From Candidatus Saccharimonadota bacterium (GTDB taxonomy: Bacteria; Patescibacteriota; Saccharimonadia; Saccharimonadales; Saccharimonadaceae): 64,000 nucleotides of DNA. Every line of letters begins with the position of its first letter. The stretch's first letter is position 1. Under the pieces are notes generated by a model. It did not search any database, was not told the DNA's origin, and worked only from the letters and a program-made list of their open reading frames with translations. This document shows, in pieces, positions 1-64,000 of this stretch. The stretch lies in assembly GCA_017561575.1 (NCBI GenBank), contig JAFZBS010000010.1:1-64000 (forward strand), given 5' to 3'. Position numbers and translations under genes: made by a program.

Positions 1-1497
1 GGGGGGGGGGGCGGGGGGGGGGGTGGGGGTTGGCTTCTGCGGTGTGATTTTCATCAACGTCGCAACGTTTGTGGGCTGGAACCCACAATCGATTCTATAT
101 GCTACTTCCGTCTCCTGCCCTTTGATATTGAACGTATACCGGAGGAACAAGCCCTTGGTATCCGTCGTCTCGCGGACAATAACGTCAGGTACATGATCCG
201 TTGTGTATGGATTCATGTACATCTGATCATTGAGTCCGCCAGACACGGCAACCACCTCGACCTTTGCCTGGTCGAGGAACGTAAAGAACGCTGCCAACGT
301 GCGGTTATAATCCGCCGGATATTCCATCCAGCGAACCTTCGCCGCATTCATTGCAGCATCCCATTTTCCTTCTACCTCGTCGTAGAACACACCGAGGTAA
401 CGCGTACCAAGCTTGGCATCGCACCAAGCCATGACCGCAGCACCCAGTGCCGGGTCATTATCAAGGCGCTCTCTCAATTCCTGATCGAGCTCCTTGGCCG
501 AAATGATTTCGAAGAACCGCAATTCGTATTGCTCAGCGAGCTGCTCGATCTGCTTCTTCGAGGGATTCTTCCCCGCATGGCTGCTAACGATCTGATAGAA
601 TCTTACCTCAAAAGGCGTCGCCTCATCGTAATCAACCATCAGTTCATAGAGCCAATCGCCCGACTCCAGCTTCAGCTCCCCGCTTTCAAGCTTTTTCTTG
701 AGAAGCTTTTCAATGGGGTGAGTGCCAAAGTTGAAGTCATTGCTCGGCTCATTATCGCCGAGCAGATTGGTATTATAAAAATACCAACGGGGAGTTGCGT
801 CAGGAGTCGCTGTAGGGGTCGTCGTAGGGGTCGTCGTAGGGACCGCCGTAGCAGTCACCGCCGGCGTAGCCGTCGCAGTAGGTATCACCCGCTGCTCTTG
901 TTTCCTAAGCGATTTCCAGTTCACGCCAAAAATGAGGCAAGCCAGAATGCTCAGAATATAGAGCACGAGGAACACCCACGCAAGCAGGTATTGCCAACGT
1001 TTCCCCGTGCGCCCATACGAGCGCTGGAGAAGCGACACCAGCATAAAGCCAGTGACGCAAAGTGCCAGAATCCTCGGGTAGGCAACGGTCCATACCGATG
1101 CCCAGAACGGCGTCTTTACGAACCCTTCTTCGACTATCTTCGCACACGCGGCGCGAAGAATAAAACCGAAGATGATGGAAAGCAGGAGAAAAAGGAGGAA
1201 TTCGCCGAAGCGGTCTCCATCCCGCCACCACCAAATTGCGAGATAAATCATTGCCGCGGTCATCAGAATGATAGCCGCAACCGCGGACCATCCTGCTGCC
1301 ACAGCAGCGTACCTTGCAAGCCCAGCGACTAGCGCCAGACTCACAGCCATAATCCATCCGCTCTCCCCAGTCCGAGACAAATAGGAAGGCATTTCGCCGC
1401 CATCCTTGTCGGTCTCAAAACCGTGGTTAAGCGCGTGTTCCAGGGTTGCCGCAATGAGCAGCACTCCAACGAACACAAGAATAGCGCTCAGTAGCAT
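1..1497 (-). CDS. Multi-TM protein with Thr/Pro linker and C-terminal domain, partial (3' end off the window)
   Basis: An open frame runs from ATG at 1497 to the window edge with no stop. The start follows a GGA-type ribosome site, and an upstream ATG hits a stop after six codons. About six hydrophobic segments fill residues 1-190. A Thr/Pro-rich spacer (roughly 205-235) follows, then a polar domain to about residue 485, then another Pro/Thr stretch that degenerates into poly-Pro at the edge. I do not recognise the family. GC content and codon choice are clearly richer than in most of the window, as in the next gene. The run of G at positions 1-23 may be real Pro codons or an assembly artefact. 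Coding is supported by the length of the open frame and by codon bias. Confidence 0.7.
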   Translation of the reverse strand, partial: MLLSAILVFVGVLLIAATLEHALNHGFETDKDGGEMPSYLSRTGESGWIMAVSLALVAGLARYAAVAAGWSAVAAIILMTAAMIYLAIWWWRDGDRFGEFLLFLLLSIIFGFILRAACAKIVEEGFVKTPFWASVWTVAYPRILALCVTGFMLVSLLQRSYGRTGKRWQYLLAWVFLVLYILSILACLIFGVNWKSLRKQEQRVIPTATATPAVTATAVPTTTPTTTPTATPDATPRWYFYNTNLLGDNEPSNDFNFGTHPIEKLLKKKLESGELKLESGDWLYELMVDYDEATPFEVRFYQIVSSHAGKNPSKKQIEQLAEQYELRFFEIISAKELDQELRERLDNDPALGAAVMAWCDAKLGTRYLGVFYDEVEGKWDAAMNAAKVRWMEYPADYNRTLAAFFTFLDQAKVEVVAVSGGLNDQMYMNPYTTDHVPDVIVRETTDTKGLFLRYTFNIKGQETEVAYRIDCGFQPTNVATLMKITPQKPTPTPPPAPPP

Positions 1498-1544
1498 TAT
1501 TGCCACCGTCCTTTCATAGAATGATGTGGGGGGTATAGACATCT

Positions 1545-1562
1545 CCAGGCTTTGAAACCTGG
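1545..1562 (-). other. Small inverted repeat in the 5' leader
   Basis: CCAGG and CCTGG arms with an 8-base loop lie in the roughly 120-base leader between the 1626-1654 promoter and the start codon at 1497. It could be a small regulatory hairpin. No known riboswitch is recognised. Confidence 0.3.
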
Positions 1563-1625
1563 GATGATTCGGTTGTTAACGGGCTTCTTCGTTTTCTTTC
1601 ACACTATAAAACCCAGACTGATACC

Positions 1626-1654
1626 ATTATAGCACACAACGTTAAAAAAGTCAA
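1626..1654 (-). promoter_or_regulatory. Sigma70-type promoter for the 1-1497 gene
   Basis: On the minus strand TTGACT (1654-1649) is followed after exactly 17 bases by TATAAT (1631-1626), preceded by TGC (extended -10). The core GTGTGCTATAATGGT is shared with the next gene's promoter at 2374-2402. Confidence 0.75.
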
Positions 1655-1702
1655 TAGCATAACAATAATATTGCGGTTATGTATATAATATTATGAACAT
1701 AG

Positions 1703-1733
1703 AAAAACCCCGGCTGGCTGCCGGGGATTTTTC
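1703..1733 (-). terminator. Rho-independent terminator
   Basis: CCCCGGC/GCCGGGG arms (1708-1714 and 1720-1726) with a 5-base loop, flanked by A/T runs on both sides. It lies just downstream of the coiled-coil gene ending at 1757. Confidence 0.8.
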
Positions 1734-1756
1734 TAAAGTGCGGGGATGGAGGGAGA

Positions 1757-2314
1757 TTAGCTGAGCAAACGACTCAGCATTTCGCTGCGTTCTGCAGCGG
1801 TTTCGGTCAGGCCAGTGATGGCCTTCGCCGCCGCACGCGCGATATCGACTTGCTCAATAACGGCGTTCTGCTCTTTCCCATTAAGGAACCCAAGATTCGT
1901 AGCAGGGGTCGTACCGCCAGTTACCTTGGCTGCCTTCACGGCAGTCTCAGTCTTCTTGGCCGCCGCCTCTTCAGCGGCCGCCAGTTTCTTGGTCGCCTCG
2001 TCAAGGCGGGTGGTGAGGTCGGTGTTTTTTGCCTTCAGCTCCTTAAATTCCTCAAGGAGCTTCTTGGCAGTCTCAAGCTGCTTCTGAAGCTCGGCGTTGT
2101 CTTTCTCAACCGCCTTCAGTTTGGTGTCCTTTTCGGACAGCTTCGATTCGCCTGCAGTCAGCTTGCTCTCGACATCCGAGAGCCTCTTCTTCAGATCGGT
2201 GACGGTAGCGTCTGCCGCCGTCAACTTGCCCTCTTTCTCGGCAAGCTTCTTTTTCAGTTCCTCGATCTGATCTTTCAAATCGTCGGTGGATTCAAACAAC
2301 GGGCGTCTACTCAT
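1757..2314 (-). CDS. Coiled-coil protein, function unknown
   Basis: 185 residues. Residues about 10-125 are an almost uninterrupted heptad pattern rich in Lys, Glu, Leu and Ala with repeated KL-x(2-3)-E units, so a long coiled coil. A Thr/Gly/Pro break follows, then a short helical C-terminus (about 145-185). There is no signal peptide or membrane segment. The start is supported by AAGGAGGTG eleven bases upstream. It is GC-rich like the neighbouring 1-1497 gene, and both sit on the 3' side of tRNA-Gly, which suggests acquired DNA. No function can be assigned. Confidence 0.75.
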   Translation of the reverse strand: MSRRPLFESTDDLKDQIEELKKKLAEKEGKLTAADATVTDLKKRLSDVESKLTAGESKLSEKDTKLKAVEKDNAELQKQLETAKKLLEEFKELKAKNTDLTTRLDEATKKLAAAEEAAAKKTETAVKAAKVTGGTTPATNLGFLNGKEQNAVIEQVDIARAAAKAITGLTETAAERSEMLSRLLS

Positions 2315-2373
2315 GGTAGATGCACCTCCTTCTTCACAAATTTAATTTTTAATCTCCGACCACCTTACGCACC

Positions 2374-2402
2374 ATTATAGCACACTCCACACAAATTGTC
2401 AA
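2374..2402 (-). promoter_or_regulatory. Consensus sigma70 promoter for the coiled-coil gene
   Basis: TTGACA (2402-2397), a 17-base spacer, then TGC-TATAAT (2379-2374). It matches both hexamer consensuses perfectly. Confidence 0.85.
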
Positions 2403-2439
2403 TAGTAAAAACATAATAATTATAAATTCAAAACAAAAA

Positions 2440-2457
2440 TGGTGCGGGTAGAGAGAA
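2440..2457 (-). repeat. Partial copy of the tRNA-Gly 3' end
   Basis: 18 bases identical to the last 18 of tRNA-Gly (2525-2542), including the CCA end. The 5' flank can pair with it: GAGAGAAA/TTTCTCTC forms a T-arm-like hairpin and GCGGG/CCCGC an acceptor-like stem, giving a tRNA-minihelix look. It could be an attachment-site remnant or a decayed tRNA duplicate. Confidence 0.6.
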
Positions 2458-2490
2458 AAGATTTCTCTCGGCCCCGCTCCATAGAAAATA

Positions 2491-2516
2491 AAAAATAACC
2501 ACAAGTGGTTATTTTT
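2491..2516 (-). terminator. Terminator downstream of tRNA-Gly
   Basis: A perfect inverted repeat (arms around AATAACCAC and GTGGTTATT) with A/T runs on both sides, directly after the tRNA-Gly 3' end. Confidence 0.7.
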
Positions 2517-2524
2517 ACTTTCTC

Positions 2525-2599
2525 TGGTGCGGGTAGAGAGAATCGAACTCTCATCTCAAGTTTGGAAAACTTGCATACTAACCACTGTACTATACCCGC
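2525..2599 (-). tRNA. tRNA-Gly(UCC)
   Basis: A full cloverleaf with acceptor GCGGGTA/TACCCGC, an anticodon loop reading TTTCCAA (anticodon TCC), T-arm GAGAG/CTCTC, and encoded CCA. Confidence 0.95.
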
Positions 2600-2616
2600 A
2601 CAAACCAAATTATTAA

Positions 2617-2694
2617 TGGGGCGAGATACCAGGATCGAACTGGTGACCTTCTGGACCACAATCAGACGCTCTAACCATCTGAGCTAATCTCGCC
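2617..2694 (-). tRNA. tRNA-His(GUG)
   Basis: Anticodon GTG. The gene encodes the extra G at -1 paired with C73, the identity mark of tRNA-His, followed by CCA. The anticodon stem has one A-C mismatch next to the loop. Confidence 0.93.
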
Positions 2695-2709
2695 ATACAA
2701 TTTATTATA

Positions 2710-3024
2710 TCATTTTTTGCCAAAATTACCAACACTTTTGCCCAAATTACCAACACCCCTACTTGGACCACCCTCCGGTGGTGTATAAACCTTTGGCCTT
2801 GGGCTGTTTGCGGCTGCGCGACTCATTAACCCGGAATCCCGATAACCCCTAATTCTCTGCCTATTCTCTTCGATACGTTTTCGCTCCGCAAAGCTTTGCG
2901 ACGAAGCGGCACCCATATTGGAGCCATTTTGCGTTCTCGCATAAGCCGAAGAATGAAAAACCTCCTCACTTTTATTCTTCGCGAGATATTTGATTAACGG
3001 ATTAATTTGTTCGTTATAAGACAT
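2710..3024 (-). CDS. Small hypothetical protein
   Basis: 104 residues, polar and low-complexity. It has an Arg/Glu-rich helical centre (about 45-62) and a Gly/Pro/Ser-rich C-terminus ending in repeated GN-x-GK-like pieces. No signal peptide, membrane segment or known domain is visible. It follows the Lys-rich C-terminal-anchor protein with a 2-base gap, so it is co-transcribed with tpiA. Function unknown. Confidence 0.65.
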   Translation of the reverse strand: MSYNEQINPLIKYLAKNKSEEVFHSSAYARTQNGSNMGAASSQSFAERKRIEENRQRIRGYRDSGLMSRAAANSPRPKVYTPPEGGPSRGVGNLGKSVGNFGKK

Positions 3025-3026
3025 TT

Positions 3027-3473
3027 TTATTTCGGCAAAAGCAAGAAAGCTACTGTACCCGCTGCCGCTCCTAAAATAATAGTAATAATAATCGTCACAA
3101 TCAAACCAACTCTGGAATCCTTTTCTGGTTTATGGATAATCTTTACTGGCTTTGATGGGGCTTCTTGTTTTGGAATTACAACTTTTTTCTGAGTCACATT
3201 TTTAGACAAAGGCCTCTTCTCGACCTCAGTCCTCACAAACCTCGGATGCACACCGTTATCTACGGCACGTCTATTACGAACAGCGGTCACGCCAGCTTTT
3301 GGCTTAACATCACGCGCACCAAACATTTTGTTGATTTCAAGCTCATTGACCTCAGTCACTCGTCGTGCCGAACGTACCACGGTAGTTTTATTAGCAGGCT
3401 TAGCAACCGGTTTTTTAGGAGCAACCGTTGCCTTTTCTTTTACCGGCACGAAATCTATGTATTGTCTATTCAT
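3027..3473 (-). CDS. Basic protein with a C-terminal membrane anchor
   Basis: 148 residues. The first 115 are hydrophilic and rich in Lys, Arg, Val and Pro. Residues about 123-146 form a single hydrophobic helix ending in LLLPK, so the protein is probably tail-anchored with a cytoplasmic N-terminus. It overlaps the 3' end of tpiA by 4 bases (translational coupling). No family recognised. The basic part could bind nucleic acid or the cell wall, but nothing in the sequence decides this. Confidence 0.7.
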   Translation of the reverse strand: MNRQYIDFVPVKEKATVAPKKPVAKPANKTTVVRSARRVTEVNELEINKMFGARDVKPKAGVTAVRNRRAVDNGVHPRFVRTEVEKRPLSKNVTQKKVVIPKQEAPSKPVKIIHKPEKDSRVGLIVTIIITIILGAAAGTVAFLLLPK

Positions 3474-4240
3474 GACTTCACTCTCTTAGCTATATCGATT
3501 ATATCAACAAATTCGCTCAAAATCAAGCTCGAGCCACCCATCAAAAGTCCATTTACACCAGGTACTGTCAAATAACCGCCAGCGTTTGACGGATTCACGC
3601 TGCCGCCAAATAGCACCGGTAATTCTTCGGCAACTTTTTTATCATAAAGTTCTTCAATCGTGCTTCGAATCAACTTAATTGCATCAGCCACATCATAAGG
3701 CGATGCGTATTTTGCTGCCTTAGTACTTGAAATCGCCCATACCGGTTCATAAGCAATAATCACTTTGTCAATATCTTCCTCAGAAACGTCCCTCAACCCG
3801 CCGAGTAACTGGTCACGAATCACATCCGCTGTCTCGCCAAACGCTCTTTCACTTTCCGTTTCACCAATGCAAAGAATCGGTGTAATCTTATTTCTCACCG
3901 CTGCCGCCACTTTTTTCTCAATCATCTTATCATCTTCATCAAAAATATAACGCCTTTCCGAATGCCCAATAATGCAATAATCTACCACACCACGCAGTTG
4001 CGTAAAGGAAGTTTCCCCAGTAAAAGCTCCATAATCCCTATAAAATGCATTCTGCGCCGCAAGCTTCATTTTGTGCCTATCAATCTGAAGCGACAAAGGC
4101 TGAAGCGCAATCGTACTTGGCGCAATCACTACTTCGACATTCCTGCAAATCGGTATTTTTTTCTGCAATTTATGTAAATAAATCGACGATTCACCTACAT
4201 TAAAGTTTAACTTCCAGTTGCCCACGATATAAGTTTTCAT
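3470..4240 (-). CDS. tpiA: Triosephosphate isomerase
   Basis: 256 residues, normal length for TIM. It interconverts dihydroxyacetone phosphate and glyceraldehyde 3-phosphate in glycolysis. Visible landmarks are GNWKLN near the N-terminus (catalytic Asn/Lys), IIGHSERR (catalytic His), AYEPVWAI (catalytic Glu) and the phosphate-binding GGSVNP loop. The usual G after AYEPVWAI is Ser. It is first in a tpiA / anchored protein / small protein operon and divergent from the aldolase fusion. A TATAAT box ends six bases before the ATG and there is no Shine-Dalgarno, which predicts a leaderless mRNA. Confidence 0.97.
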   Translation of the reverse strand: MKTYIVGNWKLNFNVGESSIYLHKLQKKIPICRNVEVVIAPSTIALQPLSLQIDRHKMKLAAQNAFYRDYGAFTGETSFTQLRGVVDYCIIGHSERRYIFDEDDKMIEKKVAAAVRNKITPILCIGETESERAFGETADVIRDQLLGGLRDVSEEDIDKVIIAYEPVWAISSTKAAKYASPYDVADAIKLIRSTIEELYDKKVAEELPVLFGGSVNPSNAGGYLTVPGVNGLLMGGSSLILSEFVDIIDIAKRVKS

Positions 4241-4246
4241 AACCCC

Positions 4247-4278
4247 ATTATATCATAAATCATTTTTTATGATACAAT
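4247..4278. promoter_or_regulatory. Divergent leaderless promoters of tpiA and the aldolase fusion
   Basis: Minus strand: TGA-TATAAT (4252-4247) + 6 bases + ATG of tpiA. Plus strand: TGA-TACAAT (4273-4278) + 6 bases + ATG at 4285. Two glycolytic genes share a 44-base spacer. Confidence 0.75.
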
Positions 4279-4284
4279 ATACTC

Positions 4285-6108
4285 ATGAGCATTTTAATCG
4301 TGGGCAATGTTGTCAAAGATACTTATTTAAACCTTGATAGTCGTACAGAACATTTCGAAGAAGATAAACATCACACCAAATGGCTAGACATTAGTTTTGA
4401 CGCTTCGGAGCATTTTTACTATAATCATCACTCTAGCTACAGCGGCGCCGCCATCACCTTGGAAGTTCTTCAAAAGCTCGGCATCGCAGCTAGCATTTCT
4501 GGCTCAGAATTTAAAATCGACGAAAATGGCATTACTCATGTCACTACCAAATCCCACCGCTACATCTTAGTAAATGACGACAATGTTAGTTATTTAGTTT
4601 CAAGCAACCCAGAATATACTATTTTTAACCCCACAAAGCCTCTAGATTATCTTTATATTGATCGCTCAGCAATTATCAATGAAAAAACTGCCGCCATTAT
4701 CGCAGATTATTTAGAATCTCACCCGGAGACCAAACTCATCGTCTATCTTAAAAACCAAATGAATAAAAATCTCTGTACTCTCAGCGAAAAAGCTACTCTC
4801 ATTTTCTCTGAATCTACAAAGTTTTCCACAGACTTTTACACAAGTAGTAAGCATGGTTTACCTTTTGATAAAACTATTTTTGTGTCCGAACACGATCTCA
4901 ACTTTAAAAACATCGTCGAACCAATCTCTATTGAGCGTATCGACAAACTCACTCATCTTTCCGTTTATTCTATCGCCGCGGCTACTATTTTAGGTAGCTT
5001 CATCAAGGGCTATTCTATCGAAAAATCTCTCAAGCTCGCTCGCCTAAACGTTGAAAACTCTAATATCGACTCCACCCTCAGTCTCGAAGAACTCAATTCC
5101 TTATCCTACGCCCCAGAAGAGTCTCTCGAACTCACTGCTGCTGCCCTCATGAAAAAAGGTATCCTCGCCGCCGACGAATCTGGTGGCTCTATCAAGAAAA
5201 AATTCGAACAATTAAATATCGAAGATACCTTTGAAAACCGTCACATTTATCGCAATATTTTCTTCACCACAAAAGACATTGAGGAATACCTAAGCGGCAT
5301 CATCCTTTTTGACGAAACTGCCCGTGACCATATGGACACCGGTGAAGCTATCCCAGACTATTTAATTTCTCGCCGCATCATTCCTGGCATCAAAGTAGAT
5401 CAGGGTCTCGCGCCCCTAGAAGATAATCCAGAAGAAAACTACACCAAAGGCCTAGACGGTTTGAAAGAACGCCTTCGCGAATACTATCAAATGGGGCTTC
5501 GTTTTACCAAATGGCGTGCTGCCTTTAACATCACTTTAGATGAAAACGGCAATATTATCACCCCCACCGACCACTGCATCAACGAAAATTGTCGCATTCT
5601 TGCTGAGTATGCCAAAGATTGTCAATCTGCCGGCTTAATCCCTATTGTCGAACCCGAAGTCGTCTATGATGGCAATTATACTATTGAACAAAACGCTAGT
5701 ATAACTGGCAAAATTCTCGATCATCTTATCAAAGAACTAAAAAATCACAAGGTCAACCTAAAAGCCTGCGTCATTAAATGCAACATGGTCCTCGCCGGCA
5801 AACAACAAGAGACCCAGTCTACTCCCGAAGAAGTCGGCAAAGCCACCGCTAAAACTCTTAAAGATCACGTACCGCCCGAAATTGCTGGCGTAGTCTTCCT
5901 TTCTGGTGGCCAAACTCCTGAGCAGGCTACCGACAATCTCGCCGCAATCGTCAATAATGGTCCCTTCCCCTGGCCACTCACCTTTAGTTTTGCTCGCGCT
6001 CTCCAAGATCCTGCCCTCTATGCCTGGGAAGGCAACAACGACAATCTCGAAAAAGCCCGCCAAGCTTTTCTTGACAGGCTCATTCAAAATTCAAAAGTTA
6101 TAGATTAG
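4285..6108 (+). CDS. PfkB-like domain fused to class I fructose-bisphosphate aldolase
   Basis: 607 residues. Residues 1 to about 265 resemble the PfkB/ribokinase fold: N-terminal IVGNVVKDTYLNLD and a Gly/Ala-rich SGAAITLEVLQKLG helix. The place expected for the DTxGAGD catalytic motif reads SVYSIAAA (about 226-233), so the catalytic Asp appears lost. Residues about 280-607 are a eukaryotic-type class I aldolase: LAADES (294-299), KWR (409-411), Schiff-base Lys498 in VIKCNMV, and SGGQ (540-543). Known aldolases of this class are about 360 residues, so the N-terminal part is an added domain. It probably cleaves fructose 1,6-bisphosphate. The kinase-like part may bind a sugar or nucleotide as a regulator (inference). 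Leaderless start. It overlaps rplY convergently by 4 bases. Confidence 0.9.
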   Translation: MSILIVGNVVKDTYLNLDSRTEHFEEDKHHTKWLDISFDASEHFYYNHHSSYSGAAITLEVLQKLGIAASISGSEFKIDENGITHVTTKSHRYILVNDDNVSYLVSSNPEYTIFNPTKPLDYLYIDRSAIINEKTAAIIADYLESHPETKLIVYLKNQMNKNLCTLSEKATLIFSESTKFSTDFYTSSKHGLPFDKTIFVSEHDLNFKNIVEPISIERIDKLTHLSVYSIAAATILGSFIKGYSIEKSLKLARLNVENSNIDSTLSLEELNSLSYAPEESLELTAAALMKKGILAADESGGSIKKKFEQLNIEDTFENRHIYRNIFFTTKDIEEYLSGIILFDETARDHMDTGEAIPDYLISRRIIPGIKVDQGLAPLEDNPEENYTKGLDGLKERLREYYQMGLRFTKWRAAFNITLDENGNIITPTDHCINENCRILAEYAKDCQSAGLIPIVEPEVVYDGNYTIEQNASITGKILDHLIKELKNHKVNLKACVIKCNMVLAGKQQETQSTPEEVGKATAKTLKDHVPPEIAGVVFLSGGQTPEQATDNLAAIVNNGPFPWPLTFSFARALQDPALYAWEGNNDNLEKARQAFLDRLIQNSKVID

Positions 6109-6785
6109 GCTTCAGCAGCTTCTTCTGGCTTTGTACCATTGTCAGCTGGCACGTCCGCTGCATTAACTGGTTCTGCTTCGGCTGCAGCTTTTTCTTCGGC
6201 TTCACGTGCCGCCGCTTCTGCTGCTGGATCATAAAGTGATGCCACTACCTGCTCATGATCGAGTTCTTTATTCGCAAATTCTACACCACTAGGCAAAACG
6301 ATGTCTGCCAAAGTAATCTTATCGTCAACTTCTTTAAGATTAGAAGCATCTACCTCAAGTTCTTTCGGCAAATCTGCCGGCTTTGCCTTTACATCAATTT
6401 CTTCCATCGCTTGCGTCAAAGCAAAATGATAAAGCTTTGATGCGTCACTGGCTTCAAAGTTCACAATCACAATTGGCGTGGTTGCTTCCACTACTTCATT
6501 TGCCGAAATTGCCTGGAATTCAATGTTAATAATCTTACGCGATACTGGATCAAGCTGCACATCCTTTACGATTGCAAGTTGCTTCTTACCATCTATGTCA
6601 AGGTCAATTGGTGAATGATACCCAGCACCGTTCAAAACTTTTTCCGTCGCAACATACTCGGAATCAGCTAGCATTGGTTCCTTTCCGCCATAAATAACCG
6701 AAGGAATCATTCCCTTTTCTCTCAAACCTTTCAGTTTTTTGCCCGTAATCTCACGCTTTTCCAGCGTCAACTTATATTCAGCCAT
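6105..6785 (-). CDS. rplY: Ribosomal protein bL25, long Ctc/TL5 form
   Basis: 226 residues. The N-terminal approximately 90 residues are the 5S-rRNA-binding L25 domain (KREITGKKLKGLREKGMIP, VIYGG). The beta-rich TL5 C-terminal domain follows and ends in an Ala/Glu-rich tail. The long form is common outside gamma-proteobacteria. It starts at ATG 6785 with an AAGGAAA site and a separate promoter, so unlike its neighbours it is not leaderless. Confidence 0.95.
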   Translation of the reverse strand: MAEYKLTLEKREITGKKLKGLREKGMIPSVIYGGKEPMLADSEYVATEKVLNGAGYHSPIDLDIDGKKQLAIVKDVQLDPVSRKIINIEFQAISANEVVEATTPIVIVNFEASDASKLYHFALTQAMEEIDVKAKPADLPKELEVDASNLKEVDDKITLADIVLPSGVEFANKELDHEQVVASLYDPAAEAAAREAEEKAAAEAEPVNAADVPADNGTKPEEAAEA

Positions 6786-6818
6786 TCTTTTTCCTTTTTT
6801 CTACTTATAATTTATATC

Positions 6819-6847
6819 ATTTTACCATTTATTATCTAAATTGTAAA
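6819..6847 (-). promoter_or_regulatory. Promoter of rplY
   Basis: TTTACA (6847-6842), a 17-base spacer, then TGG-TAAAAT (6824-6819). It is followed by a leader of about 25 bases with a Shine-Dalgarno. Confidence 0.6.
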
Positions 6848-6852
6848 GCCCT

Positions 6853-7272
6853 CTATACCTTCTTCACCTTTACCATCGTTGGTCTCAATACTTCGCCTTC
6901 ATATAGGTAGCCCGGCCGAAGCGTTTCCTCTACCACTTCCTTTTCACCATCCCCTTCTACCATCACCGCATCATGCAAGTCTGGATTAAACTCCACTCCG
7001 CTCTCCGACGGTATCACCGCAAGTCCCAGCTCGCCATAAGTTTTTTCAAGTGACTTTTTAAGCGGCGCAAGTTCCTTGTAAGCCTCAATTGCCCGTGCCA
7101 CGTCATCAAGCAGCGGCAACATTTTATAAACAGTCGCAAGCCTTGCTGATTTCTTCTCAGTTTCTTTTTGCATCTCTATCTGCTTACGATAGTTTTCAAA
7201 ATCCGCCCGCGTCCTCTGCAAATCATTTGTAAGTTCTGCCACCAAATCTGCTTCTACTTTTTCTTTTTTCAT
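6853..7272 (-). CDS. grpE: Nucleotide exchange factor GrpE
   Basis: 139 residues, shorter than the usual 180-200. It has an N-terminal coiled coil (ELTNDLQRTRADFENYRKQ) and a C-terminal beta domain ending in GYLYEGEVLRPTMVKV, the GrpE signature. It releases ADP from DnaK. The start is ATG 7272, where AAGGAGG overlaps the stop of hrcA (coupled translation); a TTG one codon upstream is less likely. It is in the hrcA operon and so under CIRCE control. Confidence 0.95.
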   Translation of the reverse strand: MKKEKVEADLVAELTNDLQRTRADFENYRKQIEMQKETEKKSARLATVYKMLPLLDDVARAIEAYKELAPLKKSLEKTYGELGLAVIPSESGVEFNPDLHDAVMVEGDGEKEVVEETLRPGYLYEGEVLRPTMVKVKKV

Positions 7273-7281
7273 CAAACCTCC

Positions 7282-7983
7282 TTAGATTATTTCCTCTAAC
7301 ATTTGCCCAGCACGACGTACCAGCGCCGTTACTCTTGCATAATTTTGCCTCGTTGGTCCAAGTACTCCAATATAACTTCTATCCGAAAATGGTGATTTAA
7401 ACCGCGAAATAATGAGTGACACTTCAGAATTCTTGCCAATCGGGTTTTCGTGCCCAATAAATATATTTAGCGGCTCGCCCGGCGCCGCTTCTCTCAGCCA
7501 CGGCTCCAAATTATCAAGCAATTTAGCTACCGCCTGCACTCTACCCGTATCCACAAACTCCGGTTGTGTAAATAATCTTGAAATTCCCGACAAATACAGT
7601 TGTCCGCCAATTGTCGCAAGTCCTAAATTGCCCGTCAACTCCACCAAAACATCTACCGCTCCCCGAATCGCTGCATCTGCCCGCGATTGCGAAGAAACTC
7701 TCACTTCAATCGCATGCATCCCTCGATCCATCGGTTCCACATCTCTTCCATCGAGACTATTCACATAAAAACGATATCCAGCATCAGTTGGGACTCTCCC
7801 TGCTGAAGTATGCGGCTGTGCAATTAGCCCCAAAGCCTCTAGTCGTGCCATCTCCGCTCGAATCGTCGCCGGCGACACACCAAAAAGCTTTGCCATCGTC
7901 ATACTGCCAACTGGCGAAGCTGTCTCCGCATATTCCTCAATAATCTGGCACAAAATCTGCTTTTGCCGCTCTGTTATTTCCAT
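7282..7983 (-). CDS. hrcA: Heat-inducible repressor HrcA (short form)
   Basis: 233 residues against about 340 in typical HrcA. The N-terminal winged helix is complete (ITERQKQILCQIIEEY, VSPATIRAEMARLEALGLI, HTSAGRVPTDAGYR). The C-terminal part keeps the GAF-like core (IGVLGPTRQNYARV near the end), so the missing length is probably the inserted dimerising domain. The start is ATG 7983: upstream in-frame starts would lie inside the CIRCE operator. The -10 TATAAT (7995-7990) ends six bases before ATG, giving a leaderless, autoregulated transcript. Confidence 0.93.
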   Translation of the reverse strand: MEITERQKQILCQIIEEYAETASPVGSMTMAKLFGVSPATIRAEMARLEALGLIAQPHTSAGRVPTDAGYRFYVNSLDGRDVEPMDRGMHAIEVRVSSQSRADAAIRGAVDVLVELTGNLGLATIGGQLYLSGISRLFTQPEFVDTGRVQAVAKLLDNLEPWLREAAPGEPLNIFIGHENPIGKNSEVSLIISRFKSPFSDRSYIGVLGPTRQNYARVTALVRRAGQMLEEII

Positions 7984-7989
7984 ACCTAC

Positions 7990-8018
7990 ATTATACATAA
8001 TTAGCACTTTAAAATCAA
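7990..8018 (-). promoter_or_regulatory. hrcA promoter (leaderless)
   Basis: TTGATT (8018-8013), a 17-base spacer, then TATAAT (7995-7990), then six bases to ATG. The -35 box lies inside the CIRCE operator. Confidence 0.7.
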
Positions 8019-8027
8019 GAGTGCTAA
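8001..8027. promoter_or_regulatory. CIRCE operator of hrcA-grpE
   Basis: TTAGCACTT-N9-GAGTGCTAA matches the CIRCE consensus with one mismatch. It covers the -35 region, so HrcA would block polymerase binding. Confidence 0.93.
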
Positions 8028-8042
8028 TTTTTTATAAAACTC

Positions 8043-8071
8043 TTGCATTTTTTTACAATATATGATAAAAT
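8043..8071 (+). promoter_or_regulatory. Promoter of the 61-residue gene
   Basis: TTGCAT (8043-8048), a 17-base spacer, then TAAAAT (8066-8071), with a leader of about 27 bases to ATG 8105. Confidence 0.6.
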
Positions 8072-8104
8072 ATACAAAACTGCACATTAAAAGGAGTGGA
8101 ACAG

Positions 8105-8290
8105 ATGACCATTGAGTATCGTGGCGAAAAGTATTTCGCCGCCGAAAAAGAAGGCAAAGTGGTTGTACGGACCGAGCGCACTGCGCACGGCCAGAATGTC
8201 TTGGCTGGGGTCTTTGACCCCAAACAAAGAACCTGGCAGAATGATGATCTGCCGCGCTCCGTCAAGGAGCAAATCGAAACCAAGTACTAA
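8105..8290 (+). CDS. Small GC-rich protein of unknown function
   Basis: 61 residues beginning MTIEYRGEKYFAAEKEG. It is hydrophilic with a mixed beta-strand pattern and has no membrane segment or known motif. ATG 8105 is chosen because AAGGAG lies 8 bases upstream; an in-frame GTG at 8096 overlaps that site. Codon choice is GC-rich, like the genes at 1-2314, while its neighbours are AT-rich. It has its own promoter and terminator, so it is a monocistronic unit. Function unknown. Confidence 0.65.
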   Translation: MTIEYRGEKYFAAEKEGKVVVRTERTAHGQNVLAGVFDPKQRTWQNDDLPRSVKEQIETKY

Positions 8291-8348
8291 TATCGATATA
8301 CTCCGCGTTTCTGCTGCGCGGTCTATATATATCCTCCTCTCCCCTAAG

Positions 8349-8381
8349 CCCCCGGCGTTTTACCGCCGGGGTGCTTTCTTG
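8349..8381 (+). terminator. Rho-independent terminator
   Basis: CCCCGGCG/CGCCGGGG stem with a short loop, followed by a T-rich stretch. It ends the 61-residue gene. Confidence 0.8.
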
Positions 8382-8407
8382 TTCAAAATTTATGCTATAA
8401 TTAGCCT

Positions 8408-9037
8408 ATGGATGACAAAATAGCAACTATCAAAAATTGGCTTGGCACTGGCTCCATCAATATCTTCGGTCTTCCAATGTCCGGCAAAGACACTCAGGGC
8501 GTAAAACTCGCCGAGACATTTGGTGCCAAACTCCTTTCTTCTGGTATCATTATTCGCGCCAAAGAAGCCGAGCTTCACAAAAACCTTTCGGGTCACGGAG
8601 CACTCATTCCTACTAATGTTTTTTACGAATGGATACTCCCCTACTTTTCACGCGATGACTTAGCCGGTTTTCCGCTCATACTTTCTTCTGTTGGGCGTTG
8701 GGCTGGCGAAGAAAACCAAATTCTTTCCACCGCCACCGAAGCCAATCACCCGATAAAAGCAGTAATTCTTCTCAATATTTCCGAAGCCGACGTAGAAAAC
8801 CGCTGGCGAGCCGCCAAAACTCTTGGTGACCGCGGCGACCGCCGGGATGATCGTGACATCAATACCTTCCATACTCGTCTTGAAGAATTTCGTACCAAGA
8901 CCATCCCAGTACTCCAGCATTACAAAGAACTCGATCTTCTCATCAACGTCAATGGTGACCAATCTCGCGAAGCCGTCTTCGAAGAAATCATCAACAAACT
9001 CTACGCCAAAGCTATTTCTTCCCAACCAACCGCTTAA
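8408..9037 (+). CDS. Adenylate-kinase-like nucleoside monophosphate kinase
   Basis: 209 residues. The P-loop is FGLPMSGKDT (about 20-29), the GxxxxGK[DS]T form of adenylate kinases. Residues about 38-75 fit the NMP-binding segment, and GDRGDRRDDRD (about 140-150) fits a short LID with the Arg/Asp pattern that closes on ATP. A C-terminal helix with TIPVLQHY follows, as in Adk. It probably transfers phosphate from ATP to AMP or another NMP. Divergence from canonical Adk leaves substrate choice open. Leaderless: TGC-TATAAT (8396-8401) + six bases + ATG. The 3' end overlaps the convergent surface-protein gene by 26 bases. Confidence 0.8.
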   Translation: MDDKIATIKNWLGTGSINIFGLPMSGKDTQGVKLAETFGAKLLSSGIIIRAKEAELHKNLSGHGALIPTNVFYEWILPYFSRDDLAGFPLILSSVGRWAGEENQILSTATEANHPIKAVILLNISEADVENRWRAAKTLGDRGDRRDDRDINTFHTRLEEFRTKTIPVLQHYKELDLLINVNGDQSREAVFEEIINKLYAKAISSQPTA

Positions 9038-10967
9038 AGAACTTCCCAATTTCCCGTCGGAATTCATATATTATATATATAACTCCAACCCCCACTACAC
9101 CAAGTACCGCATAAAGCGCCACAAAAGAAGTCTTTTCTTCATATGTTTCCGCTTCCAAACTATAGTTTGCACCGTCATTTTGCACTATTTTTTTACATCT
9201 TCCAGTCTCTTCATTAAGATAATACCCTTCTGCACATTTTTTCTCTTCCTCTACTTCAACCTTTTTACATCGCCCCGTCGCTGGATTCAAATAATACCCG
9301 GCCGCGCAAGTTTTTTCTTCTTCTACCTCAATTTTCTTACATCGCCCCGTTGCTGGATTTAAATATTGTCCTTCTGCACAAGTTTTTGCCACTTCTTGTA
9401 CAATTTTCCTACATCTCCCAGTTTCCTCGTTAAGATAATAGCCCTCCGCACACATCTTCACAATCTCTACCTCAATTTTTTTACACCGCCCAGTCGCTGG
9501 ATTTAAGTATTGCCCCTCTGCGCAGATTTTTTCCTCTGGCGCTTCGTCATCCTCTTCTTTGACACAATTACCAGTCAACTCATTTATAGTCTTCCCCGCT
9601 TCACACGTCCGATATTTTTGGTAGACATTCTCCTCGCCTGGTGTCACCGCATATGTTACATTCCACTCGTCATCCACGAGCGCCCACGATGTACCTTTTT
9701 TCTGTCCATTTGGATACTCCAAAACATCTACTACTATATCTTCGCTGTCCACAAGCTCTAAAATATTCAAAGTTTTCGGATTTTTTGTTAGTTTAAAATC
9801 ATCCACGTATCTCACCGCATAACCTTTTGCACCCAAAGCTCCTCCAAGAGGATAGTATTTATTTTTATATTTCAGTTTGCACCCATCAAGCTCCGTTTCT
9901 TTTTCATCAAAATTATAAATTTCCACAAATTGCTCCGACTGGCTCTCTACCCAAAAAGTCAAAATTTCCGAAAACCTCAGATTCTCACATTTTCCAGCTT
10001 CATCGGGTTTTTCAGCCGTATTTTCATTTTCCACCTCTGTTAATTTGTCATTTTTTTCATGTTCGTCGGGTTTTTGATTATAATTTTCATTTTCATTTTG
10101 TGTTTCATTTTCATTCAAATCCGGCTCAACTTCATTGGCACCATTACCGCCACCATCGTTTCCGCCACCATTATTAACACTATCACTGCCACTATTTTCG
10201 GAATCATTACCTTCATCATTCTCAACCTCACCCGACTGAATTTCCGGCTCCACGACCATATAATTTTCTTCATTAAACTCTGGCTCATATTCTAGCACGT
10301 GTTCAAATTCACCTGTTTCCAAATTTCTCACTAACGTCGTCGGCGTTGCTGACTTAAAATCACCCGCACACCCATCTTTTCCAGTCCAGCACACACTGTC
10401 CAAAACTTCTTCACCAAGATTCAACTTCAAAGGTCCAGCCCTCATCGCAAGCGTTGCATTATAATTCATGTTTGCTAGCTCGCTCATCGGCGAGCTAGCC
10501 AAACGAAGAAGGATATTCTCGCCAGTAATAAAACTATTCTCGGGAAACTCCACCAGCACGGTTTCCTTCCCGCTTGAATTAGTATAGCTGATAGTTATAC
10601 CAGCGAGCGATATCAGGTCGTCGGAGTTTTTTCCAATCTCAATCATCTCTCCGACGTTATTAATGCCATCAATTTTATATCCTGGATTCACCGCCCTTAT
10701 ATATAAAATTGGCAATTCAAAATCATTTACATCATTATTTTCATCCGCCTCCTCCGCATCCGTTTTTCCATCACTCCCCCCATTATCAACCTCCGCATTC
10801 TCATCAAATGCACCAACATCTACATCCTCATTTGCATTATCTATCAGCTCATCGCCTTCTCCACCATCCGCGAATACCTTCATCGGCGCACTACCACACG
10901 TCGCCACAATTAAAACACCTAGCACCACCCATTTTTTGATTGTTGTAGTTGTAATAAATTTCTTCAT
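9012..10967 (-). CDS. Secreted, membrane-anchored protein with lamin-tail-like domain and Cys-rich repeats
   Basis: 651 residues. A signal peptide at about 8-33 is followed by an acidic Asp/Asn/Glu-rich region and a beta domain (about 85-240). A highly acidic linker comes next, then a lamin-tail-like (LTD) domain (about 320-430; FSEILTF, QFVEIYNFDEKETELDGC). Five tandem repeats of about 27 residues follow, with the pattern CAxGxYLNxxTGRC(R/K)K. A C-terminal transmembrane helix (about 608-632) and a basic tail close the protein. The paired Cys in each repeat could form disulfides, which fits the DsbA-like protein at 23703. Likely a surface adhesin or host-contact protein (inference). Confidence 0.8.
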   Translation of the reverse strand: MKKFITTTTIKKWVVLGVLIVATCGSAPMKVFADGGEGDELIDNANEDVDVGAFDENAEVDNGGSDGKTDAEEADENNDVNDFELPILYIRAVNPGYKIDGINNVGEMIEIGKNSDDLISLAGITISYTNSSGKETVLVEFPENSFITGENILLRLASSPMSELANMNYNATLAMRAGPLKLNLGEEVLDSVCWTGKDGCAGDFKSATPTTLVRNLETGEFEHVLEYEPEFNEENYMVVEPEIQSGEVENDEGNDSENSGSDSVNNGGGNDGGGNGANEVEPDLNENETQNENENYNQKPDEHEKNDKLTEVENENTAEKPDEAGKCENLRFSEILTFWVESQSEQFVEIYNFDEKETELDGCKLKYKNKYYPLGGALGAKGYAVRYVDDFKLTKNPKTLNILELVDSEDIVVDVLEYPNGQKKGTSWALVDDEWNVTYAVTPGEENVYQKYRTCEAGKTINELTGNCVKEEDDEAPEEKICAEGQYLNPATGRCKKIEVEIVKMCAEGYYLNEETGRCRKIVQEVAKTCAEGQYLNPATGRCKKIEVEEEKTCAAGYYLNPATGRCKKVEVEEEKKCAEGYYLNEETGRCKKIVQNDGANYSLEAETYEEKTSFVALYAVLGVVGVGVIYIIYEFRREIGKFFKRLVGKK

Positions 10968-11025
10968 GTCAGCAAACCTAACAAAACTCTTTTAAAATTG
11001 CAACCCCCCACCCTAAAAAACATGG

Positions 11026-11031
11026 TATAAT
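11026..11031 (+). promoter_or_regulatory. Leaderless -10 box of the 11038 operon
   Basis: TGG-TATAAT followed by six bases (ttaacc) and ATG 11038. No Shine-Dalgarno. Confidence 0.7.
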
Positions 11032-11037
11032 TTAACC

Positions 11038-11736
11038 ATGAGTACTATCATCTCTGTGATAATTCTTATCTTGTCTATGCTAATTTTGGCTTTTTTGCAA
11101 TTAACACCCGGCACATTTACCATTTTTTACCATTATGCTCTTGGCAAAAACAGCTTTAAAAAAGCGAGCGACCTCGGCCTAAGTTTCATTCTTGGAGTTG
11201 AGATTTTTACGGCGCTCGTTTGGTCTATCACATATATTCTTATTTTCGAATTTTACAAAAACTCCACCGATTTTTGCTGTTCAATTTTCTTCTGGATTAT
11301 GTTTGGCATTTTTATCGTCGAAGCCTTAGCTATTCTAGTTCTTTATTACCGCAAAGGCAAAAACACCAAGCTATTCATTTCTCGCCGCGTTGCTGGTTCA
11401 CTCACGACCAACGCCGCTAAGGTTCGCACTCGCTCGGACGCATTTACGCTTGGATTCTTTTCTTGTCTACCAGAGCTCTTCTTTACAATCCCACTATATA
11501 TAATTACCACTACCATCCTTCTCAATACCTCCGTTTTACCACGAAGCCTTTTCGTAATTCTATTTATTGTATCTTCCACGCTACCACTTTTTGTTATTCT
11601 TGGAATATTTTGCTCCGGTCGCAACCTCGCCGACATCCAACGTTTCCGTCTAAGCTCCAAATCGTTCTTCCGTTTCATCCTCTGCGCTTGCTACCTGCTC
11701 ATCGCCATGGCAATTCTAAATTTAGGAGCAATCTAA
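11038..11736 (+). CDS. Six-helix membrane protein (possible LysE/CcdA-type transporter)
   Basis: 232 residues with about six hydrophobic helices (1-22, 43-70, 79-102, 132-160, 167-190, 208-230). A cytoplasmic basic loop lies between helices 3 and 4. Two three-helix halves and the motif GFFSCLPE at the start of helix 4 are reminiscent of LysE/DsbD(CcdA)-type exporters, but I cannot place it firmly. It is first in a tight three-gene operon with a small protein and a flavoprotein oxidoreductase, which suggests a shared redox or transport role. Leaderless start. Confidence 0.7.
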   Translation: MSTIISVIILILSMLILAFLQLTPGTFTIFYHYALGKNSFKKASDLGLSFILGVEIFTALVWSITYILIFEFYKNSTDFCCSIFFWIMFGIFIVEALAILVLYYRKGKNTKLFISRRVAGSLTTNAAKVRTRSDAFTLGFFSCLPELFFTIPLYIITTTILLNTSVLPRSLFVILFIVSSTLPLFVILGIFCSGRNLADIQRFRLSSKSFFRFILCACYLLIAMAILNLGAI

Positions 11737-11976
11737 ATGGATGACAAAACTATTAAAGCATTAAAAAAAGAACTAAAAATACATGCCCGCGCCCTCGATA
11801 TTCCTAGTGGAGCTGCCGAATCATTTATCGACGCAACTATCAAATCACTCCAAATATCTTTTAAAGACAAATCCTCAGTCACCCCTGCCGAACTCGAACG
11901 TGCCGTCAAAAAAGAAATTAAAAAATATCATCCCGATTTAGCTTATGTTTATCAAAATCGTGATAAAATAATATAA
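11737..11976 (+). CDS. Small helical protein of the oxidoreductase operon
   Basis: 79 residues, hydrophilic and mostly helical by composition (KALKKELKIHARAL, ELERAVKKEIKKYHPDL). Its ATG directly follows the upstream TAA and its stop is 2 bases from the next ATG, so translation is probably coupled. No cysteine, membrane segment or known family. Confidence 0.65.
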   Translation: MDDKTIKALKKELKIHARALDIPSGAAESFIDATIKSLQISFKDKSSVTPAELERAVKKEIKKYHPDLAYVYQNRDKII

Positions 11977-11978
11977 GG

Positions 11979-13355
11979 ATGGGAAGAAAATTTGATTTTG
12001 ATTATATTATTATTGGGAGTGGGCCAGCTGGCAGCACTGCTGCACGTATCCTTGCTCAAAACAAAAAAATTCGCGTCGCCATTATCGAAAACTATATCTA
12101 TGGTGGCAGCAACCTAGGAACACGAGATATTCCATATCTCGTTGGGCAATCTTTTGCGCATACATTTTACAATCTTCAACAATCACCTGCAATCGGCGCA
12201 CAAAAACTACACTTCAATTACCCCGCGGCCATCTCTCACCAAACTGCCGTGGCAAAGTTGCTCGGCGCTGGTGATAAAAAATCTCTTGAAGACATCGGAG
12301 TAACTTGTATTGAAGGCTCTGCTAAGTTTTTAGACGATCACACCATCGCCGTAAACGAACAAACTTTTACCTCAAATTTTTTCATCATTGCCACCGGCTC
12401 CACTCTCGCTACCAGCAACATATCAGGCCTAAATACAGTTGACTATCTTACACCAATTACCGCCTTCAAACTTCGTCATTTGCCAAAACTTATCGTCATA
12501 GTAGGCGGTGGCGCAACTGGTTGCGAAATCGCCGAATACTATGCAAAGCTCGGTATTAAAGTCATTATCATGGAACAATCCTCAAGATTATTACCAAATG
12601 AAGACCCCGAGGCTGGCAACACGCTTCGTGATTATTTTGCGCACGAACTTGGTATTATCGTGGCTACAGATTCCAAAGTACTTGCAATCGAAAACGACGG
12701 TGTTGCAAAGCGAATAATTTTTAAAAGTGGCCAACAAGAAAAAATGGTTCGCATCGAACATGTTGTTCTCGCCACCGGTTCTGTCCCCGCTACCGCTAAC
12801 CTCGATTTAAAAAATGCCGGTGTCCGCACGAGAGAATCTGGCGCCATCATGGCAAACAAACTATTCCAAACTACTGCAAAAAACATTTATGCAATTGGTG
12901 ATTGTCTCGGCAACGTCAATTCATCTACCGAACGCGCCGAGTACGAAGGTTCAATTCTAGCCGACAACCTTCTTCACAAAACCAAAAACATCGTCAGCTA
13001 TAAAGGTTTCATTCGCCTCGTCAATACCGATCCCCAAATTGCGAGTGTCGGACGTACCGAAGCCAAGCTCGAAAAAAAGCGTATCAAATATGCCAAAGCC
13101 GTTATCGATATCAAATCTCTCCCAGCTAGCACCGTAGACGGACTTGATTATGGCTTTATAAAACTTATCATTAGTCGCCGCACCAACCACATACTCGGTG
13201 CCACCATCATGGCGCCTGGTGCCGCACTAATGACCGAGGAGTTATCGCTCGCACTTCGCCATCACATTTCTATTCGCGAACTTGCTAGCACTCCACACAT
13301 CGCGAACAGCTACAACTGCGCCATTAAACTCGCCGCCAAACAACTCGTCAAATAA
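11979..13355 (+). CDS. FAD/NAD-dependent oxidoreductase of the dihydrolipoamide dehydrogenase family lacking the redox disulfide
   Basis: 458 residues. The FAD Rossmann motif is IIGSGPAGSTAARIL (about 10-24). The NAD(P) motif is VIVGGGATGCEIAEYYAKLG (about 165-184). The second FAD motif is IYAIGDCLG. A C-terminal dimer domain follows, so the layout matches class I disulfide reductases. The active site CxxxxC expected after GG reads GGSNLGTRDIP, so both cysteines are gone, and the C-terminal HPxxxE dyad is replaced by PHIANS. It should bind FAD and NAD(P)H but cannot use the classical dithiol mechanism. A diaphorase or transhydrogenase-like role is possible (inference). Confidence 0.85.
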   Translation: MGRKFDFDYIIIGSGPAGSTAARILAQNKKIRVAIIENYIYGGSNLGTRDIPYLVGQSFAHTFYNLQQSPAIGAQKLHFNYPAAISHQTAVAKLLGAGDKKSLEDIGVTCIEGSAKFLDDHTIAVNEQTFTSNFFIIATGSTLATSNISGLNTVDYLTPITAFKLRHLPKLIVIVGGGATGCEIAEYYAKLGIKVIIMEQSSRLLPNEDPEAGNTLRDYFAHELGIIVATDSKVLAIENDGVAKRIIFKSGQQEKMVRIEHVVLATGSVPATANLDLKNAGVRTRESGAIMANKLFQTTAKNIYAIGDCLGNVNSSTERAEYEGSILADNLLHKTKNIVSYKGFIRLVNTDPQIASVGRTEAKLEKKRIKYAKAVIDIKSLPASTVDGLDYGFIKLIISRRTNHILGATIMAPGAALMTEELSLALRHHISIRELASTPHIANSYNCAIKLAAKQLVK

Positions 13356-13359
13356 AAAA

Positions 13360-13400
13360 CAGCTTAAGTTAGGGGGGTAACTTAAGCTGATTTTTATTCT
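13360..13400 (+). terminator. Strong Rho-independent terminator
   Basis: A perfect 12-base stem CAGCTTAAGTTA/TAACTTAAGCTG with a G6 loop, followed by ATTTTTATT. It ends the 11038-13355 operon. Confidence 0.9.
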
Positions 13401-13417
13401 GAAAAACTTTCAGAACT

Positions 13418-13494
13418 TGGTGGCGGGGGTACGATTTGAACGTACGACCTTTTGGTTATGAGCCAAACGAGCTACCAGGCTGCTCTACCCCGCG
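13418..13494 (-). tRNA. Initiator tRNA-fMet(CAU)
   Basis: The CAT anticodon and the D-arm/loop (AGCAGCCTGGTAGCTCG) match bacterial initiators, and the 1-72 pair is mismatched (C1-C72), as initiators require. The anticodon stem has only two of the usual three G-C pairs (TTTGG/CCAAA). CCA is encoded. Confidence 0.9.
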
Positions 13495-13551
13495 ACGGGC
13501 ATTGCTAAATTGCCCCTTCATTATACATCAAGTATTGTTTTTTGTCAACTT

Positions 13552-16500
13552 CTACTTTTTGACACACCTAATAAAGTGCTGATAATTTCTCTCATTCCAG
13601 CTCGATGTCGTACTAAGACCGCCACTATAGTGCAAGAGATACTGCCTATTTCCCCACGAAGATCTACAACAATATGTACTAGTCCACCAAAAACCATCAC
13701 CGGCCGCAGTATTGTTATCTACAACCGTTGCGCTACTTCTGACTGGAGAGAACAAGGCGCTAAATCTTGCTACATTGGTAGCCTCAGTCCTTGTTGGCAA
13801 TCTCCATCCCTTTGGACAAATATCTACCGAATACGTACCTTGCTCATCATGATTGCAAATCGTACCAGCCGTCGCCGCACAGTAATTATAATAAACTGTT
13901 TGATTGCCGCTACCATCAGCACCGCTCACTGTGCACCCAGTAGAATCATTCCGACAATTTCTGGTCGGAATCTTATAATCCGACGTAACATTTGACAGAG
14001 CACTCGTTACCGTAGTACCGGGTGCAATCTTAAGATTTGTTACCATCCAACACCTTGCACTATCACCACTGCCAATATAACGAACCTTGTATAGATTGTT
14101 GTCCCTTCTATCCGCAACTGTCATAGAATCATTTCTAGCATTAGACTGGCATGTCGCAAGCGTCAAATCTTGGATATAAGTTCCGTTATAATTCCAATTT
14201 GCATATAAAATTACTTCCGTACTAGTAGAATAATTCGGCGTCCAGCTTTGGCCCGCAGCAAAGCTTGTACCAGTCCCATCCGGTTTCGTATTCCACCCAT
14301 TAAAGGTAAAGCCAGATCTCGTGAAACCATTTGCCTTAATCGTAATCGCCGAACCAGAATTTACTGAATGTGACGACACTGTACCGGTACCACCATTTGC
14401 ATTATAGACAATCGTTACTACGGCATTCACTTCCCATTGCGCATATAGCGTCACCGTTGTACTAGTTTCATAAATCGGCGTCCAACTTTGTCCAGCAGAA
14501 AATCCGGTACCACTACCATTTGCTTTTGTATTCCAGCCCTTAAACACATAACCGTTTCTAGAAAAACCATTCGCTTTAATTGTAACTGCTGTGCCAGAGA
14601 AAACTGTATGTGATGCAACCGTACCAGTACCACCATTCGCATTGTAAGCAATCGTTACCTTCGGGCTTTCTCGCCATTGCGCATAAAGCGTCACAACATT
14701 ATTTAGCGTCTGTGGAGCTACATAAATATTCCCAGCCGAGTAGCTTGTGCCAGTGCCATTTGCCTTTGTATTCCATCCGGTAAATGTATGTCCAGCCCAA
14801 GTAAAGGCATTTCCGCGAAGCGCTACAGACTCTCCACCATATAATACTTGCGATGCTACACTACCACTTCCACCATTGCCATTATAATTAATTGTCGTTG
14901 TATTCCTTGTCCATGTCGGTTTAAATACTAGTGCGCCATTTGCCGTTTTTGTATCATCCCCATTTGTCAAAGTATAGCTATTTTTCTCATTTGCTATAAT
15001 ACGTACAATCGAACCACCGACTACTCCAGCACTAAGATCAATTACGTTCGACGCTACTCTATTTCCAGACACATATGCACTAAATGTAAATCCATCAGCC
15101 CCATTACTGTATTCGGTTCCATTCACAACCGAATTAACATCGAACGAATAAACCGAAACTGTATCACTCGCCCAAATCGGCGAGAATGAAATATTACCAT
15201 TCACAGTCTTAGTCATATCACCGTTCGTAATTCTAAACCCACTTTTGTTATTTGCCTTTACTCTAACTTTTGCACCATAATCAATATCTTGATAAAAATC
15301 CGTTACATCATTTGCTGTCAACACACCATTAACATACACATCAAATGTAATACCATATACGCCATGCGAATAAGTTGTACCATTTACAATCACATTAACA
15401 TCAACTTTGTATTTTCCTCTATGCCAAACCGGATTTAGAACCAAAGCTTCATTGCTGACTGTCTTTTCTATATTACTTGTAACATAACCACTCACACTAT
15501 ATGGTTTAACAGTAACCCTCGTACCGAATGGTACGCCAGTTGTATTATAATAATCCGTTACTTTTGTCGCAACCTTCCTGCCATCCAAATACACATCAAA
15601 CTCATACCCAGTCAAACCGTGTTCATAGACCACATCATCAATTATTGGATTAACATCCACCGCGTAACGCTTTACTACCCATTTGAACTGAATAGTCCGA
15701 TCATCCTCAAGCCGAGCGATTTCAATGGTTGAACCACCAGAAACATCGTATCCTGGCACATTATTTGCTACAACTCTAATCTTTGAACCCGCCGCGAGTC
15801 TCTGATTAAACGACGTCACATTGCTAGCAAGCGGCGTCCTCTCTTCACCCATATACACATTGAATGTAAAACCATCCTTTGGCCCAGGCTCACCATCAAT
15901 TAAAGTTGTAACATTAAGCCGCGGCAAACAAGACCCTGACCATGGCACGCTGATTGTAGTCGCCCTTTTAATTGCCATTGTAACAATTTCACTTGTACAC
16001 CTACCAGCTCTAGCAATTGGTTGAATTTTGATTATAGAATTATATTTCACATGATCATTATAATAATACTCTACACCATCGCCCACCAATCTATTATTAA
16101 GCCAAATATTATACTTAAACCCTTCGTATCCTCTATCATAAACATCACTTCCGATTTTTGTATTTACCTCAACCGGATAATACGCCACCACCCATTCTGG
16201 CTTCATTGTAACATTCTGTGAAATCGTTTCAGAAATAACACCATTTACCAACTCATAACCTTCTACGCTATGTGCTTCGACCCTCACAACCGACCGCTCG
16301 CGTACATTACCGGACCAAGTTCTAGCATTTCGTGCAACAATCGAATCATCAATATATACATCAAACTTAAAATCGGTGCTACCAGCAGGATAATCTACCC
16401 CATCTATTCTTGGATACACTCTTACACTCCGCATCGCAGTCGTTACGCCACTAAAATCTGGCAAATCCGTATATGTATTATATTCCGATGTTACGGTCAT

Positions 16501-17808
16501 ATCCTTTTCCATTTCAGAATCCGTACCATCAGATTTCTCTGTCAATTCAAGCGCATTAATCGCATAAGCAAATGATTTATCGCCAGATTCCATGCGAACC
16601 TCCACTCTTCTATACAAATCATTCGCTCTACCAGTTGAATCAATCGTTACTTGCATACCAGAAAGCGACGCAACACCACCAGTCCCAGCCGCCATCATCT
16701 CGCTTGGACTCGTGCTACAGGCGCCCTGAACAGTGCAAAACTCTATTGCGAAATCAGTATCAGGTTTTCCGTATGGTAAATACACGACAAACATAAAAGT
16801 ATTATTATTTCTATCACCACCAATTGGTTTAGGCAGTTCAATTTCCGTTGAGCACATAAATTCCTTGCCGGTATTTTCCGGACAATAAACTACAAATGGT
16901 ACATTTTTTGATAGGTTGTTTGTAGCGGCAAATAATGCAGCGGACAATTTATTACCATTTTTAGCCGGATCATATACACCAATACTCAGCGTACTAGCAT
17001 CAATTTTTACAGAGTTTGGCTTATTTGCAAGAGTAGTATTGGAACTCGGTACCAAAAAAGCCGTCGCTCGGTTTGTCATGCTTCCAGTTGTCGGGCTACG
17101 AAGCTGTGCCATCGAAAAATTCTCTGCCGATTGAATCATTTCAAGTGCAATAGTCGGTGGGGTAGCCGCTTTTGTCAAATTTAATGGTTGAAAAGCTACA
17201 CGCATCCGAATACCATCATTCAAAATATTGCTGTAATTATAAATTTCGCCAACCCTGTCCGAAAACCAGCTAAATCTAATACTTTCAATATCATTTGCCC
17301 GCTGATTCGCTAGATCAACCTTTACCACCTTATAGGTAGTAGACGAAGAAAGACTTGCGCGATAGTCCGAAAGTATAGTATCAATCTTGGCACAAGTATA
17401 TGCCTGATTCATGTTGTTAGCTCCATCGCCGGTAGTTTCCCTAATCAAAACTTCACCACTCTGCTTTTTACCAATTCTCCCAAGAATATGCGCAACCATA
17501 TCACAATCCGCGTGAGATGGATGCATCCAGTACATAATATCTTCACACGTAACGCTATCGCCATCCGACATTTTGCCAGTATACGTAAAACCTTTTTCTA
17601 CACATGACCTATAATTTGCAAATGCTATTTTGGCATCCTCAATACCAGCCAAAGCCGCATCGTAAGCAGATTGAGACAAATCATCATTTGATGTCCTCGT
17701 CATCTCCGAAATAACATTAATAGCAAAACTCGACGCCACAATCACAAGAATCAACGTCGCAAAAGCTACAATATAAAATGATGCAGCACCTTTTCTAAAC
17801 CTGCCCAT
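13552..17808 (-). CDS. Giant pilin-like surface protein with tandem repeats, InlB-type repeats and Fibrobacter-type C-terminal domain
   Basis: 1418 residues. The N-terminus is PilX-like: a short basic leader, then a hydrophobic helix (about 8-34). Residues to about 500 form the passenger. Five repeats of about 80 residues follow (about 540-980; V-D-V-N...G-x-T-F-x-V-Y-x-x-G). Three Listeria-Bacteroides/InlB B repeats come next (about 985-1205; YNANGGTG, GWNTK, LYAQW). The last approximately 210 residues are a Fibrobacter succinogenes major paralogous domain (CWMVTNL, CPKGWRLPT, FWWTST, FIRCVKK). ATG 17808 is chosen because GGAGGTG lies 9 bases upstream. It overlaps the upstream pilin gene. 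Likely a pilus-tip or cell-contact adhesin (inference). Confidence 0.85.
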   Translation of the reverse strand: MGRFRKGAASFYIVAFATLILVIVASSFAINVISEMTRTSNDDLSQSAYDAALAGIEDAKIAFANYRSCVEKGFTYTGKMSDGDSVTCEDIMYWMHPSHADCDMVAHILGRIGKKQSGEVLIRETTGDGANNMNQAYTCAKIDTILSDYRASLSSSTTYKVVKVDLANQRANDIESIRFSWFSDRVGEIYNYSNILNDGIRMRVAFQPLNLTKAATPPTIALEMIQSAENFSMAQLRSPTTGSMTNRATAFLVPSSNTTLANKPNSVKIDASTLSIGVYDPAKNGNKLSAALFAATNNLSKNVPFVVYCPENTGKEFMCSTEIELPKPIGGDRNNNTFMFVVYLPYGKPDTDFAIEFCTVQGACSTSPSEMMAAGTGGVASLSGMQVTIDSTGRANDLYRRVEVRMESGDKSFAYAINALELTEKSDGTDSEMEKDMTVTSEYNTYTDLPDFSGVTTAMRSVRVYPRIDGVDYPAGSTDFKFDVYIDDSIVARNARTWSGNVRERSVVRVEAHSVEGYELVNGVISETISQNVTMKPEWVVAYYPVEVNTKIGSDVYDRGYEGFKYNIWLNNRLVGDGVEYYYNDHVKYNSIIKIQPIARAGRCTSEIVTMAIKRATTISVPWSGSCLPRLNVTTLIDGEPGPKDGFTFNVYMGEERTPLASNVTSFNQRLAAGSKIRVVANNVPGYDVSGGSTIEIARLEDDRTIQFKWVVKRYAVDVNPIIDDVVYEHGLTGYEFDVYLDGRKVATKVTDYYNTTGVPFGTRVTVKPYSVSGYVTSNIEKTVSNEALVLNPVWHRGKYKVDVNVIVNGTTYSHGVYGITFDVYVNGVLTANDVTDFYQDIDYGAKVRVKANNKSGFRITNGDMTKTVNGNISFSPIWASDTVSVYSFDVNSVVNGTEYSNGADGFTFSAYVSGNRVASNVIDLSAGVVGGSIVRIIANEKNSYTLTNGDDTKTANGALVFKPTWTRNTTTINYNGNGGSGSVASQVLYGGESVALRGNAFTWAGHTFTGWNTKANGTGTSYSAGNIYVAPQTLNNVVTLYAQWRESPKVTIAYNANGGTGTVASHTVFSGTAVTIKANGFSRNGYVFKGWNTKANGSGTGFSAGQSWTPIYETSTTVTLYAQWEVNAVVTIVYNANGGTGTVSSHSVNSGSAITIKANGFTRSGFTFNGWNTKPDGTGTSFAAGQSWTPNYSTSTEVILYANWNYNGTYIQDLTLATCQSNARNDSMTVADRRDNNLYKVRYIGSGDSARCWMVTNLKIAPGTTVTSALSNVTSDYKIPTRNCRNDSTGCTVSGADGSGNQTVYYNYCAATAGTICNHDEQGTYSVDICPKGWRLPTRTEATNVARFSALFSPVRSSATVVDNNTAAGDGFWWTSTYCCRSSWGNRQYLLHYSGGLSTTSSWNERNYQHFIRCVKK

Positions 17809-18775
17809 TGCTGTTCTCACCTCCCGTTGCCCTTGCGGCAAAACTAAACTTATTTATTGCACAATAATCCAAATTCCCTTCATAATCATTTGGCGCCGAA
17901 CAAGATTTACCTTGTGCGATAATATTGATGCCACCATCAATCGTACCAAGTACAAATGAAATCGGATAAAGCGCACCATCATTCTCTTTACTGACAGCCG
18001 GCTTTGCAACTAGCAAATCATACAGAGCCATATTGTCCTCACCTCTAGATGCCAACAAATAAACCGGATCCTCTTCAAGTTTACCATCACCAATATTGCG
18101 AATATCTACCACATTGTTATAGAATAAACTATTTTCAGTTGTTCTATTAGTAATATATTTAAGTCGCGACTCCTCGTCAGAAGATTTATAATCTGGATAA
18201 ACCGTTGCAATGCAAACGCTTCTAGTATCATCACGAACTTTCAATAATCTAAACGGTCTCGATTCGTCGCCTTCGCTTCCTCTCACGGCTCCACCATTAT
18301 AAACCAGTTGCGCCCATTCATTCCCTTTTTCATTAAAACTTGCTTCCGTCGAATCGTAATATCCGGTATTCCAAATATAAGAATATGTCCCAGTACAGAA
18401 TACACCATAAATCGGCAAATTCGCCAACGTTTGTGCATGGCTCGTACCCTGATGCAAAGTCACCGTAGAATATTTTGTTACGGACACAAAATTAAATGCT
18501 TCATCGTCTTCGCATTTTTGCCTCTCGTTTACATCCTCAAAAATTTCCGCACAAAGGCCAATCAAAGTCTTAGAAGTAGTACCTTGTATTGCAACTTTAA
18601 AATCGTCTACGATATCCATCCCAATTGTATTAACCTGCCCCAAAGTATTGCCACGGCGATATGCCACCACCGCATTATTAATAACTAAAACAATAGAAAG
18701 CGACAAAACCCCTACAAAAACCATCGAAATAGATAGTTCCACCATAGTAAAACCTCTTTTTAGGGATTTCTTCAT
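17795..18775 (-). CDS. Type IV pilin-like protein (PilW-like)
   Basis: 326 residues. It has a prepilin leader with cleavage at RG-FTMVELSISM (residues about 6-16) and a hydrophobic helix to about residue 35. The rest is a polar Ser/Thr/Asp-rich extracellular part. The start is ATG 18775, where TGC-TATAAT (18787-18782) ends six bases upstream (leaderless). A longer frame to 18874 has no support. It lies between another pilin gene and the giant pilin-like gene, as minor pilins do. Length and position fit a minor pilin. Confidence 0.85.
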   Translation of the reverse strand: MKKSLKRGFTMVELSISMVFVGVLSLSIVLVINNAVVAYRRGNTLGQVNTIGMDIVDDFKVAIQGTTSKTLIGLCAEIFEDVNERQKCEDDEAFNFVSVTKYSTVTLHQGTSHAQTLANLPIYGVFCTGTYSYIWNTGYYDSTEASFNEKGNEWAQLVYNGGAVRGSEGDESRPFRLLKVRDDTRSVCIATVYPDYKSSDEESRLKYITNRTTENSLFYNNVVDIRNIGDGKLEEDPVYLLASRGEDNMALYDLLVAKPAVSKENDGALYPISFVLGTIDGGINIIAQGKSCSAPNDYEGNLDYCAINKFSFAARATGGENSNGQV

Positions 18776-18806
18776 ATTCTTATTATAGCATAATCTTTTC
18801 ATACCA

Positions 18807-19601
18807 CTACTTTTTGCACCGATTATCGGAACTATCCAATCCAACCAACTCAACGCCAGAAGCATTTCTAGCATTCTTTATTAATCTTACATTCCATCTC
18901 TGACTGCTTTTCTTACCATAACCTTCGGTATTCACACAAAAATCTACTTCTTGCAGCTTAAAGCTTTCTAGCTTACTCGTTAGAAGTACGCTCATCACAT
19001 TTTTATTTGTACTCGAATTTTTTAAAGTATAATTCACTTCAATTGGCTGTTCATAATAAAGTGTCGTTATCGTCCCAGAACGCGGATGCCTTGCAATCAA
19101 AATTGAACCTTTGAAAGCCGTCCCATTTGTTGTCGTATCAATCGAAGCATCCCAAGTTGGCACATATCGTTCCGCCATGCCAGCAAGTTCTGCCTTGTAA
19201 CCACTTCCAACTCTGTTAATAATAACCACATTTGCCTGGACCGCACTCAGCATCGAAGCTGCATCACCAGTTCCAGTCCCCACACTATCGCCTACAACAT
19301 CATACACAAAAAACGCTTGCTGATTACTAATTGCATTACCACCAAGATCCGTCTTTTCGCCAACTGTGATTAGTTTACCATAAATTGCATAATCACTACG
19401 TCCGTCACCAATACTCTGCGGGTTGGCAACTTGTGAATATACACTTCTCAAAAACTCCGCAAAGTTTTGTGTCGAATCATTAAATCTCTGCTGTCTAATC
19501 GAATTTTGCGTCATACCAAACACGCTCGCCATCAGAAGTGCAGTCACCGCCAAAAACAGCATTATCTCTATCAGTGTAAAACCATTCCGTTTATGCTTCA
19601 T
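18807..19601 (-). CDS. Type IV pilin-like protein (PilV/GspH-like)
   Basis: 264 residues. Class III prepilin signal MKHKRNG-FTLIEIMLFL with Glu at +5 of the mature protein, then a hydrophobic helix to about residue 30. A beta-rich extracellular domain follows, with Cys residues near the C-terminus. Leaderless: TGA-TATAAT then six bases (gtaatt) to ATG. First of three secreted pilin-like genes in a row, so likely part of one fibre. Confidence 0.85.
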   Translation of the reverse strand: MKHKRNGFTLIEIMLFLAVTALLMASVFGMTQNSIRQQRFNDSTQNFAEFLRSVYSQVANPQSIGDGRSDYAIYGKLITVGEKTDLGGNAISNQQAFFVYDVVGDSVGTGTGDAASMLSAVQANVVIINRVGSGYKAELAGMAERYVPTWDASIDTTTNGTAFKGSILIARHPRSGTITTLYYEQPIEVNYTLKNSSTNKNVMSVLLTSKLESFKLQEVDFCVNTEGYGKKSSQRWNVRLIKNARNASGVELVGLDSSDNRCKK

Positions 19602-19613
19602 AATTACATTATA

Positions 19614-20045
19614 TCACTTATTTGGAAATAAATACCTTATCCACTTATCAAAATTGGAATACTCTGTTTTGGTAGTATCATCCGTATCTTCAACTATTTT
19701 ATGTTTATTCTTTGCTTCCTCAGAGTTTTCCGGCAAATAAACCATATGCTCTCCGGGAAACTGTTTGTTGGCACTTCTCCGAGCTAGTAGCTCTTGATAC
19801 TCCGCAGAACTATAATACTCATTCTCGAGTTCAGCCAGTTCCACTTCAACTTCGAGCAGCTGCAAAGTTTTACGTTCTGAATTTAATTTGTCAGTAAGCG
19901 CCCAATTCCTCTCCATTGCAACAACAGACTGATAAGTCCATACGAGGCACATCATAACAGCCAAAATTAATACCACATTTTCAATGGACATTCCGTGTTT
20001 CAACCAATACTGAAACCTCCTTAGCCTCGTCGCTATCTTAGTCAT
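19614..20045 (-). CDS. FtsB/DivIC-like septum formation protein
   Basis: 143 residues. Basic cytoplasmic start, one transmembrane helix (about 21-42), then a coiled coil (about 50-80; LNSERKTLQLLEVEVELAEL). An ARR-x(5)-FPGEHMVYLPE segment follows, close to the AR...PGE pattern of DivIC/FtsB proteins, then an acidic tail. It probably acts with FtsL/FtsQ in division. Leaderless: TGA-TATAAT + six bases + ATG. It sits 12 bases upstream of the pilin genes. Confidence 0.7.
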   Translation of the reverse strand: MTKIATRLRRFQYWLKHGMSIENVVLILAVMMCLVWTYQSVVAMERNWALTDKLNSERKTLQLLEVEVELAELENEYYSSAEYQELLARRSANKQFPGEHMVYLPENSEEAKNKHKIVEDTDDTTKTEYSNFDKWIRYLFPNK

Positions 20046-20068
20046 GCTTATATTATATCACAACAAAA

Positions 20069-20145
20069 TGGTCGGGGTACTTGGATTCGAACCAAGGACA
20101 CTGCGTGTATAAGACGCATGCTCTGACCAGCTGAGCTATACCCCG
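20069..20145 (-). tRNA. tRNA-Ile(UAU)
   Basis: Full cloverleaf: acceptor CGGGGTA/TACCCCG, anticodon stem TGCGT/ACGCA, loop CTTATAC (anticodon TAT), T-arm CTTGG/CCAAG, encoded CCA. A UAU anticodon reading AUA is rare in bacteria, which usually use a lysidine-modified CAU. Confidence 0.9.
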
Positions 20146-20177
20146 ACTACCATATATTATACCATAAATATCACAAT

Positions 20178-20239
20178 AAAAAACCCGCTAGATTAGTTTT
20201 ATCCGCACAAAGCGTCATTCAAAACCAATCAGCGGGCTT
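20178..20239 (-). terminator. Terminator of the 67-residue gene
   Basis: Inverted repeat pairing AGCCCGCTGATTGGTTTT with AAAACTAATCTAGCGGGTT (imperfect), ending in a T-run on the minus strand. Confidence 0.65.
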
Positions 20240-20247
20240 AATACAAA

Positions 20248-20451
20248 CTATTTCTTCTTAAGAGTAAGGAATCCGTTGCGTGGATTTTCACAAACCATGC
20301 GATCTGCTGGCAAATCACAAGGAGTACCCTTGCCACCATTTGCATCCTTGGTGAAGAAATAAATAGTCTGTGGTTTGCCGCCACGAAGAGTTACTTCAGA
20401 TTTATGTAGATAATATTTCACACCTTTACCGTTAGTATGTTCGTAAGCCAT
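20248..20451 (-). CDS. Conserved-looking small protein of unknown function
   Basis: 67 residues, MAYEHTNGKGVKYYLHKS at the start and NPRNGFLTLKKK at the end. It looks beta-rich with two Cys in its C-terminal half (TPCDLP, MVCENP). It has a strong AAGGAGG site, its own consensus-type promoter and a terminator, all signs of a well expressed single gene. Similar short proteins are common in Saccharibacteria in my recollection, but no function is known to me. Confidence 0.8.
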   Translation of the reverse strand: MAYEHTNGKGVKYYLHKSEVTLRGGKPQTIYFFTKDANGGKGTPCDLPADRMVCENPRNGFLTLKKK

Positions 20452-20482
20452 TCTAGCTTCCTCCTTAAGTTAATATAATTCT

Positions 20483-20511
20483 ATCTTATGACTAGCCTCA
20501 TCAATTGTCAA
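20483..20511 (-). promoter_or_regulatory. Promoter of the 67-residue gene
   Basis: TTGACA (20511-20506), 17-base spacer, TAAGAT (20488-20483), then a 5' leader with AAGGAGG. Confidence 0.7.
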
Positions 20512-20538
20512 GGGGTTTTCTAGACATTTTCAAGAGAT

Positions 20539-21264
20539 TTACACAAATAATAGGGATAACCGGAGTATTGCCCAAATCAAGAATCTGATAAAAATTACAA
20601 CAATTAAGATAAGCGTTATTAAAATCATAAAACCGGTAAGCGACGGCGCCCACACTGGCGAAGCATAATTCTTTCGATAAAGCTCCGTCGAAGGAAGCAC
20701 CGCAATAATTTTATCCGTCAGCTCATCTGCCGCTGGATATTTAGCAATCTCATCTAGCATGCAATTGATAAATTCCGGCGAACTCCAACTCCAACCATTT
20801 TGAATCGCCCGCGCCCGACACACTTCACCGGCCAGTCCATACACATTACCATTTGGATTCGTGTCATCGGCTACAATCTTCTCTGCTTCGGCAAGTGCTT
20901 TAGTTGCAGCCCTCAGATACTGATGTTCCAAATAAAACGGGCCCGTCCCAAAAGTTACCTTTGATACGCCATTCTCTTCAACCACATTTATCACGATATT
21001 CGAAAACACAAACTCCTTCAAATCAACCAAAGCTTGCCTGAGCTCTGCATCCGTCGCTTCCATATCCTCGTCTGATTCATTCTCACTAATTGACGCATCA
21101 ACAGACAAAACTTTTCCGCGTAGCTCTGTCATTCTGATATGGTCAAGCCTCAACAAAGTTGCATCAATTGGCAAAAGCAAAATCACAATCAAGATAAGCA
21201 TCCAAGTTTTTACCTTGACGCGCCACTTTCTCTTCTTGATTATCTCTTTTAGCTTTCCACCCAT
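20539..21264 (-). CDS. Two-helix membrane protein, LemA-like layout, unknown function
   Basis: 241 residues. A very basic N-terminus is followed by a transmembrane helix (about 20-38). A polar, mostly helical region (about 40-205) has two Cys pairs (VCRARAI, FINCML), and a second helix lies at about 211-238. The long central part is probably outside the membrane. The start follows TATAAT boxes in the 20-base gap after aspS, with no Shine-Dalgarno. No family recognised. Confidence 0.65.
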   Translation of the reverse strand: MGGKLKEIIKKRKWRVKVKTWMLILIVILLLPIDATLLRLDHIRMTELRGKVLSVDASISENESDEDMEATDAELRQALVDLKEFVFSNIVINVVEENGVSKVTFGTGPFYLEHQYLRAATKALAEAEKIVADDTNPNGNVYGLAGEVCRARAIQNGWSWSSPEFINCMLDEIAKYPAADELTDKIIAVLPSTELYRKNYASPVWAPSLTGFMILITLILIVVIFIRFLIWAILRLSLLFV

Positions 21265-21283
21265 ATATAATATATATTATACA

Positions 21284-23080
21284 CTATTCTTCCGGAATTA
21301 TCGCAAGATGCGCCTCATCAAGTTGCACTTGATCAACTTCAGAAGGCGAATTCATCATCAAATCCACACCGTTACCATTCTTTGGAAATGCCACGATGTC
21401 GCGGATATTTTCTTCATCCTCGAGTACCATAAAAATCCGGTCAAGCCCTGGCGCAGCACCCGCATGCGGCGGTGCGCCAAACTTAAATGCTGAAAGCATC
21501 CCACCAAATCTTGCCTCAACATATTCATTATTGTAACCCAGTATATTAAATACCTTATACATGATTTCCGGATTATAGTTTCGTACCGCACCAGAAGCCA
21601 CTTCGTAGCCATTCATCACCATATCATACTGATCAGCTACAATAGCAAGTTTCTCCTCCGTACTCTCAGCCTTTTCGAGCGCTTCCATTCCACCTTTTGG
21701 CATTGAGAATGGATTGTGACCAAAATCTAGCTTCTTATTTTTTTCGTCCCATTCATAAAACGGAAAGTCCACTACCCAAGTCAAAGCCACTTCTTTATTA
21801 TCCTTCATTCCCAAATGATCTGCAAATGCGATTCTAAGCTGACCTAGCACTTTATTTACCTTTGCTCTTTCGTCCGCCCCAAAGAATACCGCATCACCTT
21901 CTTTCGCTCCAGTCTTTTTACGTACTGCCGCAATTTCTTCTGCGCTCATAAATTTCAAAATCGGCGATTTCTCTCCCTCAGCTGTATATAATATATATGC
22001 TAGTCCACCAGCGCCCAACTTTCTAGCCTGTTCGGTAAACTCATCGATTTCTCGGCGAGTCAAGGCGGCAGCGCCTTTAACACACAAAGCCTTCACACAA
22101 GGTTGCTTAAATACCTTAAAATCCGTCTTTTCAAACACATCAGTAAGTTCAATCAGTTCCATCCCATACCGAAGATCCGGTTTATCTACACCATAATTTT
22201 CCATTGCCACCTCAAACGGCAACCTTGGCACTGTCTCGCCTTCAGGAATATACTTCTTCGCTACTTCACTTTTACAAACTAGTTTCTTCCCTGCAAATTC
22301 CTTTACTAATTTTTCATAAAGTGGCTGAATTTCCTTGCGTACTATTTCACCATCGTCCACAAATGCCATCTCAAAATCTAGCTGATAAAAATCACCATAA
22401 AGCCTGTCCGCCCTCGGGTCTTCATCGCGGAAACACGGTGCAATTTGGAAATACTTCTCTACTCCACCTACCATTAAAAGCTGCTTAAACTGCTGCGGAG
22501 CCTGCGGCAGAGCATAAAACTTCCCCGGATGCAACCTCGATGGCACTAGAAAATCTCTCGCTCCTTCCGGCGATGAGTTAGCAAGAATTGGCGTCGTTAT
22601 TTCAGTAAACCCTCTGTCATACATATAATTCCTAATAAAACGATAGAACTCACTGCGCCTCTTTAATCTCTTTTGCATAGACGGTCGCCTAAGATCAAGG
22701 TATCTATACTTTAATCTCATTTCTTCGGATGATTGCAAACCATCATCGTGTGTGTTCACTGGCAATGGTTCACTGCGGTTCAAAAGAGTTAATTCCGATA
22801 CAACCAGTTCAATTTCGCCCGTCGGGATATTCGGATTCACAAGCTCTGGATCACGCCTCCGCATCTTACCAACAACCCTCAGTACAAATTCGTCCCTAAC
22901 AGTCTCAGCCAATTTAAAAGCCGCTTCAGTCTCCGGTGTCACCACAAGCTGCACAATTCCTCTACTATCTCTCAGGTCAATAAAAATCAAACCACCGTGA
23001 TCGCGTCTGGAATTCACCCAGCCTTCCACCATTACTTCTTTACCCAAAAAATCACTTAAATTATCAGTATAGATTCTCAT
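21284..23080 (-). CDS. aspS: Aspartyl-tRNA synthetase, bacterial type
   Basis: 598 residues, the usual bacterial length. N-terminal OB anticodon-binding domain (VEGWVNSRRDHGGLIFIDLR). Class II motif 2 (FRDEDPRADR), an inserted GAD domain (about 280-400), and motif 3 (GAAPGLDRIFMVL). It charges tRNA with Asp, possibly also tRNA-Asn if the cell uses GatCAB. A TGA-TATAAT box lies 7 bases before ATG, so it is nearly leaderless. Confidence 0.96.
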   Translation of the reverse strand: MRIYTDNLSDFLGKEVMVEGWVNSRRDHGGLIFIDLRDSRGIVQLVVTPETEAAFKLAETVRDEFVLRVVGKMRRRDPELVNPNIPTGEIELVVSELTLLNRSEPLPVNTHDDGLQSSEEMRLKYRYLDLRRPSMQKRLKRRSEFYRFIRNYMYDRGFTEITTPILANSSPEGARDFLVPSRLHPGKFYALPQAPQQFKQLLMVGGVEKYFQIAPCFRDEDPRADRLYGDFYQLDFEMAFVDDGEIVRKEIQPLYEKLVKEFAGKKLVCKSEVAKKYIPEGETVPRLPFEVAMENYGVDKPDLRYGMELIELTDVFEKTDFKVFKQPCVKALCVKGAAALTRREIDEFTEQARKLGAGGLAYILYTAEGEKSPILKFMSAEEIAAVRKKTGAKEGDAVFFGADERAKVNKVLGQLRIAFADHLGMKDNKEVALTWVVDFPFYEWDEKNKKLDFGHNPFSMPKGGMEALEKAESTEEKLAIVADQYDMVMNGYEVASGAVRNYNPEIMYKVFNILGYNNEYVEARFGGMLSAFKFGAPPHAGAAPGLDRIFMVLEDEENIRDIVAFPKNGNGVDLMMNSPSEVDQVQLDEAHLAIIPEE

Positions 23081-23093
23081 ATTATATATTATA

Positions 23094-23672
23094 TCACATT
23101 CCCAGTAAAAACTCGAGTAACATCTCTACCGTAAAGAAGCCTCTAAGTTTCCCATTCTTATCGAGTACCAAAAAATAATACCCATTTGTTCTTACAATCT
23201 CATCCACCACAAATTTTAGCGTATCACCAGCGTGCAAATAATTCACTCTCTTATCTATATATTTTTTCGCCTTATCCGCCTTGCGTATTTCAAGTGCATT
23301 CAAAGCTTCTGTATGTATTACCCCCACTACCTTACCAAAACTATCCTCAACCGGAAAATTTGTAAATCCTGATTTGTAAAGCTTGTCGAGAACTAAAGGC
23401 CCCAATACTTCATTTTCTTGCACAAATACCATTTTTTCTCTTGGCACCATCAAATCATCCACGGTTCGCTCATCAAAACTCATAATTGCCGCAATTTTCT
23501 TCCTGTCCTGCGATGACAATACCGATTTCGGCGTACGTTGTATCACGCCCACAAAATCTTCCAAAGTCTTTGGTGCATAAGGTTTTGGCTTTTCCACTTC
23601 CTTCTTTTCTCGATATTTTTCGAGCTTCGGGTCTATCAACTTAACTATCTTTTGCAAAAAACTATGCCACAT
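23094..23672 (-). CDS. CBS-domain protein (truncated CorC/HlyC-like)
   Basis: 192 residues. A charged N-terminus leads into two CBS motifs (about 65-190) preceded by SFDERTVDDLMVPREKMV, the entry sequence of CorB/CorC-type proteins. The membrane DUF21 region and the C-terminal transporter-associated domain of that family are missing, so only the nucleotide-sensing module remains. It may regulate a partner by binding adenosine nucleotides. It is divergent from the DsbA-like gene; -10 TATAAT lies 9 bases before ATG. Confidence 0.8.
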   Translation of the reverse strand: MWHSFLQKIVKLIDPKLEKYREKKEVEKPKPYAPKTLEDFVGVIQRTPKSVLSSQDRKKIAAIMSFDERTVDDLMVPREKMVFVQENEVLGPLVLDKLYKSGFTNFPVEDSFGKVVGVIHTEALNALEIRKADKAKKYIDKRVNYLHAGDTLKFVVDEIVRTNGYYFLVLDKNGKLRGFFTVEMLLEFLLGM

Positions 23673-23702
23673 GCTAGAATAATTATATCACAAAGGAGTT
23701 TT

Positions 23703-24470
23703 ATGAAGAAAAATAAAGGGTTTAATACCGGTGGCGTTATTGTAGTCGTCGCCGTAGCCGTGCTACTAATCATTGCAACCATTATAATCAATAAGGCAAA
23801 TAGTGAATCCACCAACTTCAAGGAGTATGATTTTAATACCATCATTGAGCCAAGTGACGACAATGGTCAAATTGGTGACAATGTCAAAGGCGACAAAAAC
23901 GCACCCGTTTTAATTTTTGAATATGCCGATTTCCAATGCGGCTATTGCGCTCGTATGAACATTTGGTTAAACGACCTCATCGAAGAGTTGGATGGCAAAC
24001 TAGCCATAGTTTATCGTAGCTACATTTTGTCCTATCATCAAAACGGCACAGCTGCCGCTTCCGCCGCCGAAGCCGCCGGACTCCAAGGATATTGGAAGCC
24101 ATACGCCGACAAGCTTTTCAACGAGCAAGCCGAATGGAGCGAAGCCTCTGCTTCCGAACGCACGGAACTTTTTGATAAATATTTTACGGAAGTAACTAAA
24201 GGCAAAGGCGACCTCGAAAAATTCAATTCCGACCTAGCTTCAAAACAAGTTTCTGACAAAATATCTTTTGATATGGGCATCGGAAAACGTCTCGGCACCA
24301 TTACCGGCACTCCTTCTCTTTTTATTGATGGCAAGCTTATTGATTTTGGCAACAAAAACGGCAGTTCTATTACGGTTAATGGCGAAACCTTTAGTTGGGA
24401 TGAGCCAGTTTCTTCTACCGAAGATTTCAAGCAACTCATCAAAGACATTGTAAAAGCAAAACTAAAATAA
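23703..24470 (+). CDS. Membrane-anchored DsbA-like thiol oxidoreductase
   Basis: 255 residues. An N-terminal membrane anchor (about 11-31), then a thioredoxin-fold DsbA domain with active site FQCGYCARM (Cys at about 79 and 82) and the cis-Pro loop GTPSLFIDG. It should form disulfides in secreted proteins such as the Cys-repeat protein at 9012-10967. ATG 23703 is chosen over a longer frame because AAAGGAG precedes it and the anchor starts there. Ends at a terminator. Confidence 0.92.
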   Translation: MKKNKGFNTGGVIVVVAVAVLLIIATIIINKANSESTNFKEYDFNTIIEPSDDNGQIGDNVKGDKNAPVLIFEYADFQCGYCARMNIWLNDLIEELDGKLAIVYRSYILSYHQNGTAAASAAEAAGLQGYWKPYADKLFNEQAEWSEASASERTELFDKYFTEVTKGKGDLEKFNSDLASKQVSDKISFDMGIGKRLGTITGTPSLFIDGKLIDFGNKNGSSITVNGETFSWDEPVSSTEDFKQLIKDIVKAKLK

Positions 24471-24493
24471 GCCCCGAGGGGGGCTTATTTTAT
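24466..24493 (+). terminator. Terminator after the DsbA-like gene
   Basis: AAGCCCC/GGGGCTT stem with loop GAGG, followed by ATTTTA. Confidence 0.85.
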
Positions 24494-24743
24494 ATTTCGA
24501 TAAACTCTTGCCATTCGGCTGGAGCTATCGCTGACTTTCGCGTATTTGTGCGCTTTAGTCTTCTTGTGATACGCATGTATCGAATATTCTCCTTAATGTC
24601 CATCGTTCTCGACCATGCCTAACAATCATAATAATCGACCAGACCATTAGGTTGCCCACCTCGCAGAATATTTGGGAATTTAATGAACGATAGTTTAAAT
24701 TCTATCAAACATTCCACCACATTGCAAGCATTACTTTTACAAT

Positions 24744-25020
24744 TTACCGAGTGTTATTCGCAATACAACGAACATAAAGACCTAGAGTCCTATTATTATG
24801 AGAATAGCCCAAGAATTTATTATTAATACTGTTATATGTCAATAAATAACTATTCTCAACACTGCGCGACGAGCTAGTCCACCAATTTCCATTTTCTGTT
24901 TCATCTATAAGCAGTACCTGGTCCACTTGGCAAATGCCAACCATTTGGACATGTCTAAAGTCACCCTTTGCACAAAATCTATTATATCCAATAAACCTAA
25001 CATGTATAACCTGACCTGTA
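24744..25020 (-). pseudogene. Remnant of a Fibrobacter-type surface protein C-terminus
   Basis: On the minus strand three frame-shifted pieces follow the order of the domain at 13552-14190: VRFIGYNRFCAKG (cf. KVRYIGSGDSARC), then TCPNGWHLPSG ending at a stop (cf. ICPKGWRLPT), then NGNWWTSSSRS...YVRCIA (cf. GFWWTST...FIRCVKK). The upstream half is absent. The piece 24494-24743 holds no convincing gene; one 37-codon frame (24490-24603, minus) is too weak to call. Confidence 0.75.
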
Positions 25021-25057
25021 TATATTACATATACAAATCAAAAATCAAGCAATAGAT

Positions 25058-26245
25058 TTATGCCTTTTTTCTAAGTTTTAGTAGCACATTGCTAAAGTTT
25101 ATCGCATTCTTTTGGAACGACACCACTGCAAGCCTCACCATTACCACCGCAGACGCCGCCACTACAAGAAGTCCAATACAATATTCAGGCGTAGTAATTG
25201 TGCCAAATCCGCTTCTTAGCATCAAGGCAATCGGCGCCGAAAATGGGAAATACGTCAATATTTGAACTACCAAGTTTGGCTCCATCATAAACATCTGCAT
25301 AAAGTACAGTGGAAATACCATCATAATAATTGCTGGCCCAATAAACGAAGATGCATCCTTTGCCGTAGAAACAAGCGAACCTACAAAAGTGCACGTCCCT
25401 GCATAGAATACCGACGACACGATAAATAGCATCACGCTTAAGAATATTGCTAGTGGGTCAACCTCAATAATCGACACAATCGGCCCAATCATCTGGCTGT
25501 CGCGATTTAAGAAAACTAGTATTAACACCGGGATAATAAGCGCCATAATTTGAATCAACCCTAGCACTAGCATCGCAATTATTTTCCCCACAATTAGATG
25601 TTTAGATGATACTGACGTCAAAATCATTTCAGATATCCTATTTTCCTTTTCTTCTACCACTGTGAGTAAAAACCTATTGCCACAAAGTGCAATAAACATA
25701 AAGAAAGTAATACCAATCGCAAACGGAATAATCGCCTTACCTAATGCATTTGACGCTTCCCCATCCTTTGTAATTTTGTTATCTACAATCTCATAACCAC
25801 TAGTCAGCGCCAAAATATCTAGCTCATCTACCCGCATCGCTGCATCTTGCATCATCAAACTCTTTAATATATTCCCATCATAATTAAAAATATCTAGCCC
25901 CTCTGAAATATGGTAAAACTCTGCTCTTTTGCTTTCCTTAAAATCCTTTGGAATATAGAAGTAAAGGTCTATCTCTCCATTCTTCACTTTCTCTACGCCA
26001 TATTCCTTATCACCATTAATCACGTACGGTGCTTTTTCCGAAAATACCCCCGCATCATCCGTAATTGCAATTTTAGTGTTTTCGTCAATCGTTGGATTTG
26101 TATCTACATCCTGTGAAGAAATGAAACTTATAAAATAAATCCCACCAATAAGAAGCGGCATTAGAAGTGTCGCTGCCCAAAAAGCTGGTTTTTTTAGCTG
26201 TCTAACTATCTCAAATTTAGCCACTTTAAGCGTAAAATTATTCAT
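25058..26245 (-). CDS. ABC transporter permease (NatB-like, ABC-2 family)
   Basis: 395 residues. One transmembrane helix near the N-terminus (about 22-44) is followed by a large extracytoplasmic loop (about 45-175) and then five helices. This is the layout of Na+/drug exporter permeases such as NatB. ATG 26245 follows GGAGGTGACA and overlaps the ATPase stop by 8 bases; an in-frame start at 26269 has no ribosome site. Works with the adjacent ATPase. Confidence 0.87.
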   Translation of the reverse strand: MNNFTLKVAKFEIVRQLKKPAFWAATLLMPLLIGGIYFISFISSQDVDTNPTIDENTKIAITDDAGVFSEKAPYVINGDKEYGVEKVKNGEIDLYFYIPKDFKESKRAEFYHISEGLDIFNYDGNILKSLMMQDAAMRVDELDILALTSGYEIVDNKITKDGEASNALGKAIIPFAIGITFFMFIALCGNRFLLTVVEEKENRISEMILTSVSSKHLIVGKIIAMLVLGLIQIMALIIPVLILVFLNRDSQMIGPIVSIIEVDPLAIFLSVMLFIVSSVFYAGTCTFVGSLVSTAKDASSFIGPAIIMMVFPLYFMQMFMMEPNLVVQILTYFPFSAPIALMLRSGFGTITTPEYCIGLLVVAASAVVMVRLAVVSFQKNAINFSNVLLKLRKKA

Positions 26246-26957
26246 TGTCACCTCCATATATATCCACAAATATTTGTTCTAAACTCTTACCACCGAATTC
26301 CTTTTTAATCTCCGCAATCGTCCCGTACGCTTTCGCTACACCATCCTTCAAAAGCAGCGCCCTATCGCACAACTTTTCCACTTCATCCATATAATGTGTA
26401 ATCATTATTATCGCCGCCCCTTTCTTGTGTAGCTCCTCAATTATTTCCATAAGTAATCTCCGATTCATCGGATCAAAACCTTTCGTTGGCTCATCAAGAA
26501 TTAACAACTTCGGATTGCCCATGATGGTTAGGCCAAGCTGTACCTTCTGTTGCTGGCCACCAGACAACTTCTCAACTTTTTCATTAAACTTATCAAGAAG
26601 CCCTACTCTTTCCAAATATTTCAACGACCACTCACGCGGATTCTTTAACCCCCTCAATTCGCCAAAATAAATCATTGTATCAATCACGCTCTCCTTGCGA
26701 TAAAGCCCCCTCTCTTCCGGCAAATATCCTACCACCACCAAAGAATCTTCTGGGTTATATTTCTTACCATCAACAAAAAGCTCCCCGCCCGTTGGTTGAT
26801 AAAAACCAAGCAAAGCGCGAAGCGTCGTCGTTTTTCCCGACCCATTGCTACCAAGTAACCCAAATATTTCCCCCTTTTTCACCTCAAATGATAAATCTTT
26901 GATAACCGTCTTATTACCAAATATCATCTTAAAATTCTTAACTTCTACTATTGCCAT
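26238..26957 (-). CDS. ABC transporter ATP-binding protein (NatA-like)
   Basis: 239 residues. Walker A GSNGSGKTTTLRAL (about 37-50), signature LSGGQQQKVQLGL, Walker B LLILDEPTKGFDP and the switch His in ITHYMDE. It powers the adjacent permease. ATG 26957 sits 9 bases after the CCA of tRNA-Arg, and those 9 bases are GGAGGTAAT, so its Shine-Dalgarno begins where the tRNA ends. Confidence 0.95.
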   Translation of the reverse strand: MAIVEVKNFKMIFGNKTVIKDLSFEVKKGEIFGLLGSNGSGKTTTLRALLGFYQPTGGELFVDGKKYNPEDSLVVVGYLPEERGLYRKESVIDTMIYFGELRGLKNPREWSLKYLERVGLLDKFNEKVEKLSGGQQQKVQLGLTIMGNPKLLILDEPTKGFDPMNRRLLMEIIEELHKKGAAIIMITHYMDEVEKLCDRALLLKDGVAKAYGTIAEIKKEFGGKSLEQIFVDIYGGDNE

Positions 26958-26966
26958 ATTACCTCC

Positions 26967-27041
26967 TGGTAGAGCCAGCTGGAATCGAACCAGCATCGCA
27001 GACTTAGAGGGTCTGGGTCCTATCCGTTGAACGATGGCTCC
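26967..27041 (-). tRNA. tRNA-Arg(UCU)
   Basis: Acceptor GGAGCCA/TGGCTCT (G1-T72 wobble), anticodon stem CAGAC/GTCTG, loop CCTCTAA (anticodon TCT), encoded CCA. Immediately upstream of the ABC exporter operon. Confidence 0.95.
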
Positions 27042-27059
27042 AATAATATATATTATACA

Positions 27060-27809
27060 CTATTCTTCCGGTTTTCTCAACTTGTAATATATAGATGGCG
27101 CAAATCTCACCGGTGCAAGCATTTTTTGTGCTTTATCTTCCATTTTCACTAAATTATTTGTTTTAAAAACCTTTTTTAGCGCTCTACTTCTAAAATTTGA
27201 AACCGAGAGCACCTTTTCACGTTTAAACCCAACCTTCTCAAAAATTTCTTCCACGTATTTTGGGTGATAATTATAAAACCCATCCGCCGATATTTCCTTA
27301 TAATTTGCCACCTTTTTATCAAATGGATTCACCTTGCTTTTGCCAGTTACAAAACGTGCCATTTTTGGCAAAGTACGTTTGTTTGCCACTTCAATTACTG
27401 CAACACCACCCGGTTTTAGCACGCGGTAAAGTTCAGAAATCGCCTTATTCATATCTTTTAAATGGTGTGTCACTCTAACCATCATCAAACCATCAAGTTC
27501 ATTATCATGAAACGGCAAATCATAAATATCACCTGCCTTCGTCTCAATCTTATCGCCATAAATTTCTTTGGCTTGCTTAAGCTCTGTCTTGGAATAATCA
27601 AAAATATAAATCTTGTGAGCCCTCTTTAAGTATTCGCCGGCTAACCTACCATATCCACCACCGATATCCGCAAACTTTTCCATACGTTTTGGAAGCAGTT
27701 TCCGAATCGCCATACGATCTGCCTGATCTTCATACTCGCGATCAGCATTTTCCCAGAATTCTTTTTTATAATCATATCCATTGTAGTCAGAAATAACTTT
27801 TTCACTCAT
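27060..27809 (-). CDS. SAM-dependent class I methyltransferase
   Basis: 249 residues. SAM motif I FADIGGGYGRLAGEYL (about 46-61), motif II acidic residue in IFDYSK, and a motif IV/post-I pattern (LDGLMMVRVTHHL). A UbiE-like HLKDMNKAISELYRVLKPGG follows. Substrate unknown: a quinone/lipid or small-molecule methyltransferase. Leaderless: TGG-TATAAT + six bases + ATG. It sits just upstream of tRNA-Arg and the ABC genes. Confidence 0.88.
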   Translation of the reverse strand: MSEKVISDYNGYDYKKEFWENADREYEDQADRMAIRKLLPKRMEKFADIGGGYGRLAGEYLKRAHKIYIFDYSKTELKQAKEIYGDKIETKAGDIYDLPFHDNELDGLMMVRVTHHLKDMNKAISELYRVLKPGGVAVIEVANKRTLPKMARFVTGKSKVNPFDKKVANYKEISADGFYNYHPKYVEEIFEKVGFKREKVLSVSNFRSRALKKVFKTNNLVKMEDKAQKMLAPVRFAPSIYYKLRKPEE

Positions 27810-27880
27810 ACTTTAATTATACCATAATTTACCAAGTAAACAAAAAACCACCTTCGTTTACAAGAAAGTGGTTTTAAATA

Positions 27881-29635
27881 CTAGATTACACGCGAGATTT
27901 CTTCGAGCGTCGTTTCGCCACGAAGCGCCGCAAGCACACCTTTTTGCTCCAATGTTAGCATACCATGCTCTCTTGCAGTTTTTTCAATCGCATTTGTATT
28001 AATATCCGCTACATCGCCACGAATGTATTTCGCAATTTCCTCATCAACTACCAATTGTTCCATTATCACCATGCGCCCACTATAACCAAACGGTTCTTTT
28101 TCTGTCGGCACTGGATCGTAAAGCACCACGTTGTCAAAATCAAATGTTTTTGCTTCTTCTTCAAGCGCTTTCTCAGCCGCCCTAGCCTCAACGGCAATAT
28201 CTAGTTTATTCTCAAGCCCCAGGTCCACCGGCTTCTTTACCGGGCGGCTTACGGCCTTCGTTCGTGATACTTTAATACCTTTTAAGAACTGCGGGTCAAT
28301 TCCATCGAGCACCTTATGGATATATCTTTTTTCAGCTTCCGTTGCCTGCCTTGGCTGTTTAGACTTCGATAACTTCCTCACCAATCTCTGCGCCACAATT
28401 AGTCTAATCGAACTCGAAAAAATTGGGTTCACGCCAATTAAGTCAATCATTCTCGAAAACGCCGCCGCCGTAGAATTGGCATGGAAAGACGAAAGCACCA
28501 AATGCCCCGTGATAGATGCCTGAATTGCCGTTTTTGCCGTATCAGCATCACGAATCTCACCCACCATCACTACATCTGGGTCCAAACGAAGCACCGAACG
28601 AAGCCCTTCCGCAAACGATCCACCGCTATTGGTATTAATCGGAATCTGCGAAATACCAGTAATGCCATACTCAATCGGATCCTCAAGTGTAATTATCTTC
28701 CTATCCGAAGTATTAAGCGCATTTAGCATCGAATAAAGCGTCGTCGACTTACCAGAACCAGTCGGGCCTACCATCAATACTAGCCCTCTCGGATGCGAAA
28801 TTACCTCATCGATTTGATCCCTCTCTTCACGCGACAAGCCGAGCAAATCAAGATTAAGCAAAGTTTCATCAAAGTTGAAAAGACGCAGCACCGCATCTTG
28901 GCCGTACATCGTTGGAATAGTCTCCACACGAATGTTCAACGTATGTGTCACGCCACCAACGGTAATATCTTTTTGCATATGCCCGGACTGTGGCTGATTA
29001 GATGCTGTCGATACATTCGCCCTAGACGACAACTCACCCATAAATATTCTGTATCTATCTCTGTCAATATTCGCTACCGGGTGAAGCAAACCGTCAACAC
29101 GCATTCTAATTCTGATTTCGTTACGCATATTCTCAATATGAATATCGCTCGCACCAAGTTTATCTGCTTGTTCAACAAGAAAATCAAATACTTTCTCTGT
29201 AGAGACTTTATTAAGTGTTTGAGATACACTTGCAATTGTCTCCGAATCTCCTTCGCCGGCAATCTTGATGTCATCATACTTTACCTCAACCGGCGGATCA
29301 TAACGCAACATAAATACCTTATATGCCGACCCAGAAATCAAATAAAAGTCAATTCCCTTACCTTCATCACTATACTCACGGCGCATCTTCTCAATCACTG
29401 TCCGTGGAGTCTGGCTCGTCACCATGAACTGATATGTATTTTCATTTTCGTCTTTGCGTAACGGCAAAACAAAGTTTTGATGCATGTCCTTTACGTCAAG
29501 TATTCCTTTAATCAGTGGTATGTCTTTCTCAAACCCCCTCGTATCTAGATAAGGCAAGCCTAGTATCCTAGCACGTCCCTCCGTTGCTTGTTCTTCATTA
29601 TCCCTTCGTTTTTTTTGAATATCTGACTCTTCCAT
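27881..29635 (-). CDS. pilB: Type IV pilus assembly ATPase PilB/GspE
   Basis: 584 residues. N2 domain about 140-230, Walker A GPTGSGKSTTLYS, Asp box (ITLEDPIEYGI), Walker B (DVVMVGEIRDADTA) and His box (LSSFHANST). It hydrolyses ATP to push pilins into the fibre. The C-terminal tetracysteine zinc motif usual in PilB/GspE is not visible: the segment around 475-520 is Lys/Glu-rich with no CxxC. Leaderless: TGA-TATAAT + six bases + ATG. Confidence 0.95.
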   Translation of the reverse strand: MEESDIQKKRRDNEEQATEGRARILGLPYLDTRGFEKDIPLIKGILDVKDMHQNFVLPLRKDENENTYQFMVTSQTPRTVIEKMRREYSDEGKGIDFYLISGSAYKVFMLRYDPPVEVKYDDIKIAGEGDSETIASVSQTLNKVSTEKVFDFLVEQADKLGASDIHIENMRNEIRIRMRVDGLLHPVANIDRDRYRIFMGELSSRANVSTASNQPQSGHMQKDITVGGVTHTLNIRVETIPTMYGQDAVLRLFNFDETLLNLDLLGLSREERDQIDEVISHPRGLVLMVGPTGSGKSTTLYSMLNALNTSDRKIITLEDPIEYGITGISQIPINTNSGGSFAEGLRSVLRLDPDVVMVGEIRDADTAKTAIQASITGHLVLSSFHANSTAAAFSRMIDLIGVNPIFSSSIRLIVAQRLVRKLSKSKQPRQATEAEKRYIHKVLDGIDPQFLKGIKVSRTKAVSRPVKKPVDLGLENKLDIAVEARAAEKALEEEAKTFDFDNVVLYDPVPTEKEPFGYSGRMVIMEQLVVDEEIAKYIRGDVADINTNAIEKTAREHGMLTLEQKGVLAALRGETTLEEISRVI

Positions 29636-29693
29636 AAAGTCATTATATCATAATAATTTTCAATTTGTAAAACAGTGTGGTAAAATATATCTT

Positions 29694-29798
29694 ATGGCAA
29701 GAAAGTTTACTATGAAACCAGTCGCAAAGCAAAATCGCAACAATAATCACAAGCACAGCGACAAAAGAAAACACCCCCGTCTCAAAAACGGCCGCTAA
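29694..29798 (+). CDS. 34-residue basic peptide
   Basis: MARKFTMKPVAKQNRNNNHKH at the start, then DKRKHPRLKNGR; about one-third of residues are Lys, Arg or His. TGG-TAAAAT lies 7 bases before ATG and a perfect terminator follows the stop, so it is a complete tiny transcription unit. It could be an RNA- or ribosome-associated peptide (inference). Confidence 0.55.
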   Translation: MARKFTMKPVAKQNRNNNHKHSDKRKHPRLKNGR

Positions 29799-29800
29799 AA

Positions 29801-29828
29801 AATAAGACCTTTCAAAGGTCTTATTTTT
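29801..29828 (+). terminator. Terminator of the 34-residue gene
   Basis: ATAAGACCTTT/AAAGGTCTTAT stem with a 1-base centre, then TTTTTG. Confidence 0.85.
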
Positions 29829-29928
29829 GTTTGATACTCTACCAACTAAACAATTCTTCTACCAAAAATGCCAAAATCAAAAGCATCAACTCCCCTATAA
29901 ACCTACATCAACCATATTATAAAACCGC

Positions 29929-31845
29929 CTAACTGCCAGCTAGACACCTAATAGAGCGGCCGTCGTACTTATTGATGCTAAGGGTACCTGGGGTGACATT
30001 GGAGCTACTCAGGGACATGTAGTACGAAGTGCCGATACCACCCGCAGTAGACGACCACCAGGTCCCGCCGATGCCTCTATTAGTGACCGACGAATCACGG
30101 GCGCGGCCGGAGTAGAGGAAATTGTTAGGATAGTTTCTGAGAGCAATGGAAACGTTAGTGCCTTCTGGATCGCCTGTGTAGTTTGGAAAGTTGGTGCTTT
30201 CATAGTTAGCTGGATTAGTACCATTATTAATACCGGTGACAATCAGTGACCAGAAATCATTAGTAGCTTCTATAGATTTATATTTATCGCCACCACGTGG
30301 CAGTTTCCAGCCAGCTGGACAAAGTGAAGTATTTACCGTCTCACTGGTTTTACCATCAGCATCAATAGTAGTAGAGCTATCGTAGTATATAGTGTTAGCT
30401 AGAGCTGCAGACCAAGTGTAATAGTTGCCATAGGAATAGACGTTTTGGTTTGTACCGGTCATATTAGTCACGGTAGTATTTGGGTTAGTAGTACTATCCG
30501 TGTTGGTATTGTCGTTACGATATCTTGGCATACGATAACCAGGATAACCAGTCGTATTAATATCAATGGTAGCAGTATCACTTTGAGTACCACTATAATA
30601 TATACTGTTAGCGATGGTATTATTAGCGAATTTAGCTGTTTCTGGTGTAGCTAAGCCGATGAAGTTACCATAGGTAGTAGATTTACCAAAGCCTTGGGAT
30701 AGCGATTCGGTGAAATTGGCATCATAGTCTAGTCTTAGGTTTTCTATCATCCAGCATTTGCCATCCGCTAGTTTTGCTACAGCATAGGTATCATTGTCAC
30801 GTTGGTCCGTAAGGGCAGTGACATCACCAATGTTCATAGAGCTGCAACCAGTCCAGTTTTGGAGATTACCTGCGGATGGGACCCAGACAGCATAAAGTGA
30901 GAGACCTTCAGTGCTATATTGCCCAGCAGTGAAAGTGATAGTAGCATTAGGACCATAGATATGATAGCCGGCATTAGCGCCAGTACCATTGCCGTCTGCA
31001 TCGTTAGCGCCAAGGACCCAGTTGTATTTATCAGTCCAGCCAGCAAAACCATAGCCTTCACGCTTGAAGTTGGAGGCCCAAAGCTCAGCCGAGGTATCAC
31101 TGGATGCGACACTCTGGTCGCCCATAGAATCCGTCACGCTACTTGGCCCTGGAGAATAGCAGATTTTGTCACCATCACAAGCCACTGGCTGAGTCGGTTC
31201 TTCTGGAGCAGAAGCATCAGCCGGATGAACTAGAGTATATTTTACTTTCCCAGTATAAGTATCTGCCGTCTGAGTGCCGGATATGTAAGCTGCATAAGTA
31301 GTAGTGAGTTTAGAACCTAGAGTTTGGTCTGTAGCGGATGAGAAATTAGCTACTTTGGTGTATGTATTTGGTACTGCATGGTAACTATCAAAACTGTTAG
31401 TGATAGTAAGGTTAGCTGGGTTGTAGGCGGTGTTATCCGTGACTTTAGCTAGCTTCATCGCCCACTGCGAATTATCTCCCGAAGTGGCAGTGCCGGTAGG
31501 AATGGTGGAATTAGTATTTGCTCCTATCATAGTATTGTTACCATAAGTATCGTCTGAGAAGCCTACTGCATAAATAGCAAAGCCTGAAGCGTCGTTACAA
31601 AAGGCAGTTAAGGTAGTTTGTCCTATACCATTTGGATAATAATCATTACCACCGGAATAGATACCATTGATGAGTGAGGCAGTATGTGCCGTATCCACCG
31701 TCGCAGTAAGTGAGCAAGCCGAAGGCACCTCAATCGTCGCCGTAGACATATACGACGTATCGGCCTTCGCCGCCGGCATCATCAAAGCCAAACCAAAAAT
31801 AACATTAACCCCCACAAGTCCCCCTAGTAGTAAACCTCTTTTCAT
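29929..31845 (-). CDS. Secreted surface protein with Fibrobacter succinogenes major paralogous domain
   Basis: 638 residues. Signal peptide (about 1-28, cleavage after AAKA). Beta-rich domain (about 35-215) with CSLTATVD and CNDASGFAIY. A short InlB-like repeat (FAGWTDKYN...LYAVWVP; about 255-335). A C-terminal domain of about 300 residues (CWMIENLRLDY, LCPAGWKLPRGG, TWWSST, SIRCLAG). No membrane anchor is visible at the C-terminus. Same terminal domain as the giant protein at 13552-17808 and the remnant at 24744-25020. Probably cell-surface or secreted, role unknown. Confidence 0.85.
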   Translation of the reverse strand: MKRGLLLGGLVGVNVIFGLALMMPAAKADTSYMSTATIEVPSACSLTATVDTAHTASLINGIYSGGNDYYPNGIGQTTLTAFCNDASGFAIYAVGFSDDTYGNNTMIGANTNSTIPTGTATSGDNSQWAMKLAKVTDNTAYNPANLTITNSFDSYHAVPNTYTKVANFSSATDQTLGSKLTTTYAAYISGTQTADTYTGKVKYTLVHPADASAPEEPTQPVACDGDKICYSPGPSSVTDSMGDQSVASSDTSAELWASNFKREGYGFAGWTDKYNWVLGANDADGNGTGANAGYHIYGPNATITFTAGQYSTEGLSLYAVWVPSAGNLQNWTGCSSMNIGDVTALTDQRDNDTYAVAKLADGKCWMIENLRLDYDANFTESLSQGFGKSTTYGNFIGLATPETAKFANNTIANSIYYSGTQSDTATIDINTTGYPGYRMPRYRNDNTNTDSTTNPNTTVTNMTGTNQNVYSYGNYYTWSAALANTIYYDSSTTIDADGKTSETVNTSLCPAGWKLPRGGDKYKSIEATNDFWSLIVTGINNGTNPANYESTNFPNYTGDPEGTNVSIALRNYPNNFLYSGRARDSSVTNRGIGGTWWSSTAGGIGTSYYMSLSSSNVTPGTLSINKYDGRSIRCLAGS

Positions 31846-31910
31846 GTATGTAAAAACCCTTATGTCTTTTTCATCATATCATTTTTTCATAATCATTTCA
31901 ACCCAAAAAT

Positions 31911-31931
31911 AAAAAAACGCCACATTTGGCG
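31911..31931 (-). terminator. Terminator downstream of tRNA-Ser
   Basis: CGCCA/TGGCG stem with a 4-base loop, then a run of seven T on the minus strand. Confidence 0.8.
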
Positions 31932-31941
31932 ATTTTCAGCT

Positions 31942-31962
31942 TGGCGGAAGGGACAAGATTCG
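31942..31962 (-). repeat. Partial copy of the tRNA-Ser 3' end
   Basis: 21 bases matching tRNA-Ser positions 32010-32030 with one mismatch, including the CCA. Lies between tRNA-Ser and its terminator, 47 bases after the tRNA. Confidence 0.75.
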
Positions 31963-32009
31963 CATCGAAGATACGATATCTTGCTTTTTAATGCACGTCC
32001 GTCAGAACA

Positions 32010-32095
32010 TGGCGGAAGGGACAGGATTCGAACCTGCGAGACGTTAATCTGCTGGTTTTCAAGACCAGTGCCATCAACCACTCGGCCACCCTTCC
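32010..32095 (-). tRNA. tRNA-Ser(UGA)
   Basis: Long variable arm, acceptor GGAAGGG/CCCTTCC, discriminator G73, loop CTTGAAA (anticodon TGA), encoded CCA. Confidence 0.95.
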
Positions 32096-32113
32096 ACTTA
32101 CTATTATATCATA

Positions 32114-32815
32114 TTATTCAGCATTTGTGTAGACGTTCGTCACGTCGTCTAAGTCATCCACCGCCGAGAGCAATTTTTCAAGCTTCTCCGCATTCTCCCC
32201 CTCTACCGGCACATAGGAATTTGGCACATACTGGAGTTCAGCGCTCGTCACCGTCATCCCAGCATCCACCAAAGCCTGCCTCACTTTCATCAAATCAGAA
32301 GCCGCAGTATATATAATAGTGCCATCATCCTCATCTAACACATCTTCCGCCCCCGCGTCCAGCGCCACCATCATTGCATCGTCACCTTTTTCTGATATCT
32401 CAATTACGCCCTTCCTAGCAAACTGAAACATCACGCTTCCCGGCTCCGCCATTCGGCCACCGTTTTTATCAAGCGCGTGCCTCACCTCCGGCATCGTCCG
32501 ATTTTTATTATCTGTCGCTACTTCAATCACGATTCCTACCCCACCAGGACCATAAGCTTCATAAACTTCTTCTATTAGAGCTGCCGCCGATTTATCCGCC
32601 ACTCTTGCAATCGCCCGCTCAATATTTGCTTTAGGCATATTTGCAAGCCGTGCTTTTTCAAGCACCATAGCAAGGCTCGGATTCATCGCTGGATCAGTAC
32701 CAGCCCTTGCAGCAATCGCAATCTGATTCCCGATTTTCGTAAAAAGCGCGCCCCTCTTGGCATCCACCACCGCTTTTTGCCTCTTTGTCGTCGCCCATTT
32801 GCTATGTCCTGACAT
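32114..32815 (-). CDS. YebC/TACO1-family protein
   Basis: 233 residues, full length. Begins MSGHSKWATTKRQKAVVD, the family signature, with NPSLAMVLEKARLANMPKANIERAI and YEAYGPGGVGIVIEVATDNKNRT. Members have been described as transcriptional regulators and, more recently, as translation factors for proline-rich stretches. The start is ATG 32815 with GGAG upstream; three residues upstream in frame are not conserved. Confidence 0.95.
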   Translation of the reverse strand: MSGHSKWATTKRQKAVVDAKRGALFTKIGNQIAIAARAGTDPAMNPSLAMVLEKARLANMPKANIERAIARVADKSAAALIEEVYEAYGPGGVGIVIEVATDNKNRTMPEVRHALDKNGGRMAEPGSVMFQFARKGVIEISEKGDDAMMVALDAGAEDVLDEDDGTIIYTAASDLMKVRQALVDAGMTVTSAELQYVPNSYVPVEGENAEKLEKLLSAVDDLDDVTNVYTNAE

Positions 32816-32879
32816 AAAAATCACTCCAAAAATTATTTTACTTCTCTTTATTTTACCACTTTTCTAAGCAAAAGTAAAA

Positions 32880-33803
32880 CTAATCTTCACTATCTTTCAC
32901 GATTGTCTCAAACGTATCTACATCTTCAATTATGTCTTCACTCTTGTGGGTCTCAATTTTCGCTTTTTTATCTTGCGACGCAGAGCCTGGCATATCCTCA
33001 GCTTGAAGTAATGGTCTAGACTCAGTTTCCTTTTTCTTTTCAGCCACCAACCTTGCCTTCACTTCTTTTTCTACCATTTCCTGAATCGTCGATTGCATTT
33101 CTTCACTGCTTATCTGCTTGCCAGCACTTGCCTCCCTCTTTGCATTAGCTCGCGACACAATGAACGCCACTATTGAAAGAATCACAAAAGCCGTCCCTGC
33201 CAAACCAGACAAGGCAAACCATTTTCCCCATTCACTATAATTCCCAGTTTCAGCAAAAGTCACAATAATCGCAAAGACACTAACATACAACCAACAAACT
33301 GCCGCCGCAATCTTAAGTGGCTTTACTTGTTTTACAGTCTCTCTAATTGCAAAAACATTCGACATCAAGAACCCACCAATGCCTAAATTCAAAGCAATAG
33401 AACATAGCTTCACCCAGACAGAAGCTGCACCGGCAGCAATATAAACAGAACCTACCCTAATCTTATATTCATCCACGACTGGGATCACCTCCCAAATTAG
33501 CAAAATCCCTAAAACAAGCCAAGTCGCATTAGCTACCAAAGACAGCCAAGCCAAACTACTAACTGAAGGTTTCTTTTCCTCTATTCTAGTTAAATTGTTT
33601 ATTCCAATAAATAGAGCTATCGCAAGCAACAGAAAAGAAGCTTGCACTCTACCGAGTACCGGTGTCCATAAATTATTAGCTAGTATTACAAGCGCGCCAA
33701 ACAAAAACTCGCCAATTAATATTACAACCGCCATCCACAAAAAAGCCTTCTTTAATTGCTTTAGTGATGATGAAGTGTTTTTATCATTATTCCTATTACT
33801 CAT
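32880..33803 (-). CDS. Polytopic membrane protein with charged C-terminal tail
   Basis: 307 residues. About six hydrophobic helices between residues 20 and 217, then a cytoplasmic tail (about 220-307) rich in Lys/Glu. Unknown family. ATGA overlap with the comEC stop, yet a leaderless-type -10 (TGA-TATAAT + six bases) lies within the end of comEC, so it probably also has its own transcript. Confidence 0.65.
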   Translation of the reverse strand: MSNRNNDKNTSSSLKQLKKAFLWMAVVILIGEFLFGALVILANNLWTPVLGRVQASFLLLAIALFIGINNLTRIEEKKPSVSSLAWLSLVANATWLVLGILLIWEVIPVVDEYKIRVGSVYIAAGAASVWVKLCSIALNLGIGGFLMSNVFAIRETVKQVKPLKIAAAVCWLYVSVFAIIVTFAETGNYSEWGKWFALSGLAGTAFVILSIVAFIVSRANAKREASAGKQISSEEMQSTIQEMVEKEVKARLVAEKKKETESRPLLQAEDMPGSASQDKKAKIETHKSEDIIEDVDTFETIVKDSED

Positions 33804-35260
33804 GACCCCATTATATCATGCTTTTTATGTTTATAAACCAAAAACAGAAGTATAATCCCGTAAAATAAAAACACCCACGGTTGATATGGCTCAATCCTTA
33901 CCAAAAATTGCTTCATTTCGCCAAAAAATTCCACCACCATAATATGAAAATCCAGTACCTTTGTCGCGCACCAAGCGACCACTACATTTATGAGCGGAAT
34001 ATTTACAAGCACACCCGTCAAAAACACTAGCCCCATCGCAAAACTGAGCGTTGGCAAAATCAAAAGATTCGCTGCCACCGATATCAAAGAAATTTGCCCA
34101 TAATAAAACAATACAACCGGAAGCGTCATCAGTGTCGCACTCACCGTCATTAAAACTGTCGTTGCCACAAAACCCGGCTTCTTCTCACCATAAAAAATCT
34201 TTGTCAACTCCGGGAGCAACAACATTATGCCCGCATATGACGCAAACGACAATAACCACCCAAGATTTATCACAAAATTTGGGTTAAAAAGCAACGTCCC
34301 AGCAGCCACCATTAAAATCATTCTAAGCGGATGAATTTTTCTTCCTACATACCAACCCACTAAAGTCAGTATCGCCATCGCCCCAGCCCGCATAATTGAC
34401 GGCGTCCACCCCACCATTGCCATAAAAAACACCACAAAAAGCACTGAGAATAACAGCCCCGCAAACCGCGATATTCGCCCAAAAACTTTTCTAGCCACAC
34501 CAACCAGTATCGCAAGATGCGCTCCGCTCGCCACCACAATATGCGTAAGTCCCACTACGCGTAAGTTTTCTTCCAAATCCTCTGATAACCCCGATTTCAT
34601 TCCAAGAAGATATGACAAACCTAACCTTACTTCCGGTTCCGGCACTAATCTTCTAATTCTTTCCGCAAACCAATTTCTCGAAACCACCGCAATATCCCCT
34701 GGTTCCGGTCGCGCCCACCACATGATTCGCGGCTTATACATGTATCCAGCATACGTTCCAAACCCTTCCGACATTTTTCCTTTCAAACTAAGGCTATCTC
34801 CCCGCGCCAAATCCTCATTTTTATTAAGTGAAACATAAATACTCCCTCGCGTCTCAAAGCATTCTCCCCCAAAACCACAACCACCACCAAACTTCAAATT
34901 ATTAAGTTTTATATTCGTACTTTTCTCATCCGTTTCCGGATCGCCATCCACTGTGCCAGTCACAATCACGCTAATATCATAAAAATTTCGTATATATTTT
35001 TCGCCCACCAGCTCTTGCGACACCCTCACAAAACTTAAGAAAAATCCCGCTAAAACCGCCAAAACACCAAAAACAAACAGGGGTCGTACCATACAAATCA
35101 TAATCAAAAACCCGCTCATCATAACAAAAACCGGCGACGCCAAATAATTCACCCGAAAAACCAATCCCAACACAGTTCCGCCAACCACACCTACGCACAA
35201 CCACACGACAAACCAAGACTGATGGATTTTGCGAAGCCATAGTTCCCTTCTTTTTTTCAT
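33800..35260 (-). CDS. comEC: ComEC/Rec2 DNA uptake channel (short form)
   Basis: 486 residues. N-terminal membrane segments, an OB-like domain (about 85-185), then the competence domain with multiple helices (LGLSYLLGMKSGL, LTHIVVASGAHLAILVGV, WTPSIMRAGAMAIL). The C-terminal metallo-beta-lactamase domain of full-length ComEC (about 750 residues) is absent. It would translocate single-stranded DNA across the membrane and fits the pilus genes. The start has TGA-TAGGTT + six bases + ATG. Confidence 0.9.
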   Translation of the reverse strand: MKKRRELWLRKIHQSWFVVWLCVGVVGGTVLGLVFRVNYLASPVFVMMSGFLIMICMVRPLFVFGVLAVLAGFFLSFVRVSQELVGEKYIRNFYDISVIVTGTVDGDPETDEKSTNIKLNNLKFGGGCGFGGECFETRGSIYVSLNKNEDLARGDSLSLKGKMSEGFGTYAGYMYKPRIMWWARPEPGDIAVVSRNWFAERIRRLVPEPEVRLGLSYLLGMKSGLSEDLEENLRVVGLTHIVVASGAHLAILVGVARKVFGRISRFAGLLFSVLFVVFFMAMVGWTPSIMRAGAMAILTLVGWYVGRKIHPLRMILMVAAGTLLFNPNFVINLGWLLSFASYAGIMLLLPELTKIFYGEKKPGFVATTVLMTVSATLMTLPVVLFYYGQISLISVAANLLILPTLSFAMGLVFLTGVLVNIPLINVVVAWCATKVLDFHIMVVEFFGEMKQFLVRIEPYQPWVFLFYGIILLFLVYKHKKHDIMGS

Positions 35261-35341
35261 ACGGCAAACCTATCACAACGCCAATCATTATTCAACCCCC
35301 CACTAGCAGATAACCTATAATTATGATATAATAATATATAT

Positions 35342-35418
35342 GCACCCGTAGCTCAGTGGATTAGAGCATCTGTCTTCGGAACAGAGGGTCGTGGGTTCGA
35401 GTCCCTCCGGGTGTACCA
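35342..35418 (+). tRNA. tRNA-Arg(UCG)
   Basis: Acceptor GCACCCG/CGGGTGT (G1-T72 wobble), anticodon stem TCTGT/ACAGA, loop CTTCGGA (anticodon TCG), encoded CCA. The T-stem GTGGG/CCCTC has a T-T mismatch at 50-64. Confidence 0.92.
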
Positions 35419-35460
35419 AAGAATTAAAAATGACCCAAAGGGTCTTTTTTAATTCTTTGA
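35419..35460 (+). terminator. Terminator of tRNA-Arg(UCG)
   Basis: Long stem pairing AAAGAATTAAAAATGACCC with GGGTCTTTTTTAATTCTTT. Confidence 0.75.
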
Positions 35461-35469
35461 TATATTCGA

Positions 35470-35594
35470 GGAGGGATAAGAACCCGCAGGGTTCGCCCGC
35501 CGTAGGAGCCGAAAGAAAATCTCAAATTTATTTGAGATTTTTTGAGGCGACGCCCGGCGGAAAGCTTTTGCTTTAGCAAAAGCGTCATCCCTCC
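35470..35594. repeat. Palindromic element between tRNA-Arg 3'-end copies
   Basis: Outer arms GGAGGGAT (35470-35477) and ATCCCTCC (35587-35594). Inside are three smaller hairpins: GAACCC/GGGTTC, AAATCTCAAAT/ATTTGAGATTT and GCTTTTGC/GCAAAAGC. No gene is seen between 35419 and 35728; this and the tRNA-end copies fill the gap. Confidence 0.65.
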
Positions 35595-35604
35595 GGGTGT
35601 ACCA
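35588..35604 (+). repeat. Second copy of the tRNA-Arg(UCG) 3' end
   Basis: 17 bases TCCCTCCGGGTGTACCA, identical to 35402-35418, ending with CCA. It overlaps the right arm of the palindromic element. Confidence 0.8.
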
Positions 35605-35626
35605 TGAAGTAAAAGCAAACCCACTG

Positions 35627-35659
35627 TCCCCCCGGTGTACCAAAGAATTAAAAATGACC
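35627..35659 (+). repeat. Third copy of the tRNA-Arg(UCG) 3' end plus trailer
   Basis: A degenerate tRNA end (35627-35642) followed by 17 bases identical to the tRNA trailer at 35419-35435, then a second terminator-like hairpin (GACCTAAAAAGGTC). Confidence 0.75.
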
Positions 35660-35728
35660 TAAAAAGGTCTATTTTTTACTAAACCTTAAAAATCAATAGT
35701 GCCACAATAATATGGTATTATTATAACT

Positions 35729-38281
35729 ATGGAAGACCTTCATTCTAGTGAAAATATCATAGAGACCCAAACAACCCCAGCACCCGATTATGCCGAATTT
35801 GATCCAGACACAGCCAAAAAACTAGTTGAGGAAGCGGAACGAATAAAAAAGAACCGAATGGTAGGCGCTAAAGTCTTGTCTGTTGTCGGTTTTAATAATC
35901 GCCATCAAGAAATAATTGATTCGTCTTATAAAAAAGCTCGTGAAGCTAAACAAAAGTTAATTGGAAATAATGGCGAACGTCGCAGCGATGCATATATAAC
36001 TCGTATTGAAAACATCATAAACAGACATGGCGCAGCAGCAGAGCAAAGATTATGGAATATGTCTTCTACATCTAGCGAATTAATCATAAAACCAGAAAAT
36101 GTGCCTGATTCTTATTGGGAAACACTAGCTCAAGAAAGGCGCAACAACGGAGAGGATGATTATGATAAAGAATCGGAGGTTAAAAAGGCTCAAAAACTCC
36201 AACGCGAATCAATAAAGAGTTGGTCAGATTATTTAAGCCAAAAAGATTGTCCTTATCCGATGTGGTTTAAACTGTTTGCATGGGATGGCGTAACAAAAAT
36301 GAGTGCAGTTTATGATAAAGACTCACAACGTTTTGCTAAACGTGATAAAACTACGGTGGCTCCTTACCCTCATTTAAACCCCGCCATTCTTGCTCAAATC
36401 TACGGTGCCATCTGCAAAGCAAATGAACTCGATGAAAGTGATGAGATGGAAGAACCAAGTTTAGATGAGGAGGCCGAAAAAGTCACTAAGACTTATAATT
36501 TTAATAAACTTTATTCCCTCTTTTATTCAAGACGAATAGTCACACCCGAAGTACCGAAAAATCCAGAAGATATACATGGAGATTGGGTAGAATATCATCC
36601 TGGTGATGAAGAATCACTAGCCGAAGCGGCAACCGGAACTCCATGGTGTATCGCTACTCCAGCAGTTGGAAAACATTACCTTTTAAAAGGAGAATACGGA
36701 ACAGATGAAATTGGAAAAACAAGCGAAAGTAAAGCAAAATTTATTCTTTTCCATCTCCGTAATGAAGATACCGGTGAACTAGCCGGCTCAGCCTGTGCCT
36801 CAATCAGACTAGACACTGACGGAAACGTTGCCGAAATTTCCGGCATTCAAGATGACCAACTCCTGCATGACAGTTTAGTGCCATTCGTAGAAAGAAAAGT
36901 TATGTCTTTACCAGGCGGGGGAAAATATCGGGAAGCTTTTGCCGATAAACATGTATTAATTCAAATAGATAAAAAGATGCAAAATGGAGAAGAGTTAACC
37001 GACGATGAACTAAGGTTTATTTACGAATTAGACCACCCAATACACAAAATAGAACAATATGGCGTAGACACAAGAATAGAAGAGGCAAAACAAAAATATC
37101 CTATCAGTGTGCTTATCGATAGAAAATTTACTGACGTTCGTGATCTTAAACAACTTATGAAGAAAGAGCAAGTCGATGATATAACTCCTTTCATAGATGC
37201 AGGAGTGAGCATAAAAAGTTTTGTTAAAAATGGTCTCATTGACGTACAAGATATTGATGAACTGTTAAAGCGCGATGTTTCTCATAAAGATATTATCGAT
37301 ATCTTTGAACAAGGAAAGTGGTTATTTGAAAATTTTGATTACTTAGCATCTCGCGGTTTTACCGCTCGAGAAGTCGCAAAGCAAATGTCAACTTCAACCT
37401 TACTAAACCACCTTGATTTTTTGGACAAAAACAATGTCCCATATAATCTAAAAAGAATGATACATAAAGCTATAAAACAGTATGATGGCGGTGACGTCTT
37501 AGACAATAGTGAAGCAATCATGGCGCGTGGTGGAAAAATTAATTTTGAAAAAATTGCAAAAAAAATGGACCCACCAGAAATTATTCAACATACAAGCTCA
37601 TTTTGCAATAATGGCCATAAAGCAATAGTAGAAAAAGCAATAAGAGAATTAAAAAGTTCAGAAGAACCCAATTCTTACAATTTTACTATGTCCAACAATC
37701 TTAAAGCCCTATTAGATGGAGGGATTGAAATAGCCAATCTTGAAGAAATAGCTAATAGCCCGAATCGAAATACTGAACAAGTTTTATTAAATTTAGATAA
37801 ACTTCTAGAACGTGGCGTTGATGTAAAAATTGAGATACCTGAGTTAGTTGATGCCTTTACTGGTGGAGAAAAAGGAATTTTCGATGCTATCGTTAAGCAT
37901 CAAGAACTATTTAATCTTCAGGCAGTTTATGAAAAAATGCCAAAATGGGCAATTGTAAGATATTGTGATGAACTAATCGAAAATGGCATTAAGATTGATG
38001 TTGCACAGCTTGCTAAAGAGGCCGGGGCAGACGATCGACTACTATTAAAAGAAAAGTTTGAAAAATATGGCGTAAAAATAGATGTTGATTCTGAGATTAA
38101 TAAGTTGTCTAGTGGCGAAGCGTTCTATTTATTGGATTATCATTTAGATGACGAAACTGCCCCCGTCGTACATGAAAATGTAGACAAGATTGCTGCTTTG
38201 GTATTATCAGGTATAAAAAATGATAAACAATTGAACAATATGGCAAAACCACTTCTCTGGCGTTTAGGATATATAAAATAA
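35729..38281 (+). CDS. Large solenoid-repeat protein with WCIA-type domain
   Basis: 850 residues, no signal peptide or membrane helix. N-terminal 250 residues are charged and helical. A domain at about 285-400 holds ATGTPWCIATP, KFILFHLRN and a C-terminal strand set, recalling the G-T-x-W-C-[TI]-A segment of uncharacterised phage and accessory proteins. Residues about 430-840 are degenerate 35-40-residue units (LLERGVDVK, LIENGIKIDV, FEKYGVKIDV), probably an alpha-solenoid. Start near TGG-TATTAT, 7 bases before ATG. It lies next to tRNA 3'-end repeats, so it may be in an acquired block. Function unknown. Confidence 0.75.
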   Translation: MEDLHSSENIIETQTTPAPDYAEFDPDTAKKLVEEAERIKKNRMVGAKVLSVVGFNNRHQEIIDSSYKKAREAKQKLIGNNGERRSDAYITRIENIINRHGAAAEQRLWNMSSTSSELIIKPENVPDSYWETLAQERRNNGEDDYDKESEVKKAQKLQRESIKSWSDYLSQKDCPYPMWFKLFAWDGVTKMSAVYDKDSQRFAKRDKTTVAPYPHLNPAILAQIYGAICKANELDESDEMEEPSLDEEAEKVTKTYNFNKLYSLFYSRRIVTPEVPKNPEDIHGDWVEYHPGDEESLAEAATGTPWCIATPAVGKHYLLKGEYGTDEIGKTSESKAKFILFHLRNEDTGELAGSACASIRLDTDGNVAEISGIQDDQLLHDSLVPFVERKVMSLPGGGKYREAFADKHVLIQIDKKMQNGEELTDDELRFIYELDHPIHKIEQYGVDTRIEEAKQKYPISVLIDRKFTDVRDLKQLMKKEQVDDITPFIDAGVSIKSFVKNGLIDVQDIDELLKRDVSHKDIIDIFEQGKWLFENFDYLASRGFTAREVAKQMSTSTLLNHLDFLDKNNVPYNLKRMIHKAIKQYDGGDVLDNSEAIMARGGKINFEKIAKKMDPPEIIQHTSSFCNNGHKAIVEKAIRELKSSEEPNSYNFTMSNNLKALLDGGIEIANLEEIANSPNRNTEQVLLNLDKLLERGVDVKIEIPELVDAFTGGEKGIFDAIVKHQELFNLQAVYEKMPKWAIVRYCDELIENGIKIDVAQLAKEAGADDRLLLKEKFEKYGVKIDVDSEINKLSSGEAFYLLDYHLDDETAPVVHENVDKIAALVLSGIKNDKQLNNMAKPLLWRLGYIK

Positions 38282-38382
38282 AACTTTTTTTCTCGCCTAC
38301 CCATTATTGTCAAACGTGGGGTACTTTGATTTTAACCTTAGTTTACAGAATTCATAGATAGCATTTTTTTCAATTAATTCTA

Positions 38383-38413
38383 AAAATGCGAAAGGCTCGC
38401 CGAAGCGAGCCTT
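38383..38413 (-). terminator. Terminator of the DUF5758-like gene
   Basis: AAGGCTCGC/GCGAGCCTT stem with a 4-base loop and a T-rich tail on the minus strand. Confidence 0.75.
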
Positions 38414-38425
38414 CTTTGAAAATGA

Positions 38426-39700
38426 TTAGCATTTGTAAGCTTCAGCTTCTTCCTTCGTCAAGAAGAAGTGAAAACCTTTAGCGAATGTATCCACCGAAAA
38501 GTCAAAGTCGTGGACTATGATTTTGTCACCAACGCGATACTTGGTCTTTTTGTCGTACGTGGAGATACCAATAGCATCACCATAAAAATCACCAATGATG
38601 CCAACAATCTCCGCCTTGTTAGAACGATACTGTCCATCGTAACTGCGACCACGAATTTCTGCATCATCGGGGATTCTAGCAACAACAATAACGCCATTTA
38701 AACATTTTTTGAAAACTTCGCCTCTGATTTCAACAGTCCGATATGGCTGAAATCTCGATCGGTGCGCCGCAAAGCGAGCCGCAGTGGCGATATCTTTAGC
38801 GGCAGTAAAACCTTCCGTAATCCATCTGTCCGGTACATCTTTGCGACCAGCCGAAGCATACATAGCAGCTAAACGCTTAGAAAACTTATCTGAGCACGAG
38901 TATTCCAAAATGGTATTAAGCCTAACGTTCTTGCCGACAAATGCTTTTGCGGCTTCCTGTTGAGTCTTCCAATTATAGCTGGCTAACCCTTTTTTGATAA
39001 GGGCTACATTGCCGCTTCTTGCGGCAGCAATTTTCATAAGCAACGGGCCAGCGTATTTGCAATCACTGTCGCTGTTGTTGTACCATATCTCAAGCACGTA
39101 GCTACACGGATAAGGAAACTGCTTAAAAGACTTAAATACAGCATCCGCTCCAACCGGATCATTCATGATTTTAAATGCCCATTCACGTTCAGAATCTCTG
39201 AGCAGTTGTGGGCGGTCAGCTGGCAGTTTTTTACCAATAGTAGCGTAAATAGCCGCAATCCTGGATGCCAAACAGTCGAGGCTTTGCCATCTTTTAATGG
39301 TTTCCTCAGGAATAGTTTTACCTTCACACCACCTAGCAGCAGCGAGAGCAATTTCGGAATTATGGCTAAGCAGGAGTTCTTCGATAATATCGATAGGTAT
39401 AGCTTTGAAATTTTCCAAGATGGTAGGGGCATACTTCGGTGAATGTACTAAAGCTCGAAAAGTTTCAATATCAATATCACCACCTTGCAGGATATATGCG
39501 ATAACCCCCCACACATAGCCGGAATTTTTCCACTTCTCTAGAGTCTTTTTACCAACCTGATACTGGACAGAATCTTCTACCGCTATTTTAGCTGCATCTT
39601 CGCTGATTGCATCAGGACTATACTGTCCTACGGTCAAAATATCCTTAATTGTCTCTAACTTCAGATGATTCCGAGTGAGCAAATGCGTCATCTCCTTCAT
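38426..39700 (-). CDS. HEAT-like repeat protein with C-terminal DUF5758-like domain
   Basis: 424 residues from ATG 39700. Residues to about 300 are helical pairs resembling HEAT-type repeats (AIPIDIIEELLLS, SEIALAAARWCEG, SRIAAIYATIGKK, KRLAAMYASAGRK). The last approximately 100 residues (NKAEIVGIIGD, YKVGDKI-like YRVGDKIIVHDFD, GFHFFLTKEEAEAY) match the pattern of DUF5758, known to me from phage and giant-virus pentapeptide proteins. The start is uncertain: a first ATG at 39739 overlaps the -10 region. Its neighbour at 35729 is also a solenoid protein, so the two may act together (inference). Confidence 0.72.
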   Translation of the reverse strand: MKEMTHLLTRNHLKLETIKDILTVGQYSPDAISEDAAKIAVEDSVQYQVGKKTLEKWKNSGYVWGVIAYILQGGDIDIETFRALVHSPKYAPTILENFKAIPIDIIEELLLSHNSEIALAAARWCEGKTIPEETIKRWQSLDCLASRIAAIYATIGKKLPADRPQLLRDSEREWAFKIMNDPVGADAVFKSFKQFPYPCSYVLEIWYNNSDSDCKYAGPLLMKIAAARSGNVALIKKGLASYNWKTQQEAAKAFVGKNVRLNTILEYSCSDKFSKRLAAMYASAGRKDVPDRWITEGFTAAKDIATAARFAAHRSRFQPYRTVEIRGEVFKKCLNGVIVVARIPDDAEIRGRSYDGQYRSNKAEIVGIIGDFYGDAIGISTYDKKTKYRVGDKIIVHDFDFSVDTFAKGFHFFLTKEEAEAYKC

Positions 39701-39824
39701 TTTCAATTTTAAGGTACTGTTAGTATTATATTTTACCATTTTTTTACCAAAAAAGCAAGTAACGATAGTGTATGCAAGTTATTAATAGTTTGCGTGTTAT
39801 AATGAATATATAAAAGGAATAATT

Positions 39825-40658
39825 ATGCCAAATAATTTCGAATCACAATCAAACAACGAAACACCAGACAGTACCGGCAATGGTTGGGACAGTCTAGCCA
39901 ATCTTCCAGATTTTACCACCTTTAAAAAAGAACAATCAACACAGGTACAACCAGGAACTGCCAACACGACACAACCGACTACCCACGAAAAGCAACAAGA
40001 AAAAAGCGAAACAAAAGAATTAGCTAAAAATCACGAAAGAAAGCTTGGCGTAGAAATCATGGAGCTCTCGCCAGACGATAACCCAGAACAAGTAGCAGAA
40101 GCCCTTTACCTAGTCGACCAATATATTTTTCCAGATTTATTCGATGACGAAGAAAAAGCCAAAGTTCTAACAAAAGAACTCTTCTCGGACGATCCAAACG
40201 CTCTATTTTCTTACAAAAAGACCCTGGTAGCAAAGGATGACAAAGGGGACGTCGTGGGAATTGCAGTTTATAGAGATAGTAATTGCACACCTTGGGATAC
40301 CGAAGCCGTAAGACAAAGATTCCTTTCCACTGGCCTAGAATTACCAGCACAATTTGACAGAGCCAACGAAGGATATATGAAAAAAATTACCGACGCAGAG
40401 TTACCAGAAGGAGCAGCCGAAATTGAATTTGTGGGCGTAAGAGAAGAGTATCGCTCCAATGGAATCGGTGGTCTTTTGATGAAAAAAATAATGGATGAAT
40501 TAGGGTATACCGAAGCACATCTTGATGTACTTGATAGTCATCCAGGCGCAAGAAAATTGTATGACAAACTTGGCTTTAAGCCATCTGGAGAAAAATTCGG
40601 TAATTATCCAGACGGTACCGAAGGCGTACAACATATGATTCGCAAAAAAGAGCAGTAG
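39825..40658 (+). CDS. GNAT acetyltransferase with a disordered N-terminal extension
   Basis: 277 residues. The first 75 are Thr/Gln/Asn-rich and probably disordered. Residues about 85-275 are a GNAT fold: acetyl-CoA-binding VGVREEYRSNGIGGLLMKKIM (R-x-x-G-x-G/A form SNGIGG) and C-terminal HPGARKLYDKLGFKPSG. Start ATG 39825 with AAAGGA upstream. Substrate unknown. Confidence 0.85.
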   Translation: MPNNFESQSNNETPDSTGNGWDSLANLPDFTTFKKEQSTQVQPGTANTTQPTTHEKQQEKSETKELAKNHERKLGVEIMELSPDDNPEQVAEALYLVDQYIFPDLFDDEEKAKVLTKELFSDDPNALFSYKKTLVAKDDKGDVVGIAVYRDSNCTPWDTEAVRQRFLSTGLELPAQFDRANEGYMKKITDAELPEGAAEIEFVGVREEYRSNGIGGLLMKKIMDELGYTEAHLDVLDSHPGARKLYDKLGFKPSGEKFGNYPDGTEGVQHMIRKKEQ

Positions 40659-40749
40659 CAGCTCTGCCAATAAAAACCCAGAACATATCATTTGTCCCCT
40701 AACAGATATAGCTTTTTCCCTACAGATGCGATATAATACATATAATTAC

Positions 40750-40826
40750 GCACCCATAGCTCAACTGGATAGAGCGTCAGCTTCCGGAGCTGAAGGCTAG
40801 AGGTTCAAATCCTCCTGGGTGTACCA
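40750..40826 (+). tRNA. tRNA-Arg(CCG)
   Basis: Acceptor GCACCCA/TGGGTGT, anticodon stem TCAGC/GCTGA, loop TTCCGGA (anticodon CCG), encoded CCA. TATAAT upstream at about 40733. Confidence 0.93.
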
Positions 40827-40857
40827 AATCCAAAAACTATGATATAATATAACACAT

Positions 40858-40934
40858 GGTACCGTAGCTCAGATGGTTAGAGCGTGGGACTCATAAGCCC
40901 AAGGTCACTGGTTCGATCCCAGTCGGTACTACCA
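40858..40934 (+). tRNA. tRNA with CAU anticodon (elongator Met)
   Basis: Acceptor GGTACCG/CGGTACT, stem TGGGA/GCCCA, loop CTCATAA (anticodon CAT), encoded CCA. Because a tRNA-Ile(UAU) exists at 20069, elongator Met is likelier than lysidine-Ile, but the sequence alone does not decide. TGA-TATAAT lies 9 bases upstream. Confidence 0.85.
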
Positions 40935-40941
40935 AATAATT

Positions 40942-41346
40942 ATGACAAACAAAAAAGGCTTCACCATTTTAGAACTAGTTATCGTAGCGGCTTTTGCATC
41001 GCTACTTTTTGTTCTCTTCTTTATGCAAAAAGCCAACCTCGACGCATTCGATCGTGACGAAAAACGCAAAACTGCAATCAATGCCATGTATTATGCCCTT
41101 GAAGAAAGCTTTTATAAAGAGCACGGATATTATCCTGAACAAATCAACGAAAATAACATCACTGTTATCGACCCAGCCCTCTGGACCGACCCAAACGGCT
41201 ACAACCTTGGTGATCCCTTAAGTGCCTATTCGTATATACCCGCCAATTGTACTAATGGCCATTGTAAAGAATACACACTAAAAACTCTTCTCGAAAAAGA
41301 GGATACTTTTATTAAACGAAATAGAGATCATAACGATACAAAATAA
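40942..41346 (+). CDS. Type IV pilin-like protein
   Basis: 134 residues. Class III prepilin signal MTNKKG-FTILELVIVAAF with Glu at +5, then a hydrophobic helix (about 8-28) and a short polar head with a Cys pair (ANCTNGHC). Its ATG is only 7 bases after the tRNA CCA end and there is no Shine-Dalgarno, so it is probably transcribed with the tRNA. Ends at a terminator. Confidence 0.88.
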   Translation: MTNKKGFTILELVIVAAFASLLFVLFFMQKANLDAFDRDEKRKTAINAMYYALEESFYKEHGYYPEQINENNITVIDPALWTDPNGYNLGDPLSAYSYIPANCTNGHCKEYTLKTLLEKEDTFIKRNRDHNDTK

Positions 41347-41383
41347 GCTAGCACCTTTAAAAAACTGCTAGCTTATTTTTTTA
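41342..41383 (+). terminator. Bidirectional terminator
   Basis: AATAAGCTAGCA/TGCTAGCTTATT stem with T-run; A-run on the other side, between convergent genes. Confidence 0.85.
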
Positions 41384-41956
41384 TTCCTTATCTTTATTCT
41401 TCTTCTTTGCTTCTGAAATGAGTTTTACCACTGCCTTTAATTCCGCCGAAGAAATATCAGAATAAGGGAAGGTATAGGTAGTCTCATCGCCCACCGTCGA
41501 AAGTCTAAAAGTGCCATAATGAAAAATTGTCTGAAGTAGCCCTGCCTGATGGAAACTAGCGTCCTCAACCGAAACCAAATCAATAATATTAACACTAGTT
41601 GCTACTGGTGATTTCATGACCATCTGAATCGCATGTTTATTCGTAATAAATAAACGATTTCCACGATATACGGTAATCGCAATAATTCCAATTATAATAC
41701 CCGCCGCCACAAGGCACATCAAAATCATAAACATAAAATGTCGCCCCATATCGTCAAGTGATTTCTGACCGAGTAAAACCATCAAGAATGCAAACAGAAT
41801 AATAATTAAACCAAGAGCCAGCCCTCCAAAAATCGCAAACAAACAAAGACGCGACCTTTTAAAAGCAAACTCAACATATTCATCATCATCCAACTTCAAA
41901 AAAGGGAAATCCTTTTTGCTTCTAGCGTGTCGAATTTTAGTTAATCCTTCATCCAT
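41381..41956 (-). CDS. Two-helix membrane protein with bPH-like domain
   Basis: 191 residues. N-terminal cytoplasmic stretch, two transmembrane helices (about 32-60 and 72-98), then a beta-rich region (NRLFITNKHAIQM, IIDLVSVEDASFHQ, YGTFRLST) typical of bacterial PH (YdbS/bPH2) domains. Lys/Glu tail. AAAGGAG upstream of ATG. Role at the membrane unknown. Confidence 0.78.
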   Translation of the reverse strand: MDEGLTKIRHARSKKDFPFLKLDDDEYVEFAFKRSRLCLFAIFGGLALGLIIILFAFLMVLLGQKSLDDMGRHFMFMILMCLVAAGIIIGIIAITVYRGNRLFITNKHAIQMVMKSPVATSVNIIDLVSVEDASFHQAGLLQTIFHYGTFRLSTVGDETTYTFPYSDISSAELKAVVKLISEAKKKNKDKE

Positions 41957-41981
41957 TTTACAGAATAGCTCCTTTCTATTA

Positions 41982-43001
41982 TTATATCATATTCCCTAAT
42001 TCTTGTAAATGTTTTCGACCCTTCTCAGTCACTACCCGACCTTTAGGAGTGCGCATCAACAACCCCAATTGCAATAAATATGGTTCATAAAAGTCCTCAA
42101 TCGTCGTCGCCTCATCACCAGTCAAAGCCGCAATCGTAGTAAGGCCCACTGGCCTATCTCCATAGTTCTCTATCATTAGCTTCAACATATTTCTATCCGC
42201 CGGATCTAAACCTAATTCATCTATCTCCATTAATTTTAGAGCATCCGCTGCAATTTTAGTATCCACAATCCCATCACCATTTACATCTGCATAATCTCTC
42301 ACTCTCTTAAAAATTCGGTTTGCAATTCTTGGCGTCAATCGAGACCTCGTTGCAAGCAATGAGCAGGCCTCCGGCTGAATTTCAGTCTTCAGTATTCCAG
42401 CCGTCCGCCTTAGAATCTGCTCAATTTCTGGCTCTTTGTAATATTCCAATCTATGGATGATTCCAAATCTATCCCTGAGCGGACCAGCAAGCGACCCGGT
42501 CCTCGTCGTTGCGCCAATCACAGTAAAATGCGGTAAATCAAGCCTCACCGATCGCGCCGCCGGACCTTTCCCAATTACAATATCTAATTTGTAATCCTCC
42601 ATCGCCGAATAAAGTACCTCTTCCACTGCTCGCCGCAAACGGTGGATTTCATCGATAAACAACACGTCACCGTCTTTTAAATTCGTTAAAATCGACGCCA
42701 AATCACCAGCCCTTTCAATCGCTGGACCCGAAGTTACGCGAAGGGAAGCGCCAAGCTCATGCGCAATTACACCCGCCATCGTCGTCTTGCCTAACCCTGG
42801 CGGACCATATAATAATATATGGTCAAGCGTTGAACCATCCGCACGCTTTTTTACTGCCTCAATCGCAAGCTTTAAATTGTTTTTGAGATGCTCCTGGCCA
42901 ATATATTCAACAAAAGTAACTGGCCGAAGCGATATTTCAATCCGCTCCTCTTCACTATCATTTTGAGCCATTGTCGGCTCAACTAGCCTCTCTATTGCCA
43001 T
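41982..43001 (-). CDS. ruvB: Holliday junction helicase RuvB
   Basis: 339 residues, normal length. Walker A GPPGLGKTTMAGVIA, Walker B LFIDEIHRL, sensor I GATTR and a C-terminal winged helix (GRVVTEKGRKHL). Drives branch migration with RuvA. ATG 43001 chosen because TGT-TATAAT ends six bases upstream; two in-frame ATGs further up would lie in that promoter. Confidence 0.97.
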   Translation of the reverse strand: MAIERLVEPTMAQNDSEEERIEISLRPVTFVEYIGQEHLKNNLKLAIEAVKKRADGSTLDHILLYGPPGLGKTTMAGVIAHELGASLRVTSGPAIERAGDLASILTNLKDGDVLFIDEIHRLRRAVEEVLYSAMEDYKLDIVIGKGPAARSVRLDLPHFTVIGATTRTGSLAGPLRDRFGIIHRLEYYKEPEIEQILRRTAGILKTEIQPEACSLLATRSRLTPRIANRIFKRVRDYADVNGDGIVDTKIAADALKLMEIDELGLDPADRNMLKLMIENYGDRPVGLTTIAALTGDEATTIEDFYEPYLLQLGLLMRTPKGRVVTEKGRKHLQELGNMI

Positions 43002-43048
43002 ACCCATATTATAACACAAAAAACTACCACCTATCTATTTTAGCAGTC

Positions 43049-43077
43049 TTGACAACACAGTGCCAATTTGCTACAAT
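43049..43077 (+). promoter_or_regulatory. dnaK promoter
   Basis: TTGACA (43049-43054), 17-base spacer, TACAAT (43072-43077). The transcription start would fall just before the CIRCE element. Confidence 0.85.
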
Positions 43078-43087
43078 TAATTCAGAA

Positions 43088-43114
43088 TTAGCACTCAACT
43101 AACACGAGTGCCAG
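43088..43114. promoter_or_regulatory. CIRCE operator of dnaK
   Basis: TTAGCACTC-N9-GAGTGCCAG: perfect left arm, right arm with two changes. Lies in the 5' leader, so dnaK is controlled by the HrcA encoded at 7282-7983. Confidence 0.92.
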
Positions 43115-43129
43115 AAAAGGAGTATAAAA

Positions 43130-45016
43130 ATGTCAAAAATAATCGGAATTGATCTCGGTACCACTAATAGCGCATTCGCTTATATGGTTGCCGGTAAACC
43201 AGAAGTTATCACAAATGCCGAAGGCGATCGCACTACTCCATCAGTAGTTGCTGTCACTAAAAAAGGCGAAAGGCTAGTTGGCAAAGTCGCTCAACGCCAA
43301 CGTGTCACCAACCCAAAAAACACTATTTATGGCATCAAACGTCTCATCGGCCGTAAATTTGACGATGATGAAGTCCAGCGCGATCTTAAAATCAGTCCCT
43401 ACAAAATCGTCAAAAAAGGTCACGGTGTAGCCGTCGAAATGGATGATAAGGAATATACCCCAGAGGAAATTTCCGCTATGGTCCTTAGCAAAATTAAAGC
43501 CGACGCTGAAGCCTTCCTCGGTGAACCAGTCACTGAAGCCATCATCACCGTTCCTGCCTATTTCGATGATTCTCAACGCCAGGCCACCAAAGATGCTGGT
43601 AAAATTGCTGGCCTAGAAGTCAAGCGTATTATCAACGAACCTACCGCAGCTGCTCTTGCCTACGGTCTCGAATCCAAAAAAGACGAAAAAATTGTCGTTT
43701 TCGATCTCGGTGGTGGTACTTTCGATGTCTCCGTCCTTGAACTCGGTGATGGCGTTTTTGAAGTTATGTCCACTAATGGCGATACCCACCTAGGCGGCGA
43801 AGATTTTGATAATATTCTTGTAAACTATCTAGTTGATGAATTCAAAAAAGAGTCTGGCATAGATATCACCAATGATGCAGCCGCTATGCAACGTGTTAAG
43901 GACGAAGCTGAAAAAGCCAAGAAGGAGTTGTCAAGTTCCACTTCTACCGACATCAATCTTCCCTTCCTTTCTGCCGATGCTGATGGTCCAAAACATTTCG
44001 AATACACTTTAACCCGCGCCAAACTCGAGGAGCTAGTTGAACCACTTCTCGATCGTCTCGCTGGCCCAGTTGAAAAAGCCCTCGAAGATGCTAAACTTAG
44101 CACCAAAGACATCGATGAAGTTGTTATGGTAGGTGGTATGACTCGTATGCCAGCCGTTATTGAAAAAGTCAAAAAACTCTTTGGCAAGGACCCAATGCAG
44201 GGCGTCAATCCAGATGAAGTAGTAGCTGTCGGTGCTGCCATTCAAGGCGGCGTACTCCAAGGTGACGTAAAAGACATCTTGCTTCTCGATGTCACCCCAC
44301 TTACCCTCGGTATCGAAACTATGGGTGGCGTACGCACTCCACTTATAGACCGCAATACTACCATCCCAACATCCAAATCCGAAGTATTCTCTACCGCAAG
44401 CGACAATCAACCCCAAGTTGAAATCCATGTTCTCCAAGGCGAGCGTGAATTCGCTAAAGACAACAAGTCTCTAGGTCGCTTTATCCTAGATGGCATTGCA
44501 CCAGCCCCTCGCGGTGTTCCACAAATTGAAGTCACCTTCAATCTTGACGCCAATGGTATTTTGAATGTCACAGCCAAAGATAAGGGAACTGGCAAAGAAC
44601 AATCAATTACTATTCAAAATTCCGGCAACATGAGTAAGGAAGATATCGAAAAAGCTCGTAAAGAAGCCGAAACTCATGCCGAAGAAGATAAAAAGAAAAA
44701 AGACACTATCGATGCTAAAAACCACCTAGAAAACGCTGTCTACCAAGCTGAAAAAATGCCAGATGAATACAAGGATAAAATCAGTGACGAAGATAAAAAG
44801 ACCATCAAAAAGGCCGTCGAAGATGCAAAAAAGACCCTAAATGATGAATCCGCCGACAAAGATGCCCTCGAAAAAGCCGCCAAGGACTTGTCTGATCGCA
44901 TCATGCCAATCGGCGCCAAGATGTATCAACAAGCCTCATCTGACAACTCTGACGACAAAAAATCAGGCAAAAAGGATGACGACGACGCAGTTGAAGGCGA
45001 AGTAGTCGACAAATAG
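43130..45016 (+). CDS. dnaK: Chaperone DnaK (Hsp70)
   Basis: 628 residues. N-terminal ATPase [15 protein letters not shown], phosphate loops ([33 protein letters not shown]), linker [10 protein letters not shown], peptide-binding domain and an acidic C-terminal lid. Uses GrpE from the hrcA operon. No dnaJ follows it here. AAAGGAG site 7 bases upstream. Confidence 0.98.
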
Positions 45017-45098
45017 GGTGGGTGGCGCGCGAAGGGGGACCCCCAAAATGTTTGCTAAGCAAAATTTTGGGGGAAGAGCGCGACAGGACCCACCCTAT
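45013..45098. repeat. Nested inverted repeat after dnaK
   Basis: Three nested arm pairs: ATAGGGTGGGT/ACCCACCCTAT, CGCGC/GCGCG, CCCCCAAAAT/ATTTTGGGGG. It begins at the dnaK stop and ends 11 bases before the -10 box of pta. No T-run, so it may act as an mRNA-protecting or attenuating structure or a mobile palindrome. Confidence 0.75.
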
Positions 45099-45114
45099 AT
45101 GGTATAATGATGGT

Positions 45115-45876
45115 ATGAAAATCGTATTCCCCGAACTAGAAAACTCGATAGCAAAAGAGGCCATTAAAAGCTTCCCGTCTATCGAGTTTTTTAACGCTGA
45201 TAATCTAGATGATGCCGCCGAAATGGTCAATAATAACAAAGTCGATTCCATGATTTCCGGCCTCGATTATTCCTCCCGCGATGTTGTCCTCGCTTATAAA
45301 AACCATCTCCCGCTTGAATCTACTTATTTCTCAAGCTGCTTCATCATGAAAAGACCAAATGATAATTATTATCTTACTCTCGCCGATTGCGGTATCAACA
45401 AACTCCCAGATGAAAATCAGCTTTACACTGTCGTCGAAGACACCGCTAAAACTCACCTAACATATTACGGTGAACAACCAAAAATCGCTATGCTTTCCTA
45501 TTCCACTTACGGTTCTGGTGGCAAAAACCCCGACCTTGAAAAAATCTACAACGTTATAAATAGAATTAAAGAAAATCACCCCGATTGGATTATCGACGGC
45601 GAAATGCAACTTGACGCCGCGATTAACCCAGAAGTTGCCAGCAAAAAAACACCAAATTCGCCCCTGCAGGGAAACGCTAATATTCTTATCGTTCCAGATT
45701 TAAATAGTGGCAACATTCTTTACAAATCTCTGGAACGCTTTGGCGGTTTTATTGCCGCTGGCCCCATTATCCAAGGCTTCAAAAAACCTCTCGCCGACCT
45801 CTCCCGTGGCAGCACTATAGAAGACGTTGTTCTAACCATTGAAGTAATTAAGACATTACTAGAAAGGAATAAATGA
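45115..45876 (+). CDS. pta: Phosphate acetyltransferase-like protein (short)
   Basis: 253 residues, versus about 330 in typical single-domain Pta. MKIVFPELENS start, MISGLDYSSRDVV, the family-typical SYSTYGSGGKNPDLEKI and DGEMQLDAAINPEVA, then the C-terminal NILYKSLERFGGFIAAGPIIQG. It would interconvert acetyl-CoA and acetyl phosphate. Leaderless: TGG-TATAAT + six bases + ATG 45115. ATGA overlap with glmM. Confidence 0.85.
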   Translation: MKIVFPELENSIAKEAIKSFPSIEFFNADNLDDAAEMVNNNKVDSMISGLDYSSRDVVLAYKNHLPLESTYFSSCFIMKRPNDNYYLTLADCGINKLPDENQLYTVVEDTAKTHLTYYGEQPKIAMLSYSTYGSGGKNPDLEKIYNVINRIKENHPDWIIDGEMQLDAAINPEVASKKTPNSPLQGNANILIVPDLNSGNILYKSLERFGGFIAAGPIIQGFKKPLADLSRGSTIEDVVLTIEVIKTLLERNK

Positions 45877-47189
45877 AATATTTTGGCACCGATGGTATCC
45901 GTCAGGAAGCTAATAAATTCACAAAAGATTTTTTGAACTCCATCATCGTTGGTCTCGCTGACTATGCTGGTACCGACAAAAAAGTTCTTATTGGTGGCGA
46001 CACCCGCGAATCGTCTGAATGGATTTTACAAGATTTATCCGAGGCTCTTGAATCGCTTGGCTTTGAATACGCATCCGTCAACGTTCTTCCCACCCCCGCC
46101 ATCAACTACTGTTTTTTTGAAATGGGCTTTGATTTTGCCATTGATGTCACTGCTTCCCATAATCCCTATACCGACAACGGCATCAAAATTTTCGAACGTG
46201 GCGCCAAAACCGGCATCAAGCTCACCGAACCAGGCTGCATGGCAATCGAAAAAGCTCTTGAAGAACATAAAACCATCAATATCGTTGCAACCACAGATCG
46301 TGCCAACCTTCACGAGGAAGCCGTCAATATATATAAAGAACATCTTCTCTCTTATCTCAAAGAAGCTGATTTTTCTGGTCTCAACTTAGGTATGGATTGT
46401 GCAAATGGCGCCATGAGCACCATCAACAAATCCATTTTTGCAGACCTTGGTGCAAATGTCGAACTAATTAATGCCGACGAAAACTATGGCCAGGGCATCA
46501 ACAGCAACTGCGGTTCCACTCATTTAGAGCAGTTAAAATCTCTCGTCACGGAAAACAACTTAGACTTTGGTATTGCTTTTGATGGTGACGGCGACCGTAC
46601 GCTACTTATTAATCACAATGGAGAAGAAGTAGACGGCGACGAAATGATTGCCATCCTTGCTAATTACTTAAATCTCGACAAAATCGCCATCAGTGTCATG
46701 GCCAATCAAGGCATTATTAACTGGGCAAAGGAAAATCACGTCCATGCCGAAATTACACCAGTAGGCGACTCTAATGTCGCTGAAGCCATGCGCATTCATC
46801 ATATTGATATTGGTGGAGAACAATCCGGCCACGTCATTCTCCCTGGTGAAACCACTGGCGACGGTATGCTCACTTCTCTCATGATTACTAAAGTTGTTAC
46901 CGAAACAAACAAACCTCTTCATGAGCTCGCAAGTATCATCACCAAATACCCTCAGGTTATCGTCAACATGCCTGCCACCAAAGAGCAAAAAGAAAACCTA
47001 AAATCTTCCGAAGAAGTCAAAAAACTCCTTCTTGAATACGATGAAAAATTAAAATCCGCAGATGGCCGCCTCCTCGTTCGCCCATCTGGCACCGAACTTC
47101 TCATTCGTATCACCATGTGGGGGAATGATAAAGAACAAATCACCAAACTCGCCAATCAATTAAAAAATAAATTAGGAGAAATGTTATGA
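45873..47189 (+). CDS. glmM: Phosphoglucosamine mutase-like phosphohexomutase
   Basis: 438 residues. MKYFGTDGIRQEAN, active-site Ser in TASHNPYTDNGIKIF, metal loop DGDGDRTLL, sugar loop GEQSGHVI and C-terminal RPSGTE(LL). Converts glucosamine 6-phosphate to glucosamine 1-phosphate. It sits in an operon with pta and a GNAT by 4-base overlaps; glmS is 4.5 kb away. Confidence 0.9.
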   Translation: MKYFGTDGIRQEANKFTKDFLNSIIVGLADYAGTDKKVLIGGDTRESSEWILQDLSEALESLGFEYASVNVLPTPAINYCFFEMGFDFAIDVTASHNPYTDNGIKIFERGAKTGIKLTEPGCMAIEKALEEHKTINIVATTDRANLHEEAVNIYKEHLLSYLKEADFSGLNLGMDCANGAMSTINKSIFADLGANVELINADENYGQGINSNCGSTHLEQLKSLVTENNLDFGIAFDGDGDRTLLINHNGEEVDGDEMIAILANYLNLDKIAISVMANQGIINWAKENHVHAEITPVGDSNVAEAMRIHHIDIGGEQSGHVILPGETTGDGMLTSLMITKVVTETNKPLHELASIITKYPQVIVNMPATKEQKENLKSSEEVKKLLLEYDEKLKSADGRLLVRPSGTELLIRITMWGNDKEQITKLANQLKNKLGEML

Positions 47190-47626
47190 AAATAACAACT
47201 TTAACTGAATACACACCCGAAACCGCCAATCGAATCAGGGAACTCCTAATTCAGCTTTCGCGTAGTGGCAAAGACCGCGGCGAAATCCCCAAAGAATGGT
47301 TTGACGAACTGATTGCTTCCCCATTTCATGACATGCTTCTTGCAATTGACGATGACGGTAAAATCCAAGGTATTGCCACTGTGTCCGTCATCATGGGACC
47401 TATCGTTCGCAAAAACTCCTATCTAGAAGATTTTGTTACCGACAAAGCCGTTCGCGGCAAAGGTGTAGGCAGCCTTCTTTGGGAAGCTATTTTGCAATGG
47501 TCTATGGCCCATGGTTGCAAAGAGCTCAACTTTACTTCCGGTCAAGGTCGCGAAGAAGCCTGGAAATTCTACCAAGGAAGAGGTGCCGAAATCTACGAAA
47601 CCAATTTCTTCCGAAAAACTATATAA
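47186..47626 (+). CDS. GNAT acetyltransferase, possibly GNA1-like
   Basis: 146 residues. GNAT fold with acetyl-CoA loop VRGKGVGSLLWEAI (about 90-103) preceded by YLEDFVTDKA, and C-terminal EEAWKFYQGRGAEIYET. Overlaps glmM by 4 bases, so it may acetylate a glucosamine phosphate as eukaryotic GNA1 does. That is inference from context; generic GNAT is certain. The 3' end overlaps the convergent polymerase gene by 34 bases. Confidence 0.85.
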   Translation: MKITTLTEYTPETANRIRELLIQLSRSGKDRGEIPKEWFDELIASPFHDMLLAIDDDGKIQGIATVSVIMGPIVRKNSYLEDFVTDKAVRGKGVGSLLWEAILQWSMAHGCKELNFTSGQGREEAWKFYQGRGAEIYETNFFRKTI

Positions 47627-49095
47627 AAAACTACCGGTAATATATATATCTGCAACGCATTTGCAAAACCAGAGAAGAAGAATAAAGATACCGCGTAAGC
47701 TACCAACAAAGGGAGCAATAATGCGCTAGCTGGACTTTTTGCAAAAACCCTAAATAACAAAACGACAACGATCAACGCCAGTACAACACCAACGAGCCCA
47801 AGTTCTAACAGTACGCTCGCATACTCATTTTGCACTATTTCTTTTGGCGACCAAATTAGTCCTTCATCATACATCGCTTTTCCTGCACCACCAATTCCTA
47901 CCCCGATTGCTACATTCTTAAAATCTTTCGACCACACCTTTATAGCATTACGCGTCAGTTCCATTCGGATATTCGTAGACTCCTCCACATAGCCATCATA
48001 AACTGGAGCATCATCAGGTATGTTCACCGGCACATCGTCAGATTCCTTCTCCCTAACATCAATTATTCCAAGCGACAAATGATTTAATACTTTTGCCACC
48101 GCCGATCCATACGTAGTACTAGTTGGTCCTACAGCCGCCATAATTCCTTGCAAATTAAGTACGGAAAGAAAAGAGAGAATTATCACCCCCCAAACCATCA
48201 TTAATCTTTTTACAATTTTTTTCCTCTCCCGCACCAACAAGAATCCACTCATAAACATCATTGCCACAATGAATGAATAAATTGCTCCTCGCGAAAACGT
48301 CAAAAACAGTGTGGATACAATTATAAAGAAATAGAATAATAAGAATTTGGGGCATAAAAAGCGCGAACCGGAGTGATTTTTACAACGATCACGGAGCGAA
48401 TCACGAAACTGCAATTTCGTGTGAGCTCCGACTGATCCGTTGTAAAAATTATCACCGCGAGAGCGCTCCTGTCCCAAATTCTTATTATTCTGTTTCTTGA
48501 AGTATAACCACACTGCCACTAACGCTGGCGCAAGAAGCAAATTTCCCATAAATTGTGGTTCTATAGCAAATCCATTCGGATGCGGAAAACCAAACATTTG
48601 CGACACACAACCAGGACACATCAACGTCTGTTCTCTAGATAAACCCGCTACGTCAAGAATGCTTTGCACTAAGCACCACCCACACACAAGAAGCGACGAC
48701 AAGAATAATCCTTTCAAAAAATTCCGACAAAAATCTTCTTTGTTCCCCACAATATCACGAAGCGAAACAACAGCCAGACCAGCAAAATAAACCAGCCACA
48801 TTATCCCGACCGTCAGTATTCCTCGAACCAAATTCAATGACCAAATCAAAGACAAGCTAGCAAAAATAGGGAATAGAAGCATAGTCCACCATTTAAAGAT
48901 TCCGCCTAATCTTTTTTCTCGAACCAAAAGCACTAAAGAAACTAAATCAAAAAGCACCAACCATATCAACGGCAGGGAAAGTTCAAAATTCATTGTATTG
49001 TCAGAACCAAAAGTGATAATCGGATAATACGAAAAGAAAAGTACTGCCGGCAAAGCATAAATCAATCCTTTAAAAACCTTATTTAGTTTTTTCAT
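47593..49095 (-). CDS. O-antigen ligase/polymerase-like membrane protein (Wzy/WaaL type)
   Basis: 500 residues with about 12 hydrophobic helices and the FLTFSRGAIYSF segment typical of WaaL/Wzy proteins, plus a large outer loop (about 310-400). Probably polymerises or ligates the exopolysaccharide made by the two upstream genes. A 159-bp palindromic element (48333-48491) is embedded in frame and adds a hydrophilic stretch between two helices. Overlaps the upstream glycosyltransferase by 17 bases. Confidence 0.85.
   Translation of the reverse strand: MKKLNKVFKGLIYALPAVLFFSYYPIITFGSDNTMNFELSLPLIWLVLFDLVSLVLLVREKRLGGIFKWWTMLLFPIFASLSLIWSLNLVRGILTVGIMWLVYFAGLAVVSLRDIVGNKEDFCRNFLKGLFLSSLLVCGWCLVQSILDVAGLSREQTLMCPGCVSQMFGFPHPNGFAIEPQFMGNLLLAPALVAVWLYFKKQNNKNLGQERSRGDNFYNGSVGAHTKLQFRDSLRDRCKNHSGSRFLCPKFLLFYFFIIVSTLFLTFSRGAIYSFIVAMMFMSGFLLVRERKKIVKRLMMVWGVIILSFLSVLNLQGIMAAVGPTSTTYGSAVAKVLNHLSLGIIDVREKESDDVPVNIPDDAPVYDGYVEESTNIRMELTRNAIKVWSKDFKNVAIGVGIGGAGKAMYDEGLIWSPKEIVQNEYASVLLELGLVGVVLALIVVVLLFRVFAKSPASALLLPLLVAYAVSLFFFSGFANALQIYILPVVFYIVFRKKLVS
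48333..48491. repeat. In-frame palindromic insertion element
   Basis: Perfect 19-base terminal arms (48333-48351, 48473-48491), further inner arms (GTGATTTTTACAACG / CGTTGTAAAAATTATCAC; CACGAAA/TTTCGTG). Total 159 bp, exactly 53 codons, all open in the host gene's frame. Resembles Rickettsia palindromic elements in behaviour, not sequence. Confidence 0.8.
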
Positions 49096-50209
49096 TTAAA
49101 AACCCCTTCAATTCATCATCAAATCGCTTCGCGCTAAATTTATCTGCCGTCTTTACAACAAAATCAGAATTAAACTTCATCTTTTCGAATTTAATTATCC
49201 CATCAACCAAAGATTTAACTGTCTGCTTATCAAACAAAACACCATTCTTGCCATCTATAATATAATCAAGTGCTCCACCATCACCAAATGCAATAACGGG
49301 GCAACCAGCCGCTAGCGCCTCAACCGGAGCAATACCAAATGGCTCCATACTAGGGAACAAGTAACCCTTTGCATCCGCAAGATAATTTCTTAATTCTTCC
49401 TTTTTCATCAAAGGGAAAAACCGAATCAGGGAACTTCCACCCGCAATTTTCATTAACCTTTTATGCTCAGGCCCCTCACCTATTACATAAAGTGGACGTT
49501 CAAGCTTAAGGCAAGCTTTGACAGCCAAATCCAACCTCTTCCATGTCACTTGCCTAGATGTCACCACATAAAAGTTTTCCACAGGGTTTTCCACAACCAT
49601 GTTTCCCTTTTTCATTTGCTTTTCTAACGTTTTTATTTTAAAATCATCAACCTCAACCGGTGGGCAAATAACCGTTGCTTCCCTCTTATAGTATTTCTTT
49701 ATCAAGTCCCTTGCATATCCAGATATTGTCACAAAATAATTTACACCTTGCGCCGCCTTGTAATCTGCCTTCCTTAGAGGTTTCACTAAAGCCTTAAAAC
49801 AAACTCTCACGAGTGGGTTAAGGATTCCAAACCCGGGGTTCTCTACATATTCGTCATACATTTGCCAATAATATTGTGTCGGCACATGGCAATACGAAAC
49901 GTGAATTCCGTCCGGAGCTTTCACGGCTTTGGCTTCAGCCCCCGTTACCGAAATAACCAAATCATACCCCGATAAATCAAGATGAGAAAACCATCTTTGC
50001 CTAAGCGGCCCCAAAAACCGCCTTAAACAAACCGGAAAAATTTGCAACCACCCCGTCCTTACATCGGCATCAAGAAACCAATCAATTCCTTTTTTTGAAT
50101 ATTTTGAAGTATAAATCGGTGCTTGCGGGTATAATCTATGCACCTCGAGTAGCACCTTCTCAGCCCCACCAATATTAGTTAGCCAATCACAAACGATTGC
50201 AACTTTCAT
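49079..50209 (-). CDS. Glycosyltransferase family 4
   Basis: 376 residues. GT-B fold: N-terminal VAIVCDWLTNIGGAEKVLLE, CHVPTQYYW, and C-terminal donor-site pattern EPFGIAPVEALAAGCPVIAFGDGG (E-x7-E motif). Adds a sugar to the lipid-linked primer made by the upstream gene. ATGA overlap with the sugar transferase. Confidence 0.93.
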   Translation of the reverse strand: MKVAIVCDWLTNIGGAEKVLLEVHRLYPQAPIYTSKYSKKGIDWFLDADVRTGWLQIFPVCLRRFLGPLRQRWFSHLDLSGYDLVISVTGAEAKAVKAPDGIHVSYCHVPTQYYWQMYDEYVENPGFGILNPLVRVCFKALVKPLRKADYKAAQGVNYFVTISGYARDLIKKYYKREATVICPPVEVDDFKIKTLEKQMKKGNMVVENPVENFYVVTSRQVTWKRLDLAVKACLKLERPLYVIGEGPEHKRLMKIAGGSSLIRFFPLMKKEELRNYLADAKGYLFPSMEPFGIAPVEALAAGCPVIAFGDGGALDYIIDGKNGVLFDKQTVKSLVDGIIKFEKMKFNSDFVVKTADKFSAKRFDDELKGFLNEKTK

Positions 50210-51630
50210 CTCGCCCCGTCTCGCCTAATCACCATTACAATCGTTTTGAAGAAAACCTGAATATCAAGCATCAATGACCAATTAGTAACATAATAAATAT
50301 CAAGGGCTCTTCTCTCCTCAAACGAAATATCCCTTCTACCAGACACCTGAGCAAAACCAGTTAAGCCTGACTTAACCTGCAAAATCAGCGAGCCGTCGTC
50401 ATATTCGCTTATCTCATTAAGAGGTAAAGCCCTCGGCCCGATAAGAGAGATGTCTCCTCTTAAAACATTAAATAACTGTGGCAATTCATCTATTGACGTC
50501 TTTCTAAGGAACCGTCCTATCTTAGTAATTCTTGGGTCATTTTCGATCGAATCCCCTTCCAGATGATACTCCTTAATTAAATCTGGCTTCCCCATCTTTT
50601 TAAATGCCTCTTCTGGAGACATCCCACTCCATTCAGGTCTCATTGAACGAAACTTATAGCATCTAAATTTCCTTCCGTATTGCGTCACGCGCTCACCAGA
50701 ATAAATTGGTGAATGGTGAACATCAGATAGTTTTAATATTAACCACACTATTGCCATCGGTATTGCTGCTATAATAATTGCAAACAAAGAAAAAACTATG
50801 TCAAATAGTCTTTTTATCAACGCCGCCCCGCCAGTAAGAGGCGTCAATCTTACAAGTACCGCTGGGGTATTGCCAATTAGCTCCATATCACCAAAATGAG
50901 ACGAAAGTGCCGTTTCGCTTGGTACAAAGTAATAAAGCATTTGTTTTTCAATCGCTTCTCTGAACACATGTTCAGTATTCTCTTCGTCCGTCTGGAAAAT
51001 TATATCAACTTTTCTCTTTTTCAATGCCTCGCCTAGCGTGCCAAATCGCTTTTTTCTTAGATCTATTGGTATATATTTTTCATCCGCCACAATTCCCGAT
51101 ATTTTATATCCACACCCAGGATTAGACGCAATATAATTTGTCAAATAATCGGTATTCTTATGATTACCTATAATCACTACTCTCTGCACTCCATAATTCT
51201 TCTTAAATATCTGCTTCATGATAAAGCGCACCAGCCCACGTTCAAACATCAAAAACACTAATGACAATGCCGCAGACATTACAGCCATCACCCTTACTGG
51301 AAAAATATCTTCACCAACAAAGTAACCGTAGACAATGAGTGCCCCTACACCAAGCACAGCCGCAAGAAACAGCCGCCAAATTTCTGGTAATCTAGTTTTC
51401 CCAAGAAAAATTGTTTTTTTATAGAGTCCAAGCCCCGCCAAAATAATCAACAGAATTGGCACCAACCAGGCAATTGTAGTAGTAAAAACAAAAAGCTGTG
51501 ACTGAAATTCATAAGGCCTCGGGTCCACATGAACGCGTATAAAATACGCTGTTGCATAAGAAGCTATCAAAGCCAAACCATCACCTAGAACCAAAGCTAT
51601 TCTAAACAGCCGGTCTACTTTATTATTCAT
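50206..51630 (-). CDS. Polyprenyl-phosphate sugar phosphotransferase (WbaP/WcaJ-like)
   Basis: 474 residues. Five N-terminal transmembrane helices in all, a CoA-binding-like soluble domain (about 145-240), then the catalytic bacterial sugar-transferase domain with KFRSMRPEWS, DELPQLFNVLRGD, IGPRALP and SGLTGFAQVSGR. Starts glycan assembly on undecaprenyl phosphate. First gene of a three-gene operon with the GT4 and the polymerase. Leaderless: TGA-TATAAT + six bases + ATG. Confidence 0.94.
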   Translation of the reverse strand: MNNKVDRLFRIALVLGDGLALIASYATAYFIRVHVDPRPYEFQSQLFVFTTTIAWLVPILLIILAGLGLYKKTIFLGKTRLPEIWRLFLAAVLGVGALIVYGYFVGEDIFPVRVMAVMSAALSLVFLMFERGLVRFIMKQIFKKNYGVQRVVIIGNHKNTDYLTNYIASNPGCGYKISGIVADEKYIPIDLRKKRFGTLGEALKKRKVDIIFQTDEENTEHVFREAIEKQMLYYFVPSETALSSHFGDMELIGNTPAVLVRLTPLTGGAALIKRLFDIVFSLFAIIIAAIPMAIVWLILKLSDVHHSPIYSGERVTQYGRKFRCYKFRSMRPEWSGMSPEEAFKKMGKPDLIKEYHLEGDSIENDPRITKIGRFLRKTSIDELPQLFNVLRGDISLIGPRALPLNEISEYDDGSLILQVKSGLTGFAQVSGRRDISFEERRALDIYYVTNWSLMLDIQVFFKTIVMVIRRDGAR

Positions 51631-51663
51631 ATATATATTATATCACAAAATAAGCCTTATGTC

Positions 51664-53490
51664 TTATTCTACCGTTACAGACTTCGCTAAGTTCCTTGGT
51701 TGATCGACATTGTAACCCTTTGCTACCGTTGTATAATAGGCAAACAGTTGAGATATCAAATTCATCAAAAGTGGAGCAAAATGCTCAATTTCGTCCGAAA
51801 TTCTAATAACTCTCTCCACAGGCAAATCAAATTGCTCTACATTTGTCACTACTATCATATGTCCATTACGCGCCAAAACTTCTTGCACATTTGATGCAGC
51901 CTTTTCGTACAATTCCCCCTTCGGGACTAATGCAATTTCGAAAAATCTATCATCAATGAGGGCCAAAGGTCCATGTTTCAGTTCGCCAAACGCATACGCA
52001 TTTGCATCAACATAGGATATTTCCTTCAGTTTAAGTGCACCCTCCATCGCCGTCGGGTAAGCCGTATCACGTCCGAGATAAATTGCATGCTCATAATCGA
52101 CATATTTTTTTGCAATTTCTTCAACTTCGCCTTTTGCATTCTCTAAAGTATCGTGAATCGCTTCTGGCAATTTCGCAATTTCTTTTACATATGGTTTCAA
52201 AATTGCCGGTTTCACACCCTTTGCTTGAGCAATCGTCAATCCAAACATCACCATCGCAATCACCTGTGACGTAAATGCCTTCGTCGAAGCAACGGAAATT
52301 TCCGGGCCTACGTGCACATAAGTTCCACCATCAACTTCGCGTGCTATCGTCGAACCAATTGCGTTCACGATACCAATCGTTTTAACCCCCTGCTTCTTTA
52401 TCTCACGAAGACAGGCCAAAGTATCCGCCGTCTCACCAGACTGTGAAACAATCAATGCCACCGAATTTTCTGGAATATACGCGTTGCGATATCTATACTC
52501 CGAAGCAATCACTGTTTCTACCGTTATCTCCGGTGTAAATTGCTCTATATAATAAGACGCTAGAAGCCCTGCGTGATAAGCAGTGCCACACCCCACAATC
52601 ACAAGATGTTTTATTTGACGTAGCTCTGCCTCCGGAATTCCAGGACCACCGAGCCTCACTGTTCCCTCTTCAAGATTTACACGACCGCGCAAAGTCTCCT
52701 TGAGAGATTCTGGTTGCTCCATTATTTCCTTCAAAAGAAAATGTTCATATCCACCCTTCTGAATCGCCGCAAGATTTGTTTCGATTTCCTCGACTTTTGC
52801 CGACACCGGCTCCGCATTTAACGTCTTTACCTCAACACTATTACTCGTAACCAGAGCAACTTCTCCATCATTCAAATAGATAGCTTGTTTTGTGTGTCCC
52901 AGAAGTGCGGACGCATCAGAAGCTATCATTGTTTCATCATGCCCAATTCCAATCACAAGTGGCGAACCACTTCTCGCTACAACTATTTCATCAGGTTTTT
53001 TACATGATACCACTGCAATACCATAAGTCCCTTTCACAAGCTTCAAGGCCTGTACCACGGCATTAATTAATGAATACTTTCCATCCTTATAAAACGAATT
53101 AATCAGCGCGGCTAATACTTCCGTATCAGTTTGTGATTTAAAATCGTGCTCAGTCAAATGCTCTTTTAGCTCTTTATAGTTTTCAATAATTCCATTGTGC
53201 ACCAAGAAAATCTCGCCAGCCCGATGTGGATGGGCATTTTCTTCGCTTGGTTCACCATGTGTAGCCCATCTTGTATGGCCAATTCCGATGGTATCATCTC
53301 GTTTATTCGCAGCAAGCTTCTCCTCTAGGTTTGCAATTTTGCCCTTTGCCCGAAGCAAAGTCGGTTCACCTTTAACATCAAGTGTTACGATCCCTGCCGA
53401 ATCGTACCCACGATATTCGAGCCTCTTTAATCCAGAAATCAAAAAGTCCTGTGCATTTTTATTTCCCACGTATCCAACAATTCCACACAT
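51664..53490 (-). CDS. glmS: Glutamine-fructose-6-phosphate aminotransferase
   Basis: 608 residues, full length. Mature N-terminal Cys of the glutaminase domain (MCGIVGYVG), HTRWATHG, then two SIS domains (CGTAYHAG, SQSGETADT) and C-terminal PRNLAKSVTVE. Makes glucosamine 6-phosphate, feeding glmM. GGAG site before ATG and TATAAT about 30 bases upstream. Confidence 0.98.
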   Translation of the reverse strand: MCGIVGYVGNKNAQDFLISGLKRLEYRGYDSAGIVTLDVKGEPTLLRAKGKIANLEEKLAANKRDDTIGIGHTRWATHGEPSEENAHPHRAGEIFLVHNGIIENYKELKEHLTEHDFKSQTDTEVLAALINSFYKDGKYSLINAVVQALKLVKGTYGIAVVSCKKPDEIVVARSGSPLVIGIGHDETMIASDASALLGHTKQAIYLNDGEVALVTSNSVEVKTLNAEPVSAKVEEIETNLAAIQKGGYEHFLLKEIMEQPESLKETLRGRVNLEEGTVRLGGPGIPEAELRQIKHLVIVGCGTAYHAGLLASYYIEQFTPEITVETVIASEYRYRNAYIPENSVALIVSQSGETADTLACLREIKKQGVKTIGIVNAIGSTIAREVDGGTYVHVGPEISVASTKAFTSQVIAMVMFGLTIAQAKGVKPAILKPYVKEIAKLPEAIHDTLENAKGEVEEIAKKYVDYEHAIYLGRDTAYPTAMEGALKLKEISYVDANAYAFGELKHGPLALIDDRFFEIALVPKGELYEKAASNVQEVLARNGHMIVVTNVEQFDLPVERVIRISDEIEHFAPLLMNLISQLFAYYTTVAKGYNVDQPRNLAKSVTVE

Positions 53491-53529
53491 ATTTTTTCTC
53501 CACTTACTTTTTTTACATTATATCACATG

Positions 53530-54147
53530 CTAGGTTAAATATTTCCAACCAAGCATCTTATAAAAATCAATTGCATCAAACCAGTTAAAAAATTTCGATG
53601 CCAACAGATTGTAGATTTCGTCCGCCATTACAACCGAAAACAACGAAATACTCAGTATCAAAAAAGCTCGTCTACTCATTCTTCTTGCCAGTTTTACAAA
53701 AAACGGCACTATGATATACACAAGTAGCAAAGCCGAAACACCAAAAACTAACACGCTCCTAAGACAAACAAATCCACCAATATTGCCAAAGTTCAAAATC
53801 TCCGTATTATAGTCCCAATATCTAGTGCCGTTGCCAATCACGTACACAAGCCATCCCGCCACAAATTCTAACAAGCCAGTCGCCACCATCGACACCAAGA
53901 ATACTAACCAAGGATATTTTTTTATTTTTAATAATTGAACTAAAAACATAATTAAAAGAGCACCATATGCGTAAATATTTATCCACGGCAAAAAATTCCC
54001 ACCCTGCATGTAAAACTCCCCCGTTCCACCATCAAAATAATAAAAAATAAACTCATACAGCCAGCCGAAGAAACCCGCAAAAACTACGATTAAAAATATT
54101 ATCCCTAATTGCTGATATGGTTTTAAGCTATTCTTTTTATTCTTCAT
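53530..54147 (-). CDS. Putative ABC transporter permease, CmpB family
   Basis: 205 residues, about five helices. The pattern GWLYEFIFYYFDGG, FLPWINIYAYGALL, TGLLEFVAGWL, WDYN and GGFVCLRSVLVFG fits the uncharacterised PF06541-type (CmpB) membrane proteins. Last gene of a four-gene run. Role unknown. Confidence 0.8.
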   Translation of the reverse strand: MKNKKNSLKPYQQLGIIFLIVVFAGFFGWLYEFIFYYFDGGTGEFYMQGGNFLPWINIYAYGALLIMFLVQLLKIKKYPWLVFLVSMVATGLLEFVAGWLVYVIGNGTRYWDYNTEILNFGNIGGFVCLRSVLVFGVSALLLVYIIVPFFVKLARRMSRRAFLILSISLFSVVMADEIYNLLASKFFNWFDAIDFYKMLGWKYLT

Positions 54148-54150
54148 TCT

Positions 54151-54735
54151 CTAATTAATTCTCTTCCTTGCCCATTCTGGCGGTTCCATATCAAATAGTA
54201 TTTTTGGCGTATGCAAATTCACAATATCCTCGTCCACACCGTAATAATATTGATATGTCGAATCCACCGACCCAAATTTAGCTTTAGATTTTTCGAGCCC
54301 AATTTTCTCTGCTGTTTCCCAAACAGAAGCTTCACTCGGCCCTTCCACTTCTACGAAAGTTGGAATCCATGGCCAAGTATCAATACATACTTCCACATCA
54401 CCAACTTCCCATGTTTCACGATACGATTCCTGCTCAGCCTTTGGCACCAAACCGCAGCTCTTCATAAAAAGAACACCATTCTCGTAATCATCAATTACAA
54501 GATTTACTTCTTTTGTTCCCATGATTGATTTTTCATCAGAAACATTTTTATAAGTCATCACGATTTTACCGCCACCCTCATCGCGTACTCGTGCAAAAGA
54601 ATGTATGCCAGTATCAAACACTACTCTTTTCATCATTACTTCCGGCTTCACACATTTCGCGCCAATTTCCTTCAGCTTTGCACGAACTTTTTCCTTATCA
54701 ATATCTAAAAACTGCGCTTCTATCTCATTATTCAT
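54151..54735 (-). CDS. CYTH-domain protein (CyaB/ThTPase-like)
   Basis: 194 residues. NNEIEAQFLDID is the variant ExExK motif at the N-terminus of CYTH/triphosphate tunnel enzymes; ARVRDEGGG, KEVNLVIDD and FVEVEGPSE supply the alternating basic/acidic tunnel strands. Acts on an organic triphosphate (thiamine triphosphate or polyphosphate) in the family; substrate not decided. 4-base overlap with the GNAT upstream. Confidence 0.88.
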   Translation of the reverse strand: MNNEIEAQFLDIDKEKVRAKLKEIGAKCVKPEVMMKRVVFDTGIHSFARVRDEGGGKIVMTYKNVSDEKSIMGTKEVNLVIDDYENGVLFMKSCGLVPKAEQESYRETWEVGDVEVCIDTWPWIPTFVEVEGPSEASVWETAEKIGLEKSKAKFGSVDSTYQYYYGVDEDIVNLHTPKILFDMEPPEWARKRIN

Positions 54736-55238
54736 AGCTTTATCCTTGTATATACATATTCATCGTCTTCACGCACGATGTATGCACCATTTTTCTGCAT
54801 CACTTTTAAAGAAGCTGGGTTAGATTTAAGTGCCGCCAAATACACTTCGTCTGTGTCGATTGGAAGTTTCCTTGCTTCTTCAATCGCTAGCCGCAAACCT
54901 TCCGTAGCATAGCCCTTGTTACGATATTCTTTTTTGATCGAATAGCCGATATGCCCCGGCCCATTTCGCAAAAAATCATTTAAACAATGTCGCAAACTAA
55001 AATACCCAACTATCACATCATCATCCCACAAGAAATAATGCGTATCTGGCACATAACCCGGCTTCATGTTTAGCCCTTTTTCGTGATCTTCCCATCCCGG
55101 AAGCACCTCGTTCACGAACTCCTCGTAAGAAATTCCGTGCCATTCATTTTTGAGCCCATTTTCATCTTCGGGCATATCGCGAATCAGCTCCCACTCCGCT
55201 TTCGCGTCCTCCTTAGTTGGTTTTCTTAAAGCTATCAT
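54732..55238 (-). CDS. GNAT acetyltransferase
   Basis: 168 residues. Acetyl-CoA loop GYSIKKEYRNKGYATEGLRLAI-type (about 106-128), preceded by VGYFSLRHCLND. RimJ/L-like family with a C-terminal VMQKNGAYIV. Leaderless: TGA-TATTAT + six bases + ATG. First gene of a coupled run with the CYTH protein. Confidence 0.9.
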   Translation of the reverse strand: MIALRKPTKEDAKAEWELIRDMPEDENGLKNEWHGISYEEFVNEVLPGWEDHEKGLNMKPGYVPDTHYFLWDDDVIVGYFSLRHCLNDFLRNGPGHIGYSIKKEYRNKGYATEGLRLAIEEARKLPIDTDEVYLAALKSNPASLKVMQKNGAYIVREDDEYVYTRIKL

Positions 55239-55261
55239 ATACTTATAATATCATATAATCT

Positions 55262-55741
55262 TTATTCCTTTTTCTTTCGTCCGAACAGTTTGCCAAGATG
55301 CGCCGCATAGCTCGCTTTTTGACCTAAATCAATCGCATCACCGATGACCGGCACGCTTCGCGCCGCATCATATGTTTTTTGGTGTACAGCAGCCCGCGTT
55401 GGCACTACATTTCTTAGCGCTTGCTCTGCCGCACTTTCCGCCACGCCAGCCACCACGCCACCTGCTACCATTTTGCCAATCCCTTTTGTTGATGGCTCCG
55501 GAGCTGCTACTTTTGCTTGCGAATTTGTGGCGATTTCTGTAAACAAATCTAAATATTTCTGATTTAGCGGACTCTTTGCAAATTCCGCTTCGAACTCACT
55601 CACATCCTTACATTTTGCGCCAAGCTTTTCAATTTCGCCAAACAGCACATCAATTTTTTTCTGCATTTCTGCACTTATATTGTAGCTAGCACTGAAAGCA
55701 TTCTTCCGTGCTTCAATCGTTTGTTTTACATATTCATCCAT
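55262..55741 (-). CDS. Hypothetical helical protein
   Basis: 159 residues. Helical N-terminal half with charge patterns, an Ala/Gly-rich mid part (MVAGGVVAGVAESAAEQA), and a short basic end (GRKKKE). The Gly/Ala segment could insert in or lie on the membrane. No family recognised. Leaderless, sharing a -10 palindrome with the divergent NERD gene. Confidence 0.65.
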   Translation of the reverse strand: MDEYVKQTIEARKNAFSASYNISAEMQKKIDVLFGEIEKLGAKCKDVSEFEAEFAKSPLNQKYLDLFTEIATNSQAKVAAPEPSTKGIGKMVAGGVVAGVAESAAEQALRNVVPTRAAVHQKTYDAARSVPVIGDAIDLGQKASYAAHLGKLFGRKKKE

Positions 55742-55747
55742 ATCTTT

Positions 55748-55757
55748 ATGATATCAT
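55748..55757. promoter_or_regulatory. Shared palindromic -10 for two divergent leaderless genes
   Basis: ATGATATCAT reads TATCAT on both strands. Each TATCAT ends exactly six bases before the ATG of its gene (55741 minus, 55764 plus), and each is preceded by TGA. Confidence 0.7.
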
Positions 55758-55763
55758 ATACTC

Positions 55764-56435
55764 ATGGATTTATGGATTTTACCATTACTAACTTTTATTA
55801 TTCTTACAGTAATCATTGCGGTTATCTGGTTATTTTATGATCACGGAGCCAATAGACTAAAACATCCGGAAGAGTGGCAAAACACAGGTAGCTCGGGCGA
55901 ACAAATTATTTTTCTCACACTAAACAAAAAACTGCATATTCCAGAAAATCAAATTCTTCGCAACGTTTATATTCCAACAGAAAATGGCAAAACCTCGGAA
56001 ATTGATTTATTGGTCGTTTCCAAAAAAGGCTTGTTTGTTTTTGAAATAAAAAATTACGCTGGCAACATTTATGGCGATACCAAACGCAAAAAATGGATTC
56101 AATATCTCGGCAAAAAGAAAAGTTTCTTTTATAATCCACTGCTCCAAAATCGTACTCATTGTGAAAACTTACACAAATATCTCAAAAAATACGGCGATAT
56201 TCCTATCGTACCACTACTTACAACAATTTCACGTGGCAAATGGAAAATTAAAAATCTTAGTGCCGATGATTATTTTCTCGGCTACAATTGCCACTTAATT
56301 GATATCTATAATTCCATGCCAATTTGCGAAACCATGTCTTCTGCTTTTAAGCCGATATTAAGTGCCCTCACACCGCTCTCTCGTCCAAGCAAAGAAATAG
56401 TAGAAAAACACATTCAAGAAATTAAAAAGTGTTAA
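55764..56435 (+). CDS. Membrane-anchored NERD-domain protein
   Basis: 223 residues. N-terminal transmembrane helix (about 4-24), then a NERD (nuclease-related) domain: GSSGEQIIFLTL, SEIDLLVVSKKGLFVFEIKNYAG (the E-x-K active-site-like pair) and W near residue 112. NERD proteins are suspected nucleases. Anchoring on the membrane could fit processing of incoming DNA (inference). Confidence 0.88.
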   Translation: MDLWILPLLTFIILTVIIAVIWLFYDHGANRLKHPEEWQNTGSSGEQIIFLTLNKKLHIPENQILRNVYIPTENGKTSEIDLLVVSKKGLFVFEIKNYAGNIYGDTKRKKWIQYLGKKKSFFYNPLLQNRTHCENLHKYLKKYGDIPIVPLLTTISRGKWKIKNLSADDYFLGYNCHLIDIYNSMPICETMSSAFKPILSALTPLSRPSKEIVEKHIQEIKKC

Positions 56436-56439
56436 AATA

Positions 56440-57348
56440 TTATTGTTGTCCAAGAGTTTTGATTTTATCAAATCTGACTTTTTCCACTGCTGCGCGCAGC
56501 GCTTCTTCCGAACCATAATGCGTCCTTCTTTCCGGCGCATCAGACAGCATGTGCTGTGCATACGGAAAACTTACTGCTCGTTCCAAAACTCCACCAAGCT
56601 TCCCTGTTCCACATAGTACCTCTGCCTTTCGCACTTTCCCTAACGGTACTTCAAGCGCCTGTTTCATTTCTTCTGGGAAAAACGTTAAAGAAAACAAATC
56701 TCCGTCAGCTTCTCCCGCTAGTCTACCGTATGCAATTGAGGTGTTCCCTTCAATCCAGAGCCTTTTATCTAAAAGCCGCATTTTTGCATCAGTTAAATTC
56801 ATTTCGCATCGCACATATTTTTTGTTATCTGCGTTTTTCATATCGCACACAAAATCACCTTCGCAAGTCGTCGTCATTATCGCTCGCGAAGCGTCCGGAG
56901 ATTTTAATCCATGTTTAGCATCATAAGAAATCGTGTCGCTTATGTAGTCGCAAATAATCCACGACAAAAGACCAGTTTCCGCATTTTCCGCCAGCAAGTA
57001 AAATTCTGTCCTTGCACCCCAAAATACACTCGAATGCACCCGAAACATTGTCACGATCCCATAGTATTTTTCTTTATCACCGGCAAACACTGCAGCCTTC
57101 GCGGGACAAAATCCTTCCGGCAAAAATCTCTGCATTTTTTCTGGCTCCAATATTTCATAAAACAAGAAAGAGCAATATGGCTCCACCACAAATGGCATTT
57201 TATCCGCTTTTTTCGTTGCCGAAGACACGATTTTGCGTTGCATCCAAACCGGAAGCCGGCGCAACTTTGTTTGCATATAAGTCACTTTCCCGACCTCCAT
57301 CGGATTTACCAATCTTTCTACCCCCTTAGCATAATCTAATACGTTCAT
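56440..57348 (-). CDS. Hypothetical protein, 302 residues
   Basis: Soluble, mixed alpha/beta, with Cys/Trp-rich strands (FWGARTEFYLLAEN, GNTSIAYGRLAGEADGDLFSL). I see no known catalytic motif; the overall strand pattern recalls acetoacetate-decarboxylase-fold proteins, a weak guess. TATAAT ends six bases before ATG. Convergent with the NERD gene by a 4-base gap. Confidence 0.7.
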   Translation of the reverse strand: MNVLDYAKGVERLVNPMEVGKVTYMQTKLRRLPVWMQRKIVSSATKKADKMPFVVEPYCSFLFYEILEPEKMQRFLPEGFCPAKAAVFAGDKEKYYGIVTMFRVHSSVFWGARTEFYLLAENAETGLLSWIICDYISDTISYDAKHGLKSPDASRAIMTTTCEGDFVCDMKNADNKKYVRCEMNLTDAKMRLLDKRLWIEGNTSIAYGRLAGEADGDLFSLTFFPEEMKQALEVPLGKVRKAEVLCGTGKLGGVLERAVSFPYAQHMLSDAPERRTHYGSEEALRAAVEKVRFDKIKTLGQQ

Positions 57349-57396
57349 AGCATGATTATACTATAAAAAATCACAAGTATTATCCATACCAGGCAA

Positions 57397-57858
57397 TCAG
57401 ATATCAATTTCTTCAATTCGTGGCCGATATTTTGGCCAATGTTGCAACTTACTCGGAATCCTCGTCCGAATTTTATTTGGCGAAAGCACCGCTTGATTAA
57501 TTTCTCTCGCGAGCCTGAGAGCCATCGTCGCATTTTTGCGTGGCTTCCGCCCATAATCAAGAATGTTAAAACCTTTGAAAGCGACGCTCCGTTCCCCATC
57601 CGAAAAAACGAATGAATACATTTCCCCATCCAACACATCATTTGGTTCCAATAGCTTTGGAATTTCAAACACGCCAGGCATCTTCTGGATAATTCTTTTG
57701 GTGAGTTCTATGTCGTCTTGCGAAATCGTATAGGTATATTCCTTCCCTTGAAACCGCGTCGTCACGTTGTTTTTCAAATCATCCGTCATCGTCACGCAAA
57801 AAATCTCCCCATCAATCACTCCCCACGCCGGACTAAGTTTATATTCGAAAATCACCAT
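57397..57858 (-). CDS. Hypothetical protein, 153 residues
   Basis: Beta-rich N-terminal half (YKLSPAWGVIDGEIFCVTM) and helical centre, Arg/Pro-rich C-terminus. No membrane segment, no family recognised. Start follows a weak TTAGGCG site. It lies between the 302-residue protein and the alarmone hydrolase. Confidence 0.6.
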   Translation of the reverse strand: MVIFEYKLSPAWGVIDGEIFCVTMTDDLKNNVTTRFQGKEYTYTISQDDIELTKRIIQKMPGVFEIPKLLEPNDVLDGEMYSFVFSDGERSVAFKGFNILDYGRKPRKNATMALRLAREINQAVLSPNKIRTRIPSKLQHWPKYRPRIEEIDI

Positions 57859-57900
57859 ACGCCTAATTCACTTTTTGTCCCTGTTATATTAGTAAGCTCT

Positions 57901-58314
57901 TTAATCTCCTAGCACCCTCTTCGCGAGCTCATACTTCTTCCTCCGCGCTTCATTCAACCCACTCGCCCGCTTCGAGTCGGTGTTATTCGCAAGATCTGCC
58001 AGTTTCACCTGCTTTGCCAAAGGATTTTCCTTCACCCGCCGAAGATACGATTCGTATTCCTCATCTTCCGGTTTCGTCAAAAGCTGCACCGCCTCCACGA
58101 TGTGTTTCGGAATTCCCTTTTCCAGCAAATACTCCGCCGTCACATCCGTGTCCTCAATCGTATCATGCAAAACCGCAATGGTTTTGAGCTCCAATGAATT
58201 AAGAAGCCCCGCCACCGCCAGCGGATGCAAAATATACGCCACCCCATTCTTATCCACCTGCCCCTTATGCGCCTTCACGGCAATTTCCAATGCTGTTTCG
58301 AAAACTGAGTTCAT
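57901..58314 (-). CDS. HD-domain small alarmone hydrolase (MESH1/SpoT-like)
   Basis: 137 residues, a single HD_4 domain. AHKGQVDKNGVAYILHPLAVA, VLHDTIEDT (HD plus ED) and KLADLANNTD are the metal and nucleotide contacts of (p)ppGpp hydrolases. No synthetase domain. Expected to degrade (p)ppGpp or a related nucleotide. AAGGAG 6 bases before ATG. Confidence 0.88.
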   Translation of the reverse strand: MNSVFETALEIAVKAHKGQVDKNGVAYILHPLAVAGLLNSLELKTIAVLHDTIEDTDVTAEYLLEKGIPKHIVEAVQLLTKPEDEEYESYLRRVKENPLAKQVKLADLANNTDSKRASGLNEARRKKYELAKRVLGD

Positions 58315-58551
58315 GATTTACTCCTTAGCCAATTTAACCTTATTTTGTTTTTGTAAAAACGCAATGATCATTTAATAATTATTATATCAATTAATATTCA
58401 ATCTAACTAATGCGCCAATAAACAAAGTAATTGCACTAGGTTTTTGACGGCTTCTTTTCGGTCTTCTACGACAGGTTGTTCCTTTTGCATTTAAGGTACA
58501 TACTTTTCTTTCTCCACCCGAGGTGTTGCCATTCGGCAAGTATCATTTGTA

Positions 58552-58737
58552 GTGCAGAATCTGCGCATAAAATATGAGGGGCTGCCCCCTCTCACTGGAG
58601 AAAGGCGCAGAACTCTGCACCGCAATTAACATAAGTATATTACATAAGTTCGAAAACACCAAGCATAAGCGTTTTGGAAGTGTGGGGAGATATGTATTTG
58701 GTGTTTCGCATATCTGTTATTTGGCGAGTCCGAACTT
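58552..58737 (+). ncRNA. Possible structured RNA or leader upstream of the 58790 gene
   Basis: In the 475-base gap after the alarmone hydrolase there is a long hairpin (58552-58566 with 58605-58620) around a GC-rich inner hairpin. Then nested arms: AAGTTCG/CGAACTT (58646-58652, 58731-58737) and AACACCAA/TTGGTGTT (58655-58662, 58698-58705). A competing pair GATATG/CATATC crosses these, so alternative folds are possible. No known family recognised. The part 58380-58550 shows only a small TTGCC/GGCAA hairpin. Confidence 0.35.
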
Positions 58738-58789
58738 GCAATTGTTCCAATAGTAAGTTTAAATACGCAAAACATCTTAGGAGTTTATT

Positions 58790-59083
58790 ATGGCTATTAA
58801 GTTAGAAGATGCTGTCGCAGTCGTACAAAAAGAGATTCGCGACTTGCGTGCAAAATATGAGTCCGTTGCTAAAACGGAAGAACAGGATCCGATAATGGTC
58901 GAAGGCGAAACATAGACTGGGTATTATTGCCAACTAATGGCGGGTCCGAAAGACGTCGCTAAGATTTTGCTTGAATATGATTATCCGGTTTGGCGCGTGT
59001 TTGACGAAGATGCGCCGCGCGCGATGTGGGAAGATTTGGGGCGAGAGTTGGGCCTAGAGCATGTTTGCTCGGTGGATCTATGA
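58790..59083 (+). CDS. Small accessory gene interrupted by an in-frame TAG
   Basis: AGGAG precedes ATG 58790. Codons 1-41 read MAIKLEDAVAVVQKEIRDLR and onward, then TAG at 58913-58915, then 55 more open codons in the same frame (TGYYCQLMAGPKDV...) to TGA at 59081. GC-rich codon choice continues across the TAG. An internal ATG (58937) could restart. Either one 97-residue gene with a nonsense change or readthrough, or two short proteins. No family recognised. Confidence 0.5.
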
Positions 59084-59111
59084 AAGCTCATCAAAGCGTC
59101 ACGAATGATCT

Positions 59112-59121
59112 AAAGCACAGG
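59112..59121. repeat. Direct repeat flanking the GIY-YIG gene (left)
   Basis: AAAGCACAGG, identical to 59803-59812. The two copies bracket the GIY-YIG gene and could be a target-site duplication or chance. Confidence 0.4.
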
Positions 59122-59128
59122 AAAAACG

Positions 59129-59770
59129 CTAGCGTTGGTGACTTGGAAGATAGTTTTTGTCAATTCTTTTTCTGATATCAGAAAGAATTTCATTATTGAA
59201 TTTATAACACTGAAAACCATTGCGGGTATGGCCAGTTACATCAACAGCAGTTCTAGATATAGTTTTTTCTTCGCCATTCTGAAGACGTACTAGGTTTTTG
59301 TCATCTATAGTTACCACCTTCGGGTATCGTTCCGTTATGGGCTCTAATTCCGTTCCGACCGGGATTCCCAGCATAGCAAATGTTGTCGGGCTACTCATTG
59401 GCCTAATAGACCCATCGGCATTTCTAACATCGCTTGCGGTTTCGTTACCGAAATCGTCGATCTCAGCATCATCGATTAATTCTGAAATATTCAATAGTAA
59501 ATCTCTTGCGATTTCAGGTTGTATTTTAAAGAATTCACGATTTTTCCGTGCGCGAGTATCAGTCAATTTATCTAACTCTCTATGTATAACTTTTTCGAGA
59601 GTACGATATTTCGTAGTTTTAACTGTAAAATATGGCTCAAATGGCATAGCAACGCCTGTTGTATCTAAATCATTAAGGCGTCGTTTTAAATCCTTAGTAA
59701 AGCCAATTTTGACATAATCTGGCATACTTGGATTTGTTAATATGTATACATAGCCATCCTTGCTATTCAT
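59129..59770 (-). CDS. GIY-YIG nuclease-like protein (T5orf172/MUG113 type)
   Basis: 213 residues. N-terminal domain GYVYILTNPSMPDYVKIGFTKDLKRRLNDLD carries the GIY-YIG-like strands and Arg; VIHRELDKLTDTRARKNREFF completes it (catalytic Glu nearby). The C-terminal 80 residues form a separate beta-rich domain. Often in mobile or accessory DNA. TATAAT + six bases + ATG (leaderless). Ends at TAG, the next in-frame stop being TGA 9 codons on. Confidence 0.85.
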   Translation of the reverse strand: MNSKDGYVYILTNPSMPDYVKIGFTKDLKRRLNDLDTTGVAMPFEPYFTVKTTKYRTLEKVIHRELDKLTDTRARKNREFFKIQPEIARDLLLNISELIDDAEIDDFGNETASDVRNADGSIRPMSSPTTFAMLGIPVGTELEPITERYPKVVTIDDKNLVRLQNGEEKTISRTAVDVTGHTRNGFQCYKFNNEILSDIRKRIDKNYLPSHQR

Positions 59771-59802
59771 GTATTTATTATAATATTTACACTACTATTC
59801 TC

Positions 59803-59812
59803 AAAGCACAGG
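59803..59812. repeat. Direct repeat flanking the GIY-YIG gene (right)
   Basis: Second AAAGCACAGG copy; see 59112-59121. Confidence 0.4.
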
Positions 59813-59816
59813 CTTT

Positions 59817-60014
59817 TTAGCAGGAACCATCTGGCTTCTCGCGAATACTCTTTGTTTTTTCGACGTTATCCTTTAAGAGGCTAATTACGTATTCTGGCGG
59901 CTTGCGTTCGCCAGCTAACCAGTGCGCCAATGTTCTCTTCGGAATTTTATATTTTTTACAAAAATCACTTTGAGAAATATCTAACTTTTCTATTATTTCT
60001 TTTATGCTATCCAT
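59817..60014 (-). CDS. Small HTH DNA-binding protein
   Basis: 65 residues. MDSIKEIIEKLDISQSDFCK then KKYKIPKRTLAHWLAGERKPP, a Cro/XRE-like helix-turn-helix with the recognition helix ending in LAGERKPPEYV. ATG 60014 is one base after the hsdS stop (TAA-A-ATG), so it is translated with hsdS and may regulate the restriction-modification locus. Confidence 0.8.
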   Translation of the reverse strand: MDSIKEIIEKLDISQSDFCKKYKIPKRTLAHWLAGERKPPEYVISLLKDNVEKTKSIREKPDGSC

Positions 60015-60015
60015 T

Positions 60016-61059
60016 TTATAATCTATCACCGTACAATAGGCTTGCCATATATTTTTCCATATAATCCCAATCGGGGATAAAGCCACGCTCTGAATATTTA
60101 CATGTCGTATCTATTTTTGGTGTGCCATCAGGATTAAGCAATACTGGCAACTTCAATGTAAAATCTTTTCGAAAATGGGAGTTTAGCTCTCTTCCAAATG
60201 CTTGGTATTTCAATTTGCATTCGTTCGATATGATTGAGGTTATAAAAAGCTTTACTTTCGTAGTCAATGGTTCTTTTTCTGAAAGAACAGCAACATTCTG
60301 AGATGTATAAAATTGTTTAGCTTGTACAAAACATGCTCCTAAGCTGCCACCAAGTGCTAGTGTAATGCTTCCCGCAGGGAAAGGCTCCACGTCTTCTATA
60401 CGGTCAACCACATTCATTACGCCATTATTATCTCCGCGTCTGCCAACATAATTAATCGATGGGCAATTCTGTGTCGTAGCAATGGCATCTATCCCGGAAC
60501 CCATACTAGCGTTAAATAATTTATGAAGCAGGAAGCTTTGCCACTGTCTAGTATCTAGGGGTAATTTGTCTCCTTTTCTGTTTTTTGTCGTAATTGGTTT
60601 GTTGTGAAGCGTGTTCATATATGCTTCAATCCATTCAAAATCTGGATCACCATCACTATTTACGGGAAGTTTTATTTTGATATTTTTAGTATTGCCAATT
60701 CGACATTGTCTGCCATAAGTCCAACGATAATTCTCATTGTAGTTAATAATCCTCGCTATAAAGAGACCGATATTGGAGGATAGATTAAATTTAGGAATTA
60801 GAATATTTACGTCGCTTGTTGCGCAAAAATCATTAGGTTGATAAAAAGCAGTACAACCTACTTTTCCAGTAGTAATACAATTTCCTTTAAATTCTGGTTC
60901 AAGGTCAATGTATTCAGCTATGCCATTATTGATATTGGAGGCGGTGACATAGGGCGTTTCGCCGCAAGTATACTCATCTGAATAATGATAGTTGCCAGCA
61001 ACGACGTCAAAATAATCAGAGATTGCAAATGTTTTCCACCTAGAAGTATTAAGATTCAT
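60016..61059 (-). CDS. hsdS: Type I restriction-modification specificity subunit HsdS
   Basis: 347 residues, two target-recognition halves: residues about 5-165 (WKTFAISDYFDVVAGNYHY, YVTASNINNG) and about 180-345 (WQSFLLHKLFNASMGSG, INYVGRRGDNNGV). Each ends in a helix as in HsdS. It directs the HsdM methylase to a bipartite site. Overlaps the hsdM end by 11 bases. Shorter than classical 400-460-residue HsdS. Confidence 0.9.
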   Translation of the reverse strand: MNLNTSRWKTFAISDYFDVVAGNYHYSDEYTCGETPYVTASNINNGIAEYIDLEPEFKGNCITTGKVGCTAFYQPNDFCATSDVNILIPKFNLSSNIGLFIARIINYNENYRWTYGRQCRIGNTKNIKIKLPVNSDGDPDFEWIEAYMNTLHNKPITTKNRKGDKLPLDTRQWQSFLLHKLFNASMGSGIDAIATTQNCPSINYVGRRGDNNGVMNVVDRIEDVEPFPAGSITLALGGSLGACFVQAKQFYTSQNVAVLSEKEPLTTKVKLFITSIISNECKLKYQAFGRELNSHFRKDFTLKLPVLLNPDGTPKIDTTCKYSERGFIPDWDYMEKYMASLLYGDRL

Positions 61060-62914
61060 AAATATTTCCTTCCTTAATTAAGTAGGAAATATAATCATTA
61101 ATTGTCTGTTGGAAATCGGAGTCTTCTAGTTTCGAGTAATCAGTCTCCATATATGCCTCGGCTAACCATTCATCATCACATGTGATCTTCTTCATCACCG
61201 ATAGCCCGGCGACTACTTTCTTATTTTTATATAGATCCAACCATTTTTCTTCTGTCTTTGTCCATAAGCTATTGCCATGTTGGTCTGTTTTTTCTATACG
61301 ACCAAGACCTTTTCTTTTGGTGAAGAAATCTTCTTTGTAATATCCAAAGAAAGTTTCTCTATTGGATTTCTCGTGCCTTTGAGAAAGGTCAAATATCATA
61401 CAGCACGCCACGGCCGATGCCCCTGGATAGAACATTTCGTTTGGCAAAGAAAAAACCGCATCAAGAGTGTATTTGTCGAGCATCCGTTTTTTAAACATTT
61501 TTATATCGGAACTATTGCCGATGGCGGCCTACATAGGTAGTAAAACGGCCATTTTGCAGTTAGTAGACACATGGTCAGCAACATATTCTACAAAGTGGAA
61601 ACCTTTCGAAGGATCCTCTTTCTGTTTTGCTCCCCAAGTTTTTGTATATTCCGGATTACAGCATTTCTTCGTCGCGTTATAAGGTGGGTTCATTAATACT
61701 ATGTTAATATCGTTATCTTTGATCCATTCGCCACGCTCAAACATTGAATCTTGAACAACATTTGAATTTCCGTCGCCATGAATAAGCATGTTTGTTGACG
61801 ACAACCCAAACGCGCCGTCTTCATATTCAATCCCATATATTTGTTCACGTTTAACCATATCGCGCTCGTCTTCAGTATCGCAATCATCCATTGCGTCGGT
61901 CATTGCGCGCACTAAAAATGCACCACTACCGCAACACGGGTCTAAAACTCTAGAATTGCGATTAACGCCAACAGCTTTACTCATAAAATCACAGATATGG
62001 TCTGGCGTAAATGCTTGGTTTTTGTCTGACTTCCCAACGTATTTATTGAATGTGGTAAAGAAAAGATTTAATAAATCCTGCCCAGCCGTACTCCTATCAT
62101 TAATAAATGGGACTACATTGTCATCAATAAAGCTAATAATTTGTTTTAATTCGTCATATGTAAGGCTCGTTACATCCTGATCGTCTAGGACTTTGTTGCT
62201 TAGAATAGCCAATTTGCTAGCCTTGTTTAAACTTCCGCTCTTTGCAAGTAATCCCTCTAGTATTTCTTTGATATTTTTAAGTAGTATTTTTTCCGGCAAT
62301 ACAGTATTCCCAGTTTCTGGGTCAATCGTAGGTTTAAGCGATTTGTAAACTAAGCCATTTTTAAGCGCCAACAAGCATGTTCCAACAAATTGACTTCGCA
62401 ATTTCTCATTTACGCCATCTGAATGAAGCATCTCATTCAGTAGTTTAATAGAGTCAACAATTTTGATTTTGTCATTTACTTTTCCGAAACAAAGGTCTTC
62501 ATATTCTTTAAAACTTTTAATCACTCTCTCTGAATTGATTCGGTGTTCATCGTCTATAATTACTGATTGCCCATACCAGGTCCATACCCCATCGCCGTCC
62601 GTCTCAGCAAGAATCGCCACAATCTTTTTGTCGGTATAATGCTTTTCGAACTTAACATAATCTTGCAGCTGCTTCTGTATTTTTGCTTTATCCCATCGAC
62701 TAAAGAGACTCTTTGTTTCAACTAAGACAACTAGACGATCGTTTTCAAATCTAATGTCTAAAAAGTTGTGATTTGTGTCAGAATCGTTATTCTGAAGATC
62801 TTTAATATTTACCCCAATCGAACTTAGGGCTTTCGCATAACTGAACTCTCCGTTTTCAGTATTGCCGGTTTGGTACTTGTCACCAATGGTTTGAATAATA
62901 TCGAATCGTTTCAT
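61049..62914 (-). CDS. hsdM: Type I methyltransferase HsdM, interrupted by an in-frame TAG
   Basis: About 620 residues if read through. N-terminal part to about 150 is a nuclease/fold-like region (VVLVETKSLFSRWDKAKIQKQL), then the HsdM core: SAM motif DPCCGSGAFLVRAM, catalytic NPPYNAT. Codon 462 is TAG (61531-61529) in KMAVLLPM-TAG-AAIGNSSD, where relatives often have Gln (PMQ); CAG to TAG is one transition. The rest (MFKKRMLDKYTLDAVFSLPNEMFYP...) is intact with no other lesion. Restart at ATG 61498 is possible. ATG 62914 has AGGAT upstream. No hsdR is visible in the window. Confidence 0.85.
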
Positions 62915-63096
62915 TTTTATAATCCTATTTAACAATTATTATAGTTCAAAATGCTTATGTTTACAAGCCCATTGGGCACTTTTTTAAAATTGTAGCGTTC
63001 ATAATATGTAAACCTTTACCGTCTTATGTCAAGAAAAAATCCCACCCCTATTATCTGCACAATAACTTTCAAAACCCGATTGTGTCCAAGTGGATG

Positions 63097-63561
63097 CTAT
63101 CTATTGACGAATTGACAGAATGTTTTATTAGAATCGTCGCCGTAATGGTTGATATCTTCCGGTTCGGCCCAGAGCGAAAGCTTGTGAACGCGCCACTTAC
63201 CTATGAAAAACATCTGAACCATCGCGTCATTCACGTCGCGGTTATTTAGCGCGCGTGGAATGTATGCGAGGGAAAAGTAGTACCATTTGCCGTCTTCGGC
63301 GTCTAACCGTGCAAAAACGCGCTTACCGCGCCCAAAAAGGCGCACATCGAAGCACTACGCTAGTGTTTCTAGGGAATAAGTCTTTAATTCGTGGATCGCG
63401 TCACGAACGGGCGACTCTATTAGTTCCATGCGCTCGAACTTGTCGTAATCGCGCGAATTGAATCTACCATTATGTTCGAGCATAAAGCTTTCAAGTTGCC
63501 GAGCGGTAACTGGTATTGGCTCACCGGGTTTAGCTTTCTTGAATGGGTGGCGTTTTGCCAT
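63097..63561 (-). CDS. Accessory gene interrupted by an in-frame TAG
   Basis: GAGG precedes ATG 63561. 68 codons (MAKRHPFKKAKPGEPIPV...ETLA) reach TAG at 63357-63355, then CFDVRLFGRGKRVF continues in the same frame to a TAG at 63099. Codon use is the same on both sides. The first half is a possible HTH-like region (ARQLESFMLEHNGRF), the second a beta-rich domain with WYYFSLAYIPRAL. No family recognised. A GTG at 63345 could restart. Confidence 0.5.
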
Positions 63562-63604
63562 TTTAACCTCGTTTCTCTAGAGGGTGCACAGTATGAAAGC
63601 GGTG

Positions 63605-63979
63605 TTACTTTTGACGAGAATACTTATTGAGGCTCATTATATCTCCGAATTCATAAAATTGATGATATACTTTTGGATACCTTCTATTTTTTAGTGGATT
63701 AATACCGTCAGCCCTTTCGATGAGTAGCTTGTATTTATATGTGGTTACTACGCCCGAGGTGCTAACTACGTCTAAATCAAATTCAATTCTATAGTATTTA
63801 TGTGCTTGGAATATTTCTAGATCGGAATGGATATCAGCAAAATAAAACCCCTCTGACTCACTATTCTTTTCGTGGTATGGAGTGAACTCTACTTGGATCT
63901 TCTTCTTTTCTTTTTGGATCCAAATTGACTCACTGGCTCCATCAACCTTATACATCTCAGAATATGGGATAAGAGCCAT
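63605..63979 (-). CDS. Hypothetical protein at the window end
   Basis: 124 residues, beta-rich and acidic/aromatic (YYRIEFDLDVVSTSGVVTTYK, YHQFYEFGD). No known domain. TATATT + six bases + ATG 63979 (leaderless-like). Belongs to the accessory island. Confidence 0.65.
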   Translation of the reverse strand: MALIPYSEMYKVDGASESIWIQKEKKKIQVEFTPYHEKNSESEGFYFADIHSDLEIFQAHKYYRIEFDLDVVSTSGVVTTYKYKLLIERADGINPLKNRRYPKVYHQFYEFGDIMSLNKYSRQK

Positions 63980-64000
63980 ATTTTTAATATATATTTCTTT

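Follow-up and report, generated by a model that had tools for sequence, protein, structure and literature searches.

A palindromic element family inserted in frame in genes of one gut Saccharibacteria genus, with arms apparently copied from host DNA

The palindrome that interrupts a polymerase gene of this Saccharibacteria genome belongs to a family of palindromic elements found in one genus of gut Saccharibacteria. We put the probability at roughly 0.8 that this family is mobile and non-autonomous, that it rides as an in-frame passenger in its host genes, and that its arms are copied from the host and arose by template switching. Its core is a nucleic-acid hairpin of about 112 nt under structural constraint, whose insertion sites are intergenic DNA and, in frame, variable loops of conserved proteins.

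The host gene in the window, by which we mean the whole 64-kb stretch of DNA analysed, is an ORF of 500 aa that matches Wzy_C (PF04932) with E = 1.7e-10 in a domain profile search and has a match in 76 of 80 congeners. Perfect 19-bp arms start at 48333 and end at 48491, and the 159 bp that they span (53 codons) are free of stops in the frame of this minus-strand ORF. These arms form the longest perfect inverted repeat of the whole window, and perfect inverted repeats in 20 simulated windows (first-order Markov) reached at most 14 bp. With two mismatches allowed, the arms lengthen to 29 nt (48326-48354 and 48470-48498, 93% complementary); inner arms lie at 48376-48387/48438-48449 and 48402-48411/48412-48421. 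Folded as RNA, the palindrome reaches -82.5 kcal/mol, compared with -37.3 for shuffled sequences (z = -11.25). The original prediction, made from the sequence alone, had described an open, in-frame 159-bp insertion in a polymerase gene, with perfect 19-bp arms and extra inner arms, and it was borne out on each of these points. The features are as follows.

47593..49095, minus strand: host gene for a Wzy/O-antigen-ligase-like membrane protein of 500 aa (ORF; PF04932), with the palindrome inside in frame
48358..48469, plus strand: conserved core, family 1 type B (111.3 bits with covariance model R1; compensatory changes in 17 of the 33 consensus pairs across nine copies)
48374..48451, plus strand: central hairpin with the motifs CAAC(R)GTCACGG ... 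ACTGNAAT ... CCGACTGA..GTTG, conserved among copies
48326..48354, plus strand: outer arm on the gene-downstream side, probably the original host sequence (inverted repeat, 93% complementary; homologous to the flank of empty-site orthologues)
48470..48498, plus strand: outer arm on the gene-upstream side, probably an inverted copy of the other flank (missing from empty-site orthologues)
About 48307..48515, no strand: whole arm complementarity, fading outward (CAGTGTGG...CCACACTG), from a fold of the loop region

The 159-bp span is merely the stretch bounded by the perfect arms; the core of the element occupies approximately 48358-48469, and the flanking arms derive from the host. The plus strand is the element's own orientation, and the wzy gene reads it antisense. 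The arm at 48326-48354 encodes KFLLFYFF, the beginning of a conserved helix, and that at 48470-48498 encodes KKQNNKNLG. In Wzy alignments the insert falls within a variable loop; its position between two membrane helices, as the original prediction had it, is tentative. Structure prediction was set aside as a means of placing it, given an AlphaFold model with a mean pLDDT of 56 in which residues ~200-250, insert included, score 31-41 and rank among the least confident stretches. An Rfam search of the window at gathering thresholds returned tRNAs only.

A BLAST search of the same genome with the element recovered the mirror match and a second copy, which sits in ileS on contig 8. Congeners carry copies in the same wzy loop (genomes G024 and G017), at a different site of wzy (G011), in further genes and in intergenic DNA, and an alignment of nine cores revealed compensatory changes in 17 of the 33 consensus pairs. 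The palindrome served as the basis of a covariance model, which matched 95 of the 174 genomes of the window's genus, which inhabits the ruminant gut, at E <= 0.01, with up to 21 matches in one congener genome; some weak matches at this threshold may be other hairpins or the reverse strand of a copy already counted. When the order was scanned at E <= 1e-6, 45 of 393 genomes were positive, all of them in the window's genus, and no family 1 match to the model was found at this threshold in the other 155 of the 156 genera sampled. A degenerate DNA pattern searched across 84,980 species found 76 stretches, 74 of them in Saccharibacteria MAGs, whose named sources are the guts of sheep, goat, yak, roe deer and buffalo. 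The two remaining stretches, from genomes outside Saccharibacteria, and two viral contigs that also carry the pattern are chance matches because they fail the covariance model. A phage or plasmid vector for the element was sought, with no match in either collection. Many intergenic copies (L088, L100-L131) form a subclass with AAAC/GTTT termini, unlike the two coding subclasses.

Approximately 32 of the 77 family 1 copies examined lie in frames running well past both of their ends, and others lie between genes. Curated models identify the hosts as ileS, valS, ObgE, TruB, FemAB and a P-type ATPase, in addition to Wzy. The valS of genome G130 contains two copies, and wzy harbours the family at two sites. 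The second wzy site is at the extreme N-terminus (L033, L077, L087), with the start codon upstream of the element, and remnants occur there in L072, L123, L300 and L316.

All 16 sense copies share a reading frame of the element, and 14 of the 16 antisense copies share another; the two deviating antisense copies have altered inner sequence. The coding copies had been chosen as open, and what is informative is the constancy of their frame together with the contrast with intergenic copies, of which 6 of 44 are open in the same frames. By our reading of the sequence, one of the two deviating copies, L123 (the same wzy as L301), has lost one base and gained one base in opposite arms, and its inner peptide is altered while the outer frame and the hairpin are retained. 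Such keeping of the frame despite a changed inner peptide points to translation as a tolerated passenger. We conclude from these sequence comparisons that coding copies appear to preserve the frame and not the peptide, and that translation of the insert, as a passenger of about 50 residues, is very probable. In Rickettsia, an active protein product has been shown for a gmk gene bearing a Rickettsia palindromic element (RPE).

Two other accounts of the coding copies deserve consideration. The presence of very stable hairpins within essential genes could mean that the insert is skipped or removed in RNA, by ribosome bypassing or splicing, leaving a normal protein. Bypassing would not need an open frame, yet the coding copies, even remnants and altered ones, are stop-free and a multiple of three in length, while most intergenic copies are interrupted in those frames, and we regard this account as very improbable. 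Alternatively, the encoded peptide might be a useful added Wzy domain under selection on its sequence, given that a recognisable peptide is common to type B copies in about 13 species. This has similarly little to recommend it, since orthologues lack the peptide, carry an unrelated palindrome in its place or read it internally out of the usual frame, and since a second family, described below, is read in several different frames.

Orthologous genes contain the loops in an empty state. The conserved YK/KR and ADL motifs of obgE are 27 nt apart at an empty site and 192 nt apart where the element is present, and most congeners sampled have a loop of two residues; truB and wzy likewise have short empty loops in orthologues. 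Decay is also visible, as the truB of G011 retains a partly deleted copy ("DDCEPSMLKN") and several wzy N-termini contain fragments of the element. At the insert loop of the window's gene, wzy orthologues are empty, hold a remnant or hold an unrelated palindrome of the second family, and the case of all orthologues sharing a conserved, non-palindromic loop did not arise. On a wzy tree of 35 tips, loops with a family 2 or a family 1 insert, loops with an arm-only palindrome and empty loops are intermingled, with at least 16 state changes compared with 17.8 when labels are shuffled. Turnover at this loop is rapid, and horizontal exchange of wzy might add to the scatter of states on the tree. Arms that lack a core occur at the loop in L306, L308, L311 and L316, and these could be either remnants or pre-insertion hairpins.

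Family 2 is a GC-rich palindrome (about 76%) with a three-way junction, unrelated to family 1, that occupies the same loops in other species. It was found in 89 of the 393 genomes of the order, belonging to the window's genus and two other genera of the same family. The window's own genome has 18 matches, none of them in the 64-kb window, and the hosts there include DNA polymerase I, DnaX, AlaS, ArgS, MnmA, TrmD, LepA and QueA. The 25 strongest copies in ten loci all lie within reading frames, in several different element frames. We also observed that family 2 copies are nearly all in frame, with leuS among the genes that contain them (L339-L348, L326 and L349-L365, on contigs 3, 4, 5, 8 and 9 of the same genome and in congeners), and that they are clustered in this genome (G000), contig 5 (60 kb) holding 7 or 8 copies and contig 8 (35 kb) 3 or 4. 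An additional palindrome, GGGTGACGCCGCT..GGGGGACCCCC..CAGGACCCGT, is shared by ileS of L040 (peptide RNEASTVGETAVAGPVERPG) and obgE of L244, and it may represent a third coding family.

The conserved structure with its compensatory changes, intergenic copies included, is also what would be expected of an RNA regulatory or processing hairpin (an attenuator, an RNase III site or a terminator) selected site by site. However, the hairpins are spread over unrelated genes and loops, are missing from most orthologues and are exchangeable with those of another family, and we therefore consider this explanation improbable.

Beyond the core, nearly every site bears its own inverted flanks. In a flank-swap test that omitted the conserved element ends, 69 of the 77 copies exceeded the 95th percentile of swapped flanks in the pairing of their own, and this held for coding and for intergenic copies. 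In a comparison of 13 wzy sequences over 24 arm positions, 21-24 matched between the arms of a single species and 15.3 between arms from different species, and 18 of the 24 have more than one type of Watson-Crick pair. At five coding sites (obgE, truB, ileS and the two in wzy), alignments read by eye, as distinct from a scored test, indicate that empty-site genes have a homologue of the downstream flank and that the upstream arm is extra sequence, the reverse complement of the downstream flank. The outer arms are, to judge from these comparisons, not element sequence but inverted copies of local host DNA. This was unexpected; the original prediction was right in substance but overlooked it. 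Two other possible sources of the covariation between arms are selection on an RNA stem and independent insertions that happened repeatedly.

That the arms come from the host points to snap-back, template-switch synthesis, which we consider the likeliest mechanism. A nascent strand would copy or capture the element during DNA synthesis, and the element's hairpin would then fold that strand back on itself. The strand would be copied a second time over 20-50 nt before synthesis returned to the original template, and later template switches would keep the two arms matched. Such a course of events would leave a one-sided inverted copy of the flank with the hairpin in its middle. The opposite order, arm first and element later, could also have occurred and is compatible with the core-less arms in wzy. 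Template switching has been documented both to create and to repair hairpin stems, and template-switch mutations likewise make inverted copies and homogenise arms; the parts of these reports available to us describe no tie to a mobile element core (PMC8794818, PMC8604942).

We also considered a conventional MITE or REP-like element whose transposase is encoded elsewhere and which targets pre-existing hairpins or makes inverted target copies. REPIN/RAYT and other MITEs are likewise short, repeated, non-autonomous hairpins, and terminal inverted repeats, multiple copies, intergenic copies and a hairpin with conserved bulges would all fit. REPs are mainly extragenic. However, a Y1 transposase (PF01797) was found in 3 of 99 congeners and not in the window's own genome, so most carriers lack the RAYT-type enzyme and it is ruled out as the mover for most genomes. 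In addition, the flanks inspected bear site-specific inverted, not direct, duplications, and the empty wzy, obgE and truB loops contain no pre-existing palindrome of that size. We consider an element of this kind unlikely, the transposase search having covered Y1 and reverse transcriptase.

Of 170 congeners, 93 encode reverse transcriptase domains (PF00078), for the most part within ORFs some 350-450 aa long (for example at L319-L323 and at G000:C3:20292-20837), and these are possibly diversity-generating retroelements. Reverse transcriptase was rejected as a required mover, since the carriers G017, G024 and G141 lack it. A responsible enzyme was thus not found among the mover families searched (Y1 and reverse transcriptase). 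Returning to template switching, we tentatively entertain, at somewhat less than even odds, a distinct class of mobile hairpin that would spread through essential genes by this route without a transposase and copy its flank in inverted form on arrival, with at least two unrelated core families using the same route and loops in one genus. If so, each copy would be locked into a site-specific palindrome.

The original prediction had likened the window's palindrome to RPEs, and the resemblance holds for size, folding, the in-frame position in coding sequence and the use of hotspot loops. RPEs are described, in the portions of the literature available to us, as palindromes of 100-150 bp that form long stem-loops (Ogata et al. 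2000; PMC2229807, PMC3767692), with short terminal inverted repeats, of 12 bp in one account (PMC2229807). Together with Wolbachia palindromic elements, they comprise several families, genic and intergenic, that lie in frame in conserved protein genes and share hotspots (PMC2229807, PMC3767692). The Saccharibacteria element has a core of about 112 nt plus arms (z of -11) and copies dispersed within genomes (the window and ileS in its own, as many as 21 matches in a congener); 32 copies across the genus are coding, with empty-site orthologues. It too occurs between genes, and several families share hotspots. From those same portions, the RPE host genes are alike in kind (isoleucyl-tRNA synthetase, O-antigen ligase and tRNA ribosyltransferase-isomerase). 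The differences are that it belongs to another phylum, without a sequence match to RPEs that we could find, and that its arms are inverted host flank that changes from site to site, while the RPE descriptions available to us mention no host-derived arms. The scan of 84,980 species with the degenerate pattern, an exact-match scan whose reach stops short of remote homology, returned no match in Rickettsiales. It is best named an independent, RPE-like element with host-derived arms, common descent being unsupported by the sequences compared.

Other small palindromes resemble it in part, as far as the sections of the sources available to us go. The coding palindromic repeats of Methanocaldococcus jannaschii and the enterobacterial ERIC, YPAL and RU are likewise small, mobile and palindromic, have open frames and are in some cases joined in frame to a gene (PMC2229807, PMC2759123). 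ERIC and YPAL, by the same accounts, are mostly intergenic and have target-site duplications, whereas the Saccharibacteria element lies in conserved essential genes with no direct duplication apparent. Nematomorph mitochondria have long perfect inverted repeats within translated genes, in which, unlike in our element, both arms encode conserved protein regions and no mobile core is described in what we could consult (PMC6649704). The absence of a prior description in this phylum, also part of the original prediction, agrees with our literature search, which linked no "palindromic element" with Saccharibacteria, in a body of literature where subscription journals were thinly covered.

The best-known examples of in-frame coding palindromes come from Rickettsia and Wolbachia. 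The hosts here are parasitic bacteria with reduced genomes, in which an element appears to have spread in frame through essential genes of a whole genus, seemingly leaving them intact, and its inserts account for otherwise puzzling additional residues in aminoacyl-tRNA synthetases and further proteins of the Saccharibacteria group. The empty, filled, replaced and decayed states of a single loop, together with the host-derived arms, make the long-standing question of how such elements move directly testable. This apparently independent and dense case in Saccharibacteria suggests that in-frame palindromes are a recurrent outcome in host-dependent bacteria.
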